Assembly: GCA_030158675.1 (NCBI GenBank)
Contig: JAOASL010000040.1
Span: 261,249-325,248 of the forward strand
Source: Burkholderiaceae bacterium
GTDB taxonomy: Bacteria > Pseudomonadota > Gammaproteobacteria > Burkholderiales > Burkholderiaceae_D
Length of the DNA stretch: 64,000 nt
Direction of reading: 5' to 3'
Shown here: positions 1-64,000 of the stretch, piece by piece
How positions within the stretch are numbered: position 1 is the first letter of the stretch
Layout of the letters: each line of letters starts with the position of its first letter
Notes under the pieces: model-generated
What the model was told of the DNA's origin: nothing
What the model saw: only the letters and a program-made list of their open reading frames with translations
Databases searched by the model: none
Position numbers and translations under genes: made by a program

Positions 1-26
1 TTGGGTTGCATAGGTTTGGCTTGCAT
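1..26 (-). CDS. pstA: PstA phosphate ABC permease, first codons only
   Basis: Only the first eight codons are visible (M-Q-A-K-P-M-Q-P). The ATG at 26-24 overlaps the pstC stop in a TAATG arrangement, which implies translational coupling. The name comes from the usual pstC-pstA order, not from its own sequence. Confidence 0.5.
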
Positions 27-1024
27 TATTTGGCCCCTTCATTCTTTGCCATGCGGACCAGCATCAGCTTGGCCATCGCCAGCACGATCAAGGTGATCAC
101 GAACAGGATCAGACCGAGCGCATACAGCGACGACATGTGCAGACCGGCCTCGGCCTCGGCGAATTCATTGGCCAGCGTGGACGCGATACTGTTACCGGGC
201 GCGAACAGTGACCAGGACAAGGCATGCGCATTGCCGATCACGAAGGTGACCGCCATCGTTTCGCCCAGCGCGCGGCCCAGGCCGAGCATGACGCCGCCGA
301 CCACGCCGATCCGGGTGTAAGGCAGTACAACGCGGCGCACGACTTCCCAGCGCGTGCAGCCGAGCGCGTAAGCGGATTCTTTCAGCACGCTCGGGCAGGT
401 CTCAAACACGTCGCGCATCACCGACGCGATGAACGGGATGATCATCACCGACAGGATCAGACCCGCGGTCAGGATGCCGATGCCCATCATCGGGCCCTCG
501 AACAGCGCGCCGATGACGGGGACTTGTCCGAGCGTCGACGCGAGCAGCGGCTGCACATGGTCGGCGAACAGCGGCGCGAAGACGAACATGCCCCACATGC
601 CGTAAATGATGCTGGGCACGCCGGCCAGCAGCTCGACGGCCGTGCCGAGCGAACGCTTCAGCCAGGGCGGGCAGATCTCGGTCAGAAACAATGCAATGCC
701 GAAGCTGACCGGGAAGGCGATCAGCAAGGCAATCAGCGACGAAATCACCGTGCCGGCGATCGCAATCAGGGCGCCGTACTCTTCATTGACCGGATCCCAT
801 TCGATCCGCGTGATGAAGCCGGGCCCGAAATGTGACAGCGCCGGCCACGCACCCACGACCAGCGAGCCGATGATGCCGACCAGGATCAGCAGCACCAGCG
901 CCGCGAAGGCCAGTGTCAGTTTATGGAACAGGAAATCCTGCCATTTGGCTGCGCCTGCGTTGGGGGCGGGCGCAGGGGGCCGCGCAACGGCGACCCCCGC
1001 TGTATCCGCGATCGGTGCACTCAT
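26..1024 (-). CDS. pstC: Phosphate ABC transporter permease PstC
   Basis: Inner-membrane permease of the high-affinity PstSCAB phosphate importer. The 332-residue protein has an N-terminal membrane segment after about 35 residues ([20 protein letters not shown]) and further hydrophobic segments in the binding-protein-dependent permease pattern. The loop with [19 protein letters not shown] is the EAA-type contact for the ATPase. Two starts are possible: ATG 1075 or ATG 1024. I prefer 1024 because the Pho-box promoter at 1083-1117 would start transcription only a few bases before 1075. pstS is not adjacent; the next gene upstream is a DUF445 gene on the same strand. pstA overlaps the stop. Confidence 0.9.
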
Positions 1025-1082
1025 GGTGGTCAGGGCCTCGGTGTGCGTTGGCTGCGTTGAATAAACGGGCTTCATGGTATCG

Positions 1083-1117
1083 GACTGTATCGCCGCCGTG
1101 TGACAGCATTGTTACAG
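1083..1117 (-). promoter_or_regulatory. Pho box and -10 element upstream of pstC
   Basis: The minus strand reads CTGTAACaatgCTGTCAC (1117-1100), two PhoB half-sites separated by 4 bases. Ten bases further on is TACAGT (1089-1084), at the -10 distance expected for PhoB-activated promoters. It directly precedes pstC. The match is seen in the sequence; PhoB control is inferred. Confidence 0.75.
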
Positions 1118-1143
1118 ACGCATCTGCACGACGGGGCGTGCGG

Positions 1144-2235
1144 TCAGAATGTTATTGAAATAATATGCAACAACAGGCCTACGGCGCCACCGACCAGCGT
1201 GCCGCTGATGCGGACGAACTGCAGATCGGTGCCGACGCGCGACTCGACGCGCGCGGCGACGGTCGGCGCGTCCCAGGCGTCGATGACGCGCCGCACCAGC
1301 CCGGCGAAGGCGGCGCGGCGGCGCACCAGCAGCACCACCGCCTGCCGCCGCAGCCAGCGGTTGAGTGCCGCCTGCTGCGCCGGGTCGGCAATGAGCCGGT
1401 CTGCCAGCGCAGCCAGCGTCGCATCGACATGCACCGTCAGTAAGTTGCTCCCGTTGTCGTCGGTCGATGCCAGCGCTCCGGCGAGCGCGTTGTCATAGCT
1501 GCCATCCGCCAGCCGTGCCGCCTGTTCACGCAGCGACTGGCCAAACTGCAGGCGCGCCGCGCTGTCCGGCAACAGCATCGCGTCGAGCAACTCGTCCAGC
1601 CCTTCCATCAGCCGCAGATACAGCGCGTCGTTCACCTGGCGCGGCATCCAGCGCGGACTCTTCTCGCTGACCTTCCGATACATGTCCGCATGGTGCAGCG
1701 CAAGCGCCTGCCGCGCCAGGCCGATGAGGTGCTCAAACCAGGTCTGGTGCCGCTGCATGGCCAGCTGGCTTTGCAGAGCGTCGGCCAGCAGCGCCCCCAG
1801 ACGCCGCTGCGACAGCTGCCGGCCGGCGATACCGGCGACCCGCTGCGCCAGCCAGCCGCGGCGAGCGTCATCATGCAGCGCCGCCGATATCAATGCAGCG
1901 AAGTCGATACGCCCGAGCTCGTCGGCCAGCACGTGCCGGTTGAGGAAATTCTGCAGCAGGAATTCAGCAACACCCTCGCCCAGCCGGCGCTGATTGGCCG
2001 GGATAATCGCGGTATGCGGTATCGGCAAACCGAGCGGATGGCGAAACAAGGCAGTCACCGCAAACCAGTCGGCCAGGCCACCGACCAGTGCCGCCTCAGC
2101 GAACGCGCGCAGCAATCCCCAGCCCGGCTGATTGGCTTCCAGCAGGCGGGCAATGATGAACACGCCTGCCATCACCGCCAGCAAGGCCGTCGCTTGCCGG
2201 CGCAGACGCAGCAGACGCGGCGGCATGGCATTCAT
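1144..2235 (-). CDS. DUF445 family membrane protein
   Basis: A 363-residue protein matching the DUF445 (YjiN-like) family. It has an N-terminal hydrophobic segment (ATALLAVMAGVFIIARLLEA), then the family signature AALVGGLADWFAVTALFRHPLGLPIPHTAIIP around residues 48-80, a long helical middle, and a C-terminal membrane anchor (ISGTLVGGAVGLLLHIISITF). The family is predicted to be inner-membrane anchored with a large soluble helical part; its function is unknown. It lies upstream of pstC on the same strand, but the Pho box in the gap argues for separate transcription. Confidence 0.85.
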   Translation of the reverse strand: MNAMPPRLLRLRRQATALLAVMAGVFIIARLLEANQPGWGLLRAFAEAALVGGLADWFAVTALFRHPLGLPIPHTAIIPANQRRLGEGVAEFLLQNFLNRHVLADELGRIDFAALISAALHDDARRGWLAQRVAGIAGRQLSQRRLGALLADALQSQLAMQRHQTWFEHLIGLARQALALHHADMYRKVSEKSPRWMPRQVNDALYLRLMEGLDELLDAMLLPDSAARLQFGQSLREQAARLADGSYDNALAGALASTDDNGSNLLTVHVDATLAALADRLIADPAQQAALNRWLRRQAVVLLVRRRAAFAGLVRRVIDAWDAPTVAARVESRVGTDLQFVRISGTLVGGAVGLLLHIISITF

Positions 2236-2505
2236 GCGAATTCGATCGGGGCCGGCCTTTGGAGTTCGGCAAGTCCGTCACTTGAGCACGGACGAACTGC
2301 GGGCTGCTCCGCACGGTTGAAGGCTTCGGTAATGCGGCGAACTCGCACGCGATGATGCTGGAAGTGCCTGCCCGGGAGCGCTTGCTGCAGAGGAGCGAGC
2401 GGCGCCGAAAACTAACGCTCGGACTGGCCCGGAAAACCCATTTGGATCAAGCAGCAATCCGACGAAGACAGACGGTCCGGATAGTACGGACAGGTTCATG
2501 AATTC

Positions 2506-2694
2506 TCAGGTATTGCGGCGCGGGTAACCCTGCGCCAGGATCCGCACCCACACCTGTTCCTTCTGTGCTTCGGACATGAATACCCACTCGGCGACCTCGG
2601 CCACCGTGCGGCCACAGCCGCGGCAGACATCGTCAAAGGTGGTCGAACACACCGCAACGCAGGGGGTGTCAGGGCGTTGTTGGCGTTGAGTCAT
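2506..2694 (-). CDS. DUF1289 domain small protein
   Basis: A 62-residue protein with the DUF1289 pattern: PCVAVCSTTFDDVCRGCGRT near the N-terminus gives four cysteines in C-x3-C-x7-C-x2-C spacing, followed by a Trp-containing helix (EVAEWVFMSEAQKEQVW). The cysteines suggest a metal or Fe-S site, but the family has no firm function. About 270 bases without a recognisable gene separate it from the DUF445 gene downstream. Confidence 0.8.
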   Translation of the reverse strand: MTQRQQRPDTPCVAVCSTTFDDVCRGCGRTVAEVAEWVFMSEAQKEQVWVRILAQGYPRRNT

Positions 2695-2732
2695 GGCACA
2701 GGAAAAGAAGGAGGAAATAAATTCGGCGGAAC

Positions 2733-2771
2733 CAAAAAAATGGCGGCCGGGTCGTGGGGATACCCGGCCGC
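2733..2771 (-). terminator. Rho-independent terminator of xdhC
   Basis: A perfect 10-bp inverted repeat (GCGGCCGGGT 2743-2752 with ACCCGGCCGC 2762-2771) is followed on the minus strand by seven T residues. It lies 25 bases past the xdhC stop. Confidence 0.85.
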
Positions 2772-2795
2772 GAGGCAGTGAAACTGCGGTGAAAC

Positions 2796-3836
2796 TCAGG
2801 TGCTCTGTCGTGCCGGCAGCAGGCAGGCGTCTGCGCTGGCGTCCACTTGCGCGGCTTCCTTGGCGTTCCGGACCTGCATCATCTCGGGCAGCGCGACATC
2901 GTTCTTCACGGCGGTCAGCTCGGCCAGGATGGAGATCGCGATCTCGGACGGCGTCTTGCTGCCGATGAAGATGCCGATCGGGCCATGCAGCTTTTCCAGC
3001 TGTTGCGGCGTCAGATCGAACTCAAGCAGGCGCGTGCGGCGCTTCTGGTCGTTCGAACGCGAGCCGATCGCGCCGACATAGAAAGCGTCCGACTTCAGCG
3101 CTTCCATCAGCGCGAGATCGTCCAGCTTCGGATCATGCGTCAGCGCGACCACCGCCGAGCGGCTGTCGAGCTTCATTTCCATCACCAGGTCATCCGGCAT
3201 CGCGTGCACCACCTGCACGCCCTCGACCTGCCAGCCGTTGCGGTATTCTTCGCGCGGGTCGCAGACGGTGACTGCGTACTCCATGCCGACGGCGATCTGC
3301 GCAAGAAAGCGCGACAACTGACCGGCACCGATGATCAGCAGGCGCCAGCGCGGGCCGTGAATCGTGGTCAGTGCGGTCTCGGACACTTGCAGACTCATGC
3401 CAGCCTTGGCCGGGTTCAGCGCCACGTCGCCGCTGTGCAGGTCGACACGGCGCGCGACCAGCTCGCCTTGCGCCAGTCGCTGTATTAATTCGGGAATCAG
3501 GCTGTGTTCCGTCAGCGGCTCGATCGCCAGCTGAATCGTGCCGCCGCATGGCAGCCCGAAACGGTGCGCCTCATCGGCGGTGATGCCATAGGTGACGATC
3601 TCCGGCCTGGTGCGCGTAATGCCGCTCTTGTGAGCGCGGTCGATCAGGTCATCCTCGATACAGCCGCCGGACACGGAGCCGACCACGCGGCCGTCCTCGC
3701 AAATGCCGAGCGTTGCCCCTTCCGGCCGCGGGCTCGAGCCCCAGGTCCGGATCACGGTTACCAGTTCACATTTCTTGCCCGCTGCGATCCAGTCGCTGCA
3801 GGTCTTCAGTACTTCCAGGTCAATGCTGTCCATCAT
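2796..3836 (-). CDS. xdhC: XdhC/CoxI family molybdenum hydroxylase maturation factor
   Basis: A 346-residue cytoplasmic protein. The N-terminal XdhC/CoxI domain carries TVIRTWGSSPRPEGATLGI and GSVSGGCIEDDLI. The C-terminal Rossmann-like domain carries LLIIGAGQLSRFLAQIA and ALTHDPKLDDLALMEAL, and YVGAIGSRSNDQKR. XdhC proteins bind the molybdenum cofactor, help install its terminal sulfido ligand, and insert it into xanthine-dehydrogenase-type enzymes. The molybdenum hydroxylase genes lie directly upstream and are the obvious client, although a terminator at 3874-3909 separates them. Two consecutive ATG codons (3836 and 3833) are possible starts. Confidence 0.88.
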   Translation of the reverse strand: MMDSIDLEVLKTCSDWIAAGKKCELVTVIRTWGSSPRPEGATLGICEDGRVVGSVSGGCIEDDLIDRAHKSGITRTRPEIVTYGITADEAHRFGLPCGGTIQLAIEPLTEHSLIPELIQRLAQGELVARRVDLHSGDVALNPAKAGMSLQVSETALTTIHGPRWRLLIIGAGQLSRFLAQIAVGMEYAVTVCDPREEYRNGWQVEGVQVVHAMPDDLVMEMKLDSRSAVVALTHDPKLDDLALMEALKSDAFYVGAIGSRSNDQKRRTRLLEFDLTPQQLEKLHGPIGIFIGSKTPSEIAISILAELTAVKNDVALPEMMQVRNAKEAAQVDASADACLLPARQST

Positions 3837-3873
3837 TCAGTCCGGCGCGACTCCATGCGTGCCTGCGCACGCA

Positions 3874-3909
3874 GAAAAAAATGCCTCCCCTTTTTTACGA
3901 GGGGAGGCA
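3874..3909 (-). terminator. Rho-independent terminator of the molybdenum hydroxylase operon
   Basis: Perfect 9-bp arms (TGCCTCCCC 3882-3890 and GGGGAGGCA 3901-3909) followed on the minus strand by a run of T residues, 26 bases past the large-subunit stop. Confidence 0.85.
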
Positions 3910-3935
3910 CTTCAGCCATTCAAGCGCTCAGTCTA

Positions 3936-6083
3936 TTAAGCAGCTTTGATCGCCTTGGCGAACGGGAACGCGCGCAGGCGCTTGCCCGTTGCGGTAGCGA
4001 TCGCGTTACCAACAGCCGGTCCGATCAGCGAGGTGGACGGTTCGCCCGTGCCACCTGGCTTCTCAGTGCTTTCGACCAGATGGATATCCATTTCCGGAGT
4101 CTCGTTCAGACGCAGAACGCGGAAGTCATGGAAGTTGCTCTGATCAACTTTGCCGTTGGTCACGGTGATGTCGCTGTACAGCGCGTGCGACAGACCGTAG
4201 ACGATACCGGACTCGAGCTGCTGACGGACGATACCCGGGTTCACCATGCGGCCGCAGTCGCAAGCGACGGTGACTTTGTGAACCTTGATGTCGTTGCCCT
4301 TGACGGACACTTCAGCCACTTGCGCCATGTAGGTGCCGTAGCCTTCCATCAGAGCGACGCCCAGGGCGCGGCCCTTCGGCAGCTTCTTGCCCCAGCCGGC
4401 CTTCTCTGCAGCGATCTTCAGCACGTTGGCGAAGCGCGGCTCGTTGGCCAGCAGGTCGAGACGGTACTGGACCGGATCCTTGCCTGCAGCTGCTGCCAGC
4501 TCGTCCATGAAGCACTCGTTGGCGAAGCAGTTCATGGTGTGCGACACAGCGCGCAGGTAACCGACGCGGAAGCCCGTGTCAGCGATGATCAGGTCATGCG
4601 AAGTGTTGGCGATCTCGTACGGAGCGACAGCCGCTTCGACCATGAACGGGTCCAGGGTCTTCTTCGGCAGGCCGAACAGTGCCTGAGTGATCGACTGCGA
4701 GTTCAGCTGGTGCTTGTAAGCGACCGGCTTGCCCGCTGCGTCCAGGCCAGCTTCCATGCGGTTGATCGACAGCGGACGATAGTAATCGTTCTTCATGTCG
4801 TCTTCACGCGACCACAGGATCTTGACCGGCTTGCCGCAGGCCTTCGCCACTTCAGCAGCTTGCACTGCGTAGTCAACGCAGACGCGACGACCGAAACCGC
4901 CACCGAGGTAGGTGGTGGTGACAGTGACGTTCTCTGGCTTGAAGCCGAGAACTGCAGCTGCCTGGCCTTGTGCGCCTTGCTGGAACTGCGTCGGTCCGAT
5001 CAGTTCGCACTTGTCGCCAGTGACGATACCGATCATGTTCATCGGCTCGAGCGGCTGGTGGGCCATCAGGTTGGTACGGTATTCAGCCTTCAGGACTTTT
5101 TTAGCGCCCTTCAGTGCTGCATTCGCATCGCCTGCGTCCGGACGGATCTTGATCGCGTCAACAGTCTTTTCAGCCGTTGCGGTCGATTCCCAGAAAGTCT
5201 TCGAGCTCAGTGCGCCGCCGGCGCCCATGTCCCATTCGACCTTCAGCGCCTTGCGTGCCTTGTAAGCGTGCCAGTAAGTGTCAGCGACCACGGCAATCGC
5301 GCCGTCAGCTGCGCCGCCGCCGTTGCTGATCTTGTACACGCCGATCACGCCCGGCTGCTTCTTCACAGCGGAGTCGTCGAAGCTCTTGACCTTGCCGCCG
5401 ATGACCGGCGCCATTTCGATCGAAGCGTAGACCATGCCCGGCACTTTGGCATCGATACCGAATTCAGCGGTACCGTTGACCTTGACGGCTGCGTCCAGAC
5501 GCGGAATAGCCTTGCCGACGATCTTGAACTGCGACGGATCCTTCAGCTTGACTTCTTTCGGTACCGGCACGGATGCAGCTGCACCCGCCAGTTCGCCGTA
5601 GGTTGCGGACTTGCCGCCACCGGAGACGATGCCGTTCTCGGCCTTCAGGGTCGAAGCATCGACGCCCCACTTGTTGGCAGCAGCCTGAACCAGCATCATG
5701 CGCACTTGTGCGCCGCCGACACGCAGTTTTTCCCACGCATCACGGATCGAGGTCGAGCCGCCGGTGATTTGCGCACCCAGCAGGCCGTTGACGTAGGCCG
5801 GATCAGCCGGCGCGGTCGTAACCTTGACTTTGTTGATGTCGACACTCAGCTCTTCGGCGATCAGTGCCGGCAGCGCGGTGTGGACGCCCTGACCCATCTC
5901 GGACATGTGCGAGATCAGGGTGACTTCGTTGTTGTCTGCAATATGCACCCAGACGTTCGGGGTGTGCAGCGAGCCAGCGGCATTCGCTTCCTTGCCACCG
6001 AAGCCCGGCACGTACATACCGAGAACGGCCACGCCGGCAGCAGCTGCCGACGACTTCAGGAATTCACGACGATTCGTTGTCAT
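3936..6083 (-). CDS. Molybdopterin-binding large subunit, IorB/aldehyde dehydrogenase type
   Basis: A 715-residue subunit of the xanthine-oxidase superfamily. It begins with a twin-arginine signal (NRREFLKSSAAAAGVAVLGM), so it is exported folded. Two molybdopterin-binding portions follow, with the typical TTYLGGGFGRR motif and, near the C-terminus, EKPGGTGEPST, whose Glu is the expected catalytic base. The nearest characterised relatives by layout are isoquinoline 1-oxidoreductase and the membrane-associated molybdenum aldehyde dehydrogenases of acetic acid bacteria; the substrate cannot be read here. The partner [2Fe-2S] subunit is 19 bases upstream, and there is no FAD subunit, so electrons probably go to a cytochrome. 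A strong GAGGAGA ribosome-binding site precedes the ATG. Confidence 0.88.
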   Translation of the reverse strand: MTTNRREFLKSSAAAAGVAVLGMYVPGFGGKEANAAGSLHTPNVWVHIADNNEVTLISHMSEMGQGVHTALPALIAEELSVDINKVKVTTAPADPAYVNGLLGAQITGGSTSIRDAWEKLRVGGAQVRMMLVQAAANKWGVDASTLKAENGIVSGGGKSATYGELAGAAASVPVPKEVKLKDPSQFKIVGKAIPRLDAAVKVNGTAEFGIDAKVPGMVYASIEMAPVIGGKVKSFDDSAVKKQPGVIGVYKISNGGGAADGAIAVVADTYWHAYKARKALKVEWDMGAGGALSSKTFWESTATAEKTVDAIKIRPDAGDANAALKGAKKVLKAEYRTNLMAHQPLEPMNMIGIVTGDKCELIGPTQFQQGAQGQAAAVLGFKPENVTVTTTYLGGGFGRRVCVDYAVQAAEVAKACGKPVKILWSREDDMKNDYYRPLSINRMEAGLDAAGKPVAYKHQLNSQSITQALFGLPKKTLDPFMVEAAVAPYEIANTSHDLIIADTGFRVGYLRAVSHTMNCFANECFMDELAAAAGKDPVQYRLDLLANEPRFANVLKIAAEKAGWGKKLPKGRALGVALMEGYGTYMAQVAEVSVKGNDIKVHKVTVACDCGRMVNPGIVRQQLESGIVYGLSHALYSDITVTNGKVDQSNFHDFRVLRLNETPEMDIHLVESTEKPGGTGEPSTSLIGPAVGNAIATATGKRLRAFPFAKAIKAA

Positions 6084-6102
6084 TTATGTTATCTCCTCTA
6101 CC

Positions 6103-6567
6103 TTAAGCCTTGCGCATTTCAGCGGCTGCATCTTTGATGGCAGCGCGGATGCGGTTGTAAGTGCCGCAACGGCACAGGTTGCCGCTCATCGCTGTGTCGA
6201 TGTCTGCGTCGCTCGGATTCTTGTTCTTCGCGAGCAGCGCCGATGCACTCATCAGCTGACCGGACTGGCAATAGCCGCACTGCGGAACCTGGTGCTTGAT
6301 CCAGGCCTTCTGCAGCGGATGCGAATTGTCTGCGGAGAGCGATTCAACGGTAGAGACATTCTTGCCCGAGACAGCCGACACCGGCGTCTGGCACGAACGG
6401 ATTGCGGAGCCGTTCAGATGCACGGTACATGCGCCGCACTGGGCCAGGCCGCAACCGAACTTGGTGCCGGTCAGACCGATCTCATCGCGAATCACCCACA
6501 GCAGGGGGGTGTCCGGCTCGGCCTGGACGGAAACCGTCGAGCCGTTCAGATTGAAACTGATTGCCAT
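6103..6567 (-). CDS. [2Fe-2S] small subunit of molybdenum hydroxylase, IorA type
   Basis: A 154-residue electron-transfer subunit. The plant-ferredoxin-like cluster uses C39, C44, C47 and C59. The second, all-helical cluster uses C97, C100, C132 and C134 (CGYC and CRCG). It has no export signal, as expected if it travels through the Tat system bound to the large subunit. It is the first gene of the operon, with AGGAGA about eight bases before the ATG. It should pass electrons from the molybdenum site to a periplasmic cytochrome. Confidence 0.9.
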
Positions 6568-6924
6568 GGTTTTACTCTCCTCTTTCTGGTTTCACTGCAA
6601 GTTAAGCCAATGATCGCTCATTAGTTTTTCTAACAACCCGGCATGAATGCCACACCAGGTCTTTATTCGCCATCGTGCAGTTTTCTGAGGTCTGCATCGC
6701 GACGCTTTTTTTTACTCCCGCTTGTGTTTTTCGCCGACCGAAAAATTTTTAATTTTTGATCGGCGCACCTCACCGCCGTGTCTATATAACACCGTTATTT
6801 CGCAAAATCAAGAAACCGCATAAAGCCTGTCGTTACGGCGACCATCTTACTTGACCAGACGAGCAATTTGGGTGCAAGAAACGGCTTACTCAAGCCGGCC
6901 CGCCAGCGGGCCGGCTCACATTCG
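6568..6924. other. Intergenic region, promoter side of the molybdenum hydroxylase operon
   Basis: A 357-base gap with no convincing gene. It is locally A/T-rich (6690-6800) compared with its surroundings, must carry the promoter for the small-subunit gene, and holds the hairpin described at 6893-6916. I could not pick a promoter with confidence; a TTGGC/TTGCA pair near 6598-6612 was checked as sigma-54 and fails on spacing. Confidence 0.5.
6893..6916 (-). terminator. Hairpin after the solute-binding protein gene
   Basis: Perfect 10-bp arms (AGCCGGCCCG 6893-6902 and CGGGCCGGCT 6907-6916) with a 4-base loop, 9 bases past the stop. The following T tract on the minus strand is poor, so it may be a weak terminator or an mRNA-stabilising hairpin. 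Confidence 0.6.
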
Positions 6925-7839
6925 TCAATTGACGAAATTCTCCAGTCCCAGTCCGCTACGGATTGCCGGATGTTGCGGCGCACTCCAACTCAGGCCGGCG
7001 TCACGCGCAATCTGCGCAAGTTCACCGGTTTTCACGAGACCGGCAAGCGCCGTATCGACCGCTTGCAGCAGCGCAGCATTTTGAGCGGTCGTAACGAAGC
7101 CAAGATTGAATCCGATCGGTAACATCAGGCCCGACGCACGCAACAAAGTCTGCGGATTTTCGACGCGATACATGTCGAATTTATGCGCCTCGACCAGGGT
7201 CGCGTCGAAATCACCGCGCGCCATTGCGTCAAAAGGCTCGTCGCGGGCATCGACATGCGACACGTTCTTCAGCAGCAGGCCGTTTTTATAGGCCATCGCA
7301 ATCAGGTCGCCGATCGATGCCGGACGATTGCCAATTCGATAAGCCTGCAATGCGTCCAGCGACTTGATCTCGCCCTGTACTTTCGAACCGAGCACCGGCG
7401 TCACGCCGGCAAAGTGATAAGGCGCGCCACCAACCAGTTGTGCGCCCTTCACCGGATTCTGGCGCTTTTCGTCCGGCCATCCATCCACCGGTGGCAGCAT
7501 GGTTTCGTCATTGCCCGCAGGCCGCTCCAGCGACGACTGCACCAGCGGGAAACCGCCGACCAGCTGGCAGACACCGGCGGTAACGAGCACGCTGGCCTTC
7601 AGCGACACCGGAACGCGGCTGCGGCGCTCTTTCAGATACCACTTGATCTCCAGGGGGCGGTTCAGCTGCTTTGCGACCGCACGGGCGACGGCGACATCAA
7701 AACCGATCTCCTTGCCGTCCTTCAGCATAGAAAAAGGAGCGTTGTCTTTATTCAGGCAGACCGTGACGGGCTCGGCCGCGGCGACGCTCGCCGAGGCGAC
7801 GAACAGACCTGCCAGCAGGGTAGTGAGTAGGGTCTTCAT
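6925..7839 (-). CDS. Periplasmic solute-binding protein, XoxJ/MoxJ-like by context
   Basis: A 304-residue extracellular solute-binding protein (family 3 type) with a signal peptide (MKTLLTTLLAGLFVASASVAAA). After cleavage it reads PVTVCLNKDNAPFSMLKDGKEIGFDVAVARAVAKQL, the usual first lobe. Near the end, GFVTTAQNAALLQAVDTALAGLVKTGELAQIARDAGL is the family's last helices. The ATG at 7839 overlaps the stop of the cytochrome gene (ATGA), so the two are co-translated; a longer open frame to 7911 only runs into the cytochrome gene. No ABC permease or ATPase is nearby. With a PQQ dehydrogenase and a cytochrome beside it, a MoxJ/XoxJ-like role in dehydrogenase assembly or activation is more likely than transport; this is inference. 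Confidence 0.8.
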   Translation of the reverse strand: MKTLLTTLLAGLFVASASVAAAEPVTVCLNKDNAPFSMLKDGKEIGFDVAVARAVAKQLNRPLEIKWYLKERRSRVPVSLKASVLVTAGVCQLVGGFPLVQSSLERPAGNDETMLPPVDGWPDEKRQNPVKGAQLVGGAPYHFAGVTPVLGSKVQGEIKSLDALQAYRIGNRPASIGDLIAMAYKNGLLLKNVSHVDARDEPFDAMARGDFDATLVEAHKFDMYRVENPQTLLRASGLMLPIGFNLGFVTTAQNAALLQAVDTALAGLVKTGELAQIARDAGLSWSAPQHPAIRSGLGLENFVN

Positions 7840-8216
7840 AGTTTGCCACCACGCGTACCGACATACGCCCAGACGATGCCGACCTCTTCTTCCGACAGGA
7901 TGCCCTTCCACGGCGGCATCGCGCGCTTGCCGTTGGTCACCGAGTTGAAAAAGCGTGCGCGATCATTCAGTGGGAAGGTACGCAAGTCAAATGCATTATT
8001 GCCTCCCACCATTTCCGGACCGTGGCAGCGCAGGCACAGCTGCTTATACATCACACGGCCCTTTTCAATACGCTCCGGCGTGAATTCAGCCGGACGTCCG
8101 TCGCCACCCCAGGGGTTGGCATTGGCGGCGTCGTCCGCATGGACCTGCGCCGACAGCATCGTGGCGGCCAACAGCATCAGGGTGGAAATCAGGGAATCGG
8201 GAATAAATTTTTTCAT
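7836..8216 (-). CDS. Periplasmic cytochrome c, XoxG-like by context
   Basis: A 126-residue monohaem cytochrome. Residues 1-27 form a signal peptide ending VHA. The haem motif is C61-L-R-C-H65, and M100 (GKRAMPPWKG) is a likely axial ligand. The W-x-Y segment near the end (GIVWAYV) is typical of class I cytochromes. It lies between the PQQ dehydrogenase and the solute-binding gene and is the expected electron acceptor for the dehydrogenase. A terminator separates it from the dehydrogenase, so it may have its own promoter. Confidence 0.85.
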   Translation of the reverse strand: MKKFIPDSLISTLMLLAATMLSAQVHADDAANANPWGGDGRPAEFTPERIEKGRVMYKQLCLRCHGPEMVGGNNAFDLRTFPLNDRARFFNSVTNGKRAMPPWKGILSEEEVGIVWAYVGTRGGKL

Positions 8217-8402
8217 TAGTTATGTCTCAAAACCACAATGGCTGCTTCGTGTTCCAACGCGCTTTTGGCGTCGTTGCACCACTTTGTCGCCGCAAACCGT
8301 ACTGCCTGTGACGGCATCTCTGGCCGTGACGTTTTGTCAGAGCCATTTACGGGGCACTGCAGTTTTCCGCTGCTCCGTTTTACCGCAAAAAATTTTCAAA
8401 TG

Positions 8403-8442
8403 AAAAAACAGGCATTGACGAAAAGTGCGCCAATGCCTGTTT
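8403..8442 (-). terminator. Rho-independent terminator of the PQQ dehydrogenase gene
   Basis: An inverted repeat, AACAGGCATTG (8407-8417) with CAATGCCTGTT (8431-8441), is followed on the minus strand by six T residues, 29 bases past the stop. Confidence 0.85.
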
Positions 8443-8470
8443 CCTTACAGCCGTATCAATCAGTTCTCAC

Positions 8471-10177
8471 TCAGTCCGGCAGTGCGAAGGTCCACAGCGA
8501 CGAGCCGGTCGGCACGTTTTTCAGGCGCTCATCGCCTGAATACAGTGCATACACGCCGCCGGTACCGGACGCCACGGTCACATACTGCTTGCCGTTCTTC
8601 TCCCAGGTAATCGGCATCGACACGATGCCCGAGCCGGTCTGGAACTGCCACAGCTTCTTGCCGGACTGGTCGTCATACGCAATGAACTCGCCCGTCATCG
8701 CGCCGGTGAACACCAGGCCGCCCTTGGTCGACATCACGCCGGCAAATTGCGGGATCGCCAGCGGCACGCGCCACTTCTCTTTGGCCGTCAGCGGATCCAT
8801 CGCCTTCAGATAACCGCGCGGCTGCTTCGCGTCATACGAAAAGCCGGTGAAATCCATGCCGATGTAAAACTGGCCGCGCTTCCAGTCCTGCTCGACCAGG
8901 CGATACGACATACCAAAGTTGAGCGTGTTGGCGAACACGGTGTTGGTCTCCGGGTTGTAGGCGACCGGGCTCCAGTTCTTGCCGCCCAGTGCCGACGGCC
9001 AGACCTCATCCGCCTTCTCCATCACCAGCGTCTTGCGGTGACGCGCAGTCATATCGCTGTCGATCGGACGGCCAGTCTTCAGGTCGATGCCCTTGGCCCA
9101 GTCCACACGGTCGACGAACTTGTTCGCCGAAATCAGCTGACCGTTGGTGCGGTCCACCACATACAGGAAGCCATTACGGTCCGCATGGATCAGCACCTTG
9201 CGCGGCTTGCCATCGACCTTGATCTCGGCCAGCACGTTCTCGTTCACGCCGTCGTAGTCATAAGCGTCGTTCGGCGACCACTGGTAGTGCCAGACGAGTT
9301 CGCCGGTCTTCGGGCGAATCGCCACAACCGAGGAAATATATTTGTTATCCATCGCGCCGCGGAACGCCGGGTTCCACGGACCACCGTTACCGGTACCCCA
9401 GTAGGTCAGGTCCAGCTCCGGATCATACGAACCGGTGATCCAGGTTGATCCGCCGCCGCGCTTGTAGGTCTCACCCGGCCAGGTATCGCCGCCCGGCTCG
9501 CCCGGCGCCGCCGTGGTGTAACGACGCCAGAGACGCTTGCCCGTCTTCAGGTCATGGCCGTCGACGAAGCCGCGGATGCCGTATTCACCCCCGGAGATAC
9601 CCGTGATCAGCACGCCATTGGCAATCACCGGCGCCACAGTCAGCGAATAGCCCTGCTTGTAGTCTTCAACGACGGTCTTCCACAGCTGCTTGCCGGTCTT
9701 CATGTCCAGCGCAATGATCGACGCATCGATCACGGTGCGGTAGATCACGCCTTCGTAGGCAGCGACACCGCGGTTGTGGTTACCGCAGCAGACAGCGTTG
9801 TACACGTCTTCCGGCAGGTCCAGCGGGGTCTTCCACAGTTGCTTGCCGGTGATCGCGTCCACAGCCAGCGTCGCATTCACGGTCGGCAGGTAGAGCACGC
9901 CGTCGACCAGCAACGGTTGCTGCGACTGCGGCTGATTCGAATCCAGACTCAGGTTCCAGACCGGCACCATCTTCTTGACGTTATTCCGGTTGATCTGATT
10001 CAGCGTCGAGAAACGCTGCTGACCATAACCCATGCCGTAGGTGGTGACGTTGCCGGTGGTCTTCGCATCGTTCACCAGATCGGCCGCCGTCGGGCCCATC
10101 GCGCTTGCCGGCGCGGACATTGTCGCTGCCAGCGACGTAACCAGGGCGAGCCCCAGTGCCTTGTTCCTCATTTTCAT
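8471..10177 (-). CDS. PQQ-dependent alcohol dehydrogenase with lanthanide-type metal signature
   Basis: A 568-residue periplasmic quinoprotein with a signal peptide cleaved near residue 26 (ASA-MG). It is an eight-bladed propeller protein with repeated TGK-LW tryptophan-docking motifs. Active-site residues are visible: adjacent C130-C131 (AVCCGNHNRG), metal ligand E198 (GGEYGIRGF), PQQ-stacking W246, N264 (GTGNGGPWNP), catalytic D307, and D309 in the segment YDYDG. The extra Asp two residues after the catalytic one is the hallmark of lanthanide-dependent XoxF, ExaF and PedH enzymes; calcium enzymes have Ala, Ser or Thr there. The substrate is probably a primary alcohol but cannot be fixed. 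There is no fused cytochrome domain. A GGGAGA ribosome-binding site precedes the ATG. No pqq biosynthesis genes are in the window. Confidence 0.9.
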   Translation of the reverse strand: MKMRNKALGLALVTSLAATMSAPASAMGPTAADLVNDAKTTGNVTTYGMGYGQQRFSTLNQINRNNVKKMVPVWNLSLDSNQPQSQQPLLVDGVLYLPTVNATLAVDAITGKQLWKTPLDLPEDVYNAVCCGNHNRGVAAYEGVIYRTVIDASIIALDMKTGKQLWKTVVEDYKQGYSLTVAPVIANGVLITGISGGEYGIRGFVDGHDLKTGKRLWRRYTTAAPGEPGGDTWPGETYKRGGGSTWITGSYDPELDLTYWGTGNGGPWNPAFRGAMDNKYISSVVAIRPKTGELVWHYQWSPNDAYDYDGVNENVLAEIKVDGKPRKVLIHADRNGFLYVVDRTNGQLISANKFVDRVDWAKGIDLKTGRPIDSDMTARHRKTLVMEKADEVWPSALGGKNWSPVAYNPETNTVFANTLNFGMSYRLVEQDWKRGQFYIGMDFTGFSYDAKQPRGYLKAMDPLTAKEKWRVPLAIPQFAGVMSTKGGLVFTGAMTGEFIAYDDQSGKKLWQFQTGSGIVSMPITWEKNGKQYVTVASGTGGVYALYSGDERLKNVPTGSSLWTFALPD

Positions 10178-10441
10178 TTCTTTGTCTCCCTATGTTTCTT
10201 CTTTAAGTCCGGTTCGACATGTCATCGGCCCGACCTTCACGCTCATCGACCGCTGCGGGGGCAAACATCCGATCAGCGAAATGATTGTACATAAGCTTTT
10301 CCAAAAATAAATGCGCGGCAGCATCGGAAAGAACGAAAAATTACTTCCGTTCAAACGAGGAAAAGCAATGCTTTTAAGAAGAAAAATGAGCACCCTGGTG
10401 CACCGGGCGGACCGACCGCACACCGGCACGACAAGCGCCGC

Positions 10442-10753
10442 TCAGGAGATCAGCGCTTCGTCGGTACGGGTATCGTTTTCGGTGTCGACCCAGGTGATGA
10501 CGATCTTGTCGCCCGTCTTGCCGCCTTTGAAGCGGAAGGAGAAATAAGGATCGCGCGCGACCGATCCACCAAAATTCACATGCAGCACCTGCCGGCCATT
10601 GCAGGTGCCGCGCACGGTCTGAATGAAATGCGCCAGCACCAGTTTGCCGGCACTGTCCCACGTGAGCCGCGACAGCATCACATGCTTCATCAGGATACGG
10701 ACTTCGGTCCATTCGTCATTTTGTACTGCGCGTACGCGCATCGGCTCGCCCAT
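10442..10753 (-). CDS. soxZ: Sulfur-oxidation carrier subunit SoxZ
   Basis: A 103-residue immunoglobulin-like protein that pairs with SoxY. It has the family features VRILMKHVMLS near the start and FSFRFKGGKTGDKIVITWVDTEND near the end. It has no signal peptide and would be exported with SoxY. It lies 11 bases after soxY with a clear GAGGAGA ribosome-binding site. The gap to the next gene downstream (10178-10441) shows no strong terminator and must hold the dehydrogenase promoter. Confidence 0.93.
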   Translation of the reverse strand: MGEPMRVRAVQNDEWTEVRILMKHVMLSRLTWDSAGKLVLAHFIQTVRGTCNGRQVLHVNFGGSVARDPYFSFRFKGGKTGDKIVITWVDTENDTRTDEALIS

Positions 10754-10764
10754 GTCTTTTCTCC

Positions 10765-11304
10765 TCAGCCCAGGCAGCCACCGATCATCACGGTGATGTC
10801 GCGCAGCGTGTAATAAAACTTGCCCTTTGCGCGCGTCACCACGACCAGGTTCGAGCTTTTCGCCACCTTGATGCGCACGGAAAAGGAAGGGTCGGTATCT
10901 GGCAGCACATTAAAGCCGACACACACCGGGTAGGGATTCAGGTCAGCCAGCAGAGCGACGAAATCCGTGTCGGGAATATGGCATCGGACCGTGACCGGGA
11001 CGTTCGTGCCGTTCTCGGCCAGCTCGGGCGCATCGATCTCGATGTCGCCCGCCGCGGCCTCGACCAGTCCGGCCACCTTGCCACGCTCGGAACGCGTGAC
11101 GGTACGCACCTCGTTCGGCGTCGTCGTATCGCCCTTCATCGCACGCACGAAGGCTTCCAGGCTGCGCGCGCTATAGACCGCGCCGTTCCAGTCGGTACCC
11201 CAGGCCTGCGCACCGAACACCTCGGACGGCTTCAGCAAGCCGCTACCGAAGGCCAACGCCAGCCCAGCGGCGACGCGCATCGCGTCTCGCCTGTTCTTTT
11301 CCAA
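10765..11304 (-). CDS. soxY: Sulfur-oxidation carrier subunit SoxY
   Basis: A 179-residue protein that carries sulfur intermediates on a cysteine near its C-terminus. The start is TTG at 11304, supported by GGAGACAGG just upstream and because it restores a twin-arginine signal (NRRDAMRVAAGLALAFGSG). The C-terminus is IGGCLG, so the carrier cysteine (C177) is present but the usual GGCGG arm reads GGCLG. It works in the periplasm with SoxZ; intermediates on it are processed by SoxCD, encoded just upstream. Confidence 0.93.
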   Translation of the reverse strand: MEKNRRDAMRVAAGLALAFGSGLLKPSEVFGAQAWGTDWNGAVYSARSLEAFVRAMKGDTTTPNEVRTVTRSERGKVAGLVEAAAGDIEIDAPELAENGTNVPVTVRCHIPDTDFVALLADLNPYPVCVGFNVLPDTDPSFSVRIKVAKSSNLVVVTRAKGKFYYTLRDITVMIGGCLG

Positions 11305-11366
11305 TTCCTGTCTCCGTTACTTTGTGCGTCATTGTGCCACCGACGCCGCGCTATCGCCGGGAGGCG

Positions 11367-12107
11367 CTAAGGATGGCGTCCGGTGTCGATACCGCGAATC
11401 GCGCCATACGGGCGGTTCTGCTCGGCGAGGTTGCCATTGAGGCCATTCACCGTCGACGGCAGCACCACCATCGAGCCGAAGTTCACCGGACAATCGCTCA
11501 TGCATGCCTTGCTGAGCACGTCCGGCTTGCCGTCAACCCGCAGCATGCCATGCTCGGTCGTATTACCGCGGCGGTTGGGCATGCGCGCCTGCACGCCGGC
11601 GATGGTCTTGTCGCTGAGCGTGAAATCGGCCGGCACGATGTCGGCAAGGTTGAGCAGAAAGGCCGTCACCGCATACACGTCATCGACCTTCAGGCTCTTC
11701 GGCGCATCGAACGGCATGGCGCGGTGAATGTAATCCCACAGCGTCGAGACAGTCGACAGCTTCATCATCGTGGTCTTTGAATTCTCGCTGGCAGCGCTGA
11801 GGCCGGCCACGCGGCCTTGTTCGATGTCGGCGCGTGTGGTGCCGCCTATCAGCGGCGGAAACACCGCCGGTGACTCGGCGAACTCGCCATGGCAGGACGC
11901 GCAACGTGCGACCCAGATCTTTTCTCCCTGCGCGACGCTGCCCGCGCCTGGAGGCAAACCCTGAAAATCGGGCCGCACGTCGGTATCCCAGGCGGCGATC
12001 TCCGACGGCGTCGCCACGCGACCGATGCCGTCGAAACGTCCCGCATGCGCGGCCGGCCAGAGCACCAGCGCGATCAGAACAGCGAGCAGCTTACGAGACC
12101 TGGACAT
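11367..12107 (-). CDS. soxD: Sulfane dehydrogenase cytochrome subunit SoxD
   Basis: A 246-residue c-type cytochrome with a signal peptide (KLLAVLIALVLWPAAHA). The haem motif is C69-A-S-C-H73. No second CxxCH is present, so this is a monohaem SoxD, unlike the dihaem Paracoccus protein. The C-terminal part carries CMSDCP, with two cysteines of unknown role. The start at 12107 overlaps the end of soxC by 17 bases; a longer frame to 12215 lies inside soxC. It takes electrons from the molybdenum site of SoxC. Confidence 0.88.
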   Translation of the reverse strand: MSRSRKLLAVLIALVLWPAAHAGRFDGIGRVATPSEIAAWDTDVRPDFQGLPPGAGSVAQGEKIWVARCASCHGEFAESPAVFPPLIGGTTRADIEQGRVAGLSAASENSKTTMMKLSTVSTLWDYIHRAMPFDAPKSLKVDDVYAVTAFLLNLADIVPADFTLSDKTIAGVQARMPNRRGNTTEHGMLRVDGKPDVLSKACMSDCPVNFGSMVVLPSTVNGLNGNLAEQNRPYGAIRGIDTGRHP

Positions 12108-13449
12108 TCGCGATCTCCCCCGCCGCCGACACCTGCCACGACTGGATGGCATTGTTGTGATAGACCGAGCGCGTGCCGCGCACCTTGCGCAGCTCGGCGA
12201 GCTTCGGCTGCACATAGCCGGTCTCGTCGATCGCCCGCGCCTGCAGAATGTAGGGCTTGCCGTCCCACTCCCAGTCGATGTTGAAGCGCGTCAGGCATTT
12301 CGGCAGCACCGGTGATTCCAGTCGCGCAGTCTTCCAGTTGCGGCCTCCGTCGACCGACACGTCCACGCGAGCGACCTTGCCGCGTCCCGACCAGGCAAGG
12401 CCCGTGATGTTATAGAAGCCCTTCTGCAGCAGCCGCTGGCCGCCGGACGGCGACGTGATGACGGACTTGCACTCCTGGATGATCGCGTACTGCCGCTGCA
12501 GGCCGTCCGGCATCAGGTCGACATATTGCGTCGATTCTTCGCGCGTGGCATAAGGCGCATCGCCCACTTCGAGGCGGCGCAGCCATTTCACCCAGCACAC
12601 GCCCTGCACGCCCGGCACCACCAGCCGCAGCGGATAGCCATTCTCGGGCCGCAGCATCTCGCCGTTCATGCCCCAGGCCACCAGCACATCGTCGAGCGCG
12701 CGCTCGATCGGAATGCTGCGTGTCAGGCCGGCGCCATCGGCCCCTTCGGCCAGTATCCATGTCGCCTTGTCACGGTCGATGCCGCAATCTTCCAGCAGCA
12801 GCGACAGCGGCACGCCGGTGAACTCGCAGCACGACAGCATGCCGTGCGTGTACTGCACCGACGGCACCGCCGGGCTGGCCCAGTCCATCGCGCTGTTTGC
12901 ACCGCATTCAATGAAATGCATTCGCGACACTGACGGCAGCCGCATCAGATCGGCCATCGTGTACACCTTCGGCGATGCCACCAAACCATTGAGCATCAGC
13001 CGGTGCGCGGTCGGATCAATGTCGTGCCAGCCGGCGTGATGACGCTCAAAATGCAGTCCGCTCGGTGTAATGATGCCGAACAGGCCCTGCAGCGGAGTAA
13101 ATGAAATGCTGCTCTCGCGCTTGCGTGTCAGCCCCGGCGACTCGCGCCGCTGCAGGTTCGACTCATGCTGCGACGGTTGGCCATACGGCTGGTACACGAC
13201 GGGATGGCCGAGCCGGATCGACGGTGTCTGCGGCTGCAGGATCGCCATGTCGCCGTCCGGCGTCGGATGGTCGGACGCGGCCAGCGCGCTGCCGGCCGCC
13301 AGCGCGGCGGACGCCGCAGCGAAGCTCTGGCGCAGGAAGCCGCGGCGCGCCGCATTCAGTCCGTGCGCACCAATCTCTGCGGCGAGCGCGTCAGAAATAT
13401 AATTTTCGGGGGCCGGCTGCAGCCGGCCGACGCTGCGTCGCGACGGCAT
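12091..13449 (-). CDS. soxC: Sulfane dehydrogenase molybdenum subunit SoxC
   Basis: A 452-residue member of the sulfite-oxidase family. A twin-arginine motif (ARRGFLRQSFAAASAAL, R35-R36) is preceded by about 30 residues. The molybdenum-binding domain carries the ligand cysteine C182 in HFIECGANSAM. The C-terminal dimerisation domain carries WSGRGKVARVDVSVDGGRNWKTARL. With SoxD it oxidises the sulfane sulfur bound to SoxY. It sits 9 bases after the adhesin-E-like gene and overlaps soxD. Confidence 0.93.
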   Translation of the reverse strand: MPSRRSVGRLQPAPENYISDALAAEIGAHGLNAARRGFLRQSFAAASAALAAGSALAASDHPTPDGDMAILQPQTPSIRLGHPVVYQPYGQPSQHESNLQRRESPGLTRKRESSISFTPLQGLFGIITPSGLHFERHHAGWHDIDPTAHRLMLNGLVASPKVYTMADLMRLPSVSRMHFIECGANSAMDWASPAVPSVQYTHGMLSCCEFTGVPLSLLLEDCGIDRDKATWILAEGADGAGLTRSIPIERALDDVLVAWGMNGEMLRPENGYPLRLVVPGVQGVCWVKWLRRLEVGDAPYATREESTQYVDLMPDGLQRQYAIIQECKSVITSPSGGQRLLQKGFYNITGLAWSGRGKVARVDVSVDGGRNWKTARLESPVLPKCLTRFNIDWEWDGKPYILQARAIDETGYVQPKLAELRKVRGTRSVYHNNAIQSWQVSAAGEIANVQVS

Positions 13450-13458
13450 CGCCAGTCC

Positions 13459-13854
13459 TTACTTCGCGTCGCAGGTCGCGTGCAGCAGCGTCTCGTCGAT
13501 GCTGCCAGTCTCGGGCCGGGTCCACGGCCACGGTCCGTGATTCCAGTAGATCACAATGCCCTCGCCCATCGGCTCCCTGTGCCAGGAGCGGATCAGATCG
13601 CGCACCATGCCTTTGTCGCAGTCATACTCGTTGCGGAACTTGATCGACTTGTAGGCCTTGCCATCGCGGTCCTGCGGCCGCGCGTAATCGGCGACATGCC
13701 ACAGCTGCACCATACCGGGCCCGGACTTCGCGGCCGTGCTAGGGTCGACATACAGGGCGTAGTCAGTCGCGCTCGAATCCACGCGCGACCAGCCTGCGGC
13801 ATGTGCAGAACCAGTCAGCAGCAAAAGGGACAGCGACAGCAGGGTTTTCTTCAT
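13459..13854 (-). CDS. Surface-adhesin-E-like secreted protein
   Basis: A 131-residue protein with a signal peptide (MKKTLLSLSLLLLTGSAHA). The mature part resembles the adhesin-E type: DYALYVDPSTAAKSGPGMVQLWHVADYARPQ followed by SIKFRNEYDCDKGMVRDL. It has two cysteines that could pair. It is the first gene of the run leading into soxC, only 9 bases before soxC. The start is ATG 13854; the longer frame to 14091 has an unlikely N-terminus. Its role in sulfur oxidation is unknown. Confidence 0.7.
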   Translation of the reverse strand: MKKTLLSLSLLLLTGSAHAAGWSRVDSSATDYALYVDPSTAAKSGPGMVQLWHVADYARPQDRDGKAYKSIKFRNEYDCDKGMVRDLIRSWHREPMGEGIVIYWNHGPWPWTRPETGSIDETLLHATCDAK

Positions 13855-14023
13855 CGGGGAACGTCTCCTGGAATTGGGCTTCGCAAGTCGGTCAATCGTG
13901 TCGGCCGAAGTATAGCAGCGCGAAATTTTACGAGTAGAATCGCAGCAGACGTCGCGGCTAGCGAATGTCGCACTCCCGATTTCCCGATAACCCGCTTGCA
14001 GACCCGACTGCAGGAGACAGCAG

Positions 14024-14359
14024 ATGCCCACCAGAATAACAATGATCGCCGCGCTGTTCGCGGCCCTGACGATGCTTGCGGCGAGCGCCACACAGGCGGC
14101 CGGCGCCGATGAAGCACAAAAACTTTACACACGCAGCGTCGCTGCCACCTGCGCGAACTGCCATGGCACCGACGGCCGTGCGCAAGATGACGCGACCGTG
14201 CCCGGTCTGGTCGGCTTGAGCGCCGACCACATCGTGACGCAGATGGACGCATTCCGCAAAGGCGAACGCTCGGCGACGATCATGCATCAGATCGCCAAAG
14301 GCTTCAGCGAAGAACAAACCCGACAGCTGGCCGACTACTTCGCCAGCCAGCAGCCCTGA
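14024..14359 (+). CDS. Cytochrome c subunit of sulfide dehydrogenase (SoxE/FccA type)
   Basis: A 111-residue monohaem cytochrome with a signal peptide ending near TQA and the haem motif C43-A-N-C-H47. The pattern GTDGRAQDDATVPGLVGLSADHIVTQMDAFRKGERSAT...MHQIAKGFSEEQTRQLADYFA is that of the small cytochrome partner of flavocytochrome c sulfide dehydrogenase; M at MHQ is a probable axial ligand. It is 11 bases before the flavoprotein gene and divergent from the soxCDYZ run. Confidence 0.88.
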   Translation: MPTRITMIAALFAALTMLAASATQAAGADEAQKLYTRSVAATCANCHGTDGRAQDDATVPGLVGLSADHIVTQMDAFRKGERSATIMHQIAKGFSEEQTRQLADYFASQQP

Positions 14360-14370
14360 CGGAGACAATA

Positions 14371-15639
14371 ATGGATCGCAGAACATTTCTGCAGGCCGGC
14401 GCCACATTGGCGCTGGCCGGCGGCAGCTTTTCCGCGCACGCGGCGCGCAACGCAAAAGTGGTGGTGATCGGCGGCGGCTACGGTGGCGCGACCGCTGCCA
14501 AGTACATCCGTCTGCTGTCGAACCAGCAGATCGATGTCACGCTCGTCGAGCCGGACAAGCAGTTCATCTCCTGCCCGTTGTCGAATCTGGTGGTCGGCGG
14601 CAGCCGTCAGCTGGACGAGATCAGCCGGCCGTACGCCACGCTGACGCGCAACCATGGCATCACGGTCGCGCACGACTATGCCAGTGCGATCGACCCGGTC
14701 GCGAAAACCGTCCAGCTGGCCGGCGGCACCACGCTGAAATATGACAAGCTGGTGCTGTCGCCCGGCATCGACTTCAACTTCGCCAGCATCGAGGGCATGG
14801 CCGCAGCGCACCACAACGGCAAGATCCTGCACGCCTGGAAGGCCGGCGCCGAGACGCTCGCGCTGCGCCGGCAACTCGAGGACATGCCGGACGGCGGCGT
14901 GTACGCGATCACGATCCCCGAAGCGCCATTCCGCTGCCCGCCCGGCCCGTATGAGCGCGCCTGCCAGGTCGCCTGGTACTTCAAGCATTTCAAGCCGAAG
15001 AGTAAGGTGTTGATACTGGACGCAAACCAGGATGTCGTGTCCAAACCGGCGCTGTTCAAGAAAGCCTGGGCAGACCGCTATCCGGGCATCGTCGAATATC
15101 GCAGCCAGCACAAGGCGATCGCGGTATCGGCGGACGAAGGCCTGGTGAAGTTTGATGTGCAGAGCGATGTGAAGGCCGATGTGATCAATGCGCTGCCGTC
15201 GATGCGGGCCAACAAGATCGCGGTGCAGACCGGACTGGCGAACATGGCGAACAACCGTTGGTGCGGCGTCAATTACCGTACCTTCGAATCAGTGGCGGCC
15301 AAGGACATTTTCATCATCGGCGATGCGATCCAGGCCGCGCAACTGATGCCCAAGAGCGGGCACATGGCGAATAACCATGCGAAGGTCGCAGCCGCGGCAA
15401 TCGTCGCACAGTTGAGCGGGATCGAACCGAACCCGCAACCGATGCTGACTAACACCTGCTACAGTTTCATCGACGACCGCAACGTGGTGCATGTCGCAAG
15501 CGTGCATGAATTCGTGACGAACGAGCAGACCTTCAAGGTCGTGCAGGGCGCCGGTGGCCTGAGCCCGGAACCAACCGAGCTGGAAGGCAGCTACGCGAAC
15601 ACCTGGGCCCGTACCATCTGGGCCGACATGCTCGAGTAA
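14371..15639 (+). CDS. Flavocytochrome c sulfide dehydrogenase flavoprotein (SoxF/FccB type)
   Basis: A 422-residue FAD protein that oxidises sulfide and passes electrons to the cytochrome subunit encoded just upstream. A twin-arginine signal (DRRTFLQAGATLALAGG) opens the protein. The FAD dinucleotide-binding motif is VVIGGGYGGATAAKYI (residues 31-46). C68 in FISCPLSNLV matches the position of the FAD-linked cysteine of the family, and a later cysteine lies in APFRCPPGPYERA. The C-terminal part (YSFIDDRNVVHVASVHEF) is the family's binding domain. It is the last gene before a strong hairpin. Confidence 0.9.
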   Translation: MDRRTFLQAGATLALAGGSFSAHAARNAKVVVIGGGYGGATAAKYIRLLSNQQIDVTLVEPDKQFISCPLSNLVVGGSRQLDEISRPYATLTRNHGITVAHDYASAIDPVAKTVQLAGGTTLKYDKLVLSPGIDFNFASIEGMAAAHHNGKILHAWKAGAETLALRRQLEDMPDGGVYAITIPEAPFRCPPGPYERACQVAWYFKHFKPKSKVLILDANQDVVSKPALFKKAWADRYPGIVEYRSQHKAIAVSADEGLVKFDVQSDVKADVINALPSMRANKIAVQTGLANMANNRWCGVNYRTFESVAAKDIFIIGDAIQAAQLMPKSGHMANNHAKVAAAAIVAQLSGIEPNPQPMLTNTCYSFIDDRNVVHVASVHEFVTNEQTFKVVQGAGGLSPEPTELEGSYANTWARTIWADMLE

Positions 15640-15660
15640 TTCAAGCCGCAGGAGACGCCG

Positions 15661-15694
15661 CGTGATCCGGCAGTCGCAAGACTGCCGGATCACG
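15661..15694 (+). terminator. Strong perfect hairpin after the sulfide dehydrogenase operon
   Basis: Perfect 15-bp arms (15661-15675 and 15680-15694) enclose a GCAA tetraloop. The stem begins 21 bases past the stop. No T run follows, so it may act as a stabilising hairpin or a Rho-assisted terminator. Confidence 0.6.
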
Positions 15695-15738
15695 CCTCCT
15701 GCACGAAGCATCAACCCGCTGGCAACGAGGTATCGCAA

Positions 15739-16380
15739 ATGAGCAAGCGCAGCAGTGACCCCGCGATTGACTGGTACTTCGACTTCATTTCCCCCTACGC
15801 CTATCTGCAATGGCAGCGGCTGCGCCGCGAAGCGCCCGGCCTCACACTGCGCGCGCGTCCCGTGCTGTTCGCCGGTCTGCTGGCGCACTGGGAAAACAAG
15901 GGCCCGGTAGAGATACCGCCGAAGCGCGCGTGGACGTATGAGCATTGCCTGTGGGTCGCGCGGCGACACGACATACCGATGCGGCTGCCTTCGGCTCACC
16001 CGTTCAATCCGCTGCCGCTGCTGCGGCTGGCCATCGCGCTGGGCGCCACCGACGATGTGGTCGACCGCCTGTTTGCCTATGTGTGGCGCGACGGCCGGCT
16101 GCCGAATGACGAAGGCGCCTGGCAAGACCTGCTCGACGAACTCCTGGTCGAGCCGGCGGATATCCATGCTGATGCGATCAAGCAGGAACTGCATGCGAAC
16201 TGCGAACAGGCAATTGCCGCCGGCGTGTTCGGCGTACCGACCGCGGTTGTCAACGGCCAGCTGTTCTGGGGCGTCGACGCGACCGACATGCTGCTCGCCT
16301 TCGTCGCCGGCGATCCTTTTTTCGGCTCGGATGTCTGGCGGCGGGCAGCGACACTGCCGGCCGCCCAGCAGCGTCGCTGA
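15739..16380 (+). CDS. 2-hydroxychromene-2-carboxylate isomerase family protein
   Basis: A 213-residue cytoplasmic DsbA-fold (kappa-GST-like) protein. It opens with WYFDFISPYAYLQWQRL, with the conserved Ser in DFISPYAY, and carries GVFGVPTAVVNGQLFWGVD, the cis-Pro loop and following strand of the family. Such enzymes use glutathione as cofactor in aromatic breakdown, but many members have unknown substrates. No aromatic catabolic genes lie beside it. An inverted repeat at 16412-16453 follows. Confidence 0.82.
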   Translation: MSKRSSDPAIDWYFDFISPYAYLQWQRLRREAPGLTLRARPVLFAGLLAHWENKGPVEIPPKRAWTYEHCLWVARRHDIPMRLPSAHPFNPLPLLRLAIALGATDDVVDRLFAYVWRDGRLPNDEGAWQDLLDELLVEPADIHADAIKQELHANCEQAIAAGVFGVPTAVVNGQLFWGVDATDMLLAFVAGDPFFGSDVWRRAATLPAAQQRR

Positions 16381-16411
16381 GCCTGTGGCTGCCCGGCTGC
16401 TGCGCTGATCT

Positions 16412-16453
16412 TGCTCAAGCCGGCAAAACCGAACTGAATCAACGGCTTGAGCA
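16412..16453. terminator. Bidirectional hairpin between convergent genes
   Basis: 11-bp perfect arms, TGCTCAAGCCG (16412-16422) and CGGCTTGAGCA (16443-16453), with a 20-base loop. It lies between the isomerase gene (+) and the chemoreceptor gene (-). No clear T run was seen. Confidence 0.45.
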
Positions 16454-16526
16454 GTTACTCCCGGACTAATCCACAGGCTTGTCCAGACAAACTGTGGATA
16501 TCTCCAGCGCCGGAACACCCGGGAAA

Positions 16527-18083
16527 TCAGGACAAGCGGAACACCGACACCGACTGCGCAAGCCGCGCTGCCTGATCCTCGAGGCTGGCCGCAGCGGCCG
16601 CAGCTTCCTCGACCAGCGCCGCATTCTGCTGCGTCACCTGATCCATCTGGGTGACGGCCTGGTTCACCTGGCCTATGCCGGTGCTTTGTTCGCGGCTGGC
16701 CGCGCTGATCTCGGACATGATGTCAGTCACGCGACCGACTGAACGCAGGATCTCGTCCATCGTCGAGGTCGCCTCTGCCACCTGGCGGTTGCCGGCATCG
16801 ACCTTGCTGACCGAGTCATTGATCAGCGACTTGATTTCCTTCGCCGCACCGGCACTGCGTTGCGCAAGGCTACGCACTTCCGATGCAACGACTGCGAAAC
16901 CGCGTCCCTGCTCGCCGGCGCGCGCTGCTTCCACCGCCGCATTCAACGCGAGGATATTGGTCTGAAACGCAATGCCGTCGATCAGGCCGATGATTTCAAC
17001 GATCTTCTTCGCCGAACCGCTGATCTCTTCCATGGTCACGCCGACATGGGCGACGACTTCGCTGCCTCGGCGTGCCACTTCTGAGGCCGTATTCGCGAGC
17101 TGGTTGCCCTGTCCGGCGTTATCGGCGTTCTGCTGCACAGTTGACGAGAATTCTTCCATGCTGGCAGCTGTCTCTTCCAGGCTGGATGCCTGTGCCTCGG
17201 TGCGTGCGGACAAATCCATGTTGCCCTGCGCGATCTCGCGGCTGCCGATATGGATGGACTGCACATTCACGCGGACATCGCCGACCACCGCGACCAGGTT
17301 CGCATTCATCTGCTGCAGCGCGCGCAGGAGTTGGCCGGTATCGTCGCTGCGCTCCACCTTGAATTTGGTCGACAGATCACCGCCGGCGATTGCCCGCGCC
17401 ACCTGCGTCGCCAGACGCAAAGGCGCGACGATCGCTGAATGCAAGCCAAGCCATGCGAACGCCAGTACTGCCAGTGCGGCCAGCTCGCCGCCGATCATCC
17501 ATCCATGACCGAGCCCGAGCAGCGATGCTGCCAGCGATGCCGCCAGCAACAGCGCGGGCGTGCCCAGTCCGAGCATGAGCTGCAGCGACAGCGAAATGCT
17601 GCGCATTGAATGCAACCAGGCGGCCAGCCCGGTGCGAACCACCGCGCCGTCACGGATCGCCAGACCCCGTGCCGAGCCTTGCCGGAAGCGGCGGTAGATC
17701 GCGTCGGTGACCGCCACCTGCTCGCGCGTTGCCTTGCTGCGTACTGACATGTAGCCCACCGGCTGACCGCGCTCGATGATGGGGGTGACGTTCGCGACGA
17801 CCCAGTAATAGTCGCCGTTCTTGCAGCGATTCTTCACCATGCCGGTCCAGGGCAGACCGGCTTTCAGCGAATTCCACAGGTCTTCGAAAGCTTCCGGCGG
17901 CATGTCGGGGTGACGCACGATATTGTGCGCCGAGCCCATCAGCTCATCTTCGGTAAAGCCGCTGACCTCGAGGAAATACGGGTTGATGTAGGTGATCCGG
18001 CCTTTCAGGTCGGTCTTGGAAACAATGGATTTCTGGTCGCTGAGTTCGACCTCGTTATTGGTAACGGGCAGGTTAGTTCGCAT
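16527..18083 (-). CDS. Aer-like methyl-accepting chemotaxis protein with N-terminal PAS domain
   Basis: A 518-residue receptor. An N-terminal PAS domain (about residues 15-120; [24 protein letters not shown] and [23 protein letters not shown]) is followed by a hydrophobic hairpin at about 165-210, a HAMP domain, and a signalling domain with the conserved hairpin tip [35 protein letters not shown]. The layout matches Aer, which senses redox state through FAD in the PAS domain. The protein starts at ATG 18083; a TTG immediately before it is less likely. No che genes are nearby. A sigma-28-type promoter lies at 18141-18167. Confidence 0.92.
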
Positions 18084-18467
18084 CAAAGTATCCGGTCGTT
18101 GAGTCGGCGGGAGAGTCGGCGGAAAGCGCCCTCCCCCCAGTCAACGGCCATACTCCGCGATTATTTAGCCGGCAAGCGCTCGAGCAACCGGGGAATTTGC
18201 CTTCTGCTCCGGCGATTCGCCTGCCGCCGGCTCACCCGTGGCAACCAGGCCGTCCCGCTCCCGGCCAACCTGTTCCGGTGTGCAGACCACAGCAATAGCC
18301 CCGCATGCCATAGGCCTTATTACTGCAGGGACAAGCACACGACGGGCACCACAATCCCACTAGAATCCGGAAAAAATAATCGCAGCAGATCGCCCGGCGG
18401 CGAATCGGCGCGACATGTCCCAGACGGGCGGGCAATCCATAGATACCAGCAACGAGATCATTATCCG
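18084..18467. other. Divergent intergenic region between chemoreceptor and sulfatase-like genes
   Basis: A 384-base region. It holds the sigma-28-like promoter for the chemoreceptor (18141-18167) and must hold the promoter for the plus-strand gene at 18468. A TAGAAT at 18362-18367 could be its -10 box but has no good -35 partner. No small gene is convincing. Confidence 0.5.
18141..18167 (-). promoter_or_regulatory. Sigma-28 (FliA) type promoter for the chemoreceptor
   Basis: On the minus strand TAAA (18167-18164), 15 bases, then GCCGTTGA (18148-18141) match the flagellar TAAA-N15-GCCGATAA pattern closely. It lies 58 bases before the chemoreceptor ATG, the kind of gene FliA normally controls. 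Confidence 0.7.
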
Positions 18468-20084
18468 ATGCATAACCCGTTCATTCTGCGGGCCGCGCCC
18501 GGCCTGCCATTCGCCGTGCTTGCCTGCTTGTCAGTGATGCCTGCGCTGGCGCTGGCGTTTGACGGCGCAAGGCTGTTGCAAGTCATGGTGCTGAGCCTGT
18601 CTGCCTGGCTCTGGCTCGGCTGGCCGCTTCACAACGGCCGGGCCCGCACGATGCAGGCGCTGGCGGCCGGCGGTATCGGCATCGCATTCCTGCTCGATGC
18701 GACGGTGCGGGTCTTTATTCTGCGCACCTATGGCGCAACGCCCGATAGCACGATCGTCACGACCGCACTGGCGAATACGAGCCGTGCCGAAGCAGCGGAG
18801 TTCATGCTGGCCTACTGGCCAGGCGTGCTGCAGGGAGCGGCAATGCTGCTGATATCGACGGCGCTGCTGGGCACGCTGCTGTGGCGCTGGCGGAAGGTAA
18901 CGGATAGGCCCATGCATGTCAGCCACTGGCGTCGCATCGCCTTTTTCGTTCTGTTGCTCCTGCTGCTGGTCGCGCTGACCATCAAACCATCGCGCAAACA
19001 TCACCCCTTCGTATTCTGGCCGTCTCTGGCACAGCAAGTGGCCGATACGCGCGCCCGATGGCACGGCGCGCACCAGCACACCGCGCTCCTGAAACAACGC
19101 GCGGCAGCGCAAGAGCCGACGCTGACGCCCTCCAGCCCTGACACGCTCGTGCTCGTCATCAGCGACAGCATCAACCGGCATCACTTGTCCCTGTACGGCT
19201 ATGCGCGGCCGACCACGCCAAAACTGGCAGCCCGGCAGGCACAGGAGAGCCACTCCTTCAAGGTATTCCGGCATCCGTGGTCGGCCGACGCGTCAACAGT
19301 CTTCGCACTGAATAATTTTTTCCATTTCGGCGAACCGGCAAACCCGCAGCGCGATCACTTGCTGGCATTGGCCGGCGCTGCCGGTTACAAGACCTGGTGG
19401 ATAAGCAACCATGACGATCTCGCGGTCGACCTACAGCATGCACAGCTTGCCGACAGCCGCCACATGCTGAACCACATCCCGGGGCGATCGACCACCTCAC
19501 TCGACCACGCGGTTCTGCCCGAGCTGGAGATGGCGCTAAATGACACGCACCGACGCAAGCTGATCGTGGTCCACCTGCTCGGCGCCCATCCCCACTACCG
19601 GCTGAGGCATCCGCCGGAGCACGCGCCGTTCAGGAATGTGCAGGACGCCGTTGATCACGACCTGAAATCCCGCGGTCGATCGGCGCGGACTCGCGAGCTG
19701 CGCAATGATTACGACTCCGCGATTCACTTCCATGATCGCATCGCCGATCACACGCTCGAACTGACACGGCGGCTGGGCGGGAATGCAGGCTGGATATTCC
19801 TTTCGGATCATGGGCAGGAAGTCGGTGGTGTGAGAAACCATACCGGCCACAGCACCACGTCGCCTGACGGATACCGGATTCCGTTGCTGGCCTGGGGACC
19901 GGTGGCGCACCGCATTCCCGATGAACTGCAGCACGTCCTGATCCGCTCCGACTGGCTCGGCCACAGTATTACGCGCCTGCTCGGCATTACATGGAAAAGC
20001 TATCGTCCCGAGCGGGATTTCCTAGACTCGCGTTATCGCTGGTCGCCGCCGCCGCACCCGATACGCGTCGACTATTTATCCTGA
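18468..20084 (+). CDS. Phosphoethanolamine transferase-like sulfatase-family membrane protein
   Basis: A 538-residue protein with about five N-terminal membrane segments (residues 5-190) and a periplasmic alkaline-phosphatase-fold domain. The nucleophile region reads LVLVISDSINRHHLSLYGYARPTTPKL, with Ser where EptA proteins usually have Thr. Later motifs are HLLGAHPHYRLRHPP and WIFLSDHGQEVGG, the metal-ligand segments of the family. EptA/CptA proteins add phosphoethanolamine to lipid A or core sugars; the acceptor here is unknown. The start is ATG 18468; an upstream open stretch to 17910 overlaps the chemoreceptor gene and lacks coding character. Confidence 0.82.
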   Translation: MHNPFILRAAPGLPFAVLACLSVMPALALAFDGARLLQVMVLSLSAWLWLGWPLHNGRARTMQALAAGGIGIAFLLDATVRVFILRTYGATPDSTIVTTALANTSRAEAAEFMLAYWPGVLQGAAMLLISTALLGTLLWRWRKVTDRPMHVSHWRRIAFFVLLLLLLVALTIKPSRKHHPFVFWPSLAQQVADTRARWHGAHQHTALLKQRAAAQEPTLTPSSPDTLVLVISDSINRHHLSLYGYARPTTPKLAARQAQESHSFKVFRHPWSADASTVFALNNFFHFGEPANPQRDHLLALAGAAGYKTWWISNHDDLAVDLQHAQLADSRHMLNHIPGRSTTSLDHAVLPELEMALNDTHRRKLIVVHLLGAHPHYRLRHPPEHAPFRNVQDAVDHDLKSRGRSARTRELRNDYDSAIHFHDRIADHTLELTRRLGGNAGWIFLSDHGQEVGGVRNHTGHSTTSPDGYRIPLLAWGPVAHRIPDELQHVLIRSDWLGHSITRLLGITWKSYRPERDFLDSRYRWSPPPHPIRVDYLS

Positions 20085-20220
20085 CTTCGGGCCGCCCAGT
20101 CAACGCTTGGAATGCGGTATGCCGCGACGGTCGATCCGGGGCTCGGGTACGACCCGGTCGAAGCAGTCGTCGGCCTCGGCGATCCGCCGCAGCACCCGGT
20201 CCGCATTTTCCGCTTCACCA

Positions 20221-21168
20221 TCAAAACAAGCTCTTCAGCATGTCCTTACCCTTATCCAGCAGGTTCTTTTCTTTCTTCTTCGGCGCCGTCTCGGATGGCG
20301 CGGAGCCGGCGGCCTCGGCCTTGTCGCGCGCCGCCTCTTCGCGCGCAATGTCCGGCGACTGTGACCGGCAGACCTGTGCATACTCCGATTGCATCATCGC
20401 AGTGTAAGAACGTCCGGCGCATTGCCTTGCCGCGATGTCCTTCGTTTCGGCAGGACAATGGCTGGTGATGAAACTCCAGTTCTTGGTGTCGATCGCACGC
20501 TGGCATGCCTCGCGCGTGACGGCTGCAAAATCGACGCCGCAGGCTTTCGTCGCCTCATCCCACTGCAGGCCCGGCGTACGGTATTTCGCCGGATCGCGCG
20601 AGGCCTCTGCACTTGCCTTCACCTTCGCGCACAGTAGTGGCTTTTGATCCTTGCAGGGCGCATCTTTACCGAGGAAAGACGGCGTATGCATGCTGTCGGC
20701 CAGCTCGCCGCACATCTGCTTCATCTCCGCCATCATGCCGGCGGCCGGATTCGCGTCGACCTTGCAGGCGCCGAGCTTCTTCATCGTCATGGCCTGCCGC
20801 ATCACTTGCTTGCCCTTGCGGCCTTCGATCGTGATGGTTCCGTCGCTCTTGAAATGGTCGGTGCCGAGCAACTCCTGCACCCCTTCCATCGTCGTCGTCT
20901 CGCCGTCATTTACGCAAATGGTCTTGTATCGGGTTTTGTTGCCGGAAGTTTTCAGGTCGGTCTTGCAGTTCTGTGCGCCGTCCGGCTTGAGCATTTTCTC
21001 GCCGGCGTTCTTTTCCTTCGGCGCGCAGATCTTGTTGCTCATCATCGGCATCAGCGGATCATTGCCTTCGGCCACGCTCATGCTCATGTCCCACAAATCG
21101 CCGTCCTGCTGTGCATACAGCGCACCGGAAAAAAACGACAGGACCAGCACTGCGATTATTTTCGACAT
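20221..21168 (-). CDS. DUF3617-like secreted protein
   Basis: A 315-residue protein with a signal peptide (MSKIIAVLVLSFFSGALYA). The mature N-terminal part (GDLWDMSMSVAEGNDPLMPMMSNKICAPKEKN, then TRYKTICVNDGETTTMEGVQEL) has the pattern of DUF3617 proteins. It is rich in cysteines (about a dozen), consistent with periplasmic disulfides. The C-terminus is charged and low-complexity (EEAARDKAEAAGSAPSETAPKKKEKN). A GGAGGG ribosome-binding site before ATG 21168 fixes the start. Function unknown. Confidence 0.75.
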   Translation of the reverse strand: MSKIIAVLVLSFFSGALYAQQDGDLWDMSMSVAEGNDPLMPMMSNKICAPKEKNAGEKMLKPDGAQNCKTDLKTSGNKTRYKTICVNDGETTTMEGVQELLGTDHFKSDGTITIEGRKGKQVMRQAMTMKKLGACKVDANPAAGMMAEMKQMCGELADSMHTPSFLGKDAPCKDQKPLLCAKVKASAEASRDPAKYRTPGLQWDEATKACGVDFAAVTREACQRAIDTKNWSFITSHCPAETKDIAARQCAGRSYTAMMQSEYAQVCRSQSPDIAREEAARDKAEAAGSAPSETAPKKKEKNLLDKGKDMLKSLF

Positions 21169-21466
21169 GGAACCACCCTCCATTTTTGAGCGATTTTTTC
21201 CGAATTCGGCCGGACCCCAAAACACCGCTGGCCTGGCAGGCCGTGGCCGGGCACGTGTCCCGCAAGACAAAACAATGTTTGCAGAATGTATACTCGTCGA
21301 TAGCATCAAAGCAACCAAATGACGACAAAATCTATAAAGTTTTAAAGCCTATCCCCTTCGGATATTTCCTTCGTGGAACCAAACTATCGTTGCTGCGTCT
21401 GCCGTTCAGGTGCGTATTCAAGTACGCATTCGAATGCATACGATGCGCCGGCACAAAGTGCCGCCC
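21169..21466. other. Divergent intergenic region with nested inverted repeats
   Basis: About 298 bases between the DUF3617-like gene (-) and the TPR membrane protein (+). Near the plus-strand gene lies a perfect 12-bp palindrome, GCATTCGAATGC (21426-21437), flanked by CGTAT and ATACG arms. It may be an operator; nothing else stands out. Confidence 0.4.
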
Positions 21467-22975
21467 ATGTTGACACGCCCTAGGTTGGCGCTGTGGCTGC
21501 TACCGGCGCTGGTGGCGCTGGTCTACCTGCCATCGCTCGACTTCCCGTTTCAGTTCGACGACTACAAGGTCATCGTCGACAATCCGGCGGTGCATTCGCT
21601 GGAGGCCTGGTGGGGCTCGATGCCCGGCATACGTCCGCTGCTCAAACTGTCGTATGCGCTGAACTGGACGCTCGCGCCCTCTCCCTTCGCTTTCCGGCTG
21701 GTCAACGTCACGCTGCATGCGATCAATGCGCTGCTGGTGTGGCGGATCCTGTCGGTGCTGGCACAGCGACTGGCGCTGCCAGCGGCGCTGCCGTGGCTGA
21801 CGGCGGCGCTGTTCGCAGGGCATCCGATCCAGACCGAGGCAGTCACCTATGTCTGCGGCCGTTCGGTGTCGCTGATGGCCTGCTTCTATCTGCTGTCAGT
21901 GCTTGCATGGCTGCAGGCGACCGGCAGCGACCGACCCCGACAGATCTGGCTATCGGCGCTCGCCTTCCTGTGCGCGCTGCTGACGCGCGAGACGGCGCTG
22001 ATACTGCCGTTCGCGCTGTGGCTGGCCGGCAGTACCGGCACACCTGCACCGCTGCCTCGCCCCACGCAAACGTCAGAAAAAAATCCGAAAGCAACAGTGC
22101 TACGTGCCGATCTGCATGCGTACCGCTGGCCACTGGCCATGGCAACGATCGCGGCACTCGCACTGGCCTGCATGCTCACACTGCCCGCGTACCAGCATTT
22201 CTTTTCAGTGGCGTTTGCGCAGCGCACACCACTGGACAATCTCTCGCTGCAAGTCGATGCGGTGTACAGGCTGACCAGCCATTTGGTGCGTCCGGCACTG
22301 ATGAACGCCGATCCCGGACTGCCGACGGTGGTGATCCGGGATGCGGCTCTGGCAGCACGTGCAGCACTGCTCATACTGCTCATGGCGCTGGCGGCGCTGG
22401 CGCTGCGGCAACGCTCATTCGCCGGGTTCTGCATGCTGTGGTTTTTCCTGCATCTGGCGCCGACGAATTCTTTCGTGCCGCGCATCGATGTCGTCAATGA
22501 CCGGCAACTCTATCTGAGCGCGATCGGCGCATTCGCTCTGCTTGGGCTGCTTGCCTGCCGCGCGGCGCAGTGGCTGCAGTCAGCCGTCACGGCTGCGTGC
22601 GGCATTGCACGCAGTGCCACCGGACGGGCGCTACACTTATTACCGAATTTGCTGCTGACATTGACGCTGATCGCCTGTCCGGCCTGGCAGGCCATGACGC
22701 GCAACCGCGTGTACCGCGACGAGATCGCGTTCTGGCAGGATGTGACGCTCAAGTCACCATGGAATGCTCGCGCATTCAACAACCTCGGCTATGCATACCA
22801 GCTCGCTGGCCGGCATGATGCGGCACGCGCCGCGTACCGGCACGCGCTGGCGCTGTCAGCGTCACTGACGCAGGCGCACTGGAATCTGGAATTACTGCCG
22901 CCGGCAGACGCCGATCCAATACCGAAGCGGCTTACAGCGCCAGCGTCACCTGATCGCCCATCATCGGCACACTGA
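21467..22975 (+). CDS. Multi-pass membrane protein with C-terminal TPR (TMTC/glycosyltransferase-39-like)
   Basis: A 502-residue protein with about ten membrane segments. After the first segment comes FPFQFDDYKVIVDNPAVHSLEAWWGSMPGIRPLLKLSYALNW, the loop with the acidic pair seen in protein mannosyltransferase-like GT39/TMTC proteins. The C-terminus carries one or two TPR units (NARAFNNLGYAYQLAGRHDAARAAYRHALAL). It is probably a lipid-sugar-dependent glycosyltransferase acting at the periplasmic face; the substrate is unknown. I chose ATG 21467 (MLTRPRLALWLLPAL), since a longer frame from 21410 adds an odd basic stretch. The 3' end overlaps the convergent nuclease gene by 44 bases. Confidence 0.75.
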   Translation: MLTRPRLALWLLPALVALVYLPSLDFPFQFDDYKVIVDNPAVHSLEAWWGSMPGIRPLLKLSYALNWTLAPSPFAFRLVNVTLHAINALLVWRILSVLAQRLALPAALPWLTAALFAGHPIQTEAVTYVCGRSVSLMACFYLLSVLAWLQATGSDRPRQIWLSALAFLCALLTRETALILPFALWLAGSTGTPAPLPRPTQTSEKNPKATVLRADLHAYRWPLAMATIAALALACMLTLPAYQHFFSVAFAQRTPLDNLSLQVDAVYRLTSHLVRPALMNADPGLPTVVIRDAALAARAALLILLMALAALALRQRSFAGFCMLWFFLHLAPTNSFVPRIDVVNDRQLYLSAIGAFALLGLLACRAAQWLQSAVTAACGIARSATGRALHLLPNLLLTLTLIACPAWQAMTRNRVYRDEIAFWQDVTLKSPWNARAFNNLGYAYQLAGRHDAARAAYRHALALSASLTQAHWNLELLPPADADPIPKRLTAPASPDRPSSAH

Positions 22976-24290
22976 CTGGCCAGCGCAGCTCATGCTCAAT
23001 GCGCCAGCGCAGCGCATCGGCGGCGGCCGGTTCACCATGGGTCAGGTAGACATGGCGCGGCGCCTTCTTCAGCGTCTGAAGCCACGCAATGATCTGCGAT
23101 GCATCGGCATGTGCGGACATCCCGGGCAGCGACACGACGTCGGCGTTGATGCGCACGTCCTCGCCAAAAATTCGGATCATGCGTTCGCCTTTGACGAGCC
23201 GGTCGCCGCGCGTGCCGCCGGCCTGGAAGCCGGCGAACACGATGCTGCTGCGATGATCCGGGCCGTGGTTGCGCAGGTGATGCAGCACACGACCACCGGT
23301 CGCCATGCCGCTGGCGGAAATGATGATCGCCGGATAACTGAGCGCGTTCAGCGCGCGCGACTGTTCTACCGTGCGGCAATACTGCGCGACATTCCCGAGG
23401 CTGCGGCATTCGTCGGGCGTCAGCCGGTGCTCGGCGCGGTGGCGCTGGTAGATTGCGGTCGTATCGATCGCCATCGGACTGTCCAGGAAGACTGGCAGAT
23501 CGGGGATACGGCCGGCCCGCTTGAGCAGAAAAATCTGGTATAGCAGGCTTTGCGCGCGGCCAACCGCAAACGCCGGCACGATCACCATGCCGCCGCGTGC
23601 AGCGGTGCGCGTGACCACATCGGCGAGCACCTCGGCGCTGCCTTCATCACCATGACTGCGATCGCCGTAGGTCGACTCGACCACCAGCGTATCGCCAAAC
23701 TCGATCGGCGCCGGCGGCCGCATCACCAGGTCGTCCGGCCGGCCGAGGTCGCCCGAAAACAGCAGGCTGCCGCGCTCGCTGCACACCTCCAACGAGGCCG
23801 CGCCGAGGATATGGCCGGCATGCCGCAAACGCAGCGTCAGGCCACCGATCTCCAGGGAGCGATCGAAGTCCAGCGGCGCAAACGAGCGCAGCGCGTGCCG
23901 CGCATCGTCTTCGGTATACAACGGCAACGCCGGCGCGTGCTTCGAGGTCTTGTGACGGTTCGCAAATTCGGCGTCGTCCTCCTGCAGATGGCCACTGTCG
24001 GGCAACAGCAGTTCGCACAGATCCATCGTTGAAGGCGTCGCATACACCGGCCCGCGAAAGCCCTGCCGCACCAGCAGTGGCAGCGCGCCCGAATGGTCGA
24101 GATGGGCATGCGTGAGGACCACCGCATCGAGGCTCGCCGGATCGACCGGCAGCGGCTGCCAGTTCAGCAAGCGCAGATTTTTGTAGCCCTGGAACAGACC
24201 GCAATCAACCAGTAATTTTCGCCCCGCATGCTCGAGCAAATATTTCGATCCGGTCACGGTGCCGGCGGCACCAAGGAAGGTAAGCTTCAT
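22932..24290 (-). CDS. Metallo-beta-lactamase/beta-CASP RNA-processing-type hydrolase
   Basis: A 452-residue cytoplasmic protein. The two-zinc metallo-beta-lactamase motif is LTHAHLDHSGALPLL near residue 60, with LLFSGDLGRPDDLVM further on. The beta-CASP domain contains VVESTYGDRSHG, and the C-terminal RNA-specificity part contains IIISASGMATGGRVLHHL and LPGMSAHADASQIIAWL. This is the CPSF73-like ribonuclease layout found widely in bacteria, with unknown RNA targets. It is divergent from the P-type ATPase (77-base gap). Confidence 0.9.
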   Translation of the reverse strand: MKLTFLGAAGTVTGSKYLLEHAGRKLLVDCGLFQGYKNLRLLNWQPLPVDPASLDAVVLTHAHLDHSGALPLLVRQGFRGPVYATPSTMDLCELLLPDSGHLQEDDAEFANRHKTSKHAPALPLYTEDDARHALRSFAPLDFDRSLEIGGLTLRLRHAGHILGAASLEVCSERGSLLFSGDLGRPDDLVMRPPAPIEFGDTLVVESTYGDRSHGDEGSAEVLADVVTRTAARGGMVIVPAFAVGRAQSLLYQIFLLKRAGRIPDLPVFLDSPMAIDTTAIYQRHRAEHRLTPDECRSLGNVAQYCRTVEQSRALNALSYPAIIISASGMATGGRVLHHLRNHGPDHRSSIVFAGFQAGGTRGDRLVKGERMIRIFGEDVRINADVVSLPGMSAHADASQIIAWLQTLKKAPRHVYLTHGEPAAADALRWRIEHELRWPVSVPMMGDQVTLAL

Positions 24291-24367
24291 CGAGGACTTT
24301 GCCTGATTCGTCTATTGATGCAACCATTGTAATCGAGCTCCATTTATAAAATCGCCCAATTCTCAAC

Positions 24368-26902
24368 ATGACTGATCACCCGACCCCGCAAGGACTGAGC
24401 TCGGCCTTCGCCACGCGCCGGCTCGCCGACGAAGGACCGAACATTCCGCGGGCGACGCAGTGGCGCACGCTGTGGGCAATTGTGATCGAGGTCGCCAGCG
24501 AGCCGATGTTCCTGCTGTTGCTTGCCGCCGGTGCGGTCTACCTACTGATCGGCGACCACATCGAGGCCATGATACTCACCGGCTTCGTGCTGGTGATCAT
24601 GTCCATCACGATCTTTCAGGAACGCCGCACCGACAATGCACTGGCGGCGCTGCGCGACTTGTCAAGTCCGCGCGCACTGGTGATCCGTGATGGCCGACAG
24701 CAGCGCATCGCCGGCCATGAAGTGGTACGCGAAGATGTATTGCTGCTCGAGGAAGGCGACCGCGTGCCGGCCGACGGCGAACTGTTGTCCGCGCATGATC
24801 TGGCCATTGATGAATCCATGCTGACGGGCGAATCAGTACCAGTCGCACGACTGCCCGGCGACACTGCGCATGCCGGTACGCTGGTGGTGCAGGGGCAAGG
24901 CATGATGCGCGTCAGTGCGATCGGCAGCCGGACCGAGATGGGACGGATCGGCGAATCGCTCGCCGAGATTGCGCTCGAATCGTCGCCGCTGCGCAAGGAA
25001 ATGGCCGTGCTGACGCGCCGCATCGCGGTAGCGGGTTCGCTGCTGGCGCTGGCGCTGGGGGCCGCCTATGGCTGGCTGCGCGGCGGCTTCGCGGACTCCG
25101 TGCTGGCCGGCATTGCACTGGCGATGTCGCTGCTGCCGCAGGAATTCGCCGTCATCATGATCATTTTTTTCGCGTTCGCCGCACGCCGGCTGGCGCGGCT
25201 GGATGTGCTGACGCGCCGGCTGGGAGCGATTGAGACGCTGGGGGAAACATCGGTACTGTGCGTCGACAAGACCGGCACCATCACGCAGAACCGGATGGAC
25301 GTGGTGGCACTGCAGGCCGCAGCCGACAGCGGCACCGCCGACACGAGCGGCACGCTGTCGGCCGCGCAATCGGAATTGCTCCGCTATGCGGTGCTGGCCA
25401 GCGAGAGCGAGCCGCATGACGCGATGGAAAAGGCGATCCTGCGCCGCGCCACGGATGCCGGCGCCAGTCTGGCGCCGGCGGTGCCGGCCGGCTGGTCACT
25501 CGCCTTCGAATATGAACTGTCGCCGCAGCTGCCGGCAATGACACACGCCTGGCATGGCAGCGGCGATAGCGATGTGACCGAAGCCGCCGTGGTTGCGATC
25601 AAGGGTGCGCCCGAAGCGGTCGCTGCGCTGTGCGCGCTGACACCGGCCGACGCCGCGCAGGTCGCACAGGAAGCCGAGCGGCTGGCTGCAGGCGGACTGC
25701 GCGTGCTCGGCGTCGCACGCGCCGCACACGATACCGCGCAACCATGGCCCGACAGCCCACACGGCTTTCGCTTCAGCTGGATCGGCCTGCTCGCGCTGGC
25801 CGATCCGCTGCGGCCGGAAGTGCCGGATGCGATTGCGCGCTGCCGGCGCGCGGGCATACGCGTAGTAATGATCACCGGCGACCACCCGCGCACCGCCCTC
25901 GCCATTGCGCGCGAGGCCGGCCTGCCCGTCACCGATGCCGTCACCGGCGCGCAGCTGGCGCAGATGGACGCAGCAGCAATGGATCGCATTGTGCGCGAGA
26001 TCGACGTGTTCGCGCGTGTGAAGCCCGAGCAAAAACTGGCCTTGGTAGAAGCGCTGAAAAGGCAAGGCGAGATAGTCGCCATGACCGGTGACGGCGTGAA
26101 CGATGCGCCGGCGCTGAAGGCCGCGCATATCGGCGTGGCGATGGGTCAGCGCGGCACTGACGTGGCGCGCGAGGCCGGCGCGCTGGTGCTGCTGCGGGAC
26201 GACTTCGATTCCATCGTGCAGGCGATCCGGATGGGCCGGCGCACCTTCGCAAACATGCGGCAGGCAATGGTGTATACGCTGGCCGTGCATATCCCGATTG
26301 CCGGCCTGGCGGTGCTGCCGCTGCTGTTCGGGCTGCCGCTGTTGCTGGCGCCGGTGCATATCGCTTTCCTCGAGCTGGTGATCGATCCTGCCTGCTCGAT
26401 TGTGTTCGAAGCCGAGGACGGCGGCGACGCGCTGATGCAGCTGCCGCCGCGTCGCGCCACAGAGCCGCTGCTGTCCCGCAAAGATGCGCTGCACAGTGTC
26501 GTGTTCGGCCTGCTGACTACGGCCGCGGCCTTCGGCGCCTATGCCGGACTGCTGGGCCTCGGGCAGGACGAGCGCGCTGCCGCCACCAGCGCCTTTGTGC
26601 TGCTGGTCGTGGCAAACGCGGCGCTGATTCTGCCGAACCGCCATGCACGGCCGGGATGGCGCTGGCTATTCGCAAAGCTGCCGCCGGTGTCATTGTGGGT
26701 GATCGCCGGCACCATCGCCGCGCTGTGGCTGGTCACGAATATCGCGCCGGTTGCGCGCGCATTCCGCTTCGCGCCGTTGCCGGCAACGGAATGGATCGCC
26801 AGCGCACTGGCCGGCGCCGCCTTGCTGCCGCTGTATCTGCTGGCGCGGCGCCTGCTGCCGGCGCGCGTCAGCGCCACGGACCGTATAGCAATGGCAAACT
26901 GA
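24368..26902 (+). CDS. P2-like cation-transporting P-type ATPase
   Basis: An 844-residue ion pump. In order: a short N-terminal cytoplasmic part, two membrane helices, the actuator loop with MLTGESVPVARLPGD, helix M4 with MSLLPQEFAVIMIIFF, the phosphorylation site CVDKTGTITQNRMD, the nucleotide domain, the hinge MTGDGVNDAPALKAAHIGVAMG, and M5-M10. M6 contains ELVIDPACSIVFEAE. In place of PEGLP in M4 it has PQEFA, so the ion-binding Glu of Ca pumps reads Gln. The transported ion is uncertain. Confidence 0.88.
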   Translation: MTDHPTPQGLSSAFATRRLADEGPNIPRATQWRTLWAIVIEVASEPMFLLLLAAGAVYLLIGDHIEAMILTGFVLVIMSITIFQERRTDNALAALRDLSSPRALVIRDGRQQRIAGHEVVREDVLLLEEGDRVPADGELLSAHDLAIDESMLTGESVPVARLPGDTAHAGTLVVQGQGMMRVSAIGSRTEMGRIGESLAEIALESSPLRKEMAVLTRRIAVAGSLLALALGAAYGWLRGGFADSVLAGIALAMSLLPQEFAVIMIIFFAFAARRLARLDVLTRRLGAIETLGETSVLCVDKTGTITQNRMDVVALQAAADSGTADTSGTLSAAQSELLRYAVLASESEPHDAMEKAILRRATDAGASLAPAVPAGWSLAFEYELSPQLPAMTHAWHGSGDSDVTEAAVVAIKGAPEAVAALCALTPADAAQVAQEAERLAAGGLRVLGVARAAHDTAQPWPDSPHGFRFSWIGLLALADPLRPEVPDAIARCRRAGIRVVMITGDHPRTALAIAREAGLPVTDAVTGAQLAQMDAAAMDRIVREIDVFARVKPEQKLALVEALKRQGEIVAMTGDGVNDAPALKAAHIGVAMGQRGTDVAREAGALVLLRDDFDSIVQAIRMGRRTFANMRQAMVYTLAVHIPIAGLAVLPLLFGLPLLLAPVHIAFLELVIDPACSIVFEAEDGGDALMQLPPRRATEPLLSRKDALHSVVFGLLTTAAAFGAYAGLLGLGQDERAAATSAFVLLVVANAALILPNRHARPGWRWLFAKLPPVSLWVIAGTIAALWLVTNIAPVARAFRFAPLPATEWIASALAGAALLPLYLLARRLLPARVSATDRIAMAN

Positions 26903-26942
26903 GTTTGCGCGGCAATCGCGGCAGGCTCAGTGCGCTTGCCTG

Positions 26943-29678
26943 TCATTCCACCCAGGCCCACGATGGAGGGCGGGTAATGTGCAGCGACTCGATCAGCGCG
27001 CTTCCCGGACGAACGGGCGCGTCAGCAGACCCACAGCGGCTGCCGCACAAATACGGTTGCAGGCACTCTTCTGCCGCCAGTCGGGCGATCTCGGCAGCCG
27101 GCAATGCCGGTGCGATGATGAATCCCTGGATCTCGTCGCAGCCTATCGATTTCAACAGAAGCAGCTGCTCGAGCGTCTCGACGCCTTCGGCGACGACCAG
27201 AATATCGAGCGCCTTGGCCATCGACACGATCGCCCGGTACAGCAATTCGCCTTCCGAATTTCGGGCCAGCGTGTGCGTGAATGCCTGGTCGACCTTCAGT
27301 GCATCGACATCGAGCCGGTAAAGCTGTGCCAGCGACGAGTAGCCGGTGCCGAAATCGTCGATCATCAGACGAATGCCTAACGCGCGTATGGCATCGAGTT
27401 CGCGCGTAGTGCACGGTCCGCGATCCACCATGGCGGACTCGGTGATCTCGACTTCCAGCAGCGACGCCGGTAGCTGATGGCGCTCAAGTACTTGCGCCAG
27501 GCAGGCGGCGGTTCGGCCTGCCTGCAACTGACGCGGTGACACGTTCACCGAAACCGGCACTAGCACCATGCCCTCGTCGCGCCACAGCGCAAGCTGCGTG
27601 CCGACCTGCGCTATCACGATCTCGCTGATCGGCACGATCAGCCCCGCTTCTTCAGCGATGTCAATGAACTCGGAGGGCGGCAGCAGGCCGCGCTCCGGAT
27701 GCTGCCAGCGTACCAGCGCCTCAATGCTGCTGAGCTGACCGCTGGACGTACTGACACGCGGCTGATAGTAAACGACGAACTCACCACGCTCGATCGCCTG
27801 CCGCAATGCGTGCTCCTCGACCAGCCGCTGCATCAGCGACTCCGACAACGACGCATCGTAGATCTTATAACGCCCCTTTCCACCGGTCTTGGCCGCATAC
27901 ATCGCGATATCCGCATGCTTGAGCAGGCTGTCGGCATCCTGACCATGCTCGGGGAACAAGCTGATGCCGACTGATGCCGACACCCGGCTGCCGGCGACAC
28001 CGGCAAGCTCGTAAGGCTGCGTCAGCCGCTCGATGATCGCGGTCGCGACTGACGCGACCGCATTGTCTGAATCTGCATTTTCCAGAATCACGGTGAACTC
28101 ATCCCCACCCAGTCGCGCCACGCGATCGCTCGTACGCACTGCCTCGCTGATACGCGCGGCCGCCTGCCGCAACAGCGTGTCGCCTGCCTCATGCCCGAGC
28201 ATGTCGTTGACGGCCTTGAAATTATCGAGATCAATGAACAGCAGTGCCAGGCGACCATTGCGGCGCGTTGCGCGCCGGATTGCAGCCGGCAGAAAACTCT
28301 GCAACCAGCGCCGGTTCGGCAACTGCGTCAATGCATCATTGTTGGCGATATCGGCCAGCGCCTGCTCGTGCACTTTCAGGTCGGAGATATCGCGCAAGGT
28401 CAGCGCAATGCCGGAACCCGAATGGACTGCGCGGCGAAAAACCCAGGTGGCGCGCACCCAGCCACGCAAAGGTACCCGCAGTTCATCCTCGAACAGGCCG
28501 TTGGCCAGTGCCTTGGCGCAGATGGCCATCAGTTCGTTGCGCGAGCCGGGCGGTATCACATCCTTCGCACGCCCCCCGACCAGCTGAGCACGCGCCATCC
28601 CCAGCAAGGCGGCCGCACGGTCGTTGCAGTCCTCGATACTGAAATCGCTCAGCTCGCCGTGCTCGTCGAGGATGGGCGACAGCATATAGAAGCCCTCGTT
28701 GGCCGCGTCGGTCGCCATACGATAAATATGGCGCACGTTCTCCTCGGCCCGACGGCGCTTCGCGACATGGAGCGAAATCGCAATGCCGGCCAGTGCAAGA
28801 AGTGACAGGAACAGCGTCGCAATCGATGCGGCCACCCGATAGCCACGCGCGACCGCATGATGGCCTGCCAGGACATTTTCTTCGGCCAGTCCCGCAATCG
28901 CCACCAGACGGTAAGGCGATACCTTATTCCACGCGATGTAGCGATCGCGCCCGTCAATGAACTTGCTGCCGGGTTCGAACCGTACCCCCTGCTCCGCGCC
29001 AAAAACCGGCGAATTACGATAGAACACGCGTGACTGGCGCACACCATGACCGAGCCGCGTGGCGAGGAAGGTGCCATCCTCCAGCCGCGCCGTGACGAAA
29101 TCGGTGGGCCCTTGCTGGGATTCATCCTGCAGAGTGACCATGAAATCGGGCGCCGCCGAAATCACCACGACACCGGCAAAGCTGCCATCGGGCTGCTGCA
29201 GGCGACGTGAGAAACGGATGAAAGGCTTGCCGGTCAGCGTCCCGAGGTCGGGCCCTGAAATCAACATCCCTTTGCAGCAACCGGTGGCATGCGCACGAAA
29301 GAAATCGACCCTGGAAAAATTCGTCGCTTCCCGGAGCGGGAACGAGGTGCGAACCGGACGGCCGTCAGCGTTGATGATGGCGACAAAAAATTCATGCTGG
29401 TGCGGGAATAATCCGCGGATCCGGTCTCGCTGCAGGTTCAGCCGTGACGGCGCGTCATACCAGTCATGCGCGATCGAGAGCATCAGCCGATCCAGCTGCG
29501 CGACCAGCTGCTCGAGTTGCGCAGCGTAAGTGTGGGTCAGCGCGCGGGCCATATGCATCGCGAGCGTGCGTTTTTCCTGCTGATCGCGCTTGACCTGCGC
29601 TTCGGTGGCGGCCCACAGCAAGCCGATCAGGAAGCACAAGCCGGCCACCCATACAATCAGCCTGAACAGGTCATACAT
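26943..29678 (-). CDS. Membrane GGDEF/EAL c-di-GMP protein, paralogue 1
   Basis: A 911-residue protein: N-terminal membrane helix (5-25), periplasmic double-Cache-like sensor (about 30-280), second helix, PAS-like domain (about 320-450), GGDEF domain (about 455-615) and EAL domain (about 630-875). The cyclase site is GGDEF with an RTSD inhibitory site five residues before it. The phosphodiesterase motifs are EALVRW, NVSPRQL, EITES, DDFGTGYSSL, KVDQAF and AEGVET, so both activities look possible. The sensor has vicinal C134-C135 in GCCKG, shared with two paralogues in the window. I chose ATG 29678; a GTG at 29735 is also open. Confidence 0.9.
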   Translation of the reverse strand: MYDLFRLIVWVAGLCFLIGLLWAATEAQVKRDQQEKRTLAMHMARALTHTYAAQLEQLVAQLDRLMLSIAHDWYDAPSRLNLQRDRIRGLFPHQHEFFVAIINADGRPVRTSFPLREATNFSRVDFFRAHATGCCKGMLISGPDLGTLTGKPFIRFSRRLQQPDGSFAGVVVISAAPDFMVTLQDESQQGPTDFVTARLEDGTFLATRLGHGVRQSRVFYRNSPVFGAEQGVRFEPGSKFIDGRDRYIAWNKVSPYRLVAIAGLAEENVLAGHHAVARGYRVAASIATLFLSLLALAGIAISLHVAKRRRAEENVRHIYRMATDAANEGFYMLSPILDEHGELSDFSIEDCNDRAAALLGMARAQLVGGRAKDVIPPGSRNELMAICAKALANGLFEDELRVPLRGWVRATWVFRRAVHSGSGIALTLRDISDLKVHEQALADIANNDALTQLPNRRWLQSFLPAAIRRATRRNGRLALLFIDLDNFKAVNDMLGHEAGDTLLRQAAARISEAVRTSDRVARLGGDEFTVILENADSDNAVASVATAIIERLTQPYELAGVAGSRVSASVGISLFPEHGQDADSLLKHADIAMYAAKTGGKGRYKIYDASLSESLMQRLVEEHALRQAIERGEFVVYYQPRVSTSSGQLSSIEALVRWQHPERGLLPPSEFIDIAEEAGLIVPISEIVIAQVGTQLALWRDEGMVLVPVSVNVSPRQLQAGRTAACLAQVLERHQLPASLLEVEITESAMVDRGPCTTRELDAIRALGIRLMIDDFGTGYSSLAQLYRLDVDALKVDQAFTHTLARNSEGELLYRAIVSMAKALDILVVAEGVETLEQLLLLKSIGCDEIQGFIIAPALPAAEIARLAAEECLQPYLCGSRCGSADAPVRPGSALIESLHITRPPSWAWVE

Positions 29679-29935
29679 GGCCCCCGTATAAACGGCACCC
29701 GATGCACTACCTGAGAATAGGCGTGGCCAACGCACAGCGATTCCCCCTTCGAGATTTTTATTATTTTCATAATGAAATCCCCAATTGGGCGATCAACGCA
29801 ACGAAAAAATAAATAAATCAAAAACAGGTTTGAGATAAATCATATGCAGCCGATAGGATAAGGTCGATAGCCCGCAGGTAAACGGGCAGGAATTTCCCGT
29901 TTGTAAGCGCCGGCACACATTGACCCCATGCCCGC
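29679..29935. other. Intergenic region upstream of GGDEF/EAL paralogue 1
   Basis: About 257 bases between the AsmA stop and the GGDEF/EAL start, both on the minus strand. It is A/T-rich at 29750-29850. It holds small inverted repeats: TTTCAT-A-ATGAAA (29765-29777), the palindrome CCCAATTGGG (29780-29789), and AAACGGG/CCCGTTT arms (29880-29902) that may form an AsmA transcript end hairpin. A c-di-GMP riboswitch was looked for and not seen. Confidence 0.45.
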
Positions 29936-31891
29936 TCATCGCCGCCCTTGCTGCAGCAAGTCGGCGCACACGTGCTGACCTGGTTCACCGGGATTAATCA
30001 GCGCGAGCAAGCCCGCAACCGGTGCGGCCGCCGCACCCAGCACCACGGCCGCGCCGGCCTTCAGCGCGACGCTGCGCCGGTCAACGCCGACTTCCGGATC
30101 GCCGAAGCTGCCCCGCACATACAGCGGTGAGCGTAGCGACAGCATGCGCACCCCTTTACTTTCCGGCAGCAGCGTCAGGTCATAGCGCTCACCCTGCAGA
30201 TTGATCGCACCAGTCACCGTCACGCTCGCCTCCGGAGAATCGAGCACGAACACGCGCGGCCGCGCAATGCCGTCCTTCAGCTGCAGATCGGCTACCAGAC
30301 AATTCAACGGCACCTGCCGGTCGCCAAACAGGCGCACAAGGGCAGCGTTGGCGATATTCAGGCCGGCGGCCTCAAGCATGAACTGGCTGACCGTGCCCTG
30401 ACCGACAACGGCGCGCAGTTCGCCGCTGGCGCTGCCAAGCAGCGCGGCGACCGAATTGCCGCGCGCGCTCAGCTGCAGCTGACCGTTCAGGCTGCCAATG
30501 CTGGCCGGCGCATTGCCGATTTTTGGAAACAGTCGCACCAGTGCGAGTCGGCGTGCATGCAGCGTCATCGCACCGTGCGCCGGGTCGGCGCGGCCGTTGA
30601 TACGAATCACCCCCGTCAGCTGACCACCGGCAATGCCGAATGCCAGCGGATCGAGGGTCAGTTCGCCGTTCTGCATGCGGATGTGTGTATCGAGATTCTC
30701 GATCGGCAGTGCGGCGCGGCGCAGGATCTGCCGGCCTGCAAAATGCACGTCGACATCCATCTTGTCCCAGCGTTCGGTCTTGAAAGGTGACACTGGCAGC
30801 ACACGGCCACGTGGCTGCGCTATCTCGCCCGGCTTGCCGGAACGCGACCGCTGGCCAGCGCCGATCAGCCGGCCAAGATCCACCAGGCGCAATCGCTTCG
30901 ACACCACTTGCCCTTGCAGGGTCGAGCGCGGTGCCAGTTGCCGGTAGCGGAGCGTGCCGGCAATGTCGCTGCCGCCGACGCGGCCGCGGAAATCCTCGTA
31001 GCGCAGGTCAAGCCGGCCCGGCGTCAGCCGGCCGACCACGCGCCCGCTGGTATCGAATTTCGGTGTGTCCGGCAGCAGCAGCCCGCTGATCGGAAACAGG
31101 TCGGCCATGCTGGCACCGGTCAGCGTGAGCCGGATATCGAGCGCGCTCGGATCAGCCGGATCGGTCACGCTGCCCTGTGCGCTGATTCGGGTGGTACCGA
31201 TGGCGATCTGCGCATCGAGCGGATACCTGACGCCGGCCGAACGCAGCGCCAGCAGCGAACCGGCCGTACCGTGGCCGTTGAGCGGCTCGGCGTTGTAGCG
31301 GCCACCCGCCTGCCATCGCACGCTGCCATCATGCGCCGTATCAAGCCGCAGCTGCAGGTCGGTGCGCTTGTCCGGCTCGACATACCGCAGTGTGCCGCTC
31401 ACCACAGCGAGGTTGTCGAACTCGACCCGCCAGTCGCTGCGGCGCGACCGGCCTGCGCTGTCAAACCACCAGTTCTTCCGGCGCTCGCCCTGTTTCTCAA
31501 ACACCAGCACCGGACCCGCCAGACGCAGCGGATCGACATGTATCTCACGTGCGAGCAACCGCCATGGATTCACACTGAAGTCCAGTGCCGGTACCTGCGC
31601 CATCAGCGGACCGCTGTCGGCCCAATCGGGATTGCCGAGCCGCACATGGGTCGCATGCCAGTGCGGCCAAGGCAGGTAGCGCCGCCAGCCCTGCATCTCC
31701 GGCGCAGGCTGCCACGACATCATCAGCTCGCCATCAATTGAAAACTCGCGACCGAGCGATTCACTGACGCGGCTATTGATCCAAGGCCTGGCGCGGTTCC
31801 AGTCGGTCGTGCCGAGCAAAACCAGCGACAAAACCAGCAGCGCCAACAAGGCAAGAAAAAAATAGCCGGCAATCCGCAACACGCGTTTCAT
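29936..31891 (-). CDS. AsmA family protein
   Basis: A 651-residue protein with one N-terminal membrane anchor (VLRIAGYFFLALLALLVLSLVLLG) and a long periplasmic part. It has the AsmA N-terminal domain (NSRVSESLGREFSIDGELMM near residue 40) and the AsmA C-terminal domain, including GQLQLSARGNSVAALLGSASGELRAVVGQG and SPEASVTVTGAINLQGERYDLTLLPESKG, then SPLYVRGSFGDPEVGVD. Family members are bridge-like proteins implicated in phospholipid movement and outer-membrane homeostasis. The start is ATG 31891; a frame to 31939 exists. Confidence 0.88.
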   Translation of the reverse strand: MKRVLRIAGYFFLALLALLVLSLVLLGTTDWNRARPWINSRVSESLGREFSIDGELMMSWQPAPEMQGWRRYLPWPHWHATHVRLGNPDWADSGPLMAQVPALDFSVNPWRLLAREIHVDPLRLAGPVLVFEKQGERRKNWWFDSAGRSRRSDWRVEFDNLAVVSGTLRYVEPDKRTDLQLRLDTAHDGSVRWQAGGRYNAEPLNGHGTAGSLLALRSAGVRYPLDAQIAIGTTRISAQGSVTDPADPSALDIRLTLTGASMADLFPISGLLLPDTPKFDTSGRVVGRLTPGRLDLRYEDFRGRVGGSDIAGTLRYRQLAPRSTLQGQVVSKRLRLVDLGRLIGAGQRSRSGKPGEIAQPRGRVLPVSPFKTERWDKMDVDVHFAGRQILRRAALPIENLDTHIRMQNGELTLDPLAFGIAGGQLTGVIRINGRADPAHGAMTLHARRLALVRLFPKIGNAPASIGSLNGQLQLSARGNSVAALLGSASGELRAVVGQGTVSQFMLEAAGLNIANAALVRLFGDRQVPLNCLVADLQLKDGIARPRVFVLDSPEASVTVTGAINLQGERYDLTLLPESKGVRMLSLRSPLYVRGSFGDPEVGVDRRSVALKAGAAVVLGAAAAPVAGLLALINPGEPGQHVCADLLQQGRR

Positions 31892-31989
31892 GCCGTTTAG
31901 ATAGGAAAATCGCGCTACGGGTTCGGCGCTGTACCGCAACGACCCGAGTCAGCCGGTGTGATGGCACGAGCCGGCGGGTTTTGATTCAA

Positions 31990-32031
31990 TTGACTCAAGT
32001 CAATTTTTACCGTGCAGCAAATTGATACATT
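31990..32031 (+). promoter_or_regulatory. FNR/ANR-type box and -10 element before the universal stress gene
   Basis: TTGACtcaaGTCAA (31990-32003) fits the FNR/ANR family pattern TTGAY-N4-RTCAA. A weak -10, TACATT (32026-32031), places a start near 32038, so the box would be centred near -41.5, the standard activator position. Oxygen or redox control is inferred from this match. Confidence 0.65.
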
Positions 32032-32062
32032 CGAAAGAACCAATGTATTGACCCGGTAAACC

Positions 32063-32500
32063 ATGCTGAACAAAATCCTTGTCCCGACCGATGGCTCGGC
32101 TGACCTCGATGCTCCGCTGAAGGCGGCGATCGACATCGCGAAGAAAAGCGGCGGCATGATCGTCGCGCTGACAGTCGCCAGTGAACTGCCGACCGATCCT
32201 GCCGCCAACACGATGCCGGCCAGCGAATGGGCAAAATACGAAAGCTATCTGCGCGGCGAGGCCACGAAACATCTGGTCGCCGTGACTGACGCCGCCGCCG
32301 CCGCGGGCGTGCGCTGCGAAACCGTGGTCGAGCAGAGCGACGACGCGGCCGAGAAGATTGTCGAGGTCGCCGCGCGCCTGCAATGCGACGCGATTTTTAT
32401 GGCGTCGCACCGCAAAAGCAAGCTGGTGCAACTGTTCGTCGGCAGCTCAACGCAGAAGGTGCTGGCGCACGCGAATGTGCCGGTGATGGTGTTCCGTTGA
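32063..32500 (+). CDS. Universal stress protein (UspA family)
   Basis: A 145-residue single-domain Usp. It starts MLNKILVPTDGSADLDAPLKAAIDIAKKSGG and ends VLAHANVPVMVFR, both typical. The loop before the last strand reads MASHRKSKLVQLFVGSSTQKVL, so the glycine pair of the G-x2-G-x9-GS ATP motif is missing (SHRKS) although GSS is kept; ATP binding is doubtful. It is the first gene of a run with a flavocytochrome-like reductase and a cytochrome-b5-like protein, behind an FNR-type box. Confidence 0.88.
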   Translation: MLNKILVPTDGSADLDAPLKAAIDIAKKSGGMIVALTVASELPTDPAANTMPASEWAKYESYLRGEATKHLVAVTDAAAAAGVRCETVVEQSDDAAEKIVEVAARLQCDAIFMASHRKSKLVQLFVGSSTQKVLAHANVPVMVFR

Positions 32501-32513
32501 AAGCTTTGCGTTG

Positions 32514-33779
32514 ATGCGGCTGCTACGGCCGCTGTCGGTACCGCTCGCCCTCTTGCTGCTGGTCGCCGGTCCGGTCGCCTGGTATTTCCCGGCCGGCTTT
32601 CCTTCGTGGCGCTCGGTAGCAGCGATCGCAGCCTGGGCTGGCTACGGGCTGCTGCTGGCCAGCCTGCTGCTGATGCTGCGTGAAGTACGCATCAGCCGCT
32701 GGCTGGGCGGCGTCGAGCACATGACGCTGTGGCACCACTACGTTGGCATCGCCGCCTACCTGCTGCTGCTGTGTCATCCGGCGCTGTTGCTGCTAGACGG
32801 CTGGCGTCACTCGGCACAGGCCGGGCTGGCGGCGATCTGGCCACAGCCACCGGGCATACTGATCGTCAGTGGCTGGGCCGCGCTGCTCTGCATGATGGCC
32901 GGCCTGCTCGCTACCTTCCTGTACAAACTGCCATACCGGCTGTGGCGGCTGCTACATGGCTTGCTCGGCGTGGCCGTGCTCGTCGGCGGGGCCCACATCC
33001 TGCTGCTGGACGCCGATCCGCTGGCCTGGCTGCTGATGCTGCTGTCGGCGGCGGCACTGGCGGTGCGTATCGTGCGTATCGATGTTGGCCTGTCGGCCCG
33101 ACGCTATAGCGTCACGCAGGTCGCGCAAGTCGCGCCGGACGTGATCGAGATTACGCTGCAACCTGTCGAGCCATTGCGACCGCCGGACGTACAGGTAAAG
33201 GCCGGTGAGCTGGTGTTTGCCGGCTTTCGCTGGCGTACGCTGTTCGGCGGCACCGGTGAGTTTCATCCTTTTACCGTCAGCGGCGATGGCCCCGGCGGTA
33301 CGCTGCGCATCGGCATCAAGGCACTCGGCGCGCACACCAAGGCACTGCAGCAGCTGCCGGTGGGTGCGCAGGCCGACATTCAGGGCGCCTATACGGGCTT
33401 TCTCAGCGAGCGGCCGCCCGTGCCGCAACTGTGGATGGCTGGCGGCATCGGCATCACGCCTTTCCTGGCCGAGCTGCGCTCGACGATGCTGGTGCAGCCG
33501 ACCCGGCTGATCTATCTCGCCCACTCGCGCCGGCAGGCGGCCTACATTGATGAACTCGAGGTGCTCGCGCATCAGCAGCCGCAACTTCAGCTGCAAGTGG
33601 TCTTTACCGAAGGCCGCCGGCCAGCGCTGGAAACCCTGCTGCCCGACCCACAGCAGCTGGCCGCACTGACCTGCTATCTGTGCGGCCCGCCGGGGCTGAC
33701 TGACCAGTTCATCCGCGCACTCCATGCGCGTGGCGCGCCCGACCATCACATTCACTTCGAAAGGTTCGACTACAGATGA
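32514..33779 (+). CDS. Ferric-reductase-like transmembrane flavoprotein
   Basis: A 421-residue inner-membrane protein with about six helices. Histidines in the helices (LWHHYVGIAAYLLLLCHPALLL and WRLLHGLLGVAVLVGGAHILLL) are candidate haem ligands, as in NOX/FRE proteins. The C-terminal FAD/NAD module (about 190-421) contains FHPFTVSGD for FAD, MAGGIGITPFLAEL for NAD(P), and CYLCGPPGLTDQFIRAL near the end. It should move electrons from NAD(P)H across the membrane; the acceptor is unknown. The start is ATG 32514, with a TTG just before. The stop overlaps the ATG of the next gene. Confidence 0.85.
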   Translation: MRLLRPLSVPLALLLLVAGPVAWYFPAGFPSWRSVAAIAAWAGYGLLLASLLLMLREVRISRWLGGVEHMTLWHHYVGIAAYLLLLCHPALLLLDGWRHSAQAGLAAIWPQPPGILIVSGWAALLCMMAGLLATFLYKLPYRLWRLLHGLLGVAVLVGGAHILLLDADPLAWLLMLLSAAALAVRIVRIDVGLSARRYSVTQVAQVAPDVIEITLQPVEPLRPPDVQVKAGELVFAGFRWRTLFGGTGEFHPFTVSGDGPGGTLRIGIKALGAHTKALQQLPVGAQADIQGAYTGFLSERPPVPQLWMAGGIGITPFLAELRSTMLVQPTRLIYLAHSRRQAAYIDELEVLAHQQPQLQLQVVFTEGRRPALETLLPDPQQLAALTCYLCGPPGLTDQFIRALHARGAPDHHIHFERFDYR

Positions 33780-34150
33780 CCAAGCGACTCTTCTTTTTCT
33801 CGACCGCGCTGTTCTGGGCGCTGGTGGCGAGTGTGACAACGAGCGCACTGCTGGGCACGCCGGACGAAGCGATCGCCGAAGGGCAGGACGGCAAGACCCG
33901 TGTAATCAGCGCCGCCGAGCTGGCAAAACATGCATCGATCAAGGATTGCTGGATGGCGATCCGCGGCTCAGTGTACGACTTGACTGCCTACCTGCCGCAG
34001 CATCCGACCCGGCCGGAAGTAATCGATGTCTGGTGCGGCAAGGAAGCGACCGGGGCCTATAACACCAAGGGCGCGGGCCGGCCGCACGGCAAGTACACCG
34101 ACCAGATGCTGGGCATGTACCAGATCGGCGAATTCAGGAAGAAGCCCTGA
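33776..34150 (+). CDS. Cytochrome b5-like haem-binding protein
   Basis: A 124-residue protein with an N-terminal hydrophobic segment that is a signal peptide or anchor (LFFFSTALFWALVASVTTSALL). The b5-like domain reads ISAAELAKHASIKDCWMAIRGSVYDLTAYLPQHPTRPEVIDVWCGKEATGAYNTKGAGRPHGKYTD. The first haem His is in QHPTRPE rather than HPGG, and the second is likely PHGKY. It is translationally coupled to the flavocytochrome-like gene (ATGA) and may be its electron partner outside the cytoplasm. Confidence 0.82.
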   Translation: MTKRLFFFSTALFWALVASVTTSALLGTPDEAIAEGQDGKTRVISAAELAKHASIKDCWMAIRGSVYDLTAYLPQHPTRPEVIDVWCGKEATGAYNTKGAGRPHGKYTDQMLGMYQIGEFRKKP

Positions 34151-34266
34151 GCTGAACCGACCTGCGCTGGCACACCCGGGCTTTACAGCTGGACACAATT
34201 TGCCGCTTTACCCGCGCCGTGCGCTTCGTATACTGGTCTCACCTGAGAACAGAAAAGGAAGATGTC

Positions 34267-34710
34267 ATGAAAGCCCGGATCGCCGCACTCGTCTTGCTGA
34301 CCGCCTCGGCGGGCAGCGCGTCCGCCGACAGCGGGGACGTCCTGGCCGGTGCCATCGTGGGCGCTGTGATCGGCAGCGCACTCGGATCGTCGTATGGTCC
34401 GTCGGTCAGCGTCCAGTACGGCAACATGCCGCCGCCCATGGTCTACGGCCCGCCGCCGGTAATCTACGGCCCGCCGCCCGTCTACGGGTCACCACCCGTC
34501 TATGGCCCACCGGCCATGGTCAACTATGGCTATGCACCGCCGCCCGCCATCATTGGCTATGCGCCGCCTCCGCCAGTGATGGTCTACCCGGCGCCGCGCG
34601 CCTACTACGGGCCTCCGCCTGCCTGGCGCTACGCGCCCGGCTACGGTCATTATCATCGCTATCGCGATCATGACGACGGCCACGGACGCGGCCGCTGGCA
34701 CGGGCGCTGA
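34267..34710 (+). CDS. Secreted YGPPP-repeat protein with glycine zipper
   Basis: A 147-residue protein with a signal peptide ending near ASA-DSG. A glycine-zipper segment follows (GAIVGAVIGSALGSSYG), then a Pro/Tyr-rich region with about six YGPPPV-like repeats, and a His/Arg/Asp-rich tail (YGHYHRYRDHDDGHGRGRWHGR). The composition suggests an envelope or extracellular low-complexity protein, possibly metal-binding through the tail. Function unknown. The start at 34267 leaves a clean signal peptide with AAAAGGAAG upstream. Confidence 0.75.
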   Translation: MKARIAALVLLTASAGSASADSGDVLAGAIVGAVIGSALGSSYGPSVSVQYGNMPPPMVYGPPPVIYGPPPVYGSPPVYGPPAMVNYGYAPPPAIIGYAPPPPVMVYPAPRAYYGPPPAWRYAPGYGHYHRYRDHDDGHGRGRWHGR

Positions 34711-34734
34711 ATTCGTTCGACAACGACGGCCATA

Positions 34735-37437
34735 TCAGGCCGTGGCCATCAGCTCAATCCGGTCGAACGGCGGCAGTACGGCCTGATGCAGCAGGGCGGG
34801 CACTTGCTCGGCCGGCAAAGGCCGGGAGATCAGATAACCCTGTAGTTCATCACAGCCCATCGCGCGCAGCTGGCGCAACTGCGACAGGGTTTCGACGCCC
34901 TCCGCCACCACCGTCATCTCGAGCGCCTCGGCCATCGAAATGATCGCGCGATACAACAGTTCGCCCTCTGATCCTTCCGACAGCGCGGTGGTGAAGCCGC
35001 GATCAACCTTCAGCACATCGACATCCAGACGGTGCAATTGCGCCAGCGATGAATGGCCGACACCGAAATCGTCAATCATCAGGCGGATGCCGCCGTCACG
35101 CAGCGCGTCGAGCTGCTGAACGACCGTCACGCTGCGATCGACCACGGCCGATTCGGTGACTTCGATTTCCACCAGTGCCGGCTCGACATGAAATTCATTT
35201 AGTGCATGCAGCAGTGCATCGGCCAGCAGGCCATTGCGCAGCTGCAGCGGCGACACATTCACCGACACGGGTACCGGCCGCTCGCCGTCGGATTTCCAGC
35301 GCGCGATCTGTGCAATGACTTCGCGCATCACCCAGTCACCGATCGGCACTACCAGACCCGTGTCCTCGGCAAGATCGATGAACTCGCCCGGCGCGATCAC
35401 GCCGCGCTCCGGATGGCGCCAGCGGATCAGCGCCTCGAAACTCGACAGCCGGCCGCTGCTTGCATCAACGCGCGGCTGATAATGCACGACGAATTCGCTG
35501 CGCTCGACCGCCTGCCGCAGCGCGCGCTCGCGGCTCAGTCGCAGCAACAGCGCCTCCGACATTTCGGCCTGGTAGAAATGATGGCATCCCTTGCCGGCCG
35601 CCTTGGCCGCATACATCGCGACATCCGCATGCTTTAGCAGCAATTCGACCTCCTGTCCGTCGCGCGGAAAGACACTGATGCCGATCGAGGCGCTGATCAG
35701 GTTGCCGCCGCCGGCAGTCAGGGTGAAAGGCGTGGCCAGCGCGGTGACAATGGCTTGTGCCACATGAGCGATATCGTCATCGGTATCAAAATGCTCGAGC
35801 ACGACGGTGAATTCGTCGCCACCCAGACGCGCCACATGGTCGCTGCTTCGAACCGCGTGCCGGATTCGCTGCGCCGCCTGCTGCAGCAGCTCGTCGCCGG
35901 CCTCATGCCCGAGCGTATCGTTGACGGTCTTGAAATTATCAAGATCGATGAACAGCAGCGCGAGGCGGCCAGTGCCGCGCGCCGCGCGCCGGATCGCAGC
36001 CGGCAGAAAATTCTGTAACCAGCGCCGGTTCGGCAGCTGCGTCAGCGCATCGTTATTGGCGATATCAGCCAGCGCCTGTTCGTGCGCCTTGATTTCCGAA
36101 ATGTCGCGCAGAGTCAGGGCGATACCTGACTCGAAACGCACGGCGCGGCGAAACACCCAGGACGCACGCATCCAGCCAGCCGGCACGCGAAATTCATCCT
36201 CGACCCGCCCGCGCGCGATCGCCTTCTCGCACAACGCCATCATTTCACGCCATTGAGCCAGCGCGAGAGTGCGGCTAAACGGCGCGCCGACCAGCCGCGC
36301 CACGGTGGTGTTGAGCAATTCGGCGGCGCGCTCATTGCAGTCTTCCACCAGCAGATCGGCCAGTCGGCCCTGCCAGAACTGCGGCCGCAACATGTAGAAA
36401 CCCTCGTTGGCCGCATCGGTCGCAATCCGGTAAATCTGCCGCACCTCTTCTTCCGTCTTGCGGCGCGCCTCCAGTCGGGAAAACAGCGCAATGCCGCCAA
36501 CGGCCAGCGCCGCCAGCAGCGCCAGCACAGTGGCCTCATTGACGCGGTAAGTGCGTGCCAGTTCGCGATAGGCCGCCAGCGCATCGTCTTCGGCGAGCCC
36601 GGCCAGTGCCACAATCGAATACTTGGGAATCCGGCGCCAGGCAATAAAGCGCAGGCGTCCATCCTTGAAGCGGTCTGCAGGCTCGAGCCGCGCGCCGCTC
36701 AGCGCGACGAATACCGGATCCGACTTGTAGAACACCTGCGGCACACCGCCGGCCTGCCCGACCCGGGTCGCCAGCAGTGGCCCGGTGTCCATCCGTAAGC
36801 TGACGAAATCGTGGCGACCGCGCAGTGCATCGTCCTGGAAGGTCACGAGGAAATCCGGCGCCACTGACGCGAACACCACGCCGCCAAAGCTGCCGTCGGC
36901 GCGATCGATCCGGCGCACGAAGCGTACGACATCACTTCCAACCCACGGACTGTACATCACAGGCTGCACCGTCAGTCCGCGGCAGCAAGCGGCACGCTGT
37001 TCCTGAAAAAACGTATAGCCACTGACATTAATTGCGTTTTTCAGCTGCAACGAAGTGCGAACGACCCGGCCGTCGGCATCGGCAATGAACACGAAAAAAT
37101 CATGCCGGCCGGGGAACAGGCCGCGGCGCTGGTCACGCGCAAGATTGACCAAGCGCGGATCATCGCGCCAGGCGAACTCAAGGCGCCGCATCAGCTGGTC
37201 GATTTGCTCGGACACATACTGCAACTGCGATGCATAGGAACTGGCCAGTGATTCAGCCTGTCGCATCGCATCGAAGCGAGCACTGCGCTCTTCACGCGCA
37301 AGGCGATCGTTGGTACCCAGCACGATTGCGGCAATCACAAGCAGCATCATTGCAACCCATAGCACCGACGCCCAGAGGCCGCGCCGGGTATTGGGCAGGT
37401 ATTCACTGATCCACGCCTTGCTATCCACGCCCGTCAC
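34735..37437 (-). CDS. Membrane GGDEF/EAL c-di-GMP protein, paralogue 2
   Basis: A 900-residue protein with the same layout as the one at 26943-29678: helix (about 21-41), periplasmic sensor with C151-C152 in ACCRG, second helix, PAS-like domain, GGDEF with RSSD inhibitory site, and EAL with EALIRW, NVSPLQL, EVTES, DDFGVGHSSL, KVDRGF and AEGVET. Both catalytic sites look intact. It starts at GTG 37437, or GTG 37428 three codons on. Sequence identity to paralogue 1 is high in the catalytic half and lower in the sensor. Confidence 0.9.
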   Translation of the reverse strand: MTGVDSKAWISEYLPNTRRGLWASVLWVAMMLLVIAAIVLGTNDRLAREERSARFDAMRQAESLASSYASQLQYVSEQIDQLMRRLEFAWRDDPRLVNLARDQRRGLFPGRHDFFVFIADADGRVVRTSLQLKNAINVSGYTFFQEQRAACCRGLTVQPVMYSPWVGSDVVRFVRRIDRADGSFGGVVFASVAPDFLVTFQDDALRGRHDFVSLRMDTGPLLATRVGQAGGVPQVFYKSDPVFVALSGARLEPADRFKDGRLRFIAWRRIPKYSIVALAGLAEDDALAAYRELARTYRVNEATVLALLAALAVGGIALFSRLEARRKTEEEVRQIYRIATDAANEGFYMLRPQFWQGRLADLLVEDCNERAAELLNTTVARLVGAPFSRTLALAQWREMMALCEKAIARGRVEDEFRVPAGWMRASWVFRRAVRFESGIALTLRDISEIKAHEQALADIANNDALTQLPNRRWLQNFLPAAIRRAARGTGRLALLFIDLDNFKTVNDTLGHEAGDELLQQAAQRIRHAVRSSDHVARLGGDEFTVVLEHFDTDDDIAHVAQAIVTALATPFTLTAGGGNLISASIGISVFPRDGQEVELLLKHADVAMYAAKAAGKGCHHFYQAEMSEALLLRLSRERALRQAVERSEFVVHYQPRVDASSGRLSSFEALIRWRHPERGVIAPGEFIDLAEDTGLVVPIGDWVMREVIAQIARWKSDGERPVPVSVNVSPLQLRNGLLADALLHALNEFHVEPALVEIEVTESAVVDRSVTVVQQLDALRDGGIRLMIDDFGVGHSSLAQLHRLDVDVLKVDRGFTTALSEGSEGELLYRAIISMAEALEMTVVAEGVETLSQLRQLRAMGCDELQGYLISRPLPAEQVPALLHQAVLPPFDRIELMATA

Positions 37438-37549
37438 GCTGTGCCCTGCAGAAGCTTTATTGCCCGACCGGCGGCCTGGCAGAGTAGCTGTTCATTCCAG
37501 ATACCAGAAAGATGGGCAGCGCGCCGCAGTGAAAGGTTCCTGAGAAATA

Positions 37550-37566
37550 TCGATAGCCGCTATCGA
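37550..37566. promoter_or_regulatory. Candidate operator between divergent genes
   Basis: A perfect inverted repeat, TCGATAG-CCG-CTATCGA, in the 199-base gap between GGDEF/EAL paralogue 2 (-) and the lipoprotein gene (+). It is the right size for a dimeric repressor; the regulator is unknown. Confidence 0.45.
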
Positions 37567-37636
37567 CGCACGACAAATTCCGCAGCGGCCAGCACCGCAC
37601 ACTCTCCATGCAGTCCGGCAAGGTGGCCGGATCATC

Positions 37637-38788
37637 ATGGGAATGCGCATGACACAGATCAGTACACAAGGAATCGGCTGCACAGTGGCATGCCTGCTGT
37701 CACTGGTCGGCTGCGGCGACAGTCTGGCCCCCACGCCGCGCAATGGCACGCCGTCGGCGCTCAGCGCAAGCGACGCTGCCATCACCGGCGTCGCTGCAGC
37801 CCAGGCCGCGCCCGCGGCGAAGCCGGCCGCACGTACGGCTTCGGCCGCGATGGTGACCGCGCTGCCGCTGTCCTACACCGGCACGCTGCTGGACCATCTC
37901 AGCGATCCGGGTCGCGCCACCGGCATCCGGCTGGCCAATGCGAGTGGCCTGGCGCTACCGGTATCGGTGTCGCCGGCCGACGTGGTGATGGCGTCCGAGC
38001 GCAATTTCTTTGGCAACGACCGGCGTCGATGGACACTGCTGCGCACCACATCGGCGAACCCGCTCGGCGTACTTGGCGGCCACGCGGTCGTCAGCGGCCG
38101 GCATATCGCGTGGAGCTGGAACGGCACACCGGCGATCCGCTATGCAGTGCCGGCCGGCTACACGATCAAGACGGTAGTCGGCCCCTCCGATGACGGCATC
38201 CTGGTTGCCGATACCTACAATCCGGCCACCTATGAGCAGGAAATTTTGTCATGGCAAACCAATGGCGGCCGTACCAGCCTGTATCGGATCGTGCAGGTGA
38301 AGAGCGGCCTGCAGCTGTTCGGGATGGCGAGCAACGGTCTCATCGGCGCCATCGAACGCGATGGCATCTTGCTCACGCCGAAGCTATACGATGGCCAGTG
38401 GCATGCGCTGCCGTTCGACTACATCAACTGTCACTGCGAGGCCCGACGCGTGAACGCGCGCGGGCAGGTGCTGATGTCGCCGCTGCCAGATCTCGGCGGC
38501 GACCCGTACGGCTATCTGGTAACACGCGCAGGCGCAAGCTTGCTGCCGCGCGCGGATCCGAACACTACGTACGCGGACTTGAATGACCTGGGCGACGTCG
38601 TCGGTAACTCTGGCGGGCGGCCGATCGTGATCCTCGACGGCGTGCTGCATGACCTGAATGCCTACGCGGACAGTGGCGCCGCCGGCTGGCAGTTCCTGAG
38701 TGCAGTCGCGATCAATGGCCGCCGCCAGGTGCTTGGCGCCGGCCTCTGGCAGGGACAGACGCGCTGGTATCGGCTGAACCTGCGCTGA
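37637..38788 (+). CDS. Lipoprotein with HAF-like repeats
   Basis: A 383-residue protein. The N-terminus has a lipobox ([11 protein letters not shown]26), so it should be lipid-anchored. An Ala/Pro-rich linker runs to about residue 80. The rest shows repeated [12 protein letters not shown] and LNDLGDVVG motifs that resemble the HAF extracellular repeats (for example [11 protein letters not shown] and [11 protein letters not shown]), likely a beta-propeller-like fold. No enzymatic motif was seen. Three ATG codons (37637, 37643, 37649) could start it. Confidence 0.65.
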
Positions 38789-38934
38789 ACCTGTACCGAA
38801 AATGGTTTCAGGTTTTAAAACTACTGCGCGCCCTGAGTCTGCGACGGTATGATGGCGACAGGCATCGCCGCCACGTGGCGGCAAACGGTTCCTGCCGAAA
38901 AATCAAAGGACGCGACGTCGGAAAGCGCATTCCC

Positions 38935-40533
38935 ATGCATGCAACACCACAGACCTCTCCCGCTCCGGTCACCGAAGGCAATAGCGACCGGGAAAAGCTG
39001 AAGCTCAAGCTCCGGCGGGTCGCCATCGACACGCATCTTGAGAACGTCGTCTACCTGCACCGCGATTGCGGGGTCTACCGCACCGAAGGCTTCCGCGCAC
39101 TGTCGAAGATTGAAGTGGTCTGCAACGGACGCAGCGTGAAGGCGACCCTGAACGTCGCCGATGATCCCTTGATCGTCGCACCGGACGAAGTCGGTCTGTC
39201 AGAGGACGCATTCAGGCGGCTCGGCGCAGATGCCGGCACGATGGTGAGCGTGCAGCATGCGGAGCGGCCGGCATCGATCGGCGCGCTGTTCCGCAAGATC
39301 AGCGGCGAGCGACTCGACAAGCAGGACTACCACGGGATCGTCGCCGACATTGCCAGTGGCCAGTACACCAAGATCGAACTGACTGCTTTTCTGATCGCGA
39401 CCAACGACGGCACGATGGACCGCGAAGAGCTGTACTACCTGACCGACGCGATGGTGGCCTGCGGACGCCGGCTGCGCTGGCATGAGCACATGGTGGTCGA
39501 CAAGCACTGCATCGGCGGCATTCCGGGCAACCGGACCTCGATGCTGGTGGTGCCCATCGTCGCCGCGCACGGGCTGCTGTGTCCGAAGACATCGTCGCGC
39601 GCGATCACATCGCCGTCCGGCACGGCCGACACGATGGAGGTGCTGGCGAACGTAAACCTGTCGGAAGAAAAGATCTACGAGATCGTCGGCGAGCACCGCG
39701 CCTGCCTCGCGTGGGGCGGCACCGCCGACCTGTCGCCGGCCGATGACGTGATGATCTCGGTCGAGCGTCCGCTGTCGCTTGACTCGGTCACGCAGATGGT
39801 CGCGTCGATTCTGTCGAAGAAGATAGCGGCCGGTTCGACCCACCTGCTGCTGGACATACCGATCGGACCATCGGCCAAGGTGCGCTCCGCGCCCGATGCG
39901 CAGCGGCTGCGCAAGCTGTTTGAATACGTCGCGTCGCGGATGCACGTGAAGCTCGAGGTCGTGATCACTGACGGCCGCCAGCCAATCGGCCGTGGCATCG
40001 GCCCGGCGCTCGAGGCGCGCGACGTGATGCGCGTGCTGGAGAACGATACGCGCGCACCGGAAGACCTGCGCCGCAAGGCGCTACACCTCGCCGGCCGCAT
40101 GATCGAGTTCGATCCGGATGTGCGTGGCGGTGACGGCTTTGCGATCGCGCGCGACATCCTCGAATCCGGCCGTGCGCTGGCGAAGATGCGCGACATCATC
40201 GCCGCACAGGGCGGCACCGGCTTCAACCACAATGATTTTCCGCTCGCGCGCCTGACGCACAAAGTGGTTGCGCCGCGCGATGGCATGGTCACCGCGATCG
40301 ATAACCTGCAGATTGCGCAAATCGCGCGGCTGGCCGGCGCGCCGAAGGTGCGTAACGCCGGCGTCGAACTGTTCTGCAAGCTCGGGGCGTTGGTCCGGGC
40401 CGGCGATACGCTGTACCAGGTGCATGCGGATTTCGCCAGCGACCTGATGTTCGCGAAACAGCTGTGCGAACGGCGCAGCGGCTACACCATCGGCGAATCG
40501 GCCGACATAGCGCACGCCTACCTGGAGTTCTGA
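38935..40533 (+). CDS. Thymidine/AMP phosphorylase family protein
   Basis: A 532-residue nucleoside phosphorylase of the long type. An extra N-terminal domain (about 1-100) precedes the catalytic core, as in archaeal AMP phosphorylase, and the protein exceeds ordinary thymidine phosphorylase (about 440). Catalytic motifs: [41 protein letters not shown] and GTGFNHND, then the C-terminal domain. Family members cleave thymidine or nucleoside 5'-monophosphates with phosphate; the substrate is open. It is followed after two bases by a PRPP-synthetase-like gene, which points to pentose-phosphate recycling. I chose ATG 38935 with GGAAAG upstream. Confidence 0.85.
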
Positions 40534-40535
40534 CC

Positions 40536-41423
40536 ATGAGCGATTGCGCCGTCCTGTACTTCGACGACGAACAGGCACCCGCGCTGCGTTTTGCGCGCGC
40601 CGCCGGACTGCCCGCGCAGGCAATCGAGCGCCACCGTTTCCCGGACGGTGAGCTGAAACTGCGGCTGCCGCCGGTCTTGCCGGCGAATCTGATCATTTAT
40701 CGCTCACTGGTTCACCCGAACGAAAAGCTGGTCGAACTGCTGTTCGCCGCGCGCACCGCGCGCCAGCTGGGCGCGCAGGACCTGACGCTGGTCTGCCCTT
40801 ACCTTGCCTACATGCGGCAGGACATTGCATTTCGCGAAGGCGAGGTGGTGAGCCAGTCTGTGGTCGGGCACTTCCTCGCGTCACTGTTCGACGGCGTGGT
40901 GACGGTCGATCCGCACCTGCACCGCGTGGCGACACTGGCCGAGGCCGTCCCGGTGCGGCGTCCGACGCTGCTGAGCGGCGCACCGCTACTCGGCGACTAC
41001 ATCGTGCGGCAGCGCCCCGGCGCCTTCCTGCTCGGTCCGGACAGCGAGTCCGCGCAGTGGATCGCCAGCGCCGCCCGCGCCCACGGCCTGGATCACGCGG
41101 CCTGCGAGAAAGTGCGGCACGGCGACCGCGAGGTCGAGATCCGGCTGCCGGCGGTCGACCTGACAGGCCGCGCGGTGGTGCTGCTCGACGATGTCGCCAG
41201 CAGCGGTCGCACGCTGGCGCGCGCCGCTCAGGCCGCGCTGCAGGCCGGTGCAGCGTCGGTCGATGTGGCGGTCACGCACGCGTTGTTCGCCGACGATGCG
41301 CTGCGCATCATCGCCGAGGCTGGCGTGGACGACGTCTGGAGCACTGACTGCATCGCACATCCGAGCAATGTAGTGGCGATGGATCATCTGCTTGCGGTGG
41401 GGGTGAACGGCCGGACAACATAG
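40536..41423 (+). CDS. Ribose-phosphate pyrophosphokinase-like protein
   Basis: A 295-residue PRPP-synthetase homologue, slightly shorter than the usual 310-320. Visible motifs: FPDGELKLRLPP near residue 35, YLAYMRQDIAF, the metal/ATP site TVDPHLHRVATL, and the PRPP loop VVLLDDVASSGRTLARAA. It would make or rearrange phosphoribosyl pyrophosphate. It is not likely the housekeeping prs gene; pairing with the phosphorylase suggests a dedicated salvage role. Confidence 0.87.
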   Translation: MSDCAVLYFDDEQAPALRFARAAGLPAQAIERHRFPDGELKLRLPPVLPANLIIYRSLVHPNEKLVELLFAARTARQLGAQDLTLVCPYLAYMRQDIAFREGEVVSQSVVGHFLASLFDGVVTVDPHLHRVATLAEAVPVRRPTLLSGAPLLGDYIVRQRPGAFLLGPDSESAQWIASAARAHGLDHAACEKVRHGDREVEIRLPAVDLTGRAVVLLDDVASSGRTLARAAQAALQAGAASVDVAVTHALFADDALRIIAEAGVDDVWSTDCIAHPSNVVAMDHLLAVGVNGRTT

Positions 41424-41519
41424 GCATGTCTGATCAGGTTGGCCCGGTCGGCAAGACGATGCAATGATGCCAGCGGCGTTTTGCCAGAGGCACTCAGAAA
41501 CGGCCCGATAACGCAGAAT

Positions 41520-44204
41520 CTAAGCAACCGCCCTGCTACGGTCCAGCGCCACCATGCCCGTCGCGACAATGTCCGGTACGGCGTCTGGCGTCAACGGCGC
41601 GCCGATAAATTCACCCTGCACCTCATCGCAGCCCAGCTGCTGCAACAGCGCCAGCTGCGACGGCGTCGCCACACCTTCGGCGACCACTCGCGTCTTCAGC
41701 GCCTTCGCCATCGCGATGATCGCGCGATACAGCGGCTCGACCCCGGGCTCCTTCATCAGCAGCTCAGTAAATCCCTTGTCGATTTTCAACGTATTGAATT
41801 TCAGATGGAGCAGCTGCGACAGTGCCGAATGTCCGCTGCCAAAGTCATCGACCGCAAGCCGCACGCCGAGTGCGCGCAGCGCATCGAGTTCCTCCAGGAT
41901 CGTTCCGTGCCGGTCGACGATGGCCGCTTCGGTGATCTCAATCTCCAGCTGGCGCGGTGGAATACCATAGGTGTCCAGCAGCGTGCGCAGCCGCGCGGCG
42001 AAGTGCCCGGTGCGTAGCTGCGCGGCGGATACATTGAACGATACCGGCAAATCGAATCCCGGCCGGTCGCGCCAGTCGGCCAGCTGCGTGAGTAGCAGCT
42101 GCGTCACATGATCATCCAGTGCCGTGCTCAGCGCGGCGTCGCTGGCCATGCCGATGAAATCGGCGCGCCGCAGCAGCCCGCGCTGCGGATGCTGCCAGTA
42201 CACCAGCGCCTCGAAGCCCTGCAGTTGCCCGCTGCGCGCATCAACGCGTGGGTGGTAATGCAGCATCAACTCATTGCGCGCGATTGCGCCGCGCAATGCT
42301 TCCTCCACACCGAGGCGCTCAAACAGCGCGTTCGACATCTGCGGGTCGTACAGCTTGAGCTGCGCACGCCCATCGGCTTTCGCCGCGTACATCGCCACAT
42401 CAGCGTTCTTCAGCAAGGTCTCCGGCGTCATGCCATCGGTCGGGTAAATGCTGGCGCCGATCGACCCACTGACCTTCACCGCTGCCGTGCCTAGCGTTGC
42501 GAAAGGCTCGCTCAGTACCTGCAGGATTTTCTGCGCCACCTGCGTCACCACTGCCGGCGTGACCACCTGCTCAAGCACTACGGTGAACTCGTCACCGCCG
42601 AGCCGCGCGACCTGATCGCTCGAGCGCACGGCCTGGCGCAAGCGCCCGGCCGCCTCGACCAACAGCTTGTCGCCCTTGTCGTGGCCCAGCGTGTCATTGA
42701 CCATCTTGAAATTATCAAGATCGATGAACAGCAAAGCCATCTGCGAATGGCTGCGCTGCGCGCGGTCGATCGCAATCGGCAACTGATGCATCAGCCAGTG
42801 GCGGTTCGGCAGCCCGGTCAGCGCATCGTTGTTGGCGAGTCGGTTCAACTCTTCCTGATGAGCCTTCAATGCTGAAATATCGCGCAGCGTAAAAGCGATG
42901 CCAGCGCCGCTGTGCATCAGGCGACGATAGACCCAGGAGGCACGCAGCTGCGTTCCGGGCGGCACCCGATACTCGTCTTCGATGACGCCGAAACGGATGG
43001 TGCGCTCGCAGGCCTCGCGCAGGCTCGCATACAAGACCGGCGCCAGCAGATCCGCGGCGCGCGCACCGACGAGGCTGTCGCGGCTGACGTCCAGCATCAT
43101 CGCACCGCGCTCATTGCAGTCCTCGACCAGCAGCTCCGTAATGGCACCCGATTCAGAAATGACCGGCCGCAGCATGTAATAGCCTTCGTTGGCCGCGTCG
43201 GTGGCGAGACGGTAAGTGCGCCGCACCTCTTCTTCCGCCAGCCGGCGCGCTCCGGCGGTGGCGATGCCCGACATGATCGCCGCACCGACGGCCAGCAAAG
43301 CAAAGGTTGCCAGTGCGGCGACTGTGCGAAAAGTCGTTGCCGTCGATTGAAATTCAGTCAGCGCGGCAGCGCCGGACATGCCGGCCACAGCCACCAGCGG
43401 CAATTGAGAATGCTTGCGCCACGCGATCAGGCGCGGTTGGCCGTCAGCGAAACGTTCGCCCGCCTCGAAGCGGATGCCGCTGGCGGACGTGAATACCGGA
43501 TTTCTCAAGTCGGGCAATTGATCCGGCCCGATCGGGCTGCGCTTCGTCATCAGCAACGGACCATCGAGCAGGTGCAGGGAAACAAAATCGCCGGGCGCGA
43601 TGACCGAGTTGTCCTGAAAGGATTCAAGAAAGTTCGGCAGCGCCGAGAAGATCAGCACGCCACCGAAGGACCCATCGGGCCGGTTCAGCCGGCGACTGAA
43701 TCGCACCACGCTATCGCCGACTAGCGGCGCATACGACACCGGACTGACCAGCCAGCCCGCGCAACAACCGTCACGCAAGGCCTCGAAAAAATCCAGACGC
43801 GGTATCGAATTCACTTTCGGCGCGAACGACGCGGCCACCACACGCGCCTGCTCATCCAGGATCGCCACATACAAGGTGCGCTGACTCGACAGCAATCCGG
43901 TCAGGCTGTCACGCAAATTAACCGACTGCGGCGAGCTGGCCCATTGACGCATGATCAGCTCGGCCACCTGCGTCATCCGATCGGTCAGGTCTTCGAGCTG
44001 TACGGCATAAGAGGTCGCGCGTGCCGTCGCTTGCGCCTCGATCAGAGCATGCGCTGCTTCCTGCTTTTCTTCCAGACTGCGTTCGACGCTGAGCCATAGC
44101 AGGCTGAGCAGGGAGAGCAGTATCACTACCCCGAAAAATAGCGACAGCCTTCGGGCACGCAGCGCGAGCACGTAGTTTCGGTATCTCGAAGGAAGCCAGT
44201 CCAC
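41520..44204 (-). CDS. Membrane GGDEF/EAL c-di-GMP protein, paralogue 3
   Basis: An 894-residue protein of the same family as the other two: helix (about 20-40), periplasmic sensor with C147-C148 in GCCAG, second helix, PAS-like domain, GGDEF with RSSD inhibitory site, EAL. The EAL part deviates: EALVYW instead of EALxRW, and AEGVAT instead of AEGVET, so phosphodiesterase activity may be weak or lost. The start is uncertain: GTG 44204 is favoured because TTG 44288 lies in a likely promoter (TTGCTA, 15 bases, TATAGA). Neither has a good ribosome-binding site. Confidence 0.87.
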   Translation of the reverse strand: MDWLPSRYRNYVLALRARRLSLFFGVVILLSLLSLLWLSVERSLEEKQEAAHALIEAQATARATSYAVQLEDLTDRMTQVAELIMRQWASSPQSVNLRDSLTGLLSSQRTLYVAILDEQARVVAASFAPKVNSIPRLDFFEALRDGCCAGWLVSPVSYAPLVGDSVVRFSRRLNRPDGSFGGVLIFSALPNFLESFQDNSVIAPGDFVSLHLLDGPLLMTKRSPIGPDQLPDLRNPVFTSASGIRFEAGERFADGQPRLIAWRKHSQLPLVAVAGMSGAAALTEFQSTATTFRTVAALATFALLAVGAAIMSGIATAGARRLAEEEVRRTYRLATDAANEGYYMLRPVISESGAITELLVEDCNERGAMMLDVSRDSLVGARAADLLAPVLYASLREACERTIRFGVIEDEYRVPPGTQLRASWVYRRLMHSGAGIAFTLRDISALKAHQEELNRLANNDALTGLPNRHWLMHQLPIAIDRAQRSHSQMALLFIDLDNFKMVNDTLGHDKGDKLLVEAAGRLRQAVRSSDQVARLGGDEFTVVLEQVVTPAVVTQVAQKILQVLSEPFATLGTAAVKVSGSIGASIYPTDGMTPETLLKNADVAMYAAKADGRAQLKLYDPQMSNALFERLGVEEALRGAIARNELMLHYHPRVDARSGQLQGFEALVYWQHPQRGLLRRADFIGMASDAALSTALDDHVTQLLLTQLADWRDRPGFDLPVSFNVSAAQLRTGHFAARLRTLLDTYGIPPRQLEIEITEAAIVDRHGTILEELDALRALGVRLAVDDFGSGHSALSQLLHLKFNTLKIDKGFTELLMKEPGVEPLYRAIIAMAKALKTRVVAEGVATPSQLALLQQLGCDEVQGEFIGAPLTPDAVPDIVATGMVALDRSRAVA

Positions 44205-44550
44205 GTTGAATATCGTTAACCGAAAGCCGGATAAATGTTCAGAGGAAGTTCTTACAGAGAATCTATAAGAAACATTAATTTTTAGCAATTATGTCAGCAT
44301 AATTTCATCAGTTGCCAAGTGGAATGGGATTATTTCTCTGAAAATAGAACAGGAAAAACCGGAATGATTTCCGGAGTTCAATTTTTAAACAGTTAGTTCC
44401 AAAATAGAAACATTGCTGCATTTTAGAAACTTATCTTCCGGCAATATCGGCGGCAGGCGTTCAATAAAATCTTACAAGTGAATTTCCGCAACGCCGCTTT
44501 GCCGTGGCCATACCCATAGCGGAATATCGCGAACCACAATTCGCAGCAGC
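44205..44550. other. A/T-rich intergenic region upstream of GGDEF/EAL paralogue 3
   Basis: About 346 bases, markedly richer in A/T than its surroundings. A possible sigma-70 promoter for the paralogue is TTGCTA with TATAGA on the minus strand near 44288-44262. A short GCGAA/TTCGC repeat (44529-44544) follows the HIT gene stop. No gene was recognised. Confidence 0.45.
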
Positions 44551-45006
44551 TCAGTCCCTGAGCTGATCCACCATCGCGGCGCGCAGGCGCTGCGCATGCT
44601 GCTCCAGCAGTTGGCGCGACGGATGCTTGCGCGGCCAGGTCAGCCCAACGCCGTCGCCCGGATGGCGCGGCAACACATGCAGATGAAAATGGAATACCGT
44701 CTGTTCGCCGGCGTGGCCATTCATCTGGTAAAGCGAGATACCCGGCGGATCAAACGCGGTGCGCGCCGCCAGCGCCAGCCGCTGCGCGGTGCGCATCACA
44801 GCAGCGGCCTCGTCGGGCGTGGCTTCAAGCAGGTCGGCCGCATGGCGTTTCACGGCCACCAGCACATGACCCGGGTTCACCTGACTGATATCCATGAAGG
44901 CCAGCGTCAAGTCATCTTCGAAGACGCGGGTCGCCGGAATATCGCCCTTCACCAGGCGACAAAAAATGCAGTCATCCGCCGACGGCGGACTGATCGATTG
45001 CGGCAT
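44551..45006 (-). CDS. HIT family hydrolase
   Basis: A 151-residue histidine-triad protein. C13 and C16 (DDCIFCRLVKGDIPATRVFED) are in the zinc-binding position, the core has NPGHVLVAVKRH, and the catalytic triad is H106-F-H108-L-H110. HIT proteins split nucleotide-phosphoramidate or dinucleotide bonds; the substrate here is unknown. It lies 102 bases after the small membrane gene on the same strand. Confidence 0.92.
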   Translation of the reverse strand: MPQSISPPSADDCIFCRLVKGDIPATRVFEDDLTLAFMDISQVNPGHVLVAVKRHAADLLEATPDEAAAVMRTAQRLALAARTAFDPPGISLYQMNGHAGEQTVFHFHLHVLPRHPGDGVGLTWPRKHPSRQLLEQHAQRLRAAMVDQLRD

Positions 45007-45108
45007 TCGGAATCCTCTGCATGGGTAAAGAAGCGCCGCATACCGCGGCGCGCGCCAAGGATAGCGCAGGCAGCGGCAAGAACGCCGCCGCAGTAACTGG
45101 CCGGACGG

Positions 45109-45315
45109 TTACGTCCGCATCAAAAAGAGGATCATCATCTGCGCCAGATAGAAGGCTACCAGCACGACAATCGTCAGCAGGAAGCTCTTGCCGAAATCGA
45201 CCCGGAGCAGCACCTTGCCGACCGTGCCGGTAAGCACTGCGGACGCGACGACGCTATACAGTGGCAACGAGGCCGTCGCCACGGTGAGGAAGGTATGATC
45301 ATTGAGCAGCGACAT
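45109..45315 (-). CDS. Small two-helix membrane protein B
   Basis: A 68-residue protein with two membrane segments (about 12-32 and 42-66) joined by a short basic loop (GKVLLRVDFGKS). It is similar in size and layout to the gene 44 bases upstream: a small-residue helix, an Arg-containing loop, then K-S-hydrophobic. There is no strong ribosome-binding site, so translation may depend on the upstream gene. No family was recognised. Confidence 0.6.
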   Translation of the reverse strand: MSLLNDHTFLTVATASLPLYSVVASAVLTGTVGKVLLRVDFGKSFLLTIVVLVAFYLAQMMILFLMRT

Positions 45316-45359
45316 GGATTCGATGGCTTAGACGGACAGTTGGATGGCGCAAACAACCT

Positions 45360-45572
45360 TCATGACATGAGCACCTTCATAGCCAGCGCATACACGCCCT
45401 GATACGCAAGGATCGCGACAATCCCGAGCACCAGACTCTTATGCAGCGGCACGCCTATCCCCGTTCGCGCCACCATGCTGCCGCCCACCACGGCCAGCAG
45501 GGCACCGAACACCGCCATACCCGTCATCGCACTGCTAACGATTTCCGGCGTATTCCCGAATAATTGGTACAC
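45360..45572 (-). CDS. Small two-helix membrane protein A
   Basis: A 70-residue protein starting at GTG with AGAGGA five bases upstream. Two membrane segments (about 13-34 and 45-68) flank a basic loop (ARTGIGVPLHKS). With the following gene it forms a pair that looks duplicated. Such paired small membrane proteins can form heteromeric complexes, but no function is claimed. Confidence 0.62.
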   Translation of the reverse strand: MYQLFGNTPEIVSSAMTGMAVFGALLAVVGGSMVARTGIGVPLHKSLVLGIVAILAYQGVYALAMKVLMS

Positions 45573-45959
45573 AAGTTCCTCTGGGAAAATATTGTGCTGA
45601 TTATCTTTTTTACTGAGTGTTTACGATAATCAATTTATTCAGGGCATTATTTGCGTAAACGCAAATAGTTCTTCATAAACAAAAATGCCCGCCGATGCCT
45701 CCCGGATCGGCGGGCAAACTGCCAGTGAAAACTCACCACTGACGACGGTGGATGAAAAACTCCACCGCCCGTATGGCCGTCCGTAGCGTCGGCGCTGTCG
45801 TTGGTGTCAGCTGTTGTTGGTGTCTGTTGCGGGTGCGGTGCGGGACGGCGTCTGACGACAGCCACCCCGTCTTCGCGGTCAGCGCATCCGTTGAGCGCGA
45901 AGAGCCGTCGGGGCCCACCTTCGACACGATGATCCGCAAGGCCTGGTTGAGTCGTGCCT
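45573..45959. other. Intergenic region with terminator and inverted repeats
   Basis: A 387-base stretch with no convincing gene; the open frames here have no coding character. It holds the promoter side of the small membrane pair (45573-45670, A/T-rich), an inverted repeat ATTTGCG-TAAA-CGCAAAT (45649-45666) and a second GTTTACG copy (45619-45625), and a terminator at 45681-45716. The stretch 45717-45959 is unexplained; it could be a degraded gene or the untranslated tail of the catabolic operon. Confidence 0.5.
45681..45716 (-). terminator. Rho-independent terminator
   Basis: Perfect 11-bp arms (TGCCCGCCGAT 45686-45696, ATCGGCGGGCA 45706-45716) followed on the minus strand by TTTTT. It is about 245 bases past the last recognised gene of the catabolic operon. 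Confidence 0.8.
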
Positions 45960-46355
45960 TTATGCGTTGATCAGGCGGATAAGCGCCTGATCAAGACGCT
46001 GGTTTTCGACAAGGCCGAGCGCACGCGCGGCATCGTTCAGATGTGAGATCACGCCGTGGTCCCACATGTCCTGCGAGTCGCCGATGCGCGCGCTCAGGTG
46101 CGACACCGTGCCGCCGGCGATGGCGTGCTCCTGCAGCATCTGCAGCGCGGCGATGCCGGCGCTCTCCTTGCCCACGCCGGCGTCATTGAAAAACACCGCC
46201 TTCAGCGGCACCCCGAGCGCAAACTCGCCCGAGCTGCTGCCGCCGTGCGAGCCTGACACCACGACTTGTCCTTTGTCTTCGTTCGACACCTTGGTGATCG
46301 AATCCATCAGGATCACCTTGCCCAGTTCACCCCGGGCTACCTGCTGCTTCAACAT
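45960..46355 (-). CDS. Conserved-looking protein of unknown function
   Basis: A 131-residue cytoplasmic protein I do not recognise. It starts MLKQQVARGELGKVILMDSITKVSNEDKGQVVVSGSHGG, with a glycine-rich GSHGGSSSGEFALG turn, then VFFNDAGVGKESAGIAAL and AGTVSHLSARIGDSQDMWDHGVISHLN. The many conserved-type Gly, Asp and His residues suggest a real enzyme or binding protein. AAGGAG lies 9 bases before the ATG. It is the last gene of the catabolic run. Confidence 0.7.
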   Translation of the reverse strand: MLKQQVARGELGKVILMDSITKVSNEDKGQVVVSGSHGGSSSGEFALGVPLKAVFFNDAGVGKESAGIAALQMLQEHAIAGGTVSHLSARIGDSQDMWDHGVISHLNDAARALGLVENQRLDQALIRLINA

Positions 46356-46498
46356 AGCGCTGCTCCTTGCCGTTTCTGTTGACGCTTGCTCAGGATTCGA
46401 CCTGAGTGATCATGCGGATGCTCTCCTCGATGGCGGCCGGTGCCGATAAAGCCGATTTTCAGCTGGCCGATCCTGGCGAGATCGACAGCGACGCTCAT
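46349..46498 (-). pseudogene. Possible remnant of a Rossmann-fold dehydrogenase gene
   Basis: The ATG at 46498 overlaps the EthD stop (ATGA), as for a translationally coupled gene. The frame reads MSVAVDLARIGQLKIGFIGTG and then a basic, non-protein-like tail, ending after 49 codons. KIGFIGTG is the start of a typical NAD(P)-binding domain. From that point another frame reads AAIEESIRMITQVES and stops. A large internal deletion with a frame change would explain this; a real 49-residue protein is the alternative. Confidence 0.4.
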
Positions 46499-46818
46499 AG
46501 CATTGCGTATTCGTTCACCACGAGCGGATGGATGCTGTCGACGAAGTTTGGCAGGTCAGCCAGCAGGGTCTTGCCTTCCGGGCTCTCGAGCGAGGCCTTG
46601 AGCGCGTCGGCCGAGTCGAACCAGAGTTCCGAGAAGCCTTCGTAGCCGAACGATTCGATCTGCTCCGGCGACACCAGGTTCACCGAGTAACGCCGCATGT
46701 TCGGCAATTTCTTGCACAGCTCGGCGTGCACGGTCAGCCAGTGCTGCGTGAACTGTTCATAGGTCATGTCTTTGCGGCGCTTGACCAGGCCGATGCGTTT
46801 GACGCTTGTGGGTTTCAT
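46495..46818 (-). CDS. EthD-domain protein
   Basis: A 107-residue dimeric alpha/beta-barrel-type protein. It opens VKRIGLVKRRKDMTYEQFTQHWLTVHAELCKKLPNMRRYSVN, with the conserved HW-x-HA of EthD proteins, and continues FGYEGFSELWFDSADALKASLESPEG. Family members occur in catabolic operons and a few act as small dehydratases, decarboxylases or monooxygenase-like enzymes. Its ATG overlaps the dehydratase stop, so it is co-translated. Confidence 0.85.
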   Translation of the reverse strand: MKPTSVKRIGLVKRRKDMTYEQFTQHWLTVHAELCKKLPNMRRYSVNLVSPEQIESFGYEGFSELWFDSADALKASLESPEGKTLLADLPNFVDSIHPLVVNEYAML

Positions 46819-48569
46819 GTCGTTTCCTTTGCTTGGGTTGAATGGAAAGTGGAATAAACAGGTGCCTGCGCGCTGGCCGACGTGACGGCGCCCTGCGATG
46901 CATCGGTCACCAGGCGCGCGAACTTTGCCAGCACGCCATCGGTATAACGCGGCAGTGGCGGTGTCCAGCCCTTCAGCCGCTCGCGCAGCTCGTCGTCGGA
47001 TACCTCGGCGTGCAGCCGGCGGTTCTCGACATCGATCTCAATCAGGTCGCCGTCGCGCAGCACGGCAATGGCGCCACCGTCGACGGCCTCGGGCACGATG
47101 TGGCCGATCACGAAACCGTGCGATGCGCCAGAGAAGCGACCGTCGGTCATCAACGCGACCGAGTCGCCCAGACCGGCGCCCTGCAGCGCACCGGTCACCA
47201 GCTGCATCTCGCGCATGCCAGGACCGCCGCGCGGACCTTCATTGCGCAGCACCATTACATCGTTCGGCCGGATCGTGCCGGCCTTGATCGCAGCGAACGC
47301 GGCTTCCTCGGTTTCGAACACGCGTGCCGGGCCGCGATGCAGGATCTTCTTCTGACCGCCGAGCTTGATCACGCAACCGCCCGGCGCGACATTGCCGCGC
47401 AGGATGGCCAGACCGCCCTCCGGCTTGACCGGCGCTGTCACCGGACGAATCACTTCCTGCCCGGCCCGCTCGATGGCGCGCTGCGCTTCTTCGCCCAAGG
47501 TGCGACCCGATACCGTCAGTGCGTCCGAGTGCAACAGGCCGCCCTCGTGCAGGTGCCTGGCTACCAGCGGCATGCCGCCAGCCTCGTACATCTCGGGCGC
47601 CGTAAAGCGGCCCCACGGACGCATGTCGGCCAGCACTGGCGTGTTGCGCGAGATGCGATCGAAATCTTCCAGTGCGAGCGGCACGCCGAATTCGCGTGCG
47701 ATCGCCAACAGGTGCAAGACCGCATTGGTCGAGCCGCCGGTCGCCACGACGCCGGCGATCGCGTTCTCGAAACTCTCGCGCGTGACAATGTCGCGCGGCG
47801 TAACGCCCGCACGCACCAGCTCCATCACCAGGCGGCCACAGTCGAACGCCACATCGCCCTTGGTCGGATCGACAGCCGGAATGTCATTGAAGCCCATCGG
47901 CGAGATGCCCAGCATTGCGCTGGCAGTCGCCATCGTATTCGCGGTGAACTGGCCGCCACAGGCGCCGGCGCCCGGACACGCATGATTCTCGACGTCGAGC
48001 AGCTCGTCGGCGCCGATACGGCCGGCGTTGAACGCACCGACCGCTTCATAGATTTCCTGGATGGTCAGCTTGCGGCCCTCGAACAGGGTCGACGGCTTGG
48101 TGCATTTGCCGGACAGGATCGAGCCGCTGTAGAAAGACAGTCCTGGTACGTTCACGCGGCCAAGCGCCATCGCCATTGCCGGAATGGTCTTGTCACAGCC
48201 GGAGATGGTGACCAGGCCGTCGAGCATGTGGCCGCGCGCGACCAGCTCGACCGAGTCGGCAATCAGTTCGCGGCTGACCAGCGAGGTCTTCATGCCCTCG
48301 GTGCCGGTAGTGATGCCGTCGTTGATGGCGACGGTATTGATCTCCAGCGGCGTGCCGCCGGCGGCACGGATGCCGGCCATCACGCGCTGCGCCAGCTCAC
48401 GGTGATTCAGGTTGCACGGCATCGTGCCGATCCAGCAGTGGGCGACGCCGATCTGCGGCTTTTTCAAGTCGTCGTCGGTAAAGCCGGCAGCTTTCATCAT
48501 CCCGCGCGCGACGGCGCGGTCAGGACCGTCGAGCAGCGCGCTGCTCTTGTGCCTGGGGTTGGCTGACAT
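46815..48569 (-). CDS. IlvD/Edd family dehydratase
   Basis: A 584-residue Fe-S dehydratase. Cluster and metal motifs: HCWIGTMPCN, TISGCDKTIPAMAMAL and GACGGQFTANTMATA; substrate-loop motifs: TDGRFSGASHGFVIGH. The similarity fits dihydroxy-acid dehydratase (valine/isoleucine synthesis), but it sits in a catabolic-looking operon with a dehalogenase-like hydrolase and a GntR regulator, so it may act on a sugar acid or hydroxy acid instead. The ATG at 48569 is favoured over 48590. It is co-translated with the EthD gene. Confidence 0.88.
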   Translation of the reverse strand: MSANPRHKSSALLDGPDRAVARGMMKAAGFTDDDLKKPQIGVAHCWIGTMPCNLNHRELAQRVMAGIRAAGGTPLEINTVAINDGITTGTEGMKTSLVSRELIADSVELVARGHMLDGLVTISGCDKTIPAMAMALGRVNVPGLSFYSGSILSGKCTKPSTLFEGRKLTIQEIYEAVGAFNAGRIGADELLDVENHACPGAGACGGQFTANTMATASAMLGISPMGFNDIPAVDPTKGDVAFDCGRLVMELVRAGVTPRDIVTRESFENAIAGVVATGGSTNAVLHLLAIAREFGVPLALEDFDRISRNTPVLADMRPWGRFTAPEMYEAGGMPLVARHLHEGGLLHSDALTVSGRTLGEEAQRAIERAGQEVIRPVTAPVKPEGGLAILRGNVAPGGCVIKLGGQKKILHRGPARVFETEEAAFAAIKAGTIRPNDVMVLRNEGPRGGPGMREMQLVTGALQGAGLGDSVALMTDGRFSGASHGFVIGHIVPEAVDGGAIAVLRDGDLIEIDVENRRLHAEVSDDELRERLKGWTPPLPRYTDGVLAKFARLVTDASQGAVTSASAQAPVYSTFHSTQAKETT

Positions 48570-48586
48570 GGTTTCTCCGTCTTGCG

Positions 48587-49474
48587 TCACAGCGGGTACT
48601 GAGCGATGAAGCGACGGATTTCCCTGAGCGTCTCGGCCGGTTTTTCTTCAGGGATGAAGTGACCGCAGTCGAGCGTCTTGCCGCGCACGTCGCTGGCCAC
48701 TTCGCGCCAGTCATCGAGACAGTTGAACAGCCGGTTGATCACGCCATGCTTGCCCCACAGCGCCAGCACCGGCATCTTCAGTTTGCGACGGCGGTCCTTG
48801 CGGTCATGCTCGAGGTCAATGGTGCCGGCGGCGCGATAGTCTTCGCAGCTCGCGTGGACTGCCTTCGGATCCGCGAAGGCCTTCACATACTCGGCCAACG
48901 CTTCCTTCGAGAAGGCCGACAGGTCCGGCTCCGAACGGCCGACCATGCCGAGCACGTTGAACGGCACGATCCCCTGCAGCATCTTCTCCGGCAGCGGCGC
49001 CGGTTGCAACATCTGGAACCAGTGGTAATAGGCGGTCGCGAACTTCAGATCGGTACTCTCGAACATTTTCAGCGTCGGCGAAATGTCGAGCACGGTCAGC
49101 GACTGCACGCGCTCGCCGTGGTCCCTTGCGAGACGGTGGCTGACGCGCGCGCCACGGTCATGACCGACCAGATGGAAGCGCGTGTGGCCGAGCTTTTCCA
49201 TCACCTCGACCATGTCCAGCGCCATCTCGCGCTTCGAATAATTCGAATGATCCGGCAAGCCCTTCGGCTTGGACGATCCGCCGTAGCCGCGCAGGTCGGC
49301 GCAGACGACCGTATATTCCTTCGCCAGTTCGGGCGCGATCTGATGCCAGCACGCCATGGTCTGCGGGTAGCCGTGCAGCAGCAGCACCGGCTCGCCCTGG
49401 CCTGCGGTGACGACATTGATGGTGGCGCCGCTGGTGCGGATGCGCTTCTGCCTGAATCCGGGGAATAGGGACAT
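48587..49474 (-). CDS. Haloacetate (fluoroacetate) dehalogenase-like alpha/beta hydrolase
   Basis: A 295-residue alpha/beta hydrolase. Every active-site residue known from fluoroacetate dehalogenase appears in order: nucleophile D106 with carboxylate-binding R107 and R110 (GHDRGARVSHR), D130, halide-pocket H151-W152 and Y213, and catalytic H272. The spacing from the R. palustris enzyme is a constant four residues up to W152. Members also act on other small 2-substituted acids, so the natural substrate is open. It leads the operon, 17 bases before the dehydratase gene. The ATG is 49474. Confidence 0.85.
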   Translation of the reverse strand: MSLFPGFRQKRIRTSGATINVVTAGQGEPVLLLHGYPQTMACWHQIAPELAKEYTVVCADLRGYGGSSKPKGLPDHSNYSKREMALDMVEVMEKLGHTRFHLVGHDRGARVSHRLARDHGERVQSLTVLDISPTLKMFESTDLKFATAYYHWFQMLQPAPLPEKMLQGIVPFNVLGMVGRSEPDLSAFSKEALAEYVKAFADPKAVHASCEDYRAAGTIDLEHDRKDRRRKLKMPVLALWGKHGVINRLFNCLDDWREVASDVRGKTLDCGHFIPEEKPAETLREIRRFIAQYPL

Positions 49475-49550
49475 TGGGGTGATCTCCGTTATTTTTTGTC
49501 TGTCGTGGTTTGGAAAAGTCGGACGCCAGTGGCTGAGCACAAGGCTCGAG

Positions 49551-50285
49551 CTACCTGGCCGTCCGGTATTTATGGTTGGCGCGCGTCAGGTGCTCACGCA
49601 CCGCCTGCTCGGCGCCCTCCGCATCATGCCTTGCAATGCAATCGATCAGGCGTCCATGCTCATCGGCCGTGACTTCTTCGGCGCCGGGCGCGCGCACCAG
49701 GTCTTCATGAAAGTTGCGCAGCCATTCCAGCATTGCGTGTGACACCGCGACGTAGACCGGATTGCCGGAGACGGCAGCGATCATCCTGTGCAGCGCGAGG
49801 TCAGTCTCAAGAAAACGGATCGGTTCGCCAACGCTGGCGCGATGCGCTGCGAAAGCCTCGCGCAGCCGCGCGATGTCGTCGTCGGACGCACGCTGCGCGG
49901 CCGAACGCGCCATGGCGATCTCGAACACCAGCCGCGCCTCCTTCAGATGTTCGAGCAGTTCGCTGTTGCCAGCCAGCAGATGAACCGCGCTGGCCGAAAT
50001 CTGCGAGATCACCGAATCGGCCGACAAGGGCTGCACGCGCGCGCCCTCGCCATGCACGATCGCGATCAGACCCATACGTTCCAGCGCCTGCAGTCCTTCG
50101 CGTACGGCCGGACGGCCGACACCAAACTGCGCCATCAGCTCGCGCTCGGACGGCAGCAAGGCGCCGACCGGATACGCGCCCGAGCGGATGCCCGCCTGTA
50201 GGCGCTGCTGCACTTCGTGTCCCAGCTTGCGCCGCACGATGGGCGTGGCGGCGGTTCCTGCATGAAGCCCTGATTGACTGGTCAT
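49551..50285 (-). CDS. GntR family (FCD) transcriptional regulator
   Basis: A 244-residue repressor-type protein. The N-terminal winged helix (about 20-85) contains VQQRLQAGIRSGAYPVGALLPSERELMAQFGVGRPAVREGLQALERMGLI. The C-terminal FCD domain (about 105-235) has the metal/ligand residues in FLETDLALHRMIAAVSGNPVYVAV and EHGRLIDCIARHDAEGAEQAVREHL. It lies just before the catabolic operon on the same strand and is divergent from the MFS transporter, so it probably controls both. The ATG 50285 is chosen; a longer frame to 50441 reads through the operator region. Confidence 0.9.
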   Translation of the reverse strand: MTSQSGLHAGTAATPIVRRKLGHEVQQRLQAGIRSGAYPVGALLPSERELMAQFGVGRPAVREGLQALERMGLIAIVHGEGARVQPLSADSVISQISASAVHLLAGNSELLEHLKEARLVFEIAMARSAAQRASDDDIARLREAFAAHRASVGEPIRFLETDLALHRMIAAVSGNPVYVAVSHAMLEWLRNFHEDLVRAPGAEEVTADEHGRLIDCIARHDAEGAEQAVREHLTRANHKYRTAR

Positions 50286-50311
50286 GTGTCGAATGGCATG
50301 ATGTCCTCTTG

Positions 50312-50338
50312 TATACTCATCATACCAGTTGATGTATA
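50312..50338. promoter_or_regulatory. Candidate GntR operator
   Basis: TATAC and ATCA on the left (50312-50316, 50319-50322) mirror TGAT and GTATA on the right (50330-50338), with two extra bases in the left arm. It lies 27 bases upstream of the regulator start, in the 158-base divergent region. Confidence 0.45.
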
Positions 50339-50443
50339 GGTAAACAAGCGACCCATAGTTAATCAACAGGCCTATCGCGCGACGACTGCCGGAATTGCGC
50401 AGCTCCTGCGGCCGGGCTGAAAACTGAACAAGGAGGCGCACTC

Positions 50444-51757
50444 ATGCAGGAGCAGGCTGTGGCGCGTGACACCGCCAACCGGACCGAATCGACTTCGGCC
50501 GCCAACTCACCGACCAAGGTCCTCTTCGCGAGCCTGATCGGCACCACGATCGAGTACTTCGATTTCTACATTTTTGGCACCGCGGCGGTGCTGGTCTTCC
50601 CGAAGCTGTTCTTCCCGTCGTCGGATCCGACCATGGCGATGCTGCAATCGCTGGCCACCTTCGGCCTGGCCTTCATCGCGCGTCCGGTCGGCTCGGCGCT
50701 GTTCGGGCATTTCGGCGACCGCATCGGCCGCAAGGCCACGCTGGTGGCGTCGCTGCTGACGATGGGCCTGTCGACGGTATGCATCGGCCTGCTGCCGTCG
50801 TATGCATCGATCGGCCTACTGGCGCCGGTACTGCTGGCCATACTACGCTTCGGCCAGGGTCTGGGATTGGGCGGCGAATGGGGCGGGGCGGTGCTGTTGG
50901 CCACCGAGAATGCGCCGCCAGGCAAGCGCGCATGGTACGGCATGTTCCCGCAGCTCGGCGGCCCGGCCGGCTTCTTCCTTTCCGGCAGCGCCTTCCTCGT
51001 GCTGACGACGCAACTGCCCGAAACCGACTTCCTCAATTGGGGCTGGCGCATTCCGTTCATCGCCAGCGCGCTCTTGGTATTCGTCGGTCTGTACGTTCGC
51101 CTGAACATCGCCGAAACGCCGGCATTCCAGAAGGTACTGCACCAACATGAACGCGTGAAGGTGCCGATGCTGACCGTGGTCACCCAGTATCCGCGCGCGC
51201 TGCTGCTCGCCATGCTCTCGGGCATGGGTCAGTTCGTGCTGTTCTACCTGATTACAGTATTCACGCTGAGCTGGGCCACCACATCGCTCGGCTATGCGCG
51301 CGCCGATTTCCTGGTGCTGCAGCTGATCTCGGTGGTGTTTTTCGCGATATTCATCCCGATCGCCGCGAAACTGTCCGACCGTCGCGGCCGCACGGCCGCG
51401 CTGAAGCTGGGCGCCATCGGCATCGTGCTACTCGGCCTGGTGCTCGGCCCGATGCTGCAGGCCGGCAGCCTGACCACGGTGATCGCGCTGTCGATCGGCA
51501 TGGCGCTGATGGGGATGTGCTTCGGCCCGCTGGGCACACTGATGGCGGACCTGTTCCCGGCCGAGGTGCGCTACACCGGTGCGTCGCTGGGATTCAATCT
51601 GTCGGCGATCGTCGGCGCATCGTTTGCACCCTACATCGCGACCTGGCTGGCGACTCATTACGGCCTGCAGTTCGTCGGCTACTACCTGTCCGGCATGGCG
51701 ATGGTCAGCGTGATGGCGCTGACGCTGGTCAGGCGTCTGCCGTCAAACAGTCACTGA
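50444..51757 (+). CDS. MFS transporter, metabolite:H+ symporter type
   Basis: A 437-residue twelve-helix transporter of the MHS family. The N-terminal signature is LFASLIGTTIEYFDFYIFGTAAVLVFPKLFFP. The conserved loop between helices 2 and 3 reads GHFGDRIGRKATLVASLLTMG, and a later loop reads KLSDRRGRTAALKLG. Relatives carry shikimate, citrate, ketoglutarate or similar acids into the cell. It is divergent from the GntR gene and probably imports the substrate of the neighbouring operon. Confidence 0.9.
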   Translation: MQEQAVARDTANRTESTSAANSPTKVLFASLIGTTIEYFDFYIFGTAAVLVFPKLFFPSSDPTMAMLQSLATFGLAFIARPVGSALFGHFGDRIGRKATLVASLLTMGLSTVCIGLLPSYASIGLLAPVLLAILRFGQGLGLGGEWGGAVLLATENAPPGKRAWYGMFPQLGGPAGFFLSGSAFLVLTTQLPETDFLNWGWRIPFIASALLVFVGLYVRLNIAETPAFQKVLHQHERVKVPMLTVVTQYPRALLLAMLSGMGQFVLFYLITVFTLSWATTSLGYARADFLVLQLISVVFFAIFIPIAAKLSDRRGRTAALKLGAIGIVLLGLVLGPMLQAGSLTTVIALSIGMALMGMCFGPLGTLMADLFPAEVRYTGASLGFNLSAIVGASFAPYIATWLATHYGLQFVGYYLSGMAMVSVMALTLVRRLPSNSH

Positions 51758-51765
51758 TGCCGCTT

Positions 51766-51812
51766 GGTTGCCGCCCGCCCGGGGCCATGCCCGGTGCGGC
51801 GGCAACTTGTTT
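51766..51812 (+). terminator. Rho-independent terminator of the MFS gene
   Basis: 9-bp arms GTTGCCGCC (51766-51774) and GGCGGCAAC (51797-51805), with further C/G pairing inside, followed by TTGTTTCT. It starts 9 bases past the stop. Confidence 0.75.
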
Positions 51813-52022
51813 CTCTGATCACCCGGCTGTCGCCGCAAGCGCGATGTTTACCTGTCGGGGCGAGTGATCTGGCAATGATCTGACGCTATACTTCCGAAAA
51901 AATTTATTCTGCCGGCTAGCGCTGTCACGTCATGCGACGTGGCCACATGCAGGCCGTGGCAGTGATCGCAAAATTCACGTTCGCGAAAAATTCGCTTTCG
52001 TCCCAGATCAGATGGAGAACCT

Positions 52023-52997
52023 GTGATACCTCACATGGTGCTTGCAGACACATTCGCCGAGTCCAGACGGGTCCTGAAATCCGATGACTACCGCCCGCTA
52101 GCCATGGCAGATCAATACCGGCGCCTGGGAGCGTACCTTGGCGTCGACTTTTCGCCCGCCATACGCTTGCTCGAACTGCTGCCGGTATTCCTGGCTGGCG
52201 CCCGGCACGGGGCCATCCGCAGGCAAATGGCCATCGGACTGGCAGAACTGCGCAGTCAGCAGGAAGTCGCTGCAAGACGTGTCATCGACCAGCTTCCTCC
52301 GTTGTTGTCACCCGGACGATCAGCGGACCTGCTCAGTGAGTTCGTCCAGCCGCTATGGCAAGCGATGGCCTCGGTAAGTGAAGTTCCCGGCGATGAAAGT
52401 GGTGAACTGTCGACTCGCCTTCCGAATTTGTTCGACACCAAGCTGCGCATCCGGGAACGCCTGCAGATTAACGAGCTGCTTCGCGAGTTCATCGGCTTTG
52501 ATCCGGCGTCATCAGAGCAGCGACTGATCGCGTTGGGGCAGAACGTGCTCGGTGCCGCTCCTTTGATCGGCACATTGACGATGTCGCTGCATCAGGTGTT
52601 CACCACGAACCTGGGGACGCCTCTGAACGGCATCACCTATCCGAAGCATTTTCCGGCCAGCGCACTGTCGGTGACCGATCGCGTCTGGCAGAAAAATTCG
52701 GGATCTGCCGGCGCACAAGCCCCCGAAACCACGCGCTGTGTATTGCACTCGCCAAACTTCACGGCTGCCGAAAATGAAGAGGCACTGTTTGGCATGGGCG
52801 AGCATACCTGTCTGGGCAGGTCGATCGCCAATCTGGTTTGGACGATGGTCCTCGAAAAGCTGAGCACTCTGCCTGTCAGCATACGGTCGTCGACGCTGGC
52901 GCTGCGCACCGACCCGCCGCAGAGTGCCGAAGATTTCCTGGCGATAGATGATCCGTTCATACGACCACGCAGCCTGCGAGTGACCGTTGAATCCTGA
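52023..52997 (+). CDS. Short, atypical cytochrome P450-like protein
   Basis: A 324-residue protein with a clear P450 haem loop, ALFGMGEHTCLGRSIANLVW, near residue 265, and an early HxxxR segment (ARHGAIRRQMA) like the C-helix region. It is about 80 residues shorter than usual bacterial P450s. I cannot find the ExxR of the K helix or the AGxxT of the I helix (the corresponding stretch is ALGQNVLGAAPLIGTLTMSL). It may bind haem but use unusual or no oxygen chemistry. The start is GTG 52023 with GGAG six bases upstream; ATG 52035 is an alternative. No ferredoxin or reductase is nearby. It overlaps the next gene. Confidence 0.72.
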   Translation: MIPHMVLADTFAESRRVLKSDDYRPLAMADQYRRLGAYLGVDFSPAIRLLELLPVFLAGARHGAIRRQMAIGLAELRSQQEVAARRVIDQLPPLLSPGRSADLLSEFVQPLWQAMASVSEVPGDESGELSTRLPNLFDTKLRIRERLQINELLREFIGFDPASSEQRLIALGQNVLGAAPLIGTLTMSLHQVFTTNLGTPLNGITYPKHFPASALSVTDRVWQKNSGSAGAQAPETTRCVLHSPNFTAAENEEALFGMGEHTCLGRSIANLVWTMVLEKLSTLPVSIRSSTLALRTDPPQSAEDFLAIDDPFIRPRSLRVTVES

Positions 52998-53955
52998 CAT
53001 TTTATCTGCGGCCATCGGATTCAGCGATCCGCTGCAGCACTCGCTGGCCCAGCTGGAGCGGTTGGCGGCCGCATTGAAGCATGCCCGCTTCGACCTGCGC
53101 GATGCACTCAGAACTGCGACACAACTGGCCTGCCAAGGCCAGCCCTCTGCGCGCGCTTTCGTGCACCACATCCAATCCGGGATCGATCACCCGGAGGTCC
53201 AGAAGCGGACCGACAAGCTGCTGAAGATCTGCGACTACACTGATCGTCTCGAGGCTCTGACCGAGATACACCGCGATAAGCTGCTGTTGCCCAGGCTGTA
53301 CGCACTGGAGGGGCCCGTGTTCATCGAGGGCGATCCGGCCAGGCAGAAGCTGGTTGTCGTGTTCACCACCATGTTCAACAACTTCGGGATCGCCAACACC
53401 GTCCTGCTCGCGATCCTGAAAAAATACGGCGTCTCCGTGCTGCTGCTGCGGGACTGCACACAGGCCAACTATCTCGGTGGCGCCAGCAGTTTCGGTGAAG
53501 ACCTCGACGACATGTCGCAAAAGATCGAAGCATTCGCCCGCAGTAAATCGTTCGACAGCGTTTACCTGATGGGCTACTCGTCGGGAGCTTACGCCAGCTG
53601 TTACGCGTCCACGCGCATGCGCTGCGCAGGCCATCTCGTGTTTTCAGGTCCCGCCGATTTTTCGCTCGATACGGCACTGCCGACGGAATGGATGATTCCC
53701 CGGGAGATCAGACAACTGTTCGACCCACGCCATTTGCTCGACCTGAGCGATGTGCTGCCAGGCGCCCCTTTGAGGCGGCGCTTCATCGTTGGCGCCCAGT
53801 CACGGCGCGACCTCAGGAACGCACATCACCTGAGGCATGTCGCCGGACTGGAAATCATCGAAATCGCGGACTGCGTCCACGACACCCCGGAAACCCTGAT
53901 CGCCCGCGGCGAATTCGACGCTCACCTCGACTGGCTATTCAGCGGCAGCGCTTAG
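52987..53955 (+). CDS. Alpha/beta hydrolase with N-terminal extension
   Basis: A 322-residue protein. The first 110 residues are helical and unlike known hydrolases. The core then has LVVVFTTMFNNFG, the nucleophile elbow MGYSSGAYASCYAS, and a likely catalytic His in IADCVHDTPETL. Substrate unknown; with an ACP gene beside it, an acyl-transfer or thioesterase role is possible. It begins at a TTG that overlaps the P450-like stop by 11 bases, so the two are coupled. Its last 21 bases overlap the convergent ACP gene. Confidence 0.75.
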   Translation: MNPDILSAAIGFSDPLQHSLAQLERLAAALKHARFDLRDALRTATQLACQGQPSARAFVHHIQSGIDHPEVQKRTDKLLKICDYTDRLEALTEIHRDKLLLPRLYALEGPVFIEGDPARQKLVVVFTTMFNNFGIANTVLLAILKKYGVSVLLLRDCTQANYLGGASSFGEDLDDMSQKIEAFARSKSFDSVYLMGYSSGAYASCYASTRMRCAGHLVFSGPADFSLDTALPTEWMIPREIRQLFDPRHLLDLSDVLPGAPLRRRFIVGAQSRRDLRNAHHLRHVAGLEIIEIADCVHDTPETLIARGEFDAHLDWLFSGSA

Positions 53956-54189
53956 TTTCAGTGCCAGCTCGCTGATACGCAAAGACTCGTCGAATTCCTC
54001 CACCTCGACCGGGCGACCGATATCATCCTCCACCTGCATCGCCAGTGTCAGCAGGTCGAGGCTGTCGAGCGACAGGTCGCCGATGCGTGCCGACCGCAAG
54101 GTACCCGGATCCTTGGGACGTTTGTCCGCAGCAAGCAACTCCATGATACGAGCGACGATTTTTTCTTCAATGTCATTGGCAGTCAGCAT
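53935..54189 (-). CDS. Acyl carrier protein
   Basis: An 84-residue acidic carrier protein. The phosphopantetheine site is the Ser in IGDLSLDSLDLLTLAMQVEDDIG (DSLD), and the helices on both sides fit the ACP fold (IEEKIVARIMELLAADK; ISELALKLSAAAE). It is not the housekeeping acpP by sequence and has no fab genes around it. It lies opposite the P450-like and hydrolase genes and overlaps the hydrolase at the 3' end. It probably carries the substrate of that pair. Confidence 0.88.
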   Translation of the reverse strand: MLTANDIEEKIVARIMELLAADKRPKDPGTLRSARIGDLSLDSLDLLTLAMQVEDDIGRPVEVEEFDESLRISELALKLSAAAE

Positions 54190-54456
54190 GGTTGAGGCTT
54201 GAATTTCAAAAGTCTGAGGTTTTACCAGAAGCGCCTCCCTGCCGCACTATTTTTCTGAGGCGACGAGTGCCTGCCACCGTCGACATTGCAGTGTCTGCGC
54301 GCTTTGTCCGGGAACTGGCAGCCTCGACAGTGGCTCACGCGTTGAGCCACACGTCGCGGACAATCGGGCGCTTTCCTTACCGGAGAGCCTCCTGCAAAAC
54401 ATCCGCTCCTTGTCGTGCTCCATCAGCCTGTCCTTCGCTCCTGCTTGACGAAGGCA

Positions 54457-54900
54457 GTGGGTCCGCCTATATTGATACACAATTACTGTTTTAATATAGG
54501 TGTCGCAATATACTCGCTAGACCAAATTACGGTGCTTGCCGATGTACCCAAGCGCACGGTTCGCTACTACATACAGCTCGGACTGGTCGACCGTCCGATC
54601 GGTGAAACGCGGGCGGCGCACTACACGCAAGACCACCTGGAGCAGCTGCTCAAAGTGAAACATCTGGCGGCGGCCGGCGTATCGCTGGAGCGCATCCGCG
54701 ACGTGCTCTCCGGCGCGCCGGCGCCCGTGCCACCGCCGGCACGGCAGCCGGGCAGCGTCGAGGTGCGCAGCCATCTGCACATTGCGCCCGGCATCGAATT
54801 GCAGATCGCGCCGGATGAGGCCGGCCTGTCGCCCGAGCGCCTGCGCCGTTTTATCCGTGCCGTCATGAATGAATGGAAAAAACTCGACCATGAAAAATAG
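54457..54900 (+). CDS. MerR family transcriptional regulator
   Basis: About 147 residues. The winged-helix DNA-binding domain reads YSLDQITVLADVPKRTVRYYIQLGLVDRPIGETRAAHYTQDHLEQLLKVKHLAAAGVSLERIRDVL. A Pro-rich linker and a short C-terminal part follow, with no metal-binding cysteine loop like CueR. No ATG precedes the domain; candidates are GTG 54415, GTG 54457 and TTG 54472, none with a good ribosome-binding site. The stop overlaps the start of the VIT-VWA gene, so the two are coupled. Confidence 0.78.
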   Translation: MGPPILIHNYCFNIGVAIYSLDQITVLADVPKRTVRYYIQLGLVDRPIGETRAAHYTQDHLEQLLKVKHLAAAGVSLERIRDVLSGAPAPVPPPARQPGSVEVRSHLHIAPGIELQIAPDEAGLSPERLRRFIRAVMNEWKKLDHEK

Positions 54901-57214
54901 CGAACAATCTATCGGACTGACTGCGAACCACGGCCTTGAAAAAATGGCTCTGCAGTCGGTTCATGCGCACGGCGAAGTGGACGGGCTGCTACTGCGCATG
55001 GCGCTGCGGCAGGTCTATCGCAACACCACCGACAAGGAGCTCGAGACTGTCTACAGCTTTCCTTTGGCGTGGGGCACCACCTTGCTGGGCATGCGCGTCG
55101 AATTGAACGGCAAAGTCCTGCACGGCAGCGTGATCGAAAAATCCGATGCCGAAGAGCGATACGAACAGGCCATCGAGAAAGGCGACCTGCCGGTGATGCT
55201 GGTCAGAGAAGGCAAGGATCTTTACTCCGCACGCATCGGCAATCTGAAGCCCGGCGACGAGACGGTCATCGAGATCGACTACGGCCAGCTACTGACACCG
55301 GATCAGGGATACACCCGCATCACGATTCCGACCACGATCGCACCGCGCTACGGACGCGATCCCGGACTCCGGGGCATGGTCGCCCACGCCATCGGCACCA
55401 TTGATCCGTTCGCGGAATACCGCTTTTTCCTTACCCTCGCGCTCCGTGGTCCGCTGGCACGCGGTCGCATCGCCTGCCCGAGCCACACGGTAAGTCAACA
55501 GGCGGGTGACCAGGGTCTGACGGTACAACTGTCGCAGCAGGCCATGCTCGACCGCGACTTCATCCTGACCATCGAGACGGATGACATCGGCAGCGCTCTG
55601 GTCAGCCCGAACCCGGGCGAAACCGACGCGTATACCGTACTGCAGAGCTTTGCTCCCCGTCTGCCGGCAGCCACGAAAACCGAGGCGCCGTTACAGTTGA
55701 AAATCCTGATCGACTGCTCTGGCTCGATGGCAGGTGACAGCCTGCGGATGGCGAAGCAGGCGCTGGCCAGCGTGATCGGTCGGCTCAGGGCTGTGGACTA
55801 CGTATCGTTCAGCCGCTTCGGCTCGAACACGATGCACGTCGTCGACCGCCTCGTGCCTGCCAGCGAGGCCCACCTCCCCTGGCTGCTGGATGCAGTGCAG
55901 AAAACCGAGGCCGACATGGGCGGCACCGCCCTTGAGATGGCGTTGCGACAGGTAATCGCCCTGCGACAACAGAACGGCAAGGAAGCGGAAGCCGCCAGCA
56001 TCTTGCTGATCACCGATGGCGAAGTCTGGGACATCGACGCGATCGTCGCCACCGTTCGTCAATCCGGTCATCAGGTATATGTGATCGGCGTCGGCAGCTC
56101 GCCGGCAGAAAGTCTGGTACGTGAGCTTGCCGAAGTCAGCGGCGGCGCGGCGGAGCTGGCCTCCGGCGAACAGAACATGGCAGCGGCGACTGCCCGGCTC
56201 GTCGAAAAGATGCGCTCCACACTGGATCTTGAGGTTGCGGCCGTGCTCGATGGTGAGTCCCTGCTGCTGCCACGCAAGCGCTACCGGGTCGCCGCCGGCA
56301 CGACGCTGCACCTGTGGTACCCGCTGAACCGGCGGCTGGCACAGTCGGCGCAGATCACCGTCACCGACCGCCGCTCAGGCGAACAGCAAACGATTGCTTC
56401 GAGCGCGCTTGCATGGAACAGCGACGGGACGGTGGCAAGGATAGGCGCTGCCCAATGTTTGCATGACATTACCGACGCGCGCGAGCGCCGCAAAATCGCG
56501 CTGCAATACCAGCTGATCACGGAGCAGACTCATTTTCTGCTGGTGCATGAGCGCGATGCAGCGGACAAGGCCAGCGGCATGCCGGCACTGCAGCCGATCG
56601 GCAGCATGCTGGCCGCCGGCTGGGGAGGCGCCGGCACCGTGATGGAATGCGGCCCGGCCAAGTACGAGCTGCCGTCTTTCATGCGTCGCCAGGCGGATGT
56701 ACCCGACCCGACCAGCAGCGCAGCGCAGACGCCCCGTTTCAGTATGCGCAGTCTCGCCCGTGGCATCACCCGGTTTTCCGATTGGAATCCGGCGCTTCTT
56801 TGGTATACCAGCCTGGGCGAAGTGATCGCGCATCCAAAGGACAGCACCAATCCGCTCAGGCAGCTGGCCGACAAGCTCGGCGAGATGCACGCCGATCCGG
56901 ATGCCTTCGCCGCACTGAATAAACTGGTCGACGGCGACCCCAGGATGGGTTTTCTGCGGCCCTTGCTCGACGCACTGGAAAAGCTCAGCGGTGACCGGGA
57001 GCACGCGATCGCCCTGCTGCTCAGCTGGGCGCGAATGCAAAAACCTGCTTGCGTGCGCCTGTCGCGCCACGCGCGCAAGCGGCTCGACGACTGCATCGCC
57101 ACCCTGCCGAAAGCGCGTTCGGAGCAAGCCAGCAACTATCTTGACGCCGCGGCCATGAGCGCGGTCGGGCAAGCCGGCGAAGCCCGCACCGAAGGCGCAA
57201 GCGCCCCGGGCTGA
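54890..57214 (+). CDS. VIT and VWA domain protein
   Basis: A 774-residue protein without a signal peptide. The VIT domain (about 10-145) includes LRMALRQVYRNTTDKELETVYSFPLAWGTTLLGMRVELNGK and RYEQAIEKG. The VWA domain (about 265-440) has the metal site LIDCSGSMAGDS and TDGEVWD. A C-terminal part of about 300 residues is not recognised. In animals this pairing occurs in inter-alpha-trypsin inhibitors; bacterial versions have no settled role. It is coupled to a MerR regulator (ATG within the MerR stop region). Confidence 0.88.
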   Translation: MKNSEQSIGLTANHGLEKMALQSVHAHGEVDGLLLRMALRQVYRNTTDKELETVYSFPLAWGTTLLGMRVELNGKVLHGSVIEKSDAEERYEQAIEKGDLPVMLVREGKDLYSARIGNLKPGDETVIEIDYGQLLTPDQGYTRITIPTTIAPRYGRDPGLRGMVAHAIGTIDPFAEYRFFLTLALRGPLARGRIACPSHTVSQQAGDQGLTVQLSQQAMLDRDFILTIETDDIGSALVSPNPGETDAYTVLQSFAPRLPAATKTEAPLQLKILIDCSGSMAGDSLRMAKQALASVIGRLRAVDYVSFSRFGSNTMHVVDRLVPASEAHLPWLLDAVQKTEADMGGTALEMALRQVIALRQQNGKEAEAASILLITDGEVWDIDAIVATVRQSGHQVYVIGVGSSPAESLVRELAEVSGGAAELASGEQNMAAATARLVEKMRSTLDLEVAAVLDGESLLLPRKRYRVAAGTTLHLWYPLNRRLAQSAQITVTDRRSGEQQTIASSALAWNSDGTVARIGAAQCLHDITDARERRKIALQYQLITEQTHFLLVHERDAADKASGMPALQPIGSMLAAGWGGAGTVMECGPAKYELPSFMRRQADVPDPTSSAAQTPRFSMRSLARGITRFSDWNPALLWYTSLGEVIAHPKDSTNPLRQLADKLGEMHADPDAFAALNKLVDGDPRMGFLRPLLDALEKLSGDREHAIALLLSWARMQKPACVRLSRHARKRLDDCIATLPKARSEQASNYLDAAAMSAVGQAGEARTEGASAPG

Positions 57215-57265
57215 AGCGCGTGCGGGCGAGTGAACCGGCGCGGCAGAGGGCCAGCGTTACATTGC

Positions 57266-57353
57266 CACAAGCTTGTGCTACGCTGCCCGCACGTCCTCTG
57301 CTCGTGCCATGAGAAGCTTTCTTACCGTCCGTCCGGCAGACCGCAAGCTTGCG
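57266..57353. promoter_or_regulatory. Palindromic operator pair upstream of the efflux operon
   Basis: Two 12-bp perfect palindromes, CACAAGCTTGTG (57266-57277) and CGCAAGCTTGCG (57342-57353), share the core CAAGCTTG and lie 76 bases apart. A weaker AAGCTT-centred copy (57313-57322) is between them. They precede the efflux operon by 144 bases or more. A dimeric metal regulator is likely but not identified. Confidence 0.55.
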
Positions 57354-57496
57354 CACCGATTCACCATTGTTCCTCGCCCACGCACCGGCACTTCCTGCGC
57401 ACGCGGCGATCGCGCCTCTGACACTCCGTCGCTGACACGGTCCGGCCTGCCCTCATTTATCGCAGCCGGTGATTACGTTCATCCCTGGAGAGCTTC

Positions 57497-58801
57497 ATGA
57501 AGACCCACCACCGGCGCCGGCCACGCGCCTGGCTCACCCTGCTTGCCCTCGTTCTTGTTCCCGCATGCCTGCCCGCGCAGGCCGACACCGCAGCGCTGAC
57601 TCTCGAGATGGCCGTGCGCCATGCGCTGCATCGCTCGGCCGCCCATCAGGCCACACAAAGCGTAACGCAGGCCAGTGTCGAGGCCGCCGCACAAGCCGGG
57701 CAGCTGCCCGACCCGATGCTCAAGCTTGGCATCGACAACCTGCCCGTCGAAGGCCCGGACCGCTGGAGCCTGACGCGCGATTTCATGACCATGCGACGCA
57801 TCGGCATCGAGCAGCCCTGGGTGTCTGCCGACAAGCGGGCCGCCCGTAGCGAACGCGCCGGACAGATGGTCGCACTGCAGGACGCCGACGCACTGATGCA
57901 TGCCGCCGACACGCGTACCCAGACCGCGCTGGCGTGGATACAGATGCGCCATGCACAGCGCGCGGCAGCCTTCGCGACCGAACTTGCGCGTCACAGCGCG
58001 GACGATCTTGGCGCGGTACAAGCGGCTCATCGCGGTGGCAAGGCGAGCGCGGCCGAAGTCGCGCAGGCGCAGCTGGCGCTGGTCCGCACGCAGGACGGCA
58101 GCGCACGCACCCGCCAGGAATTGAACAGCGCGCGACTGGCGCTGCAGCGCTGGGTGCAAACGCCGGTCGAGTCGGTCGATGACGCCATGCCGCCACTGAA
58201 CCTGCCGGAGGTCCGGCTGGAAGCCGCCCGAATCGGCGAACACCATCCTGTGCTGATCCGGGCACGTCGCGCGCAGGCGCTGGCCGACTCCGAAGTCACC
58301 GTCGCCAGTACCGAGCGCCGGCCGGACTGGCGCTTCGAACTCGCATTCAGCCAGCGCAGCAGCCCGTACGCCAACATGTTGTCGTTCGGCGTCACCATTC
58401 CGCTGACAGTCAACCCGGGGCAGCGGCAAGACCGCAGCGTGGCCGAGAAGGCCGCGCAGGCCACCGCCGCCCGACTGCAATATGACGAAGCGCAGCGCGC
58501 GCTCGTTGCCGAGCTCGGCACCCTGCAACTCACCAGCGCCAGCCTGAGCGAGCGCGCCGCCTGGCTCGGCAAACACGCATTGCCGCTGGCGCGGCAAGCG
58601 GTCGATCTCGCGGTCGCTGGCTATCGCTCCGGCAGCAGCACGCTGTCCGCCGTCTTCGCTGCACGACGCATGCTGGTCGAGCAACAGCTGCAGATCGCCG
58701 AGCTGGAACGCGATGCAGCACTCGCGTGGGCGCAGCTGGCTTTCCCGATGGAGACCACGAAAGCGGCAACACAGGTCGCAGCGCAGGAGGCGCGGCCATG
58801 A
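57497..58801 (+). CDS. cusC: TolC-family outer-membrane efflux protein (CusC/CzcC type)
   Basis: A 434-residue outer-membrane channel subunit with a signal peptide (LTLLALVLVPACLPAQA). The two OEP repeats are seen as long helical regions with AAAQAGQLPDPMLKLGIDNLP and TMRRIGIEQPWVSADKRAARS in the first half and VAGYRSGSSTLSAVFAARRMLVEQQLQIAELERDAALAWAQL at the end. It would link the RND pump to the outside. It overlaps the adaptor gene by four bases (ATGA). Confidence 0.87.
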   Translation: MKTHHRRRPRAWLTLLALVLVPACLPAQADTAALTLEMAVRHALHRSAAHQATQSVTQASVEAAAQAGQLPDPMLKLGIDNLPVEGPDRWSLTRDFMTMRRIGIEQPWVSADKRAARSERAGQMVALQDADALMHAADTRTQTALAWIQMRHAQRAAAFATELARHSADDLGAVQAAHRGGKASAAEVAQAQLALVRTQDGSARTRQELNSARLALQRWVQTPVESVDDAMPPLNLPEVRLEAARIGEHHPVLIRARRAQALADSEVTVASTERRPDWRFELAFSQRSSPYANMLSFGVTIPLTVNPGQRQDRSVAEKAAQATAARLQYDEAQRALVAELGTLQLTSASLSERAAWLGKHALPLARQAVDLAVAGYRSGSSTLSAVFAARRMLVEQQLQIAELERDAALAWAQLAFPMETTKAATQVAAQEARP

Positions 58802-60336
58802 AGGCGTCTTCACTGCTCAAGCCGGCCGCGCTCGCCGTACTGGGTGCGCTGCTGGCGGCCGGTGGCTATTACGCCGGCAGCCGGCAGCACGCCGAACCGG
58901 CGACAGGATCGTCAAGAACAAACGCGCCGCACGCAGCCAGCGGCGCGAAGATCGATCCGAAGACGGGGCGCAAGGTGCTGTACTGGCACGACCCGATGGT
59001 GCCCGGACAGCAATTCGACAAGCCCGGCAAGAGCCCGTTCATGGACATGGCGCTGGTACCGGTATACGCAGACGATGCCCCTGAAGACGGCGGCGTGAAG
59101 GTCTCACCGACGATGCAGCAAAACCTCGGCATACGCTTTGCGACCGTGCGCCGCGCCGAGGTCGGCAATGCCATCAGCGTGGTCGGCAGCACGCAGCTTG
59201 ACGAGAGCCTGGCCGAAGTCGTGCAGAGCCGTGTGGCGGGTTACATCGAGCGCCTGCACGCACGCACGCCGATGCAGCGCATACAGCGCGGCGCGCCGGT
59301 CGCTACGCTGTTCGTGCCTGACTGGCTCGCACCGCAGGAAGAGTATCTGGCGCTGAAGCGCGCCGGCGACACCGAGCTGGCCGATGCGGCGCGGCAGCGC
59401 ATGCGCGCACTGTCAATTCCGGAGTCCGTGATGGCCCAGCTCGACAAGACCGGCCAGCCGCAGCGCCAGCTGACATTGTTTTCACCAGTCAGCGGGGTCC
59501 TCACTGAACTGCCGCTGCGCGACGGCGCGATGGTGACGCCGGGCATGACGATTGCAAAGGTGTCGGGACTCGGTCGCCTGTGGCTGCTGGCCGAGGTGCC
59601 GGAAACCCTGGTGCCGCTGCTGCAGCCGGGCATGAAGGCGAGCGCGCAATTCGCCGGCCGGCCCGGACGCCGCTATACGGGCGTGGTGCGCGACATCCTG
59701 CCGCAGGTCAGCACGGCCACGCGCACCGTGCAGGCGCGGCTCGAGCTCGATAACCGCGATGGCAGCCTGACGCCGGGCCTGTTGATGCAGGTGCAGCTCA
59801 CGGAAGCCGCCACCCTGTCGCGGCTGCTGGTGCCGGCCGAAGCCGTGATTCATACCGGCCGCCGCTCGGTGGTGCTGGTGGTCGGCGAGAAGAACCGCAT
59901 CCGGCCTGTGACGGTGAGCGCAGGACGCGAACACGGCGACGACACCGAGATCCTTGATGGCCTGTCCGAGGGACAGCGGGTGGTCGTGTCGGGCCAGTTC
60001 CTGATCGACTCCGAAGCCAGCCTGAAATCGGCGCTGACCAAATTCGCCGATGCACCGGCGCCGCCGGCAGCACCAGCCGCATCGGCTGCATCGGCCCCCG
60101 CGCCGTTGCATCATGCGACCGGCAAGATCGAACAAGTGACGGCCGATGCACTGACGCTTGCGCATGACCCGGTGCCGGAGCTGAAATGGGGCGCCATGAC
60201 GATGGACTTCGCCAAGCCGCGCCCCGATGCGTTCCAACAGTTCCGGCGCGGCGACCGCGTGCGCTTCAGCTTCCGCGAGACCGACGACGGCTATCTGCTC
60301 GAGAGCGTCGAACCTGCGGCCGGAAGCGCCAAATGA
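58798..60336 (+). CDS. cusB: RND periplasmic adaptor (CusB type) with fused CusF domain
   Basis: A 512-residue adaptor. After the N-terminal anchor comes a heavy-metal-binding segment ([29 protein letters not shown]), then barrel-sandwich, helical-hairpin and membrane-proximal domains. A C-terminal CusF-like domain (about 435-512) reads [16 protein letters not shown], which keeps the His, Trp and two Met residues that bind Cu(I)/Ag(I) in CusF. The fusion joins the metal chaperone to the pump. The start is ATG 58798 within the cusC end; it overlaps cusA by four bases. Confidence 0.9.
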
Positions 60337-63300
60337 TCGCCGCCATCATTCGCGCGTCGATCGCGAACCGGTTGCTGGTGCTGCTGGCCGCCGCCGGTAT
60401 CGCGCTGTGGGGGCTGTGGTCGCTGTCGCGCACGCCGCTCGACGCCCTGCCCGACCTGTCCGACACGCAGGTGATCATTCGCGCGCAGTTTCCTGGCAAG
60501 GCGCCGCAACTGGTGGAAGACCAGGTCACCTATCCGCTGACCACCGCGCTGCTATCGGTGCCGGGTGCAAAGACCGTGCGCGGCTACTCGTTCTTCGGTG
60601 ACGCCTTTGTCTATGTGCTGTTCGACGACGATACCGACCTCTACTGGGCGCGCTCGCGCGTGCTCGAATACCTGAACCAGGTGCAGGGCCGGCTGCCACA
60701 GGGCGTACGCGCAGAAATCGGGCCGGACGGTACCGGCGTCGGCTGGATCTACGAATACGCGCTGGTCGACCGCAGCGGACAGCACGACCTCGGCCAGCTG
60801 CGCGCACTGAATGACTGGTTCCTGCGCTTCGAACTGAAGACTGTGCCGAACGTCGCCGAGGTGGCCAGCATCGGCGGCATGGTCAGGCAATACCAGGTAG
60901 TCGTTGATCCGGATCGCTTGCGCGCATTCGGCATCACGCACACGATGGTGCGCGCGGCGCTGGAGAACGCGAACGCTGCCACCGGCGGCGCGGTGCTCGA
61001 GCTGGCCGAGACCGAATACATGGTGCGCTCGCAGGCCTGGCTGCGCACGCTCGACGACTTCCGCCATACCGTGCTGAACGCCAGCGACAGCGGCACGCCG
61101 GTGCTGCTGCGCGATGTGGCATCGGTGCGCATCGGTCCGGAAATGCGGCGCGGCATCGCCGAGCTGAATGGCGAAGGCGAAGTGGCCGGCGGCGTGGTGG
61201 TCATGCGCAGCGGGAAAAACGCGCTCGAGACCATCGACGGCATCAAGGCGCGCCTGCAGACGCTGAAAGCCTCGCTGCCATCGGGCGTGGAGATCGTGAC
61301 CGTCTATGACCGTTCCACCCTGATTCGCTCGGCGGTCGCCAACCTGCGCGACAAGCTGATCGAGGAGTTCATCGTCGTAGCGCTGGTCTGCGTGCTGTTC
61401 CTGTTTCATCTGCGCAGTGCGCTGGTCGCGATCGTCTCGCTGCCACTGGGTGTGCTGGCCGCGTTTATCGTGATGCGGTACCAGGGCGTGAACGCGAACA
61501 TCATGTCGCTCGGCGGCATCGCGATCGCGATCGGCGCGATGGTGGACGCGGCCATCGTGATGGTCGAAAACGCGCACAAGCACATCGAGCATCATGAGCA
61601 GCAGCATCCGGGTGAAACGCTGTCGGTAGCGGCACGCTGGCAGCTGATGACCGAAGCCGCGATCGAGGTCGGGCCGGCGCTGTTCTTTTCGCTGCTGATC
61701 GTCACGCTGTCCTTCCTGCCGGTGTTTGCGCTGCAGGCGCAGGAAGGCAAGCTGTTCTCGCCTCTGGCCTTCACCAAAACCTATACGCTGGCGGCAGCTG
61801 CCGGCCTGGCAATCACCTTGGTGCCGGTGCTGATGGGCTACCTGATCCGCGGCCGCATTCCGCGCGAAGAAGCTAATCCGCTGAATCGCCTGCTGGTGCG
61901 CCTGTACCGTCCGGTGCTTGAGCTCAGTCTGCGTCATCCGTGGGCAACGATTGCCGTCGCCACCGTGGCGCTCGCGCTCACCGCCTATCCTTTGTCGCGC
62001 CTGGGCGGCGAATTCCTGCCGCCGCTGAACGAAGGCGACCTGCTGTACATGCCGACCGCGCTACCCGGTCTGTCGGCCGCCAAGGCCAGCGAGTTATTGC
62101 AGCAGACCGACCGGCTGATCAAGACCGTGCCCGAAGTACAGAGCGTGTTCGGCAAGGCGGGCCGCGCGGAAAGTGCGACCGATCCGGCGCCGCTGGAGAT
62201 GTTCGAGACCACCATACAGTTCAGGCCGCGCAGCGAATGGCGCGCCGGCATGACACCGGAGAAGCTGGTCGATGAACTCGATCGCGTGGTGCGCATACCG
62301 GGGCTGAGCAATGTCTGGGTACCGCCGATCCGCAATCGTATTGACATGCTATCGACCGGCATCAAGACGCCGGTTGGCGTCAAGGTGTCGGGCGCAGACC
62401 TGCAACAGATCGAGGCGATCACGATGCAGATCGAGAACGCGGTGCGCAACGTGCCGGGCGTGACTTCGGCACTGGCCGAGCGCGTCAGTGGCGGACGCTA
62501 TATCGATATCGACATCGACCGCACCCGTGCAGCGCGCTACGGACTGTCGGTGGCCGACCTGCAATCGGTGGTGGCTTCCGCGATCGGCGGCGAGAACATC
62601 GGCGAAGTCGTCGACGGCCGGCAGCGTTTCCCGATCAACCTGCGTTATCCGCGCGACTACCGCGACTCGCTGCAGGCACTGCGCGAACTGCCGGTGGTGA
62701 CCGCACGCGGCGCGCAGCTACGGCTGCAAGACGTGGCTGACGTAAAGGTGGTGACGGGCCCGCCGATGATACGCAGCGAAAACGCGCGACTGGCCGGCTG
62801 GGTCTATGTGGACGTGCGCGGTACCGACCTGCGCCGCGCTGTGCTGGCAATGCAAAAGGCGGTAGCCGCATCAGTGAAGCTGCCCCCCGGCTATGCGATC
62901 AGCTGGTCTGGCCAGTTCGAGTATCTGGAGCGCGCCACCGCGCGGCTGCAGACGGTCGTGCCGCTGACGCTGCTGGTGATTTTCGGGCTGCTGTATCTGG
63001 CGTTCCGGTCGGCGGCCGATGCGCTGCTGTTGATGGCGACGGTGCCGTTCGCGCTGGTCGGTGGGCTGTGGTTCATCTGGCTGCTTGGCCATGCGGTGTC
63101 AGTGGCCACTGCTGTCGGCTTCATCGCGTTGGCCGGCCTGGCGGCCGAGTTCGGTGTGGTGATGCTGATCTACCTGCGCAATGCGTGGCAAAAGCATCTG
63201 GATGCCGGCGAAGCACCAACAGAAGCCGCGCTGCTGGCAGCGATACGCGAAGGCGCGGTGGCGCGCGTGCGGCCAAAGGCGATGACGGTGGCCACCATCC

Positions 63301-63473
63301 TCGCCGGATTGCTGCCGATCATGTGGGGGGACGGCGCCGGGTCCGAAGTGATGCAGCGGATCGCCGCACCGATGGTGGGTGGCATGGTGACGGCGCCGCT
63401 GCTGTCGCTGTTCGTGATTCCGGCGGCGTGGCGGCTGATGAAGCAGCGCGAATTGAAGCGGCGAGTGCCGTGA
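60333..63473 (+). CDS. cusA: Heavy-metal RND efflux pump (CusA type)
   Basis: A 1046-residue twelve-helix pump. The three methionines of the CusA metal relay are present: [21 protein letters not shown] (with the following Glu), and [12 protein letters not shown]. Helix 4 has [21 protein letters not shown], with acidic residues for proton transfer. These point to Cu(I)/Ag(I) rather than Co/Zn/Cd. It is the last gene of a tight three-gene operon with four-base overlaps; a longer frame from 60186 is antisense-like and lies inside cusB. Confidence 0.92.
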
Positions 63474-63564
63474 GCGGGATGATCAAGGCGCGCGGGCAGG
63501 CCTGTGCGACGCGGGCGAGCCGGGAGATCCAACGCCCGCCCCGGCATCGCCGCTGCCAATGAAA

Positions 63565-64000
63565 TCACACCAGAACGATATCTGCCGCATCCAGCGTATT
63601 GACGCCCACCAGCATGCCGATCATCTCGTCCGAGCGCGTGTCGAGCTTGCCGTTGGCATTGATGTCCCAATAGATGCCGAGGCCGCTATTGGTATTCAGC
63701 GTGGCCATTGCGTACACATAGGAGCGGCCGGCGGCCAGCTGCAGATCGTCCACACGGGCGGTAAAGTCGGTGATGCGCGCATAGTCTGAGGTGCCAAGGT
63801 TCCGCGACGCGCCGTCGTCGTAAAACACGCGACCGGTCGTGCCGAGCACGAAGACGTCATGACTGCCACTGCCGGTCAGCACATCAATGCTGCCGCGACC
63901 ATAACGCGTGCTCGAGAACGGAACGCCATTCAGGACGTCCTCAGCGGCCGAGCCGGTCAGGGTGTCGCTGCCGTCGGAGCCGTAAATGAAGAGCGGCCCG
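63565..64000 (-). CDS. RTX-like calcium-binding protein, 3' part
   Basis: The C-terminal 144 residues of a protein that continues beyond the window. The visible start carries RTX-type nonapeptide units (YGSDGSDTLTGSAAEDVLNG and GRGSIDVLTGSGSHDVF), followed by a globular end that includes IYWDINANGKLDTRSDEMIGML, an EF-hand-like Asp-rich loop. Such proteins are usually exported by type I secretion through a C-terminal signal; this one ends VNTLDAADIVLV, consistent with that. The 5' end is missing. Confidence 0.75.
   Translation of the reverse strand, partial: GPLFIYGSDGSDTLTGSAAEDVLNGVPFSSTRYGRGSIDVLTGSGSHDVFVLGTTGRVFYDDGASRNLGTSDYARITDFTARVDDLQLAAGRSYVYAMATLNTNSGLGIYWDINANGKLDTRSDEMIGMLVGVNTLDAADIVLV

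Follow-up and report, generated by a model that had tools for sequence, protein, structure and literature searches.

Gene organization of the locus

The window analysed here, i.e. the whole stretch of 64,000 nucleotides, contains a compact cassette of three genes, whose features are as follows.

51758..52022, no strand: intergenic region of 265 nt, 57.7% GC, lying 5' of the P450-like/hydrolase gene pair; presumed promoter region
52023..52997, + strand: short P450-like protein, 324 aa; GTG start; Cys263 in FGMGEHTCLG; H62xxxR66; R220; no K-helix ExxR
52987..53955, + strand: alpha/beta hydrolase, 322 aa; TTG start; GYSSG (Ser198), Asp275 and His298 aligned
53935..54189, - strand: acyl carrier protein (ACP), 84 aa; LDSL attachment Ser
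54190..54414, no strand: intergenic region of 225 nt, 57.8% GC, lying 5' of the ACP gene; presumed promoter region

ORF calls on the window recovered all three reading frames intact, at the positions given to them in the first-pass annotation of this DNA. The GTG codon of the P450-like gene is preceded by a GGAG sequence 5 nt upstream, the hydrolase gene starts inside the P450-like gene with an overlap of 11 nt, and the hydrolase and ACP genes overlap tail-to-tail by 21 nt. The DNA between the ACP gene and the MerR gene had been described as A/T-rich; however, although its GC content of 57.8% is below the approximately 63% of the surroundings, it is not A/T-rich. Further along (positions 54415-57214), a gene for a MerR-type regulator overlaps the gene for a VIT-VWA protein, and the VIT neighbour has matches at 40-46% identity in 6 of 20 other genomes of the genus, which are too weak to place an empty site. 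In comparison to a GC3 baseline obtained with a simple gene caller from the 40 genes of the window that have 150 or more codons (mean 0.775, sd 0.043), the values for the P450-like, hydrolase and ACP genes are 0.676, 0.761 and 0.667, respectively, so that two of the three cassette genes are low for the window. The earlier observation that no ligase lies beside the cassette holds true for the window, and neither a redox partner or reductase gene nor an ACP-loading enzyme adjoins the window cassette.

Sequence characteristics of the P450-like protein

A search of Pfam and NCBIfam with the window P450-like protein gave no family at E values up to 1, and the best E value for this sequence alone against PDB is 0.078. 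A profile based on 11 P450-like proteins (A4) matches the P450s in PDB with a best whole-sequence E value of 4.8e-10, and its matches to the solved P450s fall in the HxxxR and Cys-loop regions. By profile comparison, the window protein is identified as a homologue of the cytochrome P450 superfamily. Structure prediction had been suggested earlier for this protein. All 50 of the Foldseek matches listed for its model are P450s; the model itself, an AF2 prediction based on 3 sequences, is weak (mean pLDDT 67), with pLDDT below 50 for residues 215-263, just before and including the Cys, making the Cys-loop region unreliable. Among the matches listed, P450Blt is the top one (7.9e-5) and P450BioI bound to acyl-ACP is seen at 7.5e-4, and the superposition of the model on known P450s is poor, with a TM of about 0.5 and an rmsd close to 10 A.

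The motifs of this protein are as they were originally read, viz. the Cys-ligand loop FxxGxxxCxG is present as FGMGEHTCLG, the I-helix AGx(D/E)T is replaced by LGAAPL, and the K-helix ExxR is absent, with no E..R string found 40-100 residues before the Cys motif. The E..R strings seen elsewhere in the protein are ESRR (13), ELLR (151) and ETTR (235), of which the last lies 28 residues before the Cys and has its Glu kept in just 5 of 14 aligned copies. When this single mechanical test is applied to the aligned short copies, 13 of the 14 likewise lack an E..R in this interval, and the remaining one, L024, has an isolated EAPR at 199 that contains Pro, is not common to the others and is not aligned with the K-helix. 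In 12 longer P450s containing a Cys loop, the same test finds the motif in 11, L035 being the exception.

In the 11 aligned copies of A4, 13 positions are invariant (G40, D42, H62, R66, A70, P110, G177, R220, G257, G259, H261, C263 and G265), C263 thus being kept in 11/11, and in a wider table of 14 copies the position of R66 is Lys in L049. In the structure of P450cam, the haem propionates are contacted by a basic residue of the C-helix, by an Arg that follows the K-helix and by a His located two residues ahead of the Cys, and the correspondence of these contacts with invariant positions makes part of the invariant set look like a haem site. The invariant H62xxxR66, R220 and GxHxCxG are accordingly referred to here as presumed haem contacts. 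Judged from its residues, this protein is a P450 relative in which the ExxR of the K-helix and the Thr of the I-helix are gone and what looks like a haem site is kept.

The I-helix Thr is missing in all 14 of the aligned short copies, and in the window protein the acid is also absent, which makes ordinary activation of O2 doubtful. Further, the distance from the I-helix Gly to the Cys is 81-89 residues in the 14 short copies versus 108 and 110 in two ordinary P450s. Both the loss of the Thr and this shortening would be expected if the P450-like protein had ceased to be an enzyme and now served as a docking or regulatory partner of the ACP or the hydrolase, with or without haem, leaving the chemistry to the hydrolase. 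However, the Cys and the residues presumed to touch the haem propionates are invariant, although a mere scaffold would have no use for them, and we consider this explanation to be unlikely. Another possibility is that the protein carries out haem chemistry of the peroxygenase or lyase type, similar to CYP152, which would require no reductase, the substrate being a fatty acid that is either ACP-bound or freed. This agrees with the lack of an adjoining reductase gene in the window and with the presence of Arg-Pro as the I-helix acid/alcohol pair in 3 of 14 copies (L003, L032 and L047). However, this pair is Ala-Pro in the window and Tyr-Pro in L002, and in 9 of 14 copies its first member is Asp or Glu and its second Ala or Pro; Arg-Pro is thus not a general characteristic, and the likelihood of this explanation is rather low.

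The hydrolase and the acyl carrier protein

The hydrolase begins with a helical N-terminal part of about 110 residues and shows only sub-threshold matches in Pfam, as exemplified by Hydrolase_4 (13.6 bits versus a cut-off of 27). Foldseek searches with its AF2 model (3 sequences, pLDDT 73) retrieve serine hydrolases, with a best value of 7.7e-7, and the window protein has an alpha/beta hydrolase fold. The Ser, Asp and His residues corresponding to Ser198, Asp275 and His298 are aligned in 10 of 10 window-type hydrolases, the window protein included, and they probably form the catalytic residues. A PADLOC match of this protein to BrxC (E 0.03) was taken as chance. The product of the third gene matches PP-binding (PF00550) with 22.7 bits, above the cut-off of 20.8, and the attachment Ser (DSL) is present in 16 of 16 ACPs aligned, that of G580 included; by this family match, the gene is assigned to a carrier protein.

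Distribution of the P450-like proteins

A scan of genome contigs with the hydrolase led to two loci, one in a Novosphingobium MAG (L002) and the other in Thalassovita litoralis DSM 29506 (L003), both of which also carry the P450-like and ACP genes. In searches with the P450-like profile, matches were found in 11 of 295 genomes of the Thalassovita family, 5 of 249 of the Novosphingobium family, 5 of 258 of the window's class and 8 of 270 of the Thalassovita class, and in the window's order the sole match among 115 genomes is the window itself, with none in the other 114. The genome groups in these searches overlap, each count includes the centre genome, and ordinary P450s of greater length make up many of the weaker matches. 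In the window's family, the P450-like protein was found in 1 of 392 genomes, again the window itself, and the same was the case for the hydrolase; these family searches used a single sequence, due to which distant relatives would be missed. Plasmid searches with the P450-like or hydrolase proteins gave no match, the scan of genome contigs with the single P450-like sequence gave 69 pattern matches and no relative, and that of viral contigs with the hydrolase alignment gave 87 pattern matches and no relative. The P450-like cassette is rare among the sampled genomes.

These searches identified 15 short P450-like genes without the K-helix ExxR, the window's included, in distantly related genomes (viz. 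the window, G392 (L002), G393 (L003), G805 (L032), G1209 (L047), G1075 (L048), G937 (L049) and, as L023-L030, G440, G433, G516, G530, G676, G590, G486 and G599). If the window gene were derived from an ordinary P450 by truncation, then its closest homologues should be of full length and contain the ExxR motif. However, they are likewise short and lack this motif, and based on the occurrence of 15 such genes in distantly related genomes, the window copy is not a truncated pseudogene. The broader suggestion, that this is a decayed ordinary P450 with unrelated neighbours, whether a pseudogene or a chance association, could draw on its rarity (the window is alone among 392 family and 115 order genomes), on the low GC3 of two of the three genes, and on the frame-split state of the gene in the relative G590. 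However, relatives that are only 20-33% identical keep the same residues and partner genes, and the tail-to-tail overlap of the ACP gene recurs in L002 and L032, in view of which decay is hardly credible. In G590 itself (L028, positions 9239-10518), the P450-like gene is split over two frames and the ACP gene is intact, indicative of either a sequencing error or decay.

Conservation of the gene neighbourhood

An ACP gene is present in the cassettes of all 15 of the short P450-like genes, so that the neighbourhood, on whose conservation the first-pass annotation had made its proposal depend, is indeed conserved. In 11 of the 15, the ACP gene abuts the P450-like gene, ranging from an overlap of 74 nt (the start codon being uncertain) to a gap of 65 nt, and in the other 4 (the window, L002, L032 and L049) the two genes are at opposite ends of the set and 937 to 1729 nt apart. 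In 11 of 15 cassettes, the third gene codes for an A2-family alpha/beta hydrolase; that of G516 codes for a protein with a Thioesterase domain (PF00975, 5.6e-14), and that of G1075 for a protein with a thioesterase-like match below the threshold (E 0.01). A hydrolase or thioesterase is therefore present in 13 of 15 cassettes, in one of them weakly recognised, and the remaining two (G590 and G1209) contain another protein. The proteins in question, encoded at positions 8341-9372 of L047 and 10518-11393 of L028, resemble each other (BLASTP 2e-5) and have no Pfam match. Their resemblance to lipid A acyltransferases is by eye, and an identity of this kind is a guess; in a PDB profile search, 5knk and 5kn7 have E values of about 1.1 and come behind unrelated chains.

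For comparison, a carrier match was found in the flank of 1 of 11 longer, ExxR-bearing P450s (that in G1370), or in 2 of 12 if L042 is counted, where the frame of the P450 is uncertain and the adjoining frame has a weak carrier match (E 0.003). The contrast with these controls is limited, because most flanks span about 1.5 kb and would not reach an ACP gene as distant as those in L002 and L032, and also because the cassette ACPs themselves served to build the carrier model and it was likeness to the family that brought up the controls. Some related loci carry additional genes. In G1370 (L050, 8413-11676), an ordinary ExxR P450 is flanked by an AMP-ligase (PF00501, 1.6e-54) on one side and an ACP-like frame on the other, and this is a full-length counterpart of the carrier arrangement. 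In G995 (L059, 127-4086), a fusion of AMP-ligase, carrier and thioesterase-like parts, the last of them scoring 26.0 bits against a cut-off of 26.4, is convergent with a 397-aa P450 without ExxR, the twelfth of the longer P450s, and this fusion may give an indication of how loading takes place throughout the group. In G580 (L031, 6563-18401), a tandem double P450-like protein of 753 aa, neither of whose Cys motifs is preceded by an E..R at 40-100 residues, is found with an ACP, an AMP-ligase and a carbamoyltransferase, in what looks like a small biosynthetic cluster.

A sulfotransferase gene is present in the cassettes of L002 and L032 (PF09037 over the cut-off) and is weakly indicated in that of L003 (Sulfotransfer_3, 15 bits versus 27). 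With such a gene, the cassette could carry out decarboxylative olefin formation similar to that by CurM ST-TE, i.e. hydroxylation and sulfonation followed by hydrolysis with loss of CO2 and sulfate. However, within the cassettes proper, to which this observation is confined, the other 11 relatives have no additional gene among the three, and in the window's genome, where the search covered PF13469 and PF09037, there is no match to PF13469, which was matched in 3 of 14 controls, or to PF09037, which no control matched either. We consider olefin formation to be a very improbable explanation of the cassette.

Interpretation of the cassette

Because the homologues are short and lack ExxR and the neighbourhood is conserved, the earlier proposal of a pathway acting on an ACP-tethered acyl group has gained support in respect of the modification and the release or transfer of this group, whereas oxidation by the P450-like protein and the nature of the substrate are still inferred. 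The recurrence of the gene trio in distant bacteria points to a conserved pathway that tailors a carrier-held molecule, and the constancy of the ACP while the third gene varies fits a pathway centred on the carrier. We consider it somewhat probable that the three genes form a self-contained acyl-tailoring cassette, in which a haem-thiolate protein acts on an acyl chain attached to its dedicated ACP and the hydrolase releases or transfers it. The phosphopantetheine arm of the small ACP would be loaded with an acyl (or aminoacyl) group, and the P450-like protein would dock on the loaded ACP, similar to P450BioI. Its haem-thiolate centre, which would act on the chain, would be secured by the retained Cys and the presumed contacts to the propionates in place of the ExxR lock. 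The serine hydrolase would presumably then cleave the thioester or hand the chain to an acceptor. A reading in terms of biotin (BioI/BioH) was considered as well. A bolder possibility, which we regard as tentative and on balance doubtful, is that these proteins constitute a separate lineage of small P450s without the K-helix/ExxR lock or the oxygen-activating Thr, which has kept the haem-thiolate site, works without a reductase, acts only on chains held by its own carrier and is combined with an interchangeable release module (a hydrolase, a thioesterase or another transferase, sometimes with sulfation).

No paper describing this cassette was found by title or abstract start among the matches listed for open PMC papers. 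The cassette is a natural experiment on the minimum of P450 core that will hold haem and support chemistry. It also marks a small-molecule or lipid-tailoring pathway of a kind that profile-based annotation can miss, as the window P450-like gene has no Pfam or NCBIfam match.

Comparison with known systems

In CurM ST-TE and the cyanobacterial olefin synthase, a carrier protein, a sulfotransferase and a thioesterase occur together, and the trio of carrier, sulfotransferase and thioesterase-type proteins in L002 and L032, and perhaps L003, is similar to this. However, the window's genome lacks a sulfotransferase match (two families), no PKS module was seen, and the P450-like protein has no counterpart in CurM ST-TE. 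In CYP152, the I-helix acid/alcohol pair is Arg-Pro and the full P450 core is kept. The likeness of the present proteins to CYP152 and OleT lies in the replacement of this pair, which is by Arg-Pro in 3 of 14 copies, whereas the pair in the window is Ala-Pro.

Precedents exist for parts of the cassette, viz. P450BioI, which according to PMC10741444 works on acyl-ACP, and P450s without ExxR or the K-helix. Similar to P450BioI (CYP107H1), the P450 relative described here is thought to work on an ACP-bound acyl chain, and the P450BioI-acyl-ACP structures (3ejd, 3eje and 3ejb) are among the best Foldseek matches of the window model. However, P450BioI is a full-length P450, with PDB chains of about 380-400 aa, whereas the window protein lacks the K-helix ExxR and has about 20 fewer residues from the I-helix to the Cys, and its gene shares a cassette with those for an ACP and a hydrolase. 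In regard to the missing motifs, PMC3599690 (which cites Rupasinghe 2006) reports that the complete ExxR is absent in CYP157 and other motif-poor P450s of Streptomyces, and that the I-helix is missing in Svu001 and both the I-helix and the K-helix in Svu002. However, CYP157 has retained a K-helix, with EVLW/EQSLW, and its linkage is to conservons, whereas the P450-like protein described here is accompanied by an ACP and a hydrolase; and in contrast to CYP157 and the other motif-poor P450s, the loss of motifs seen here is common to the whole group.
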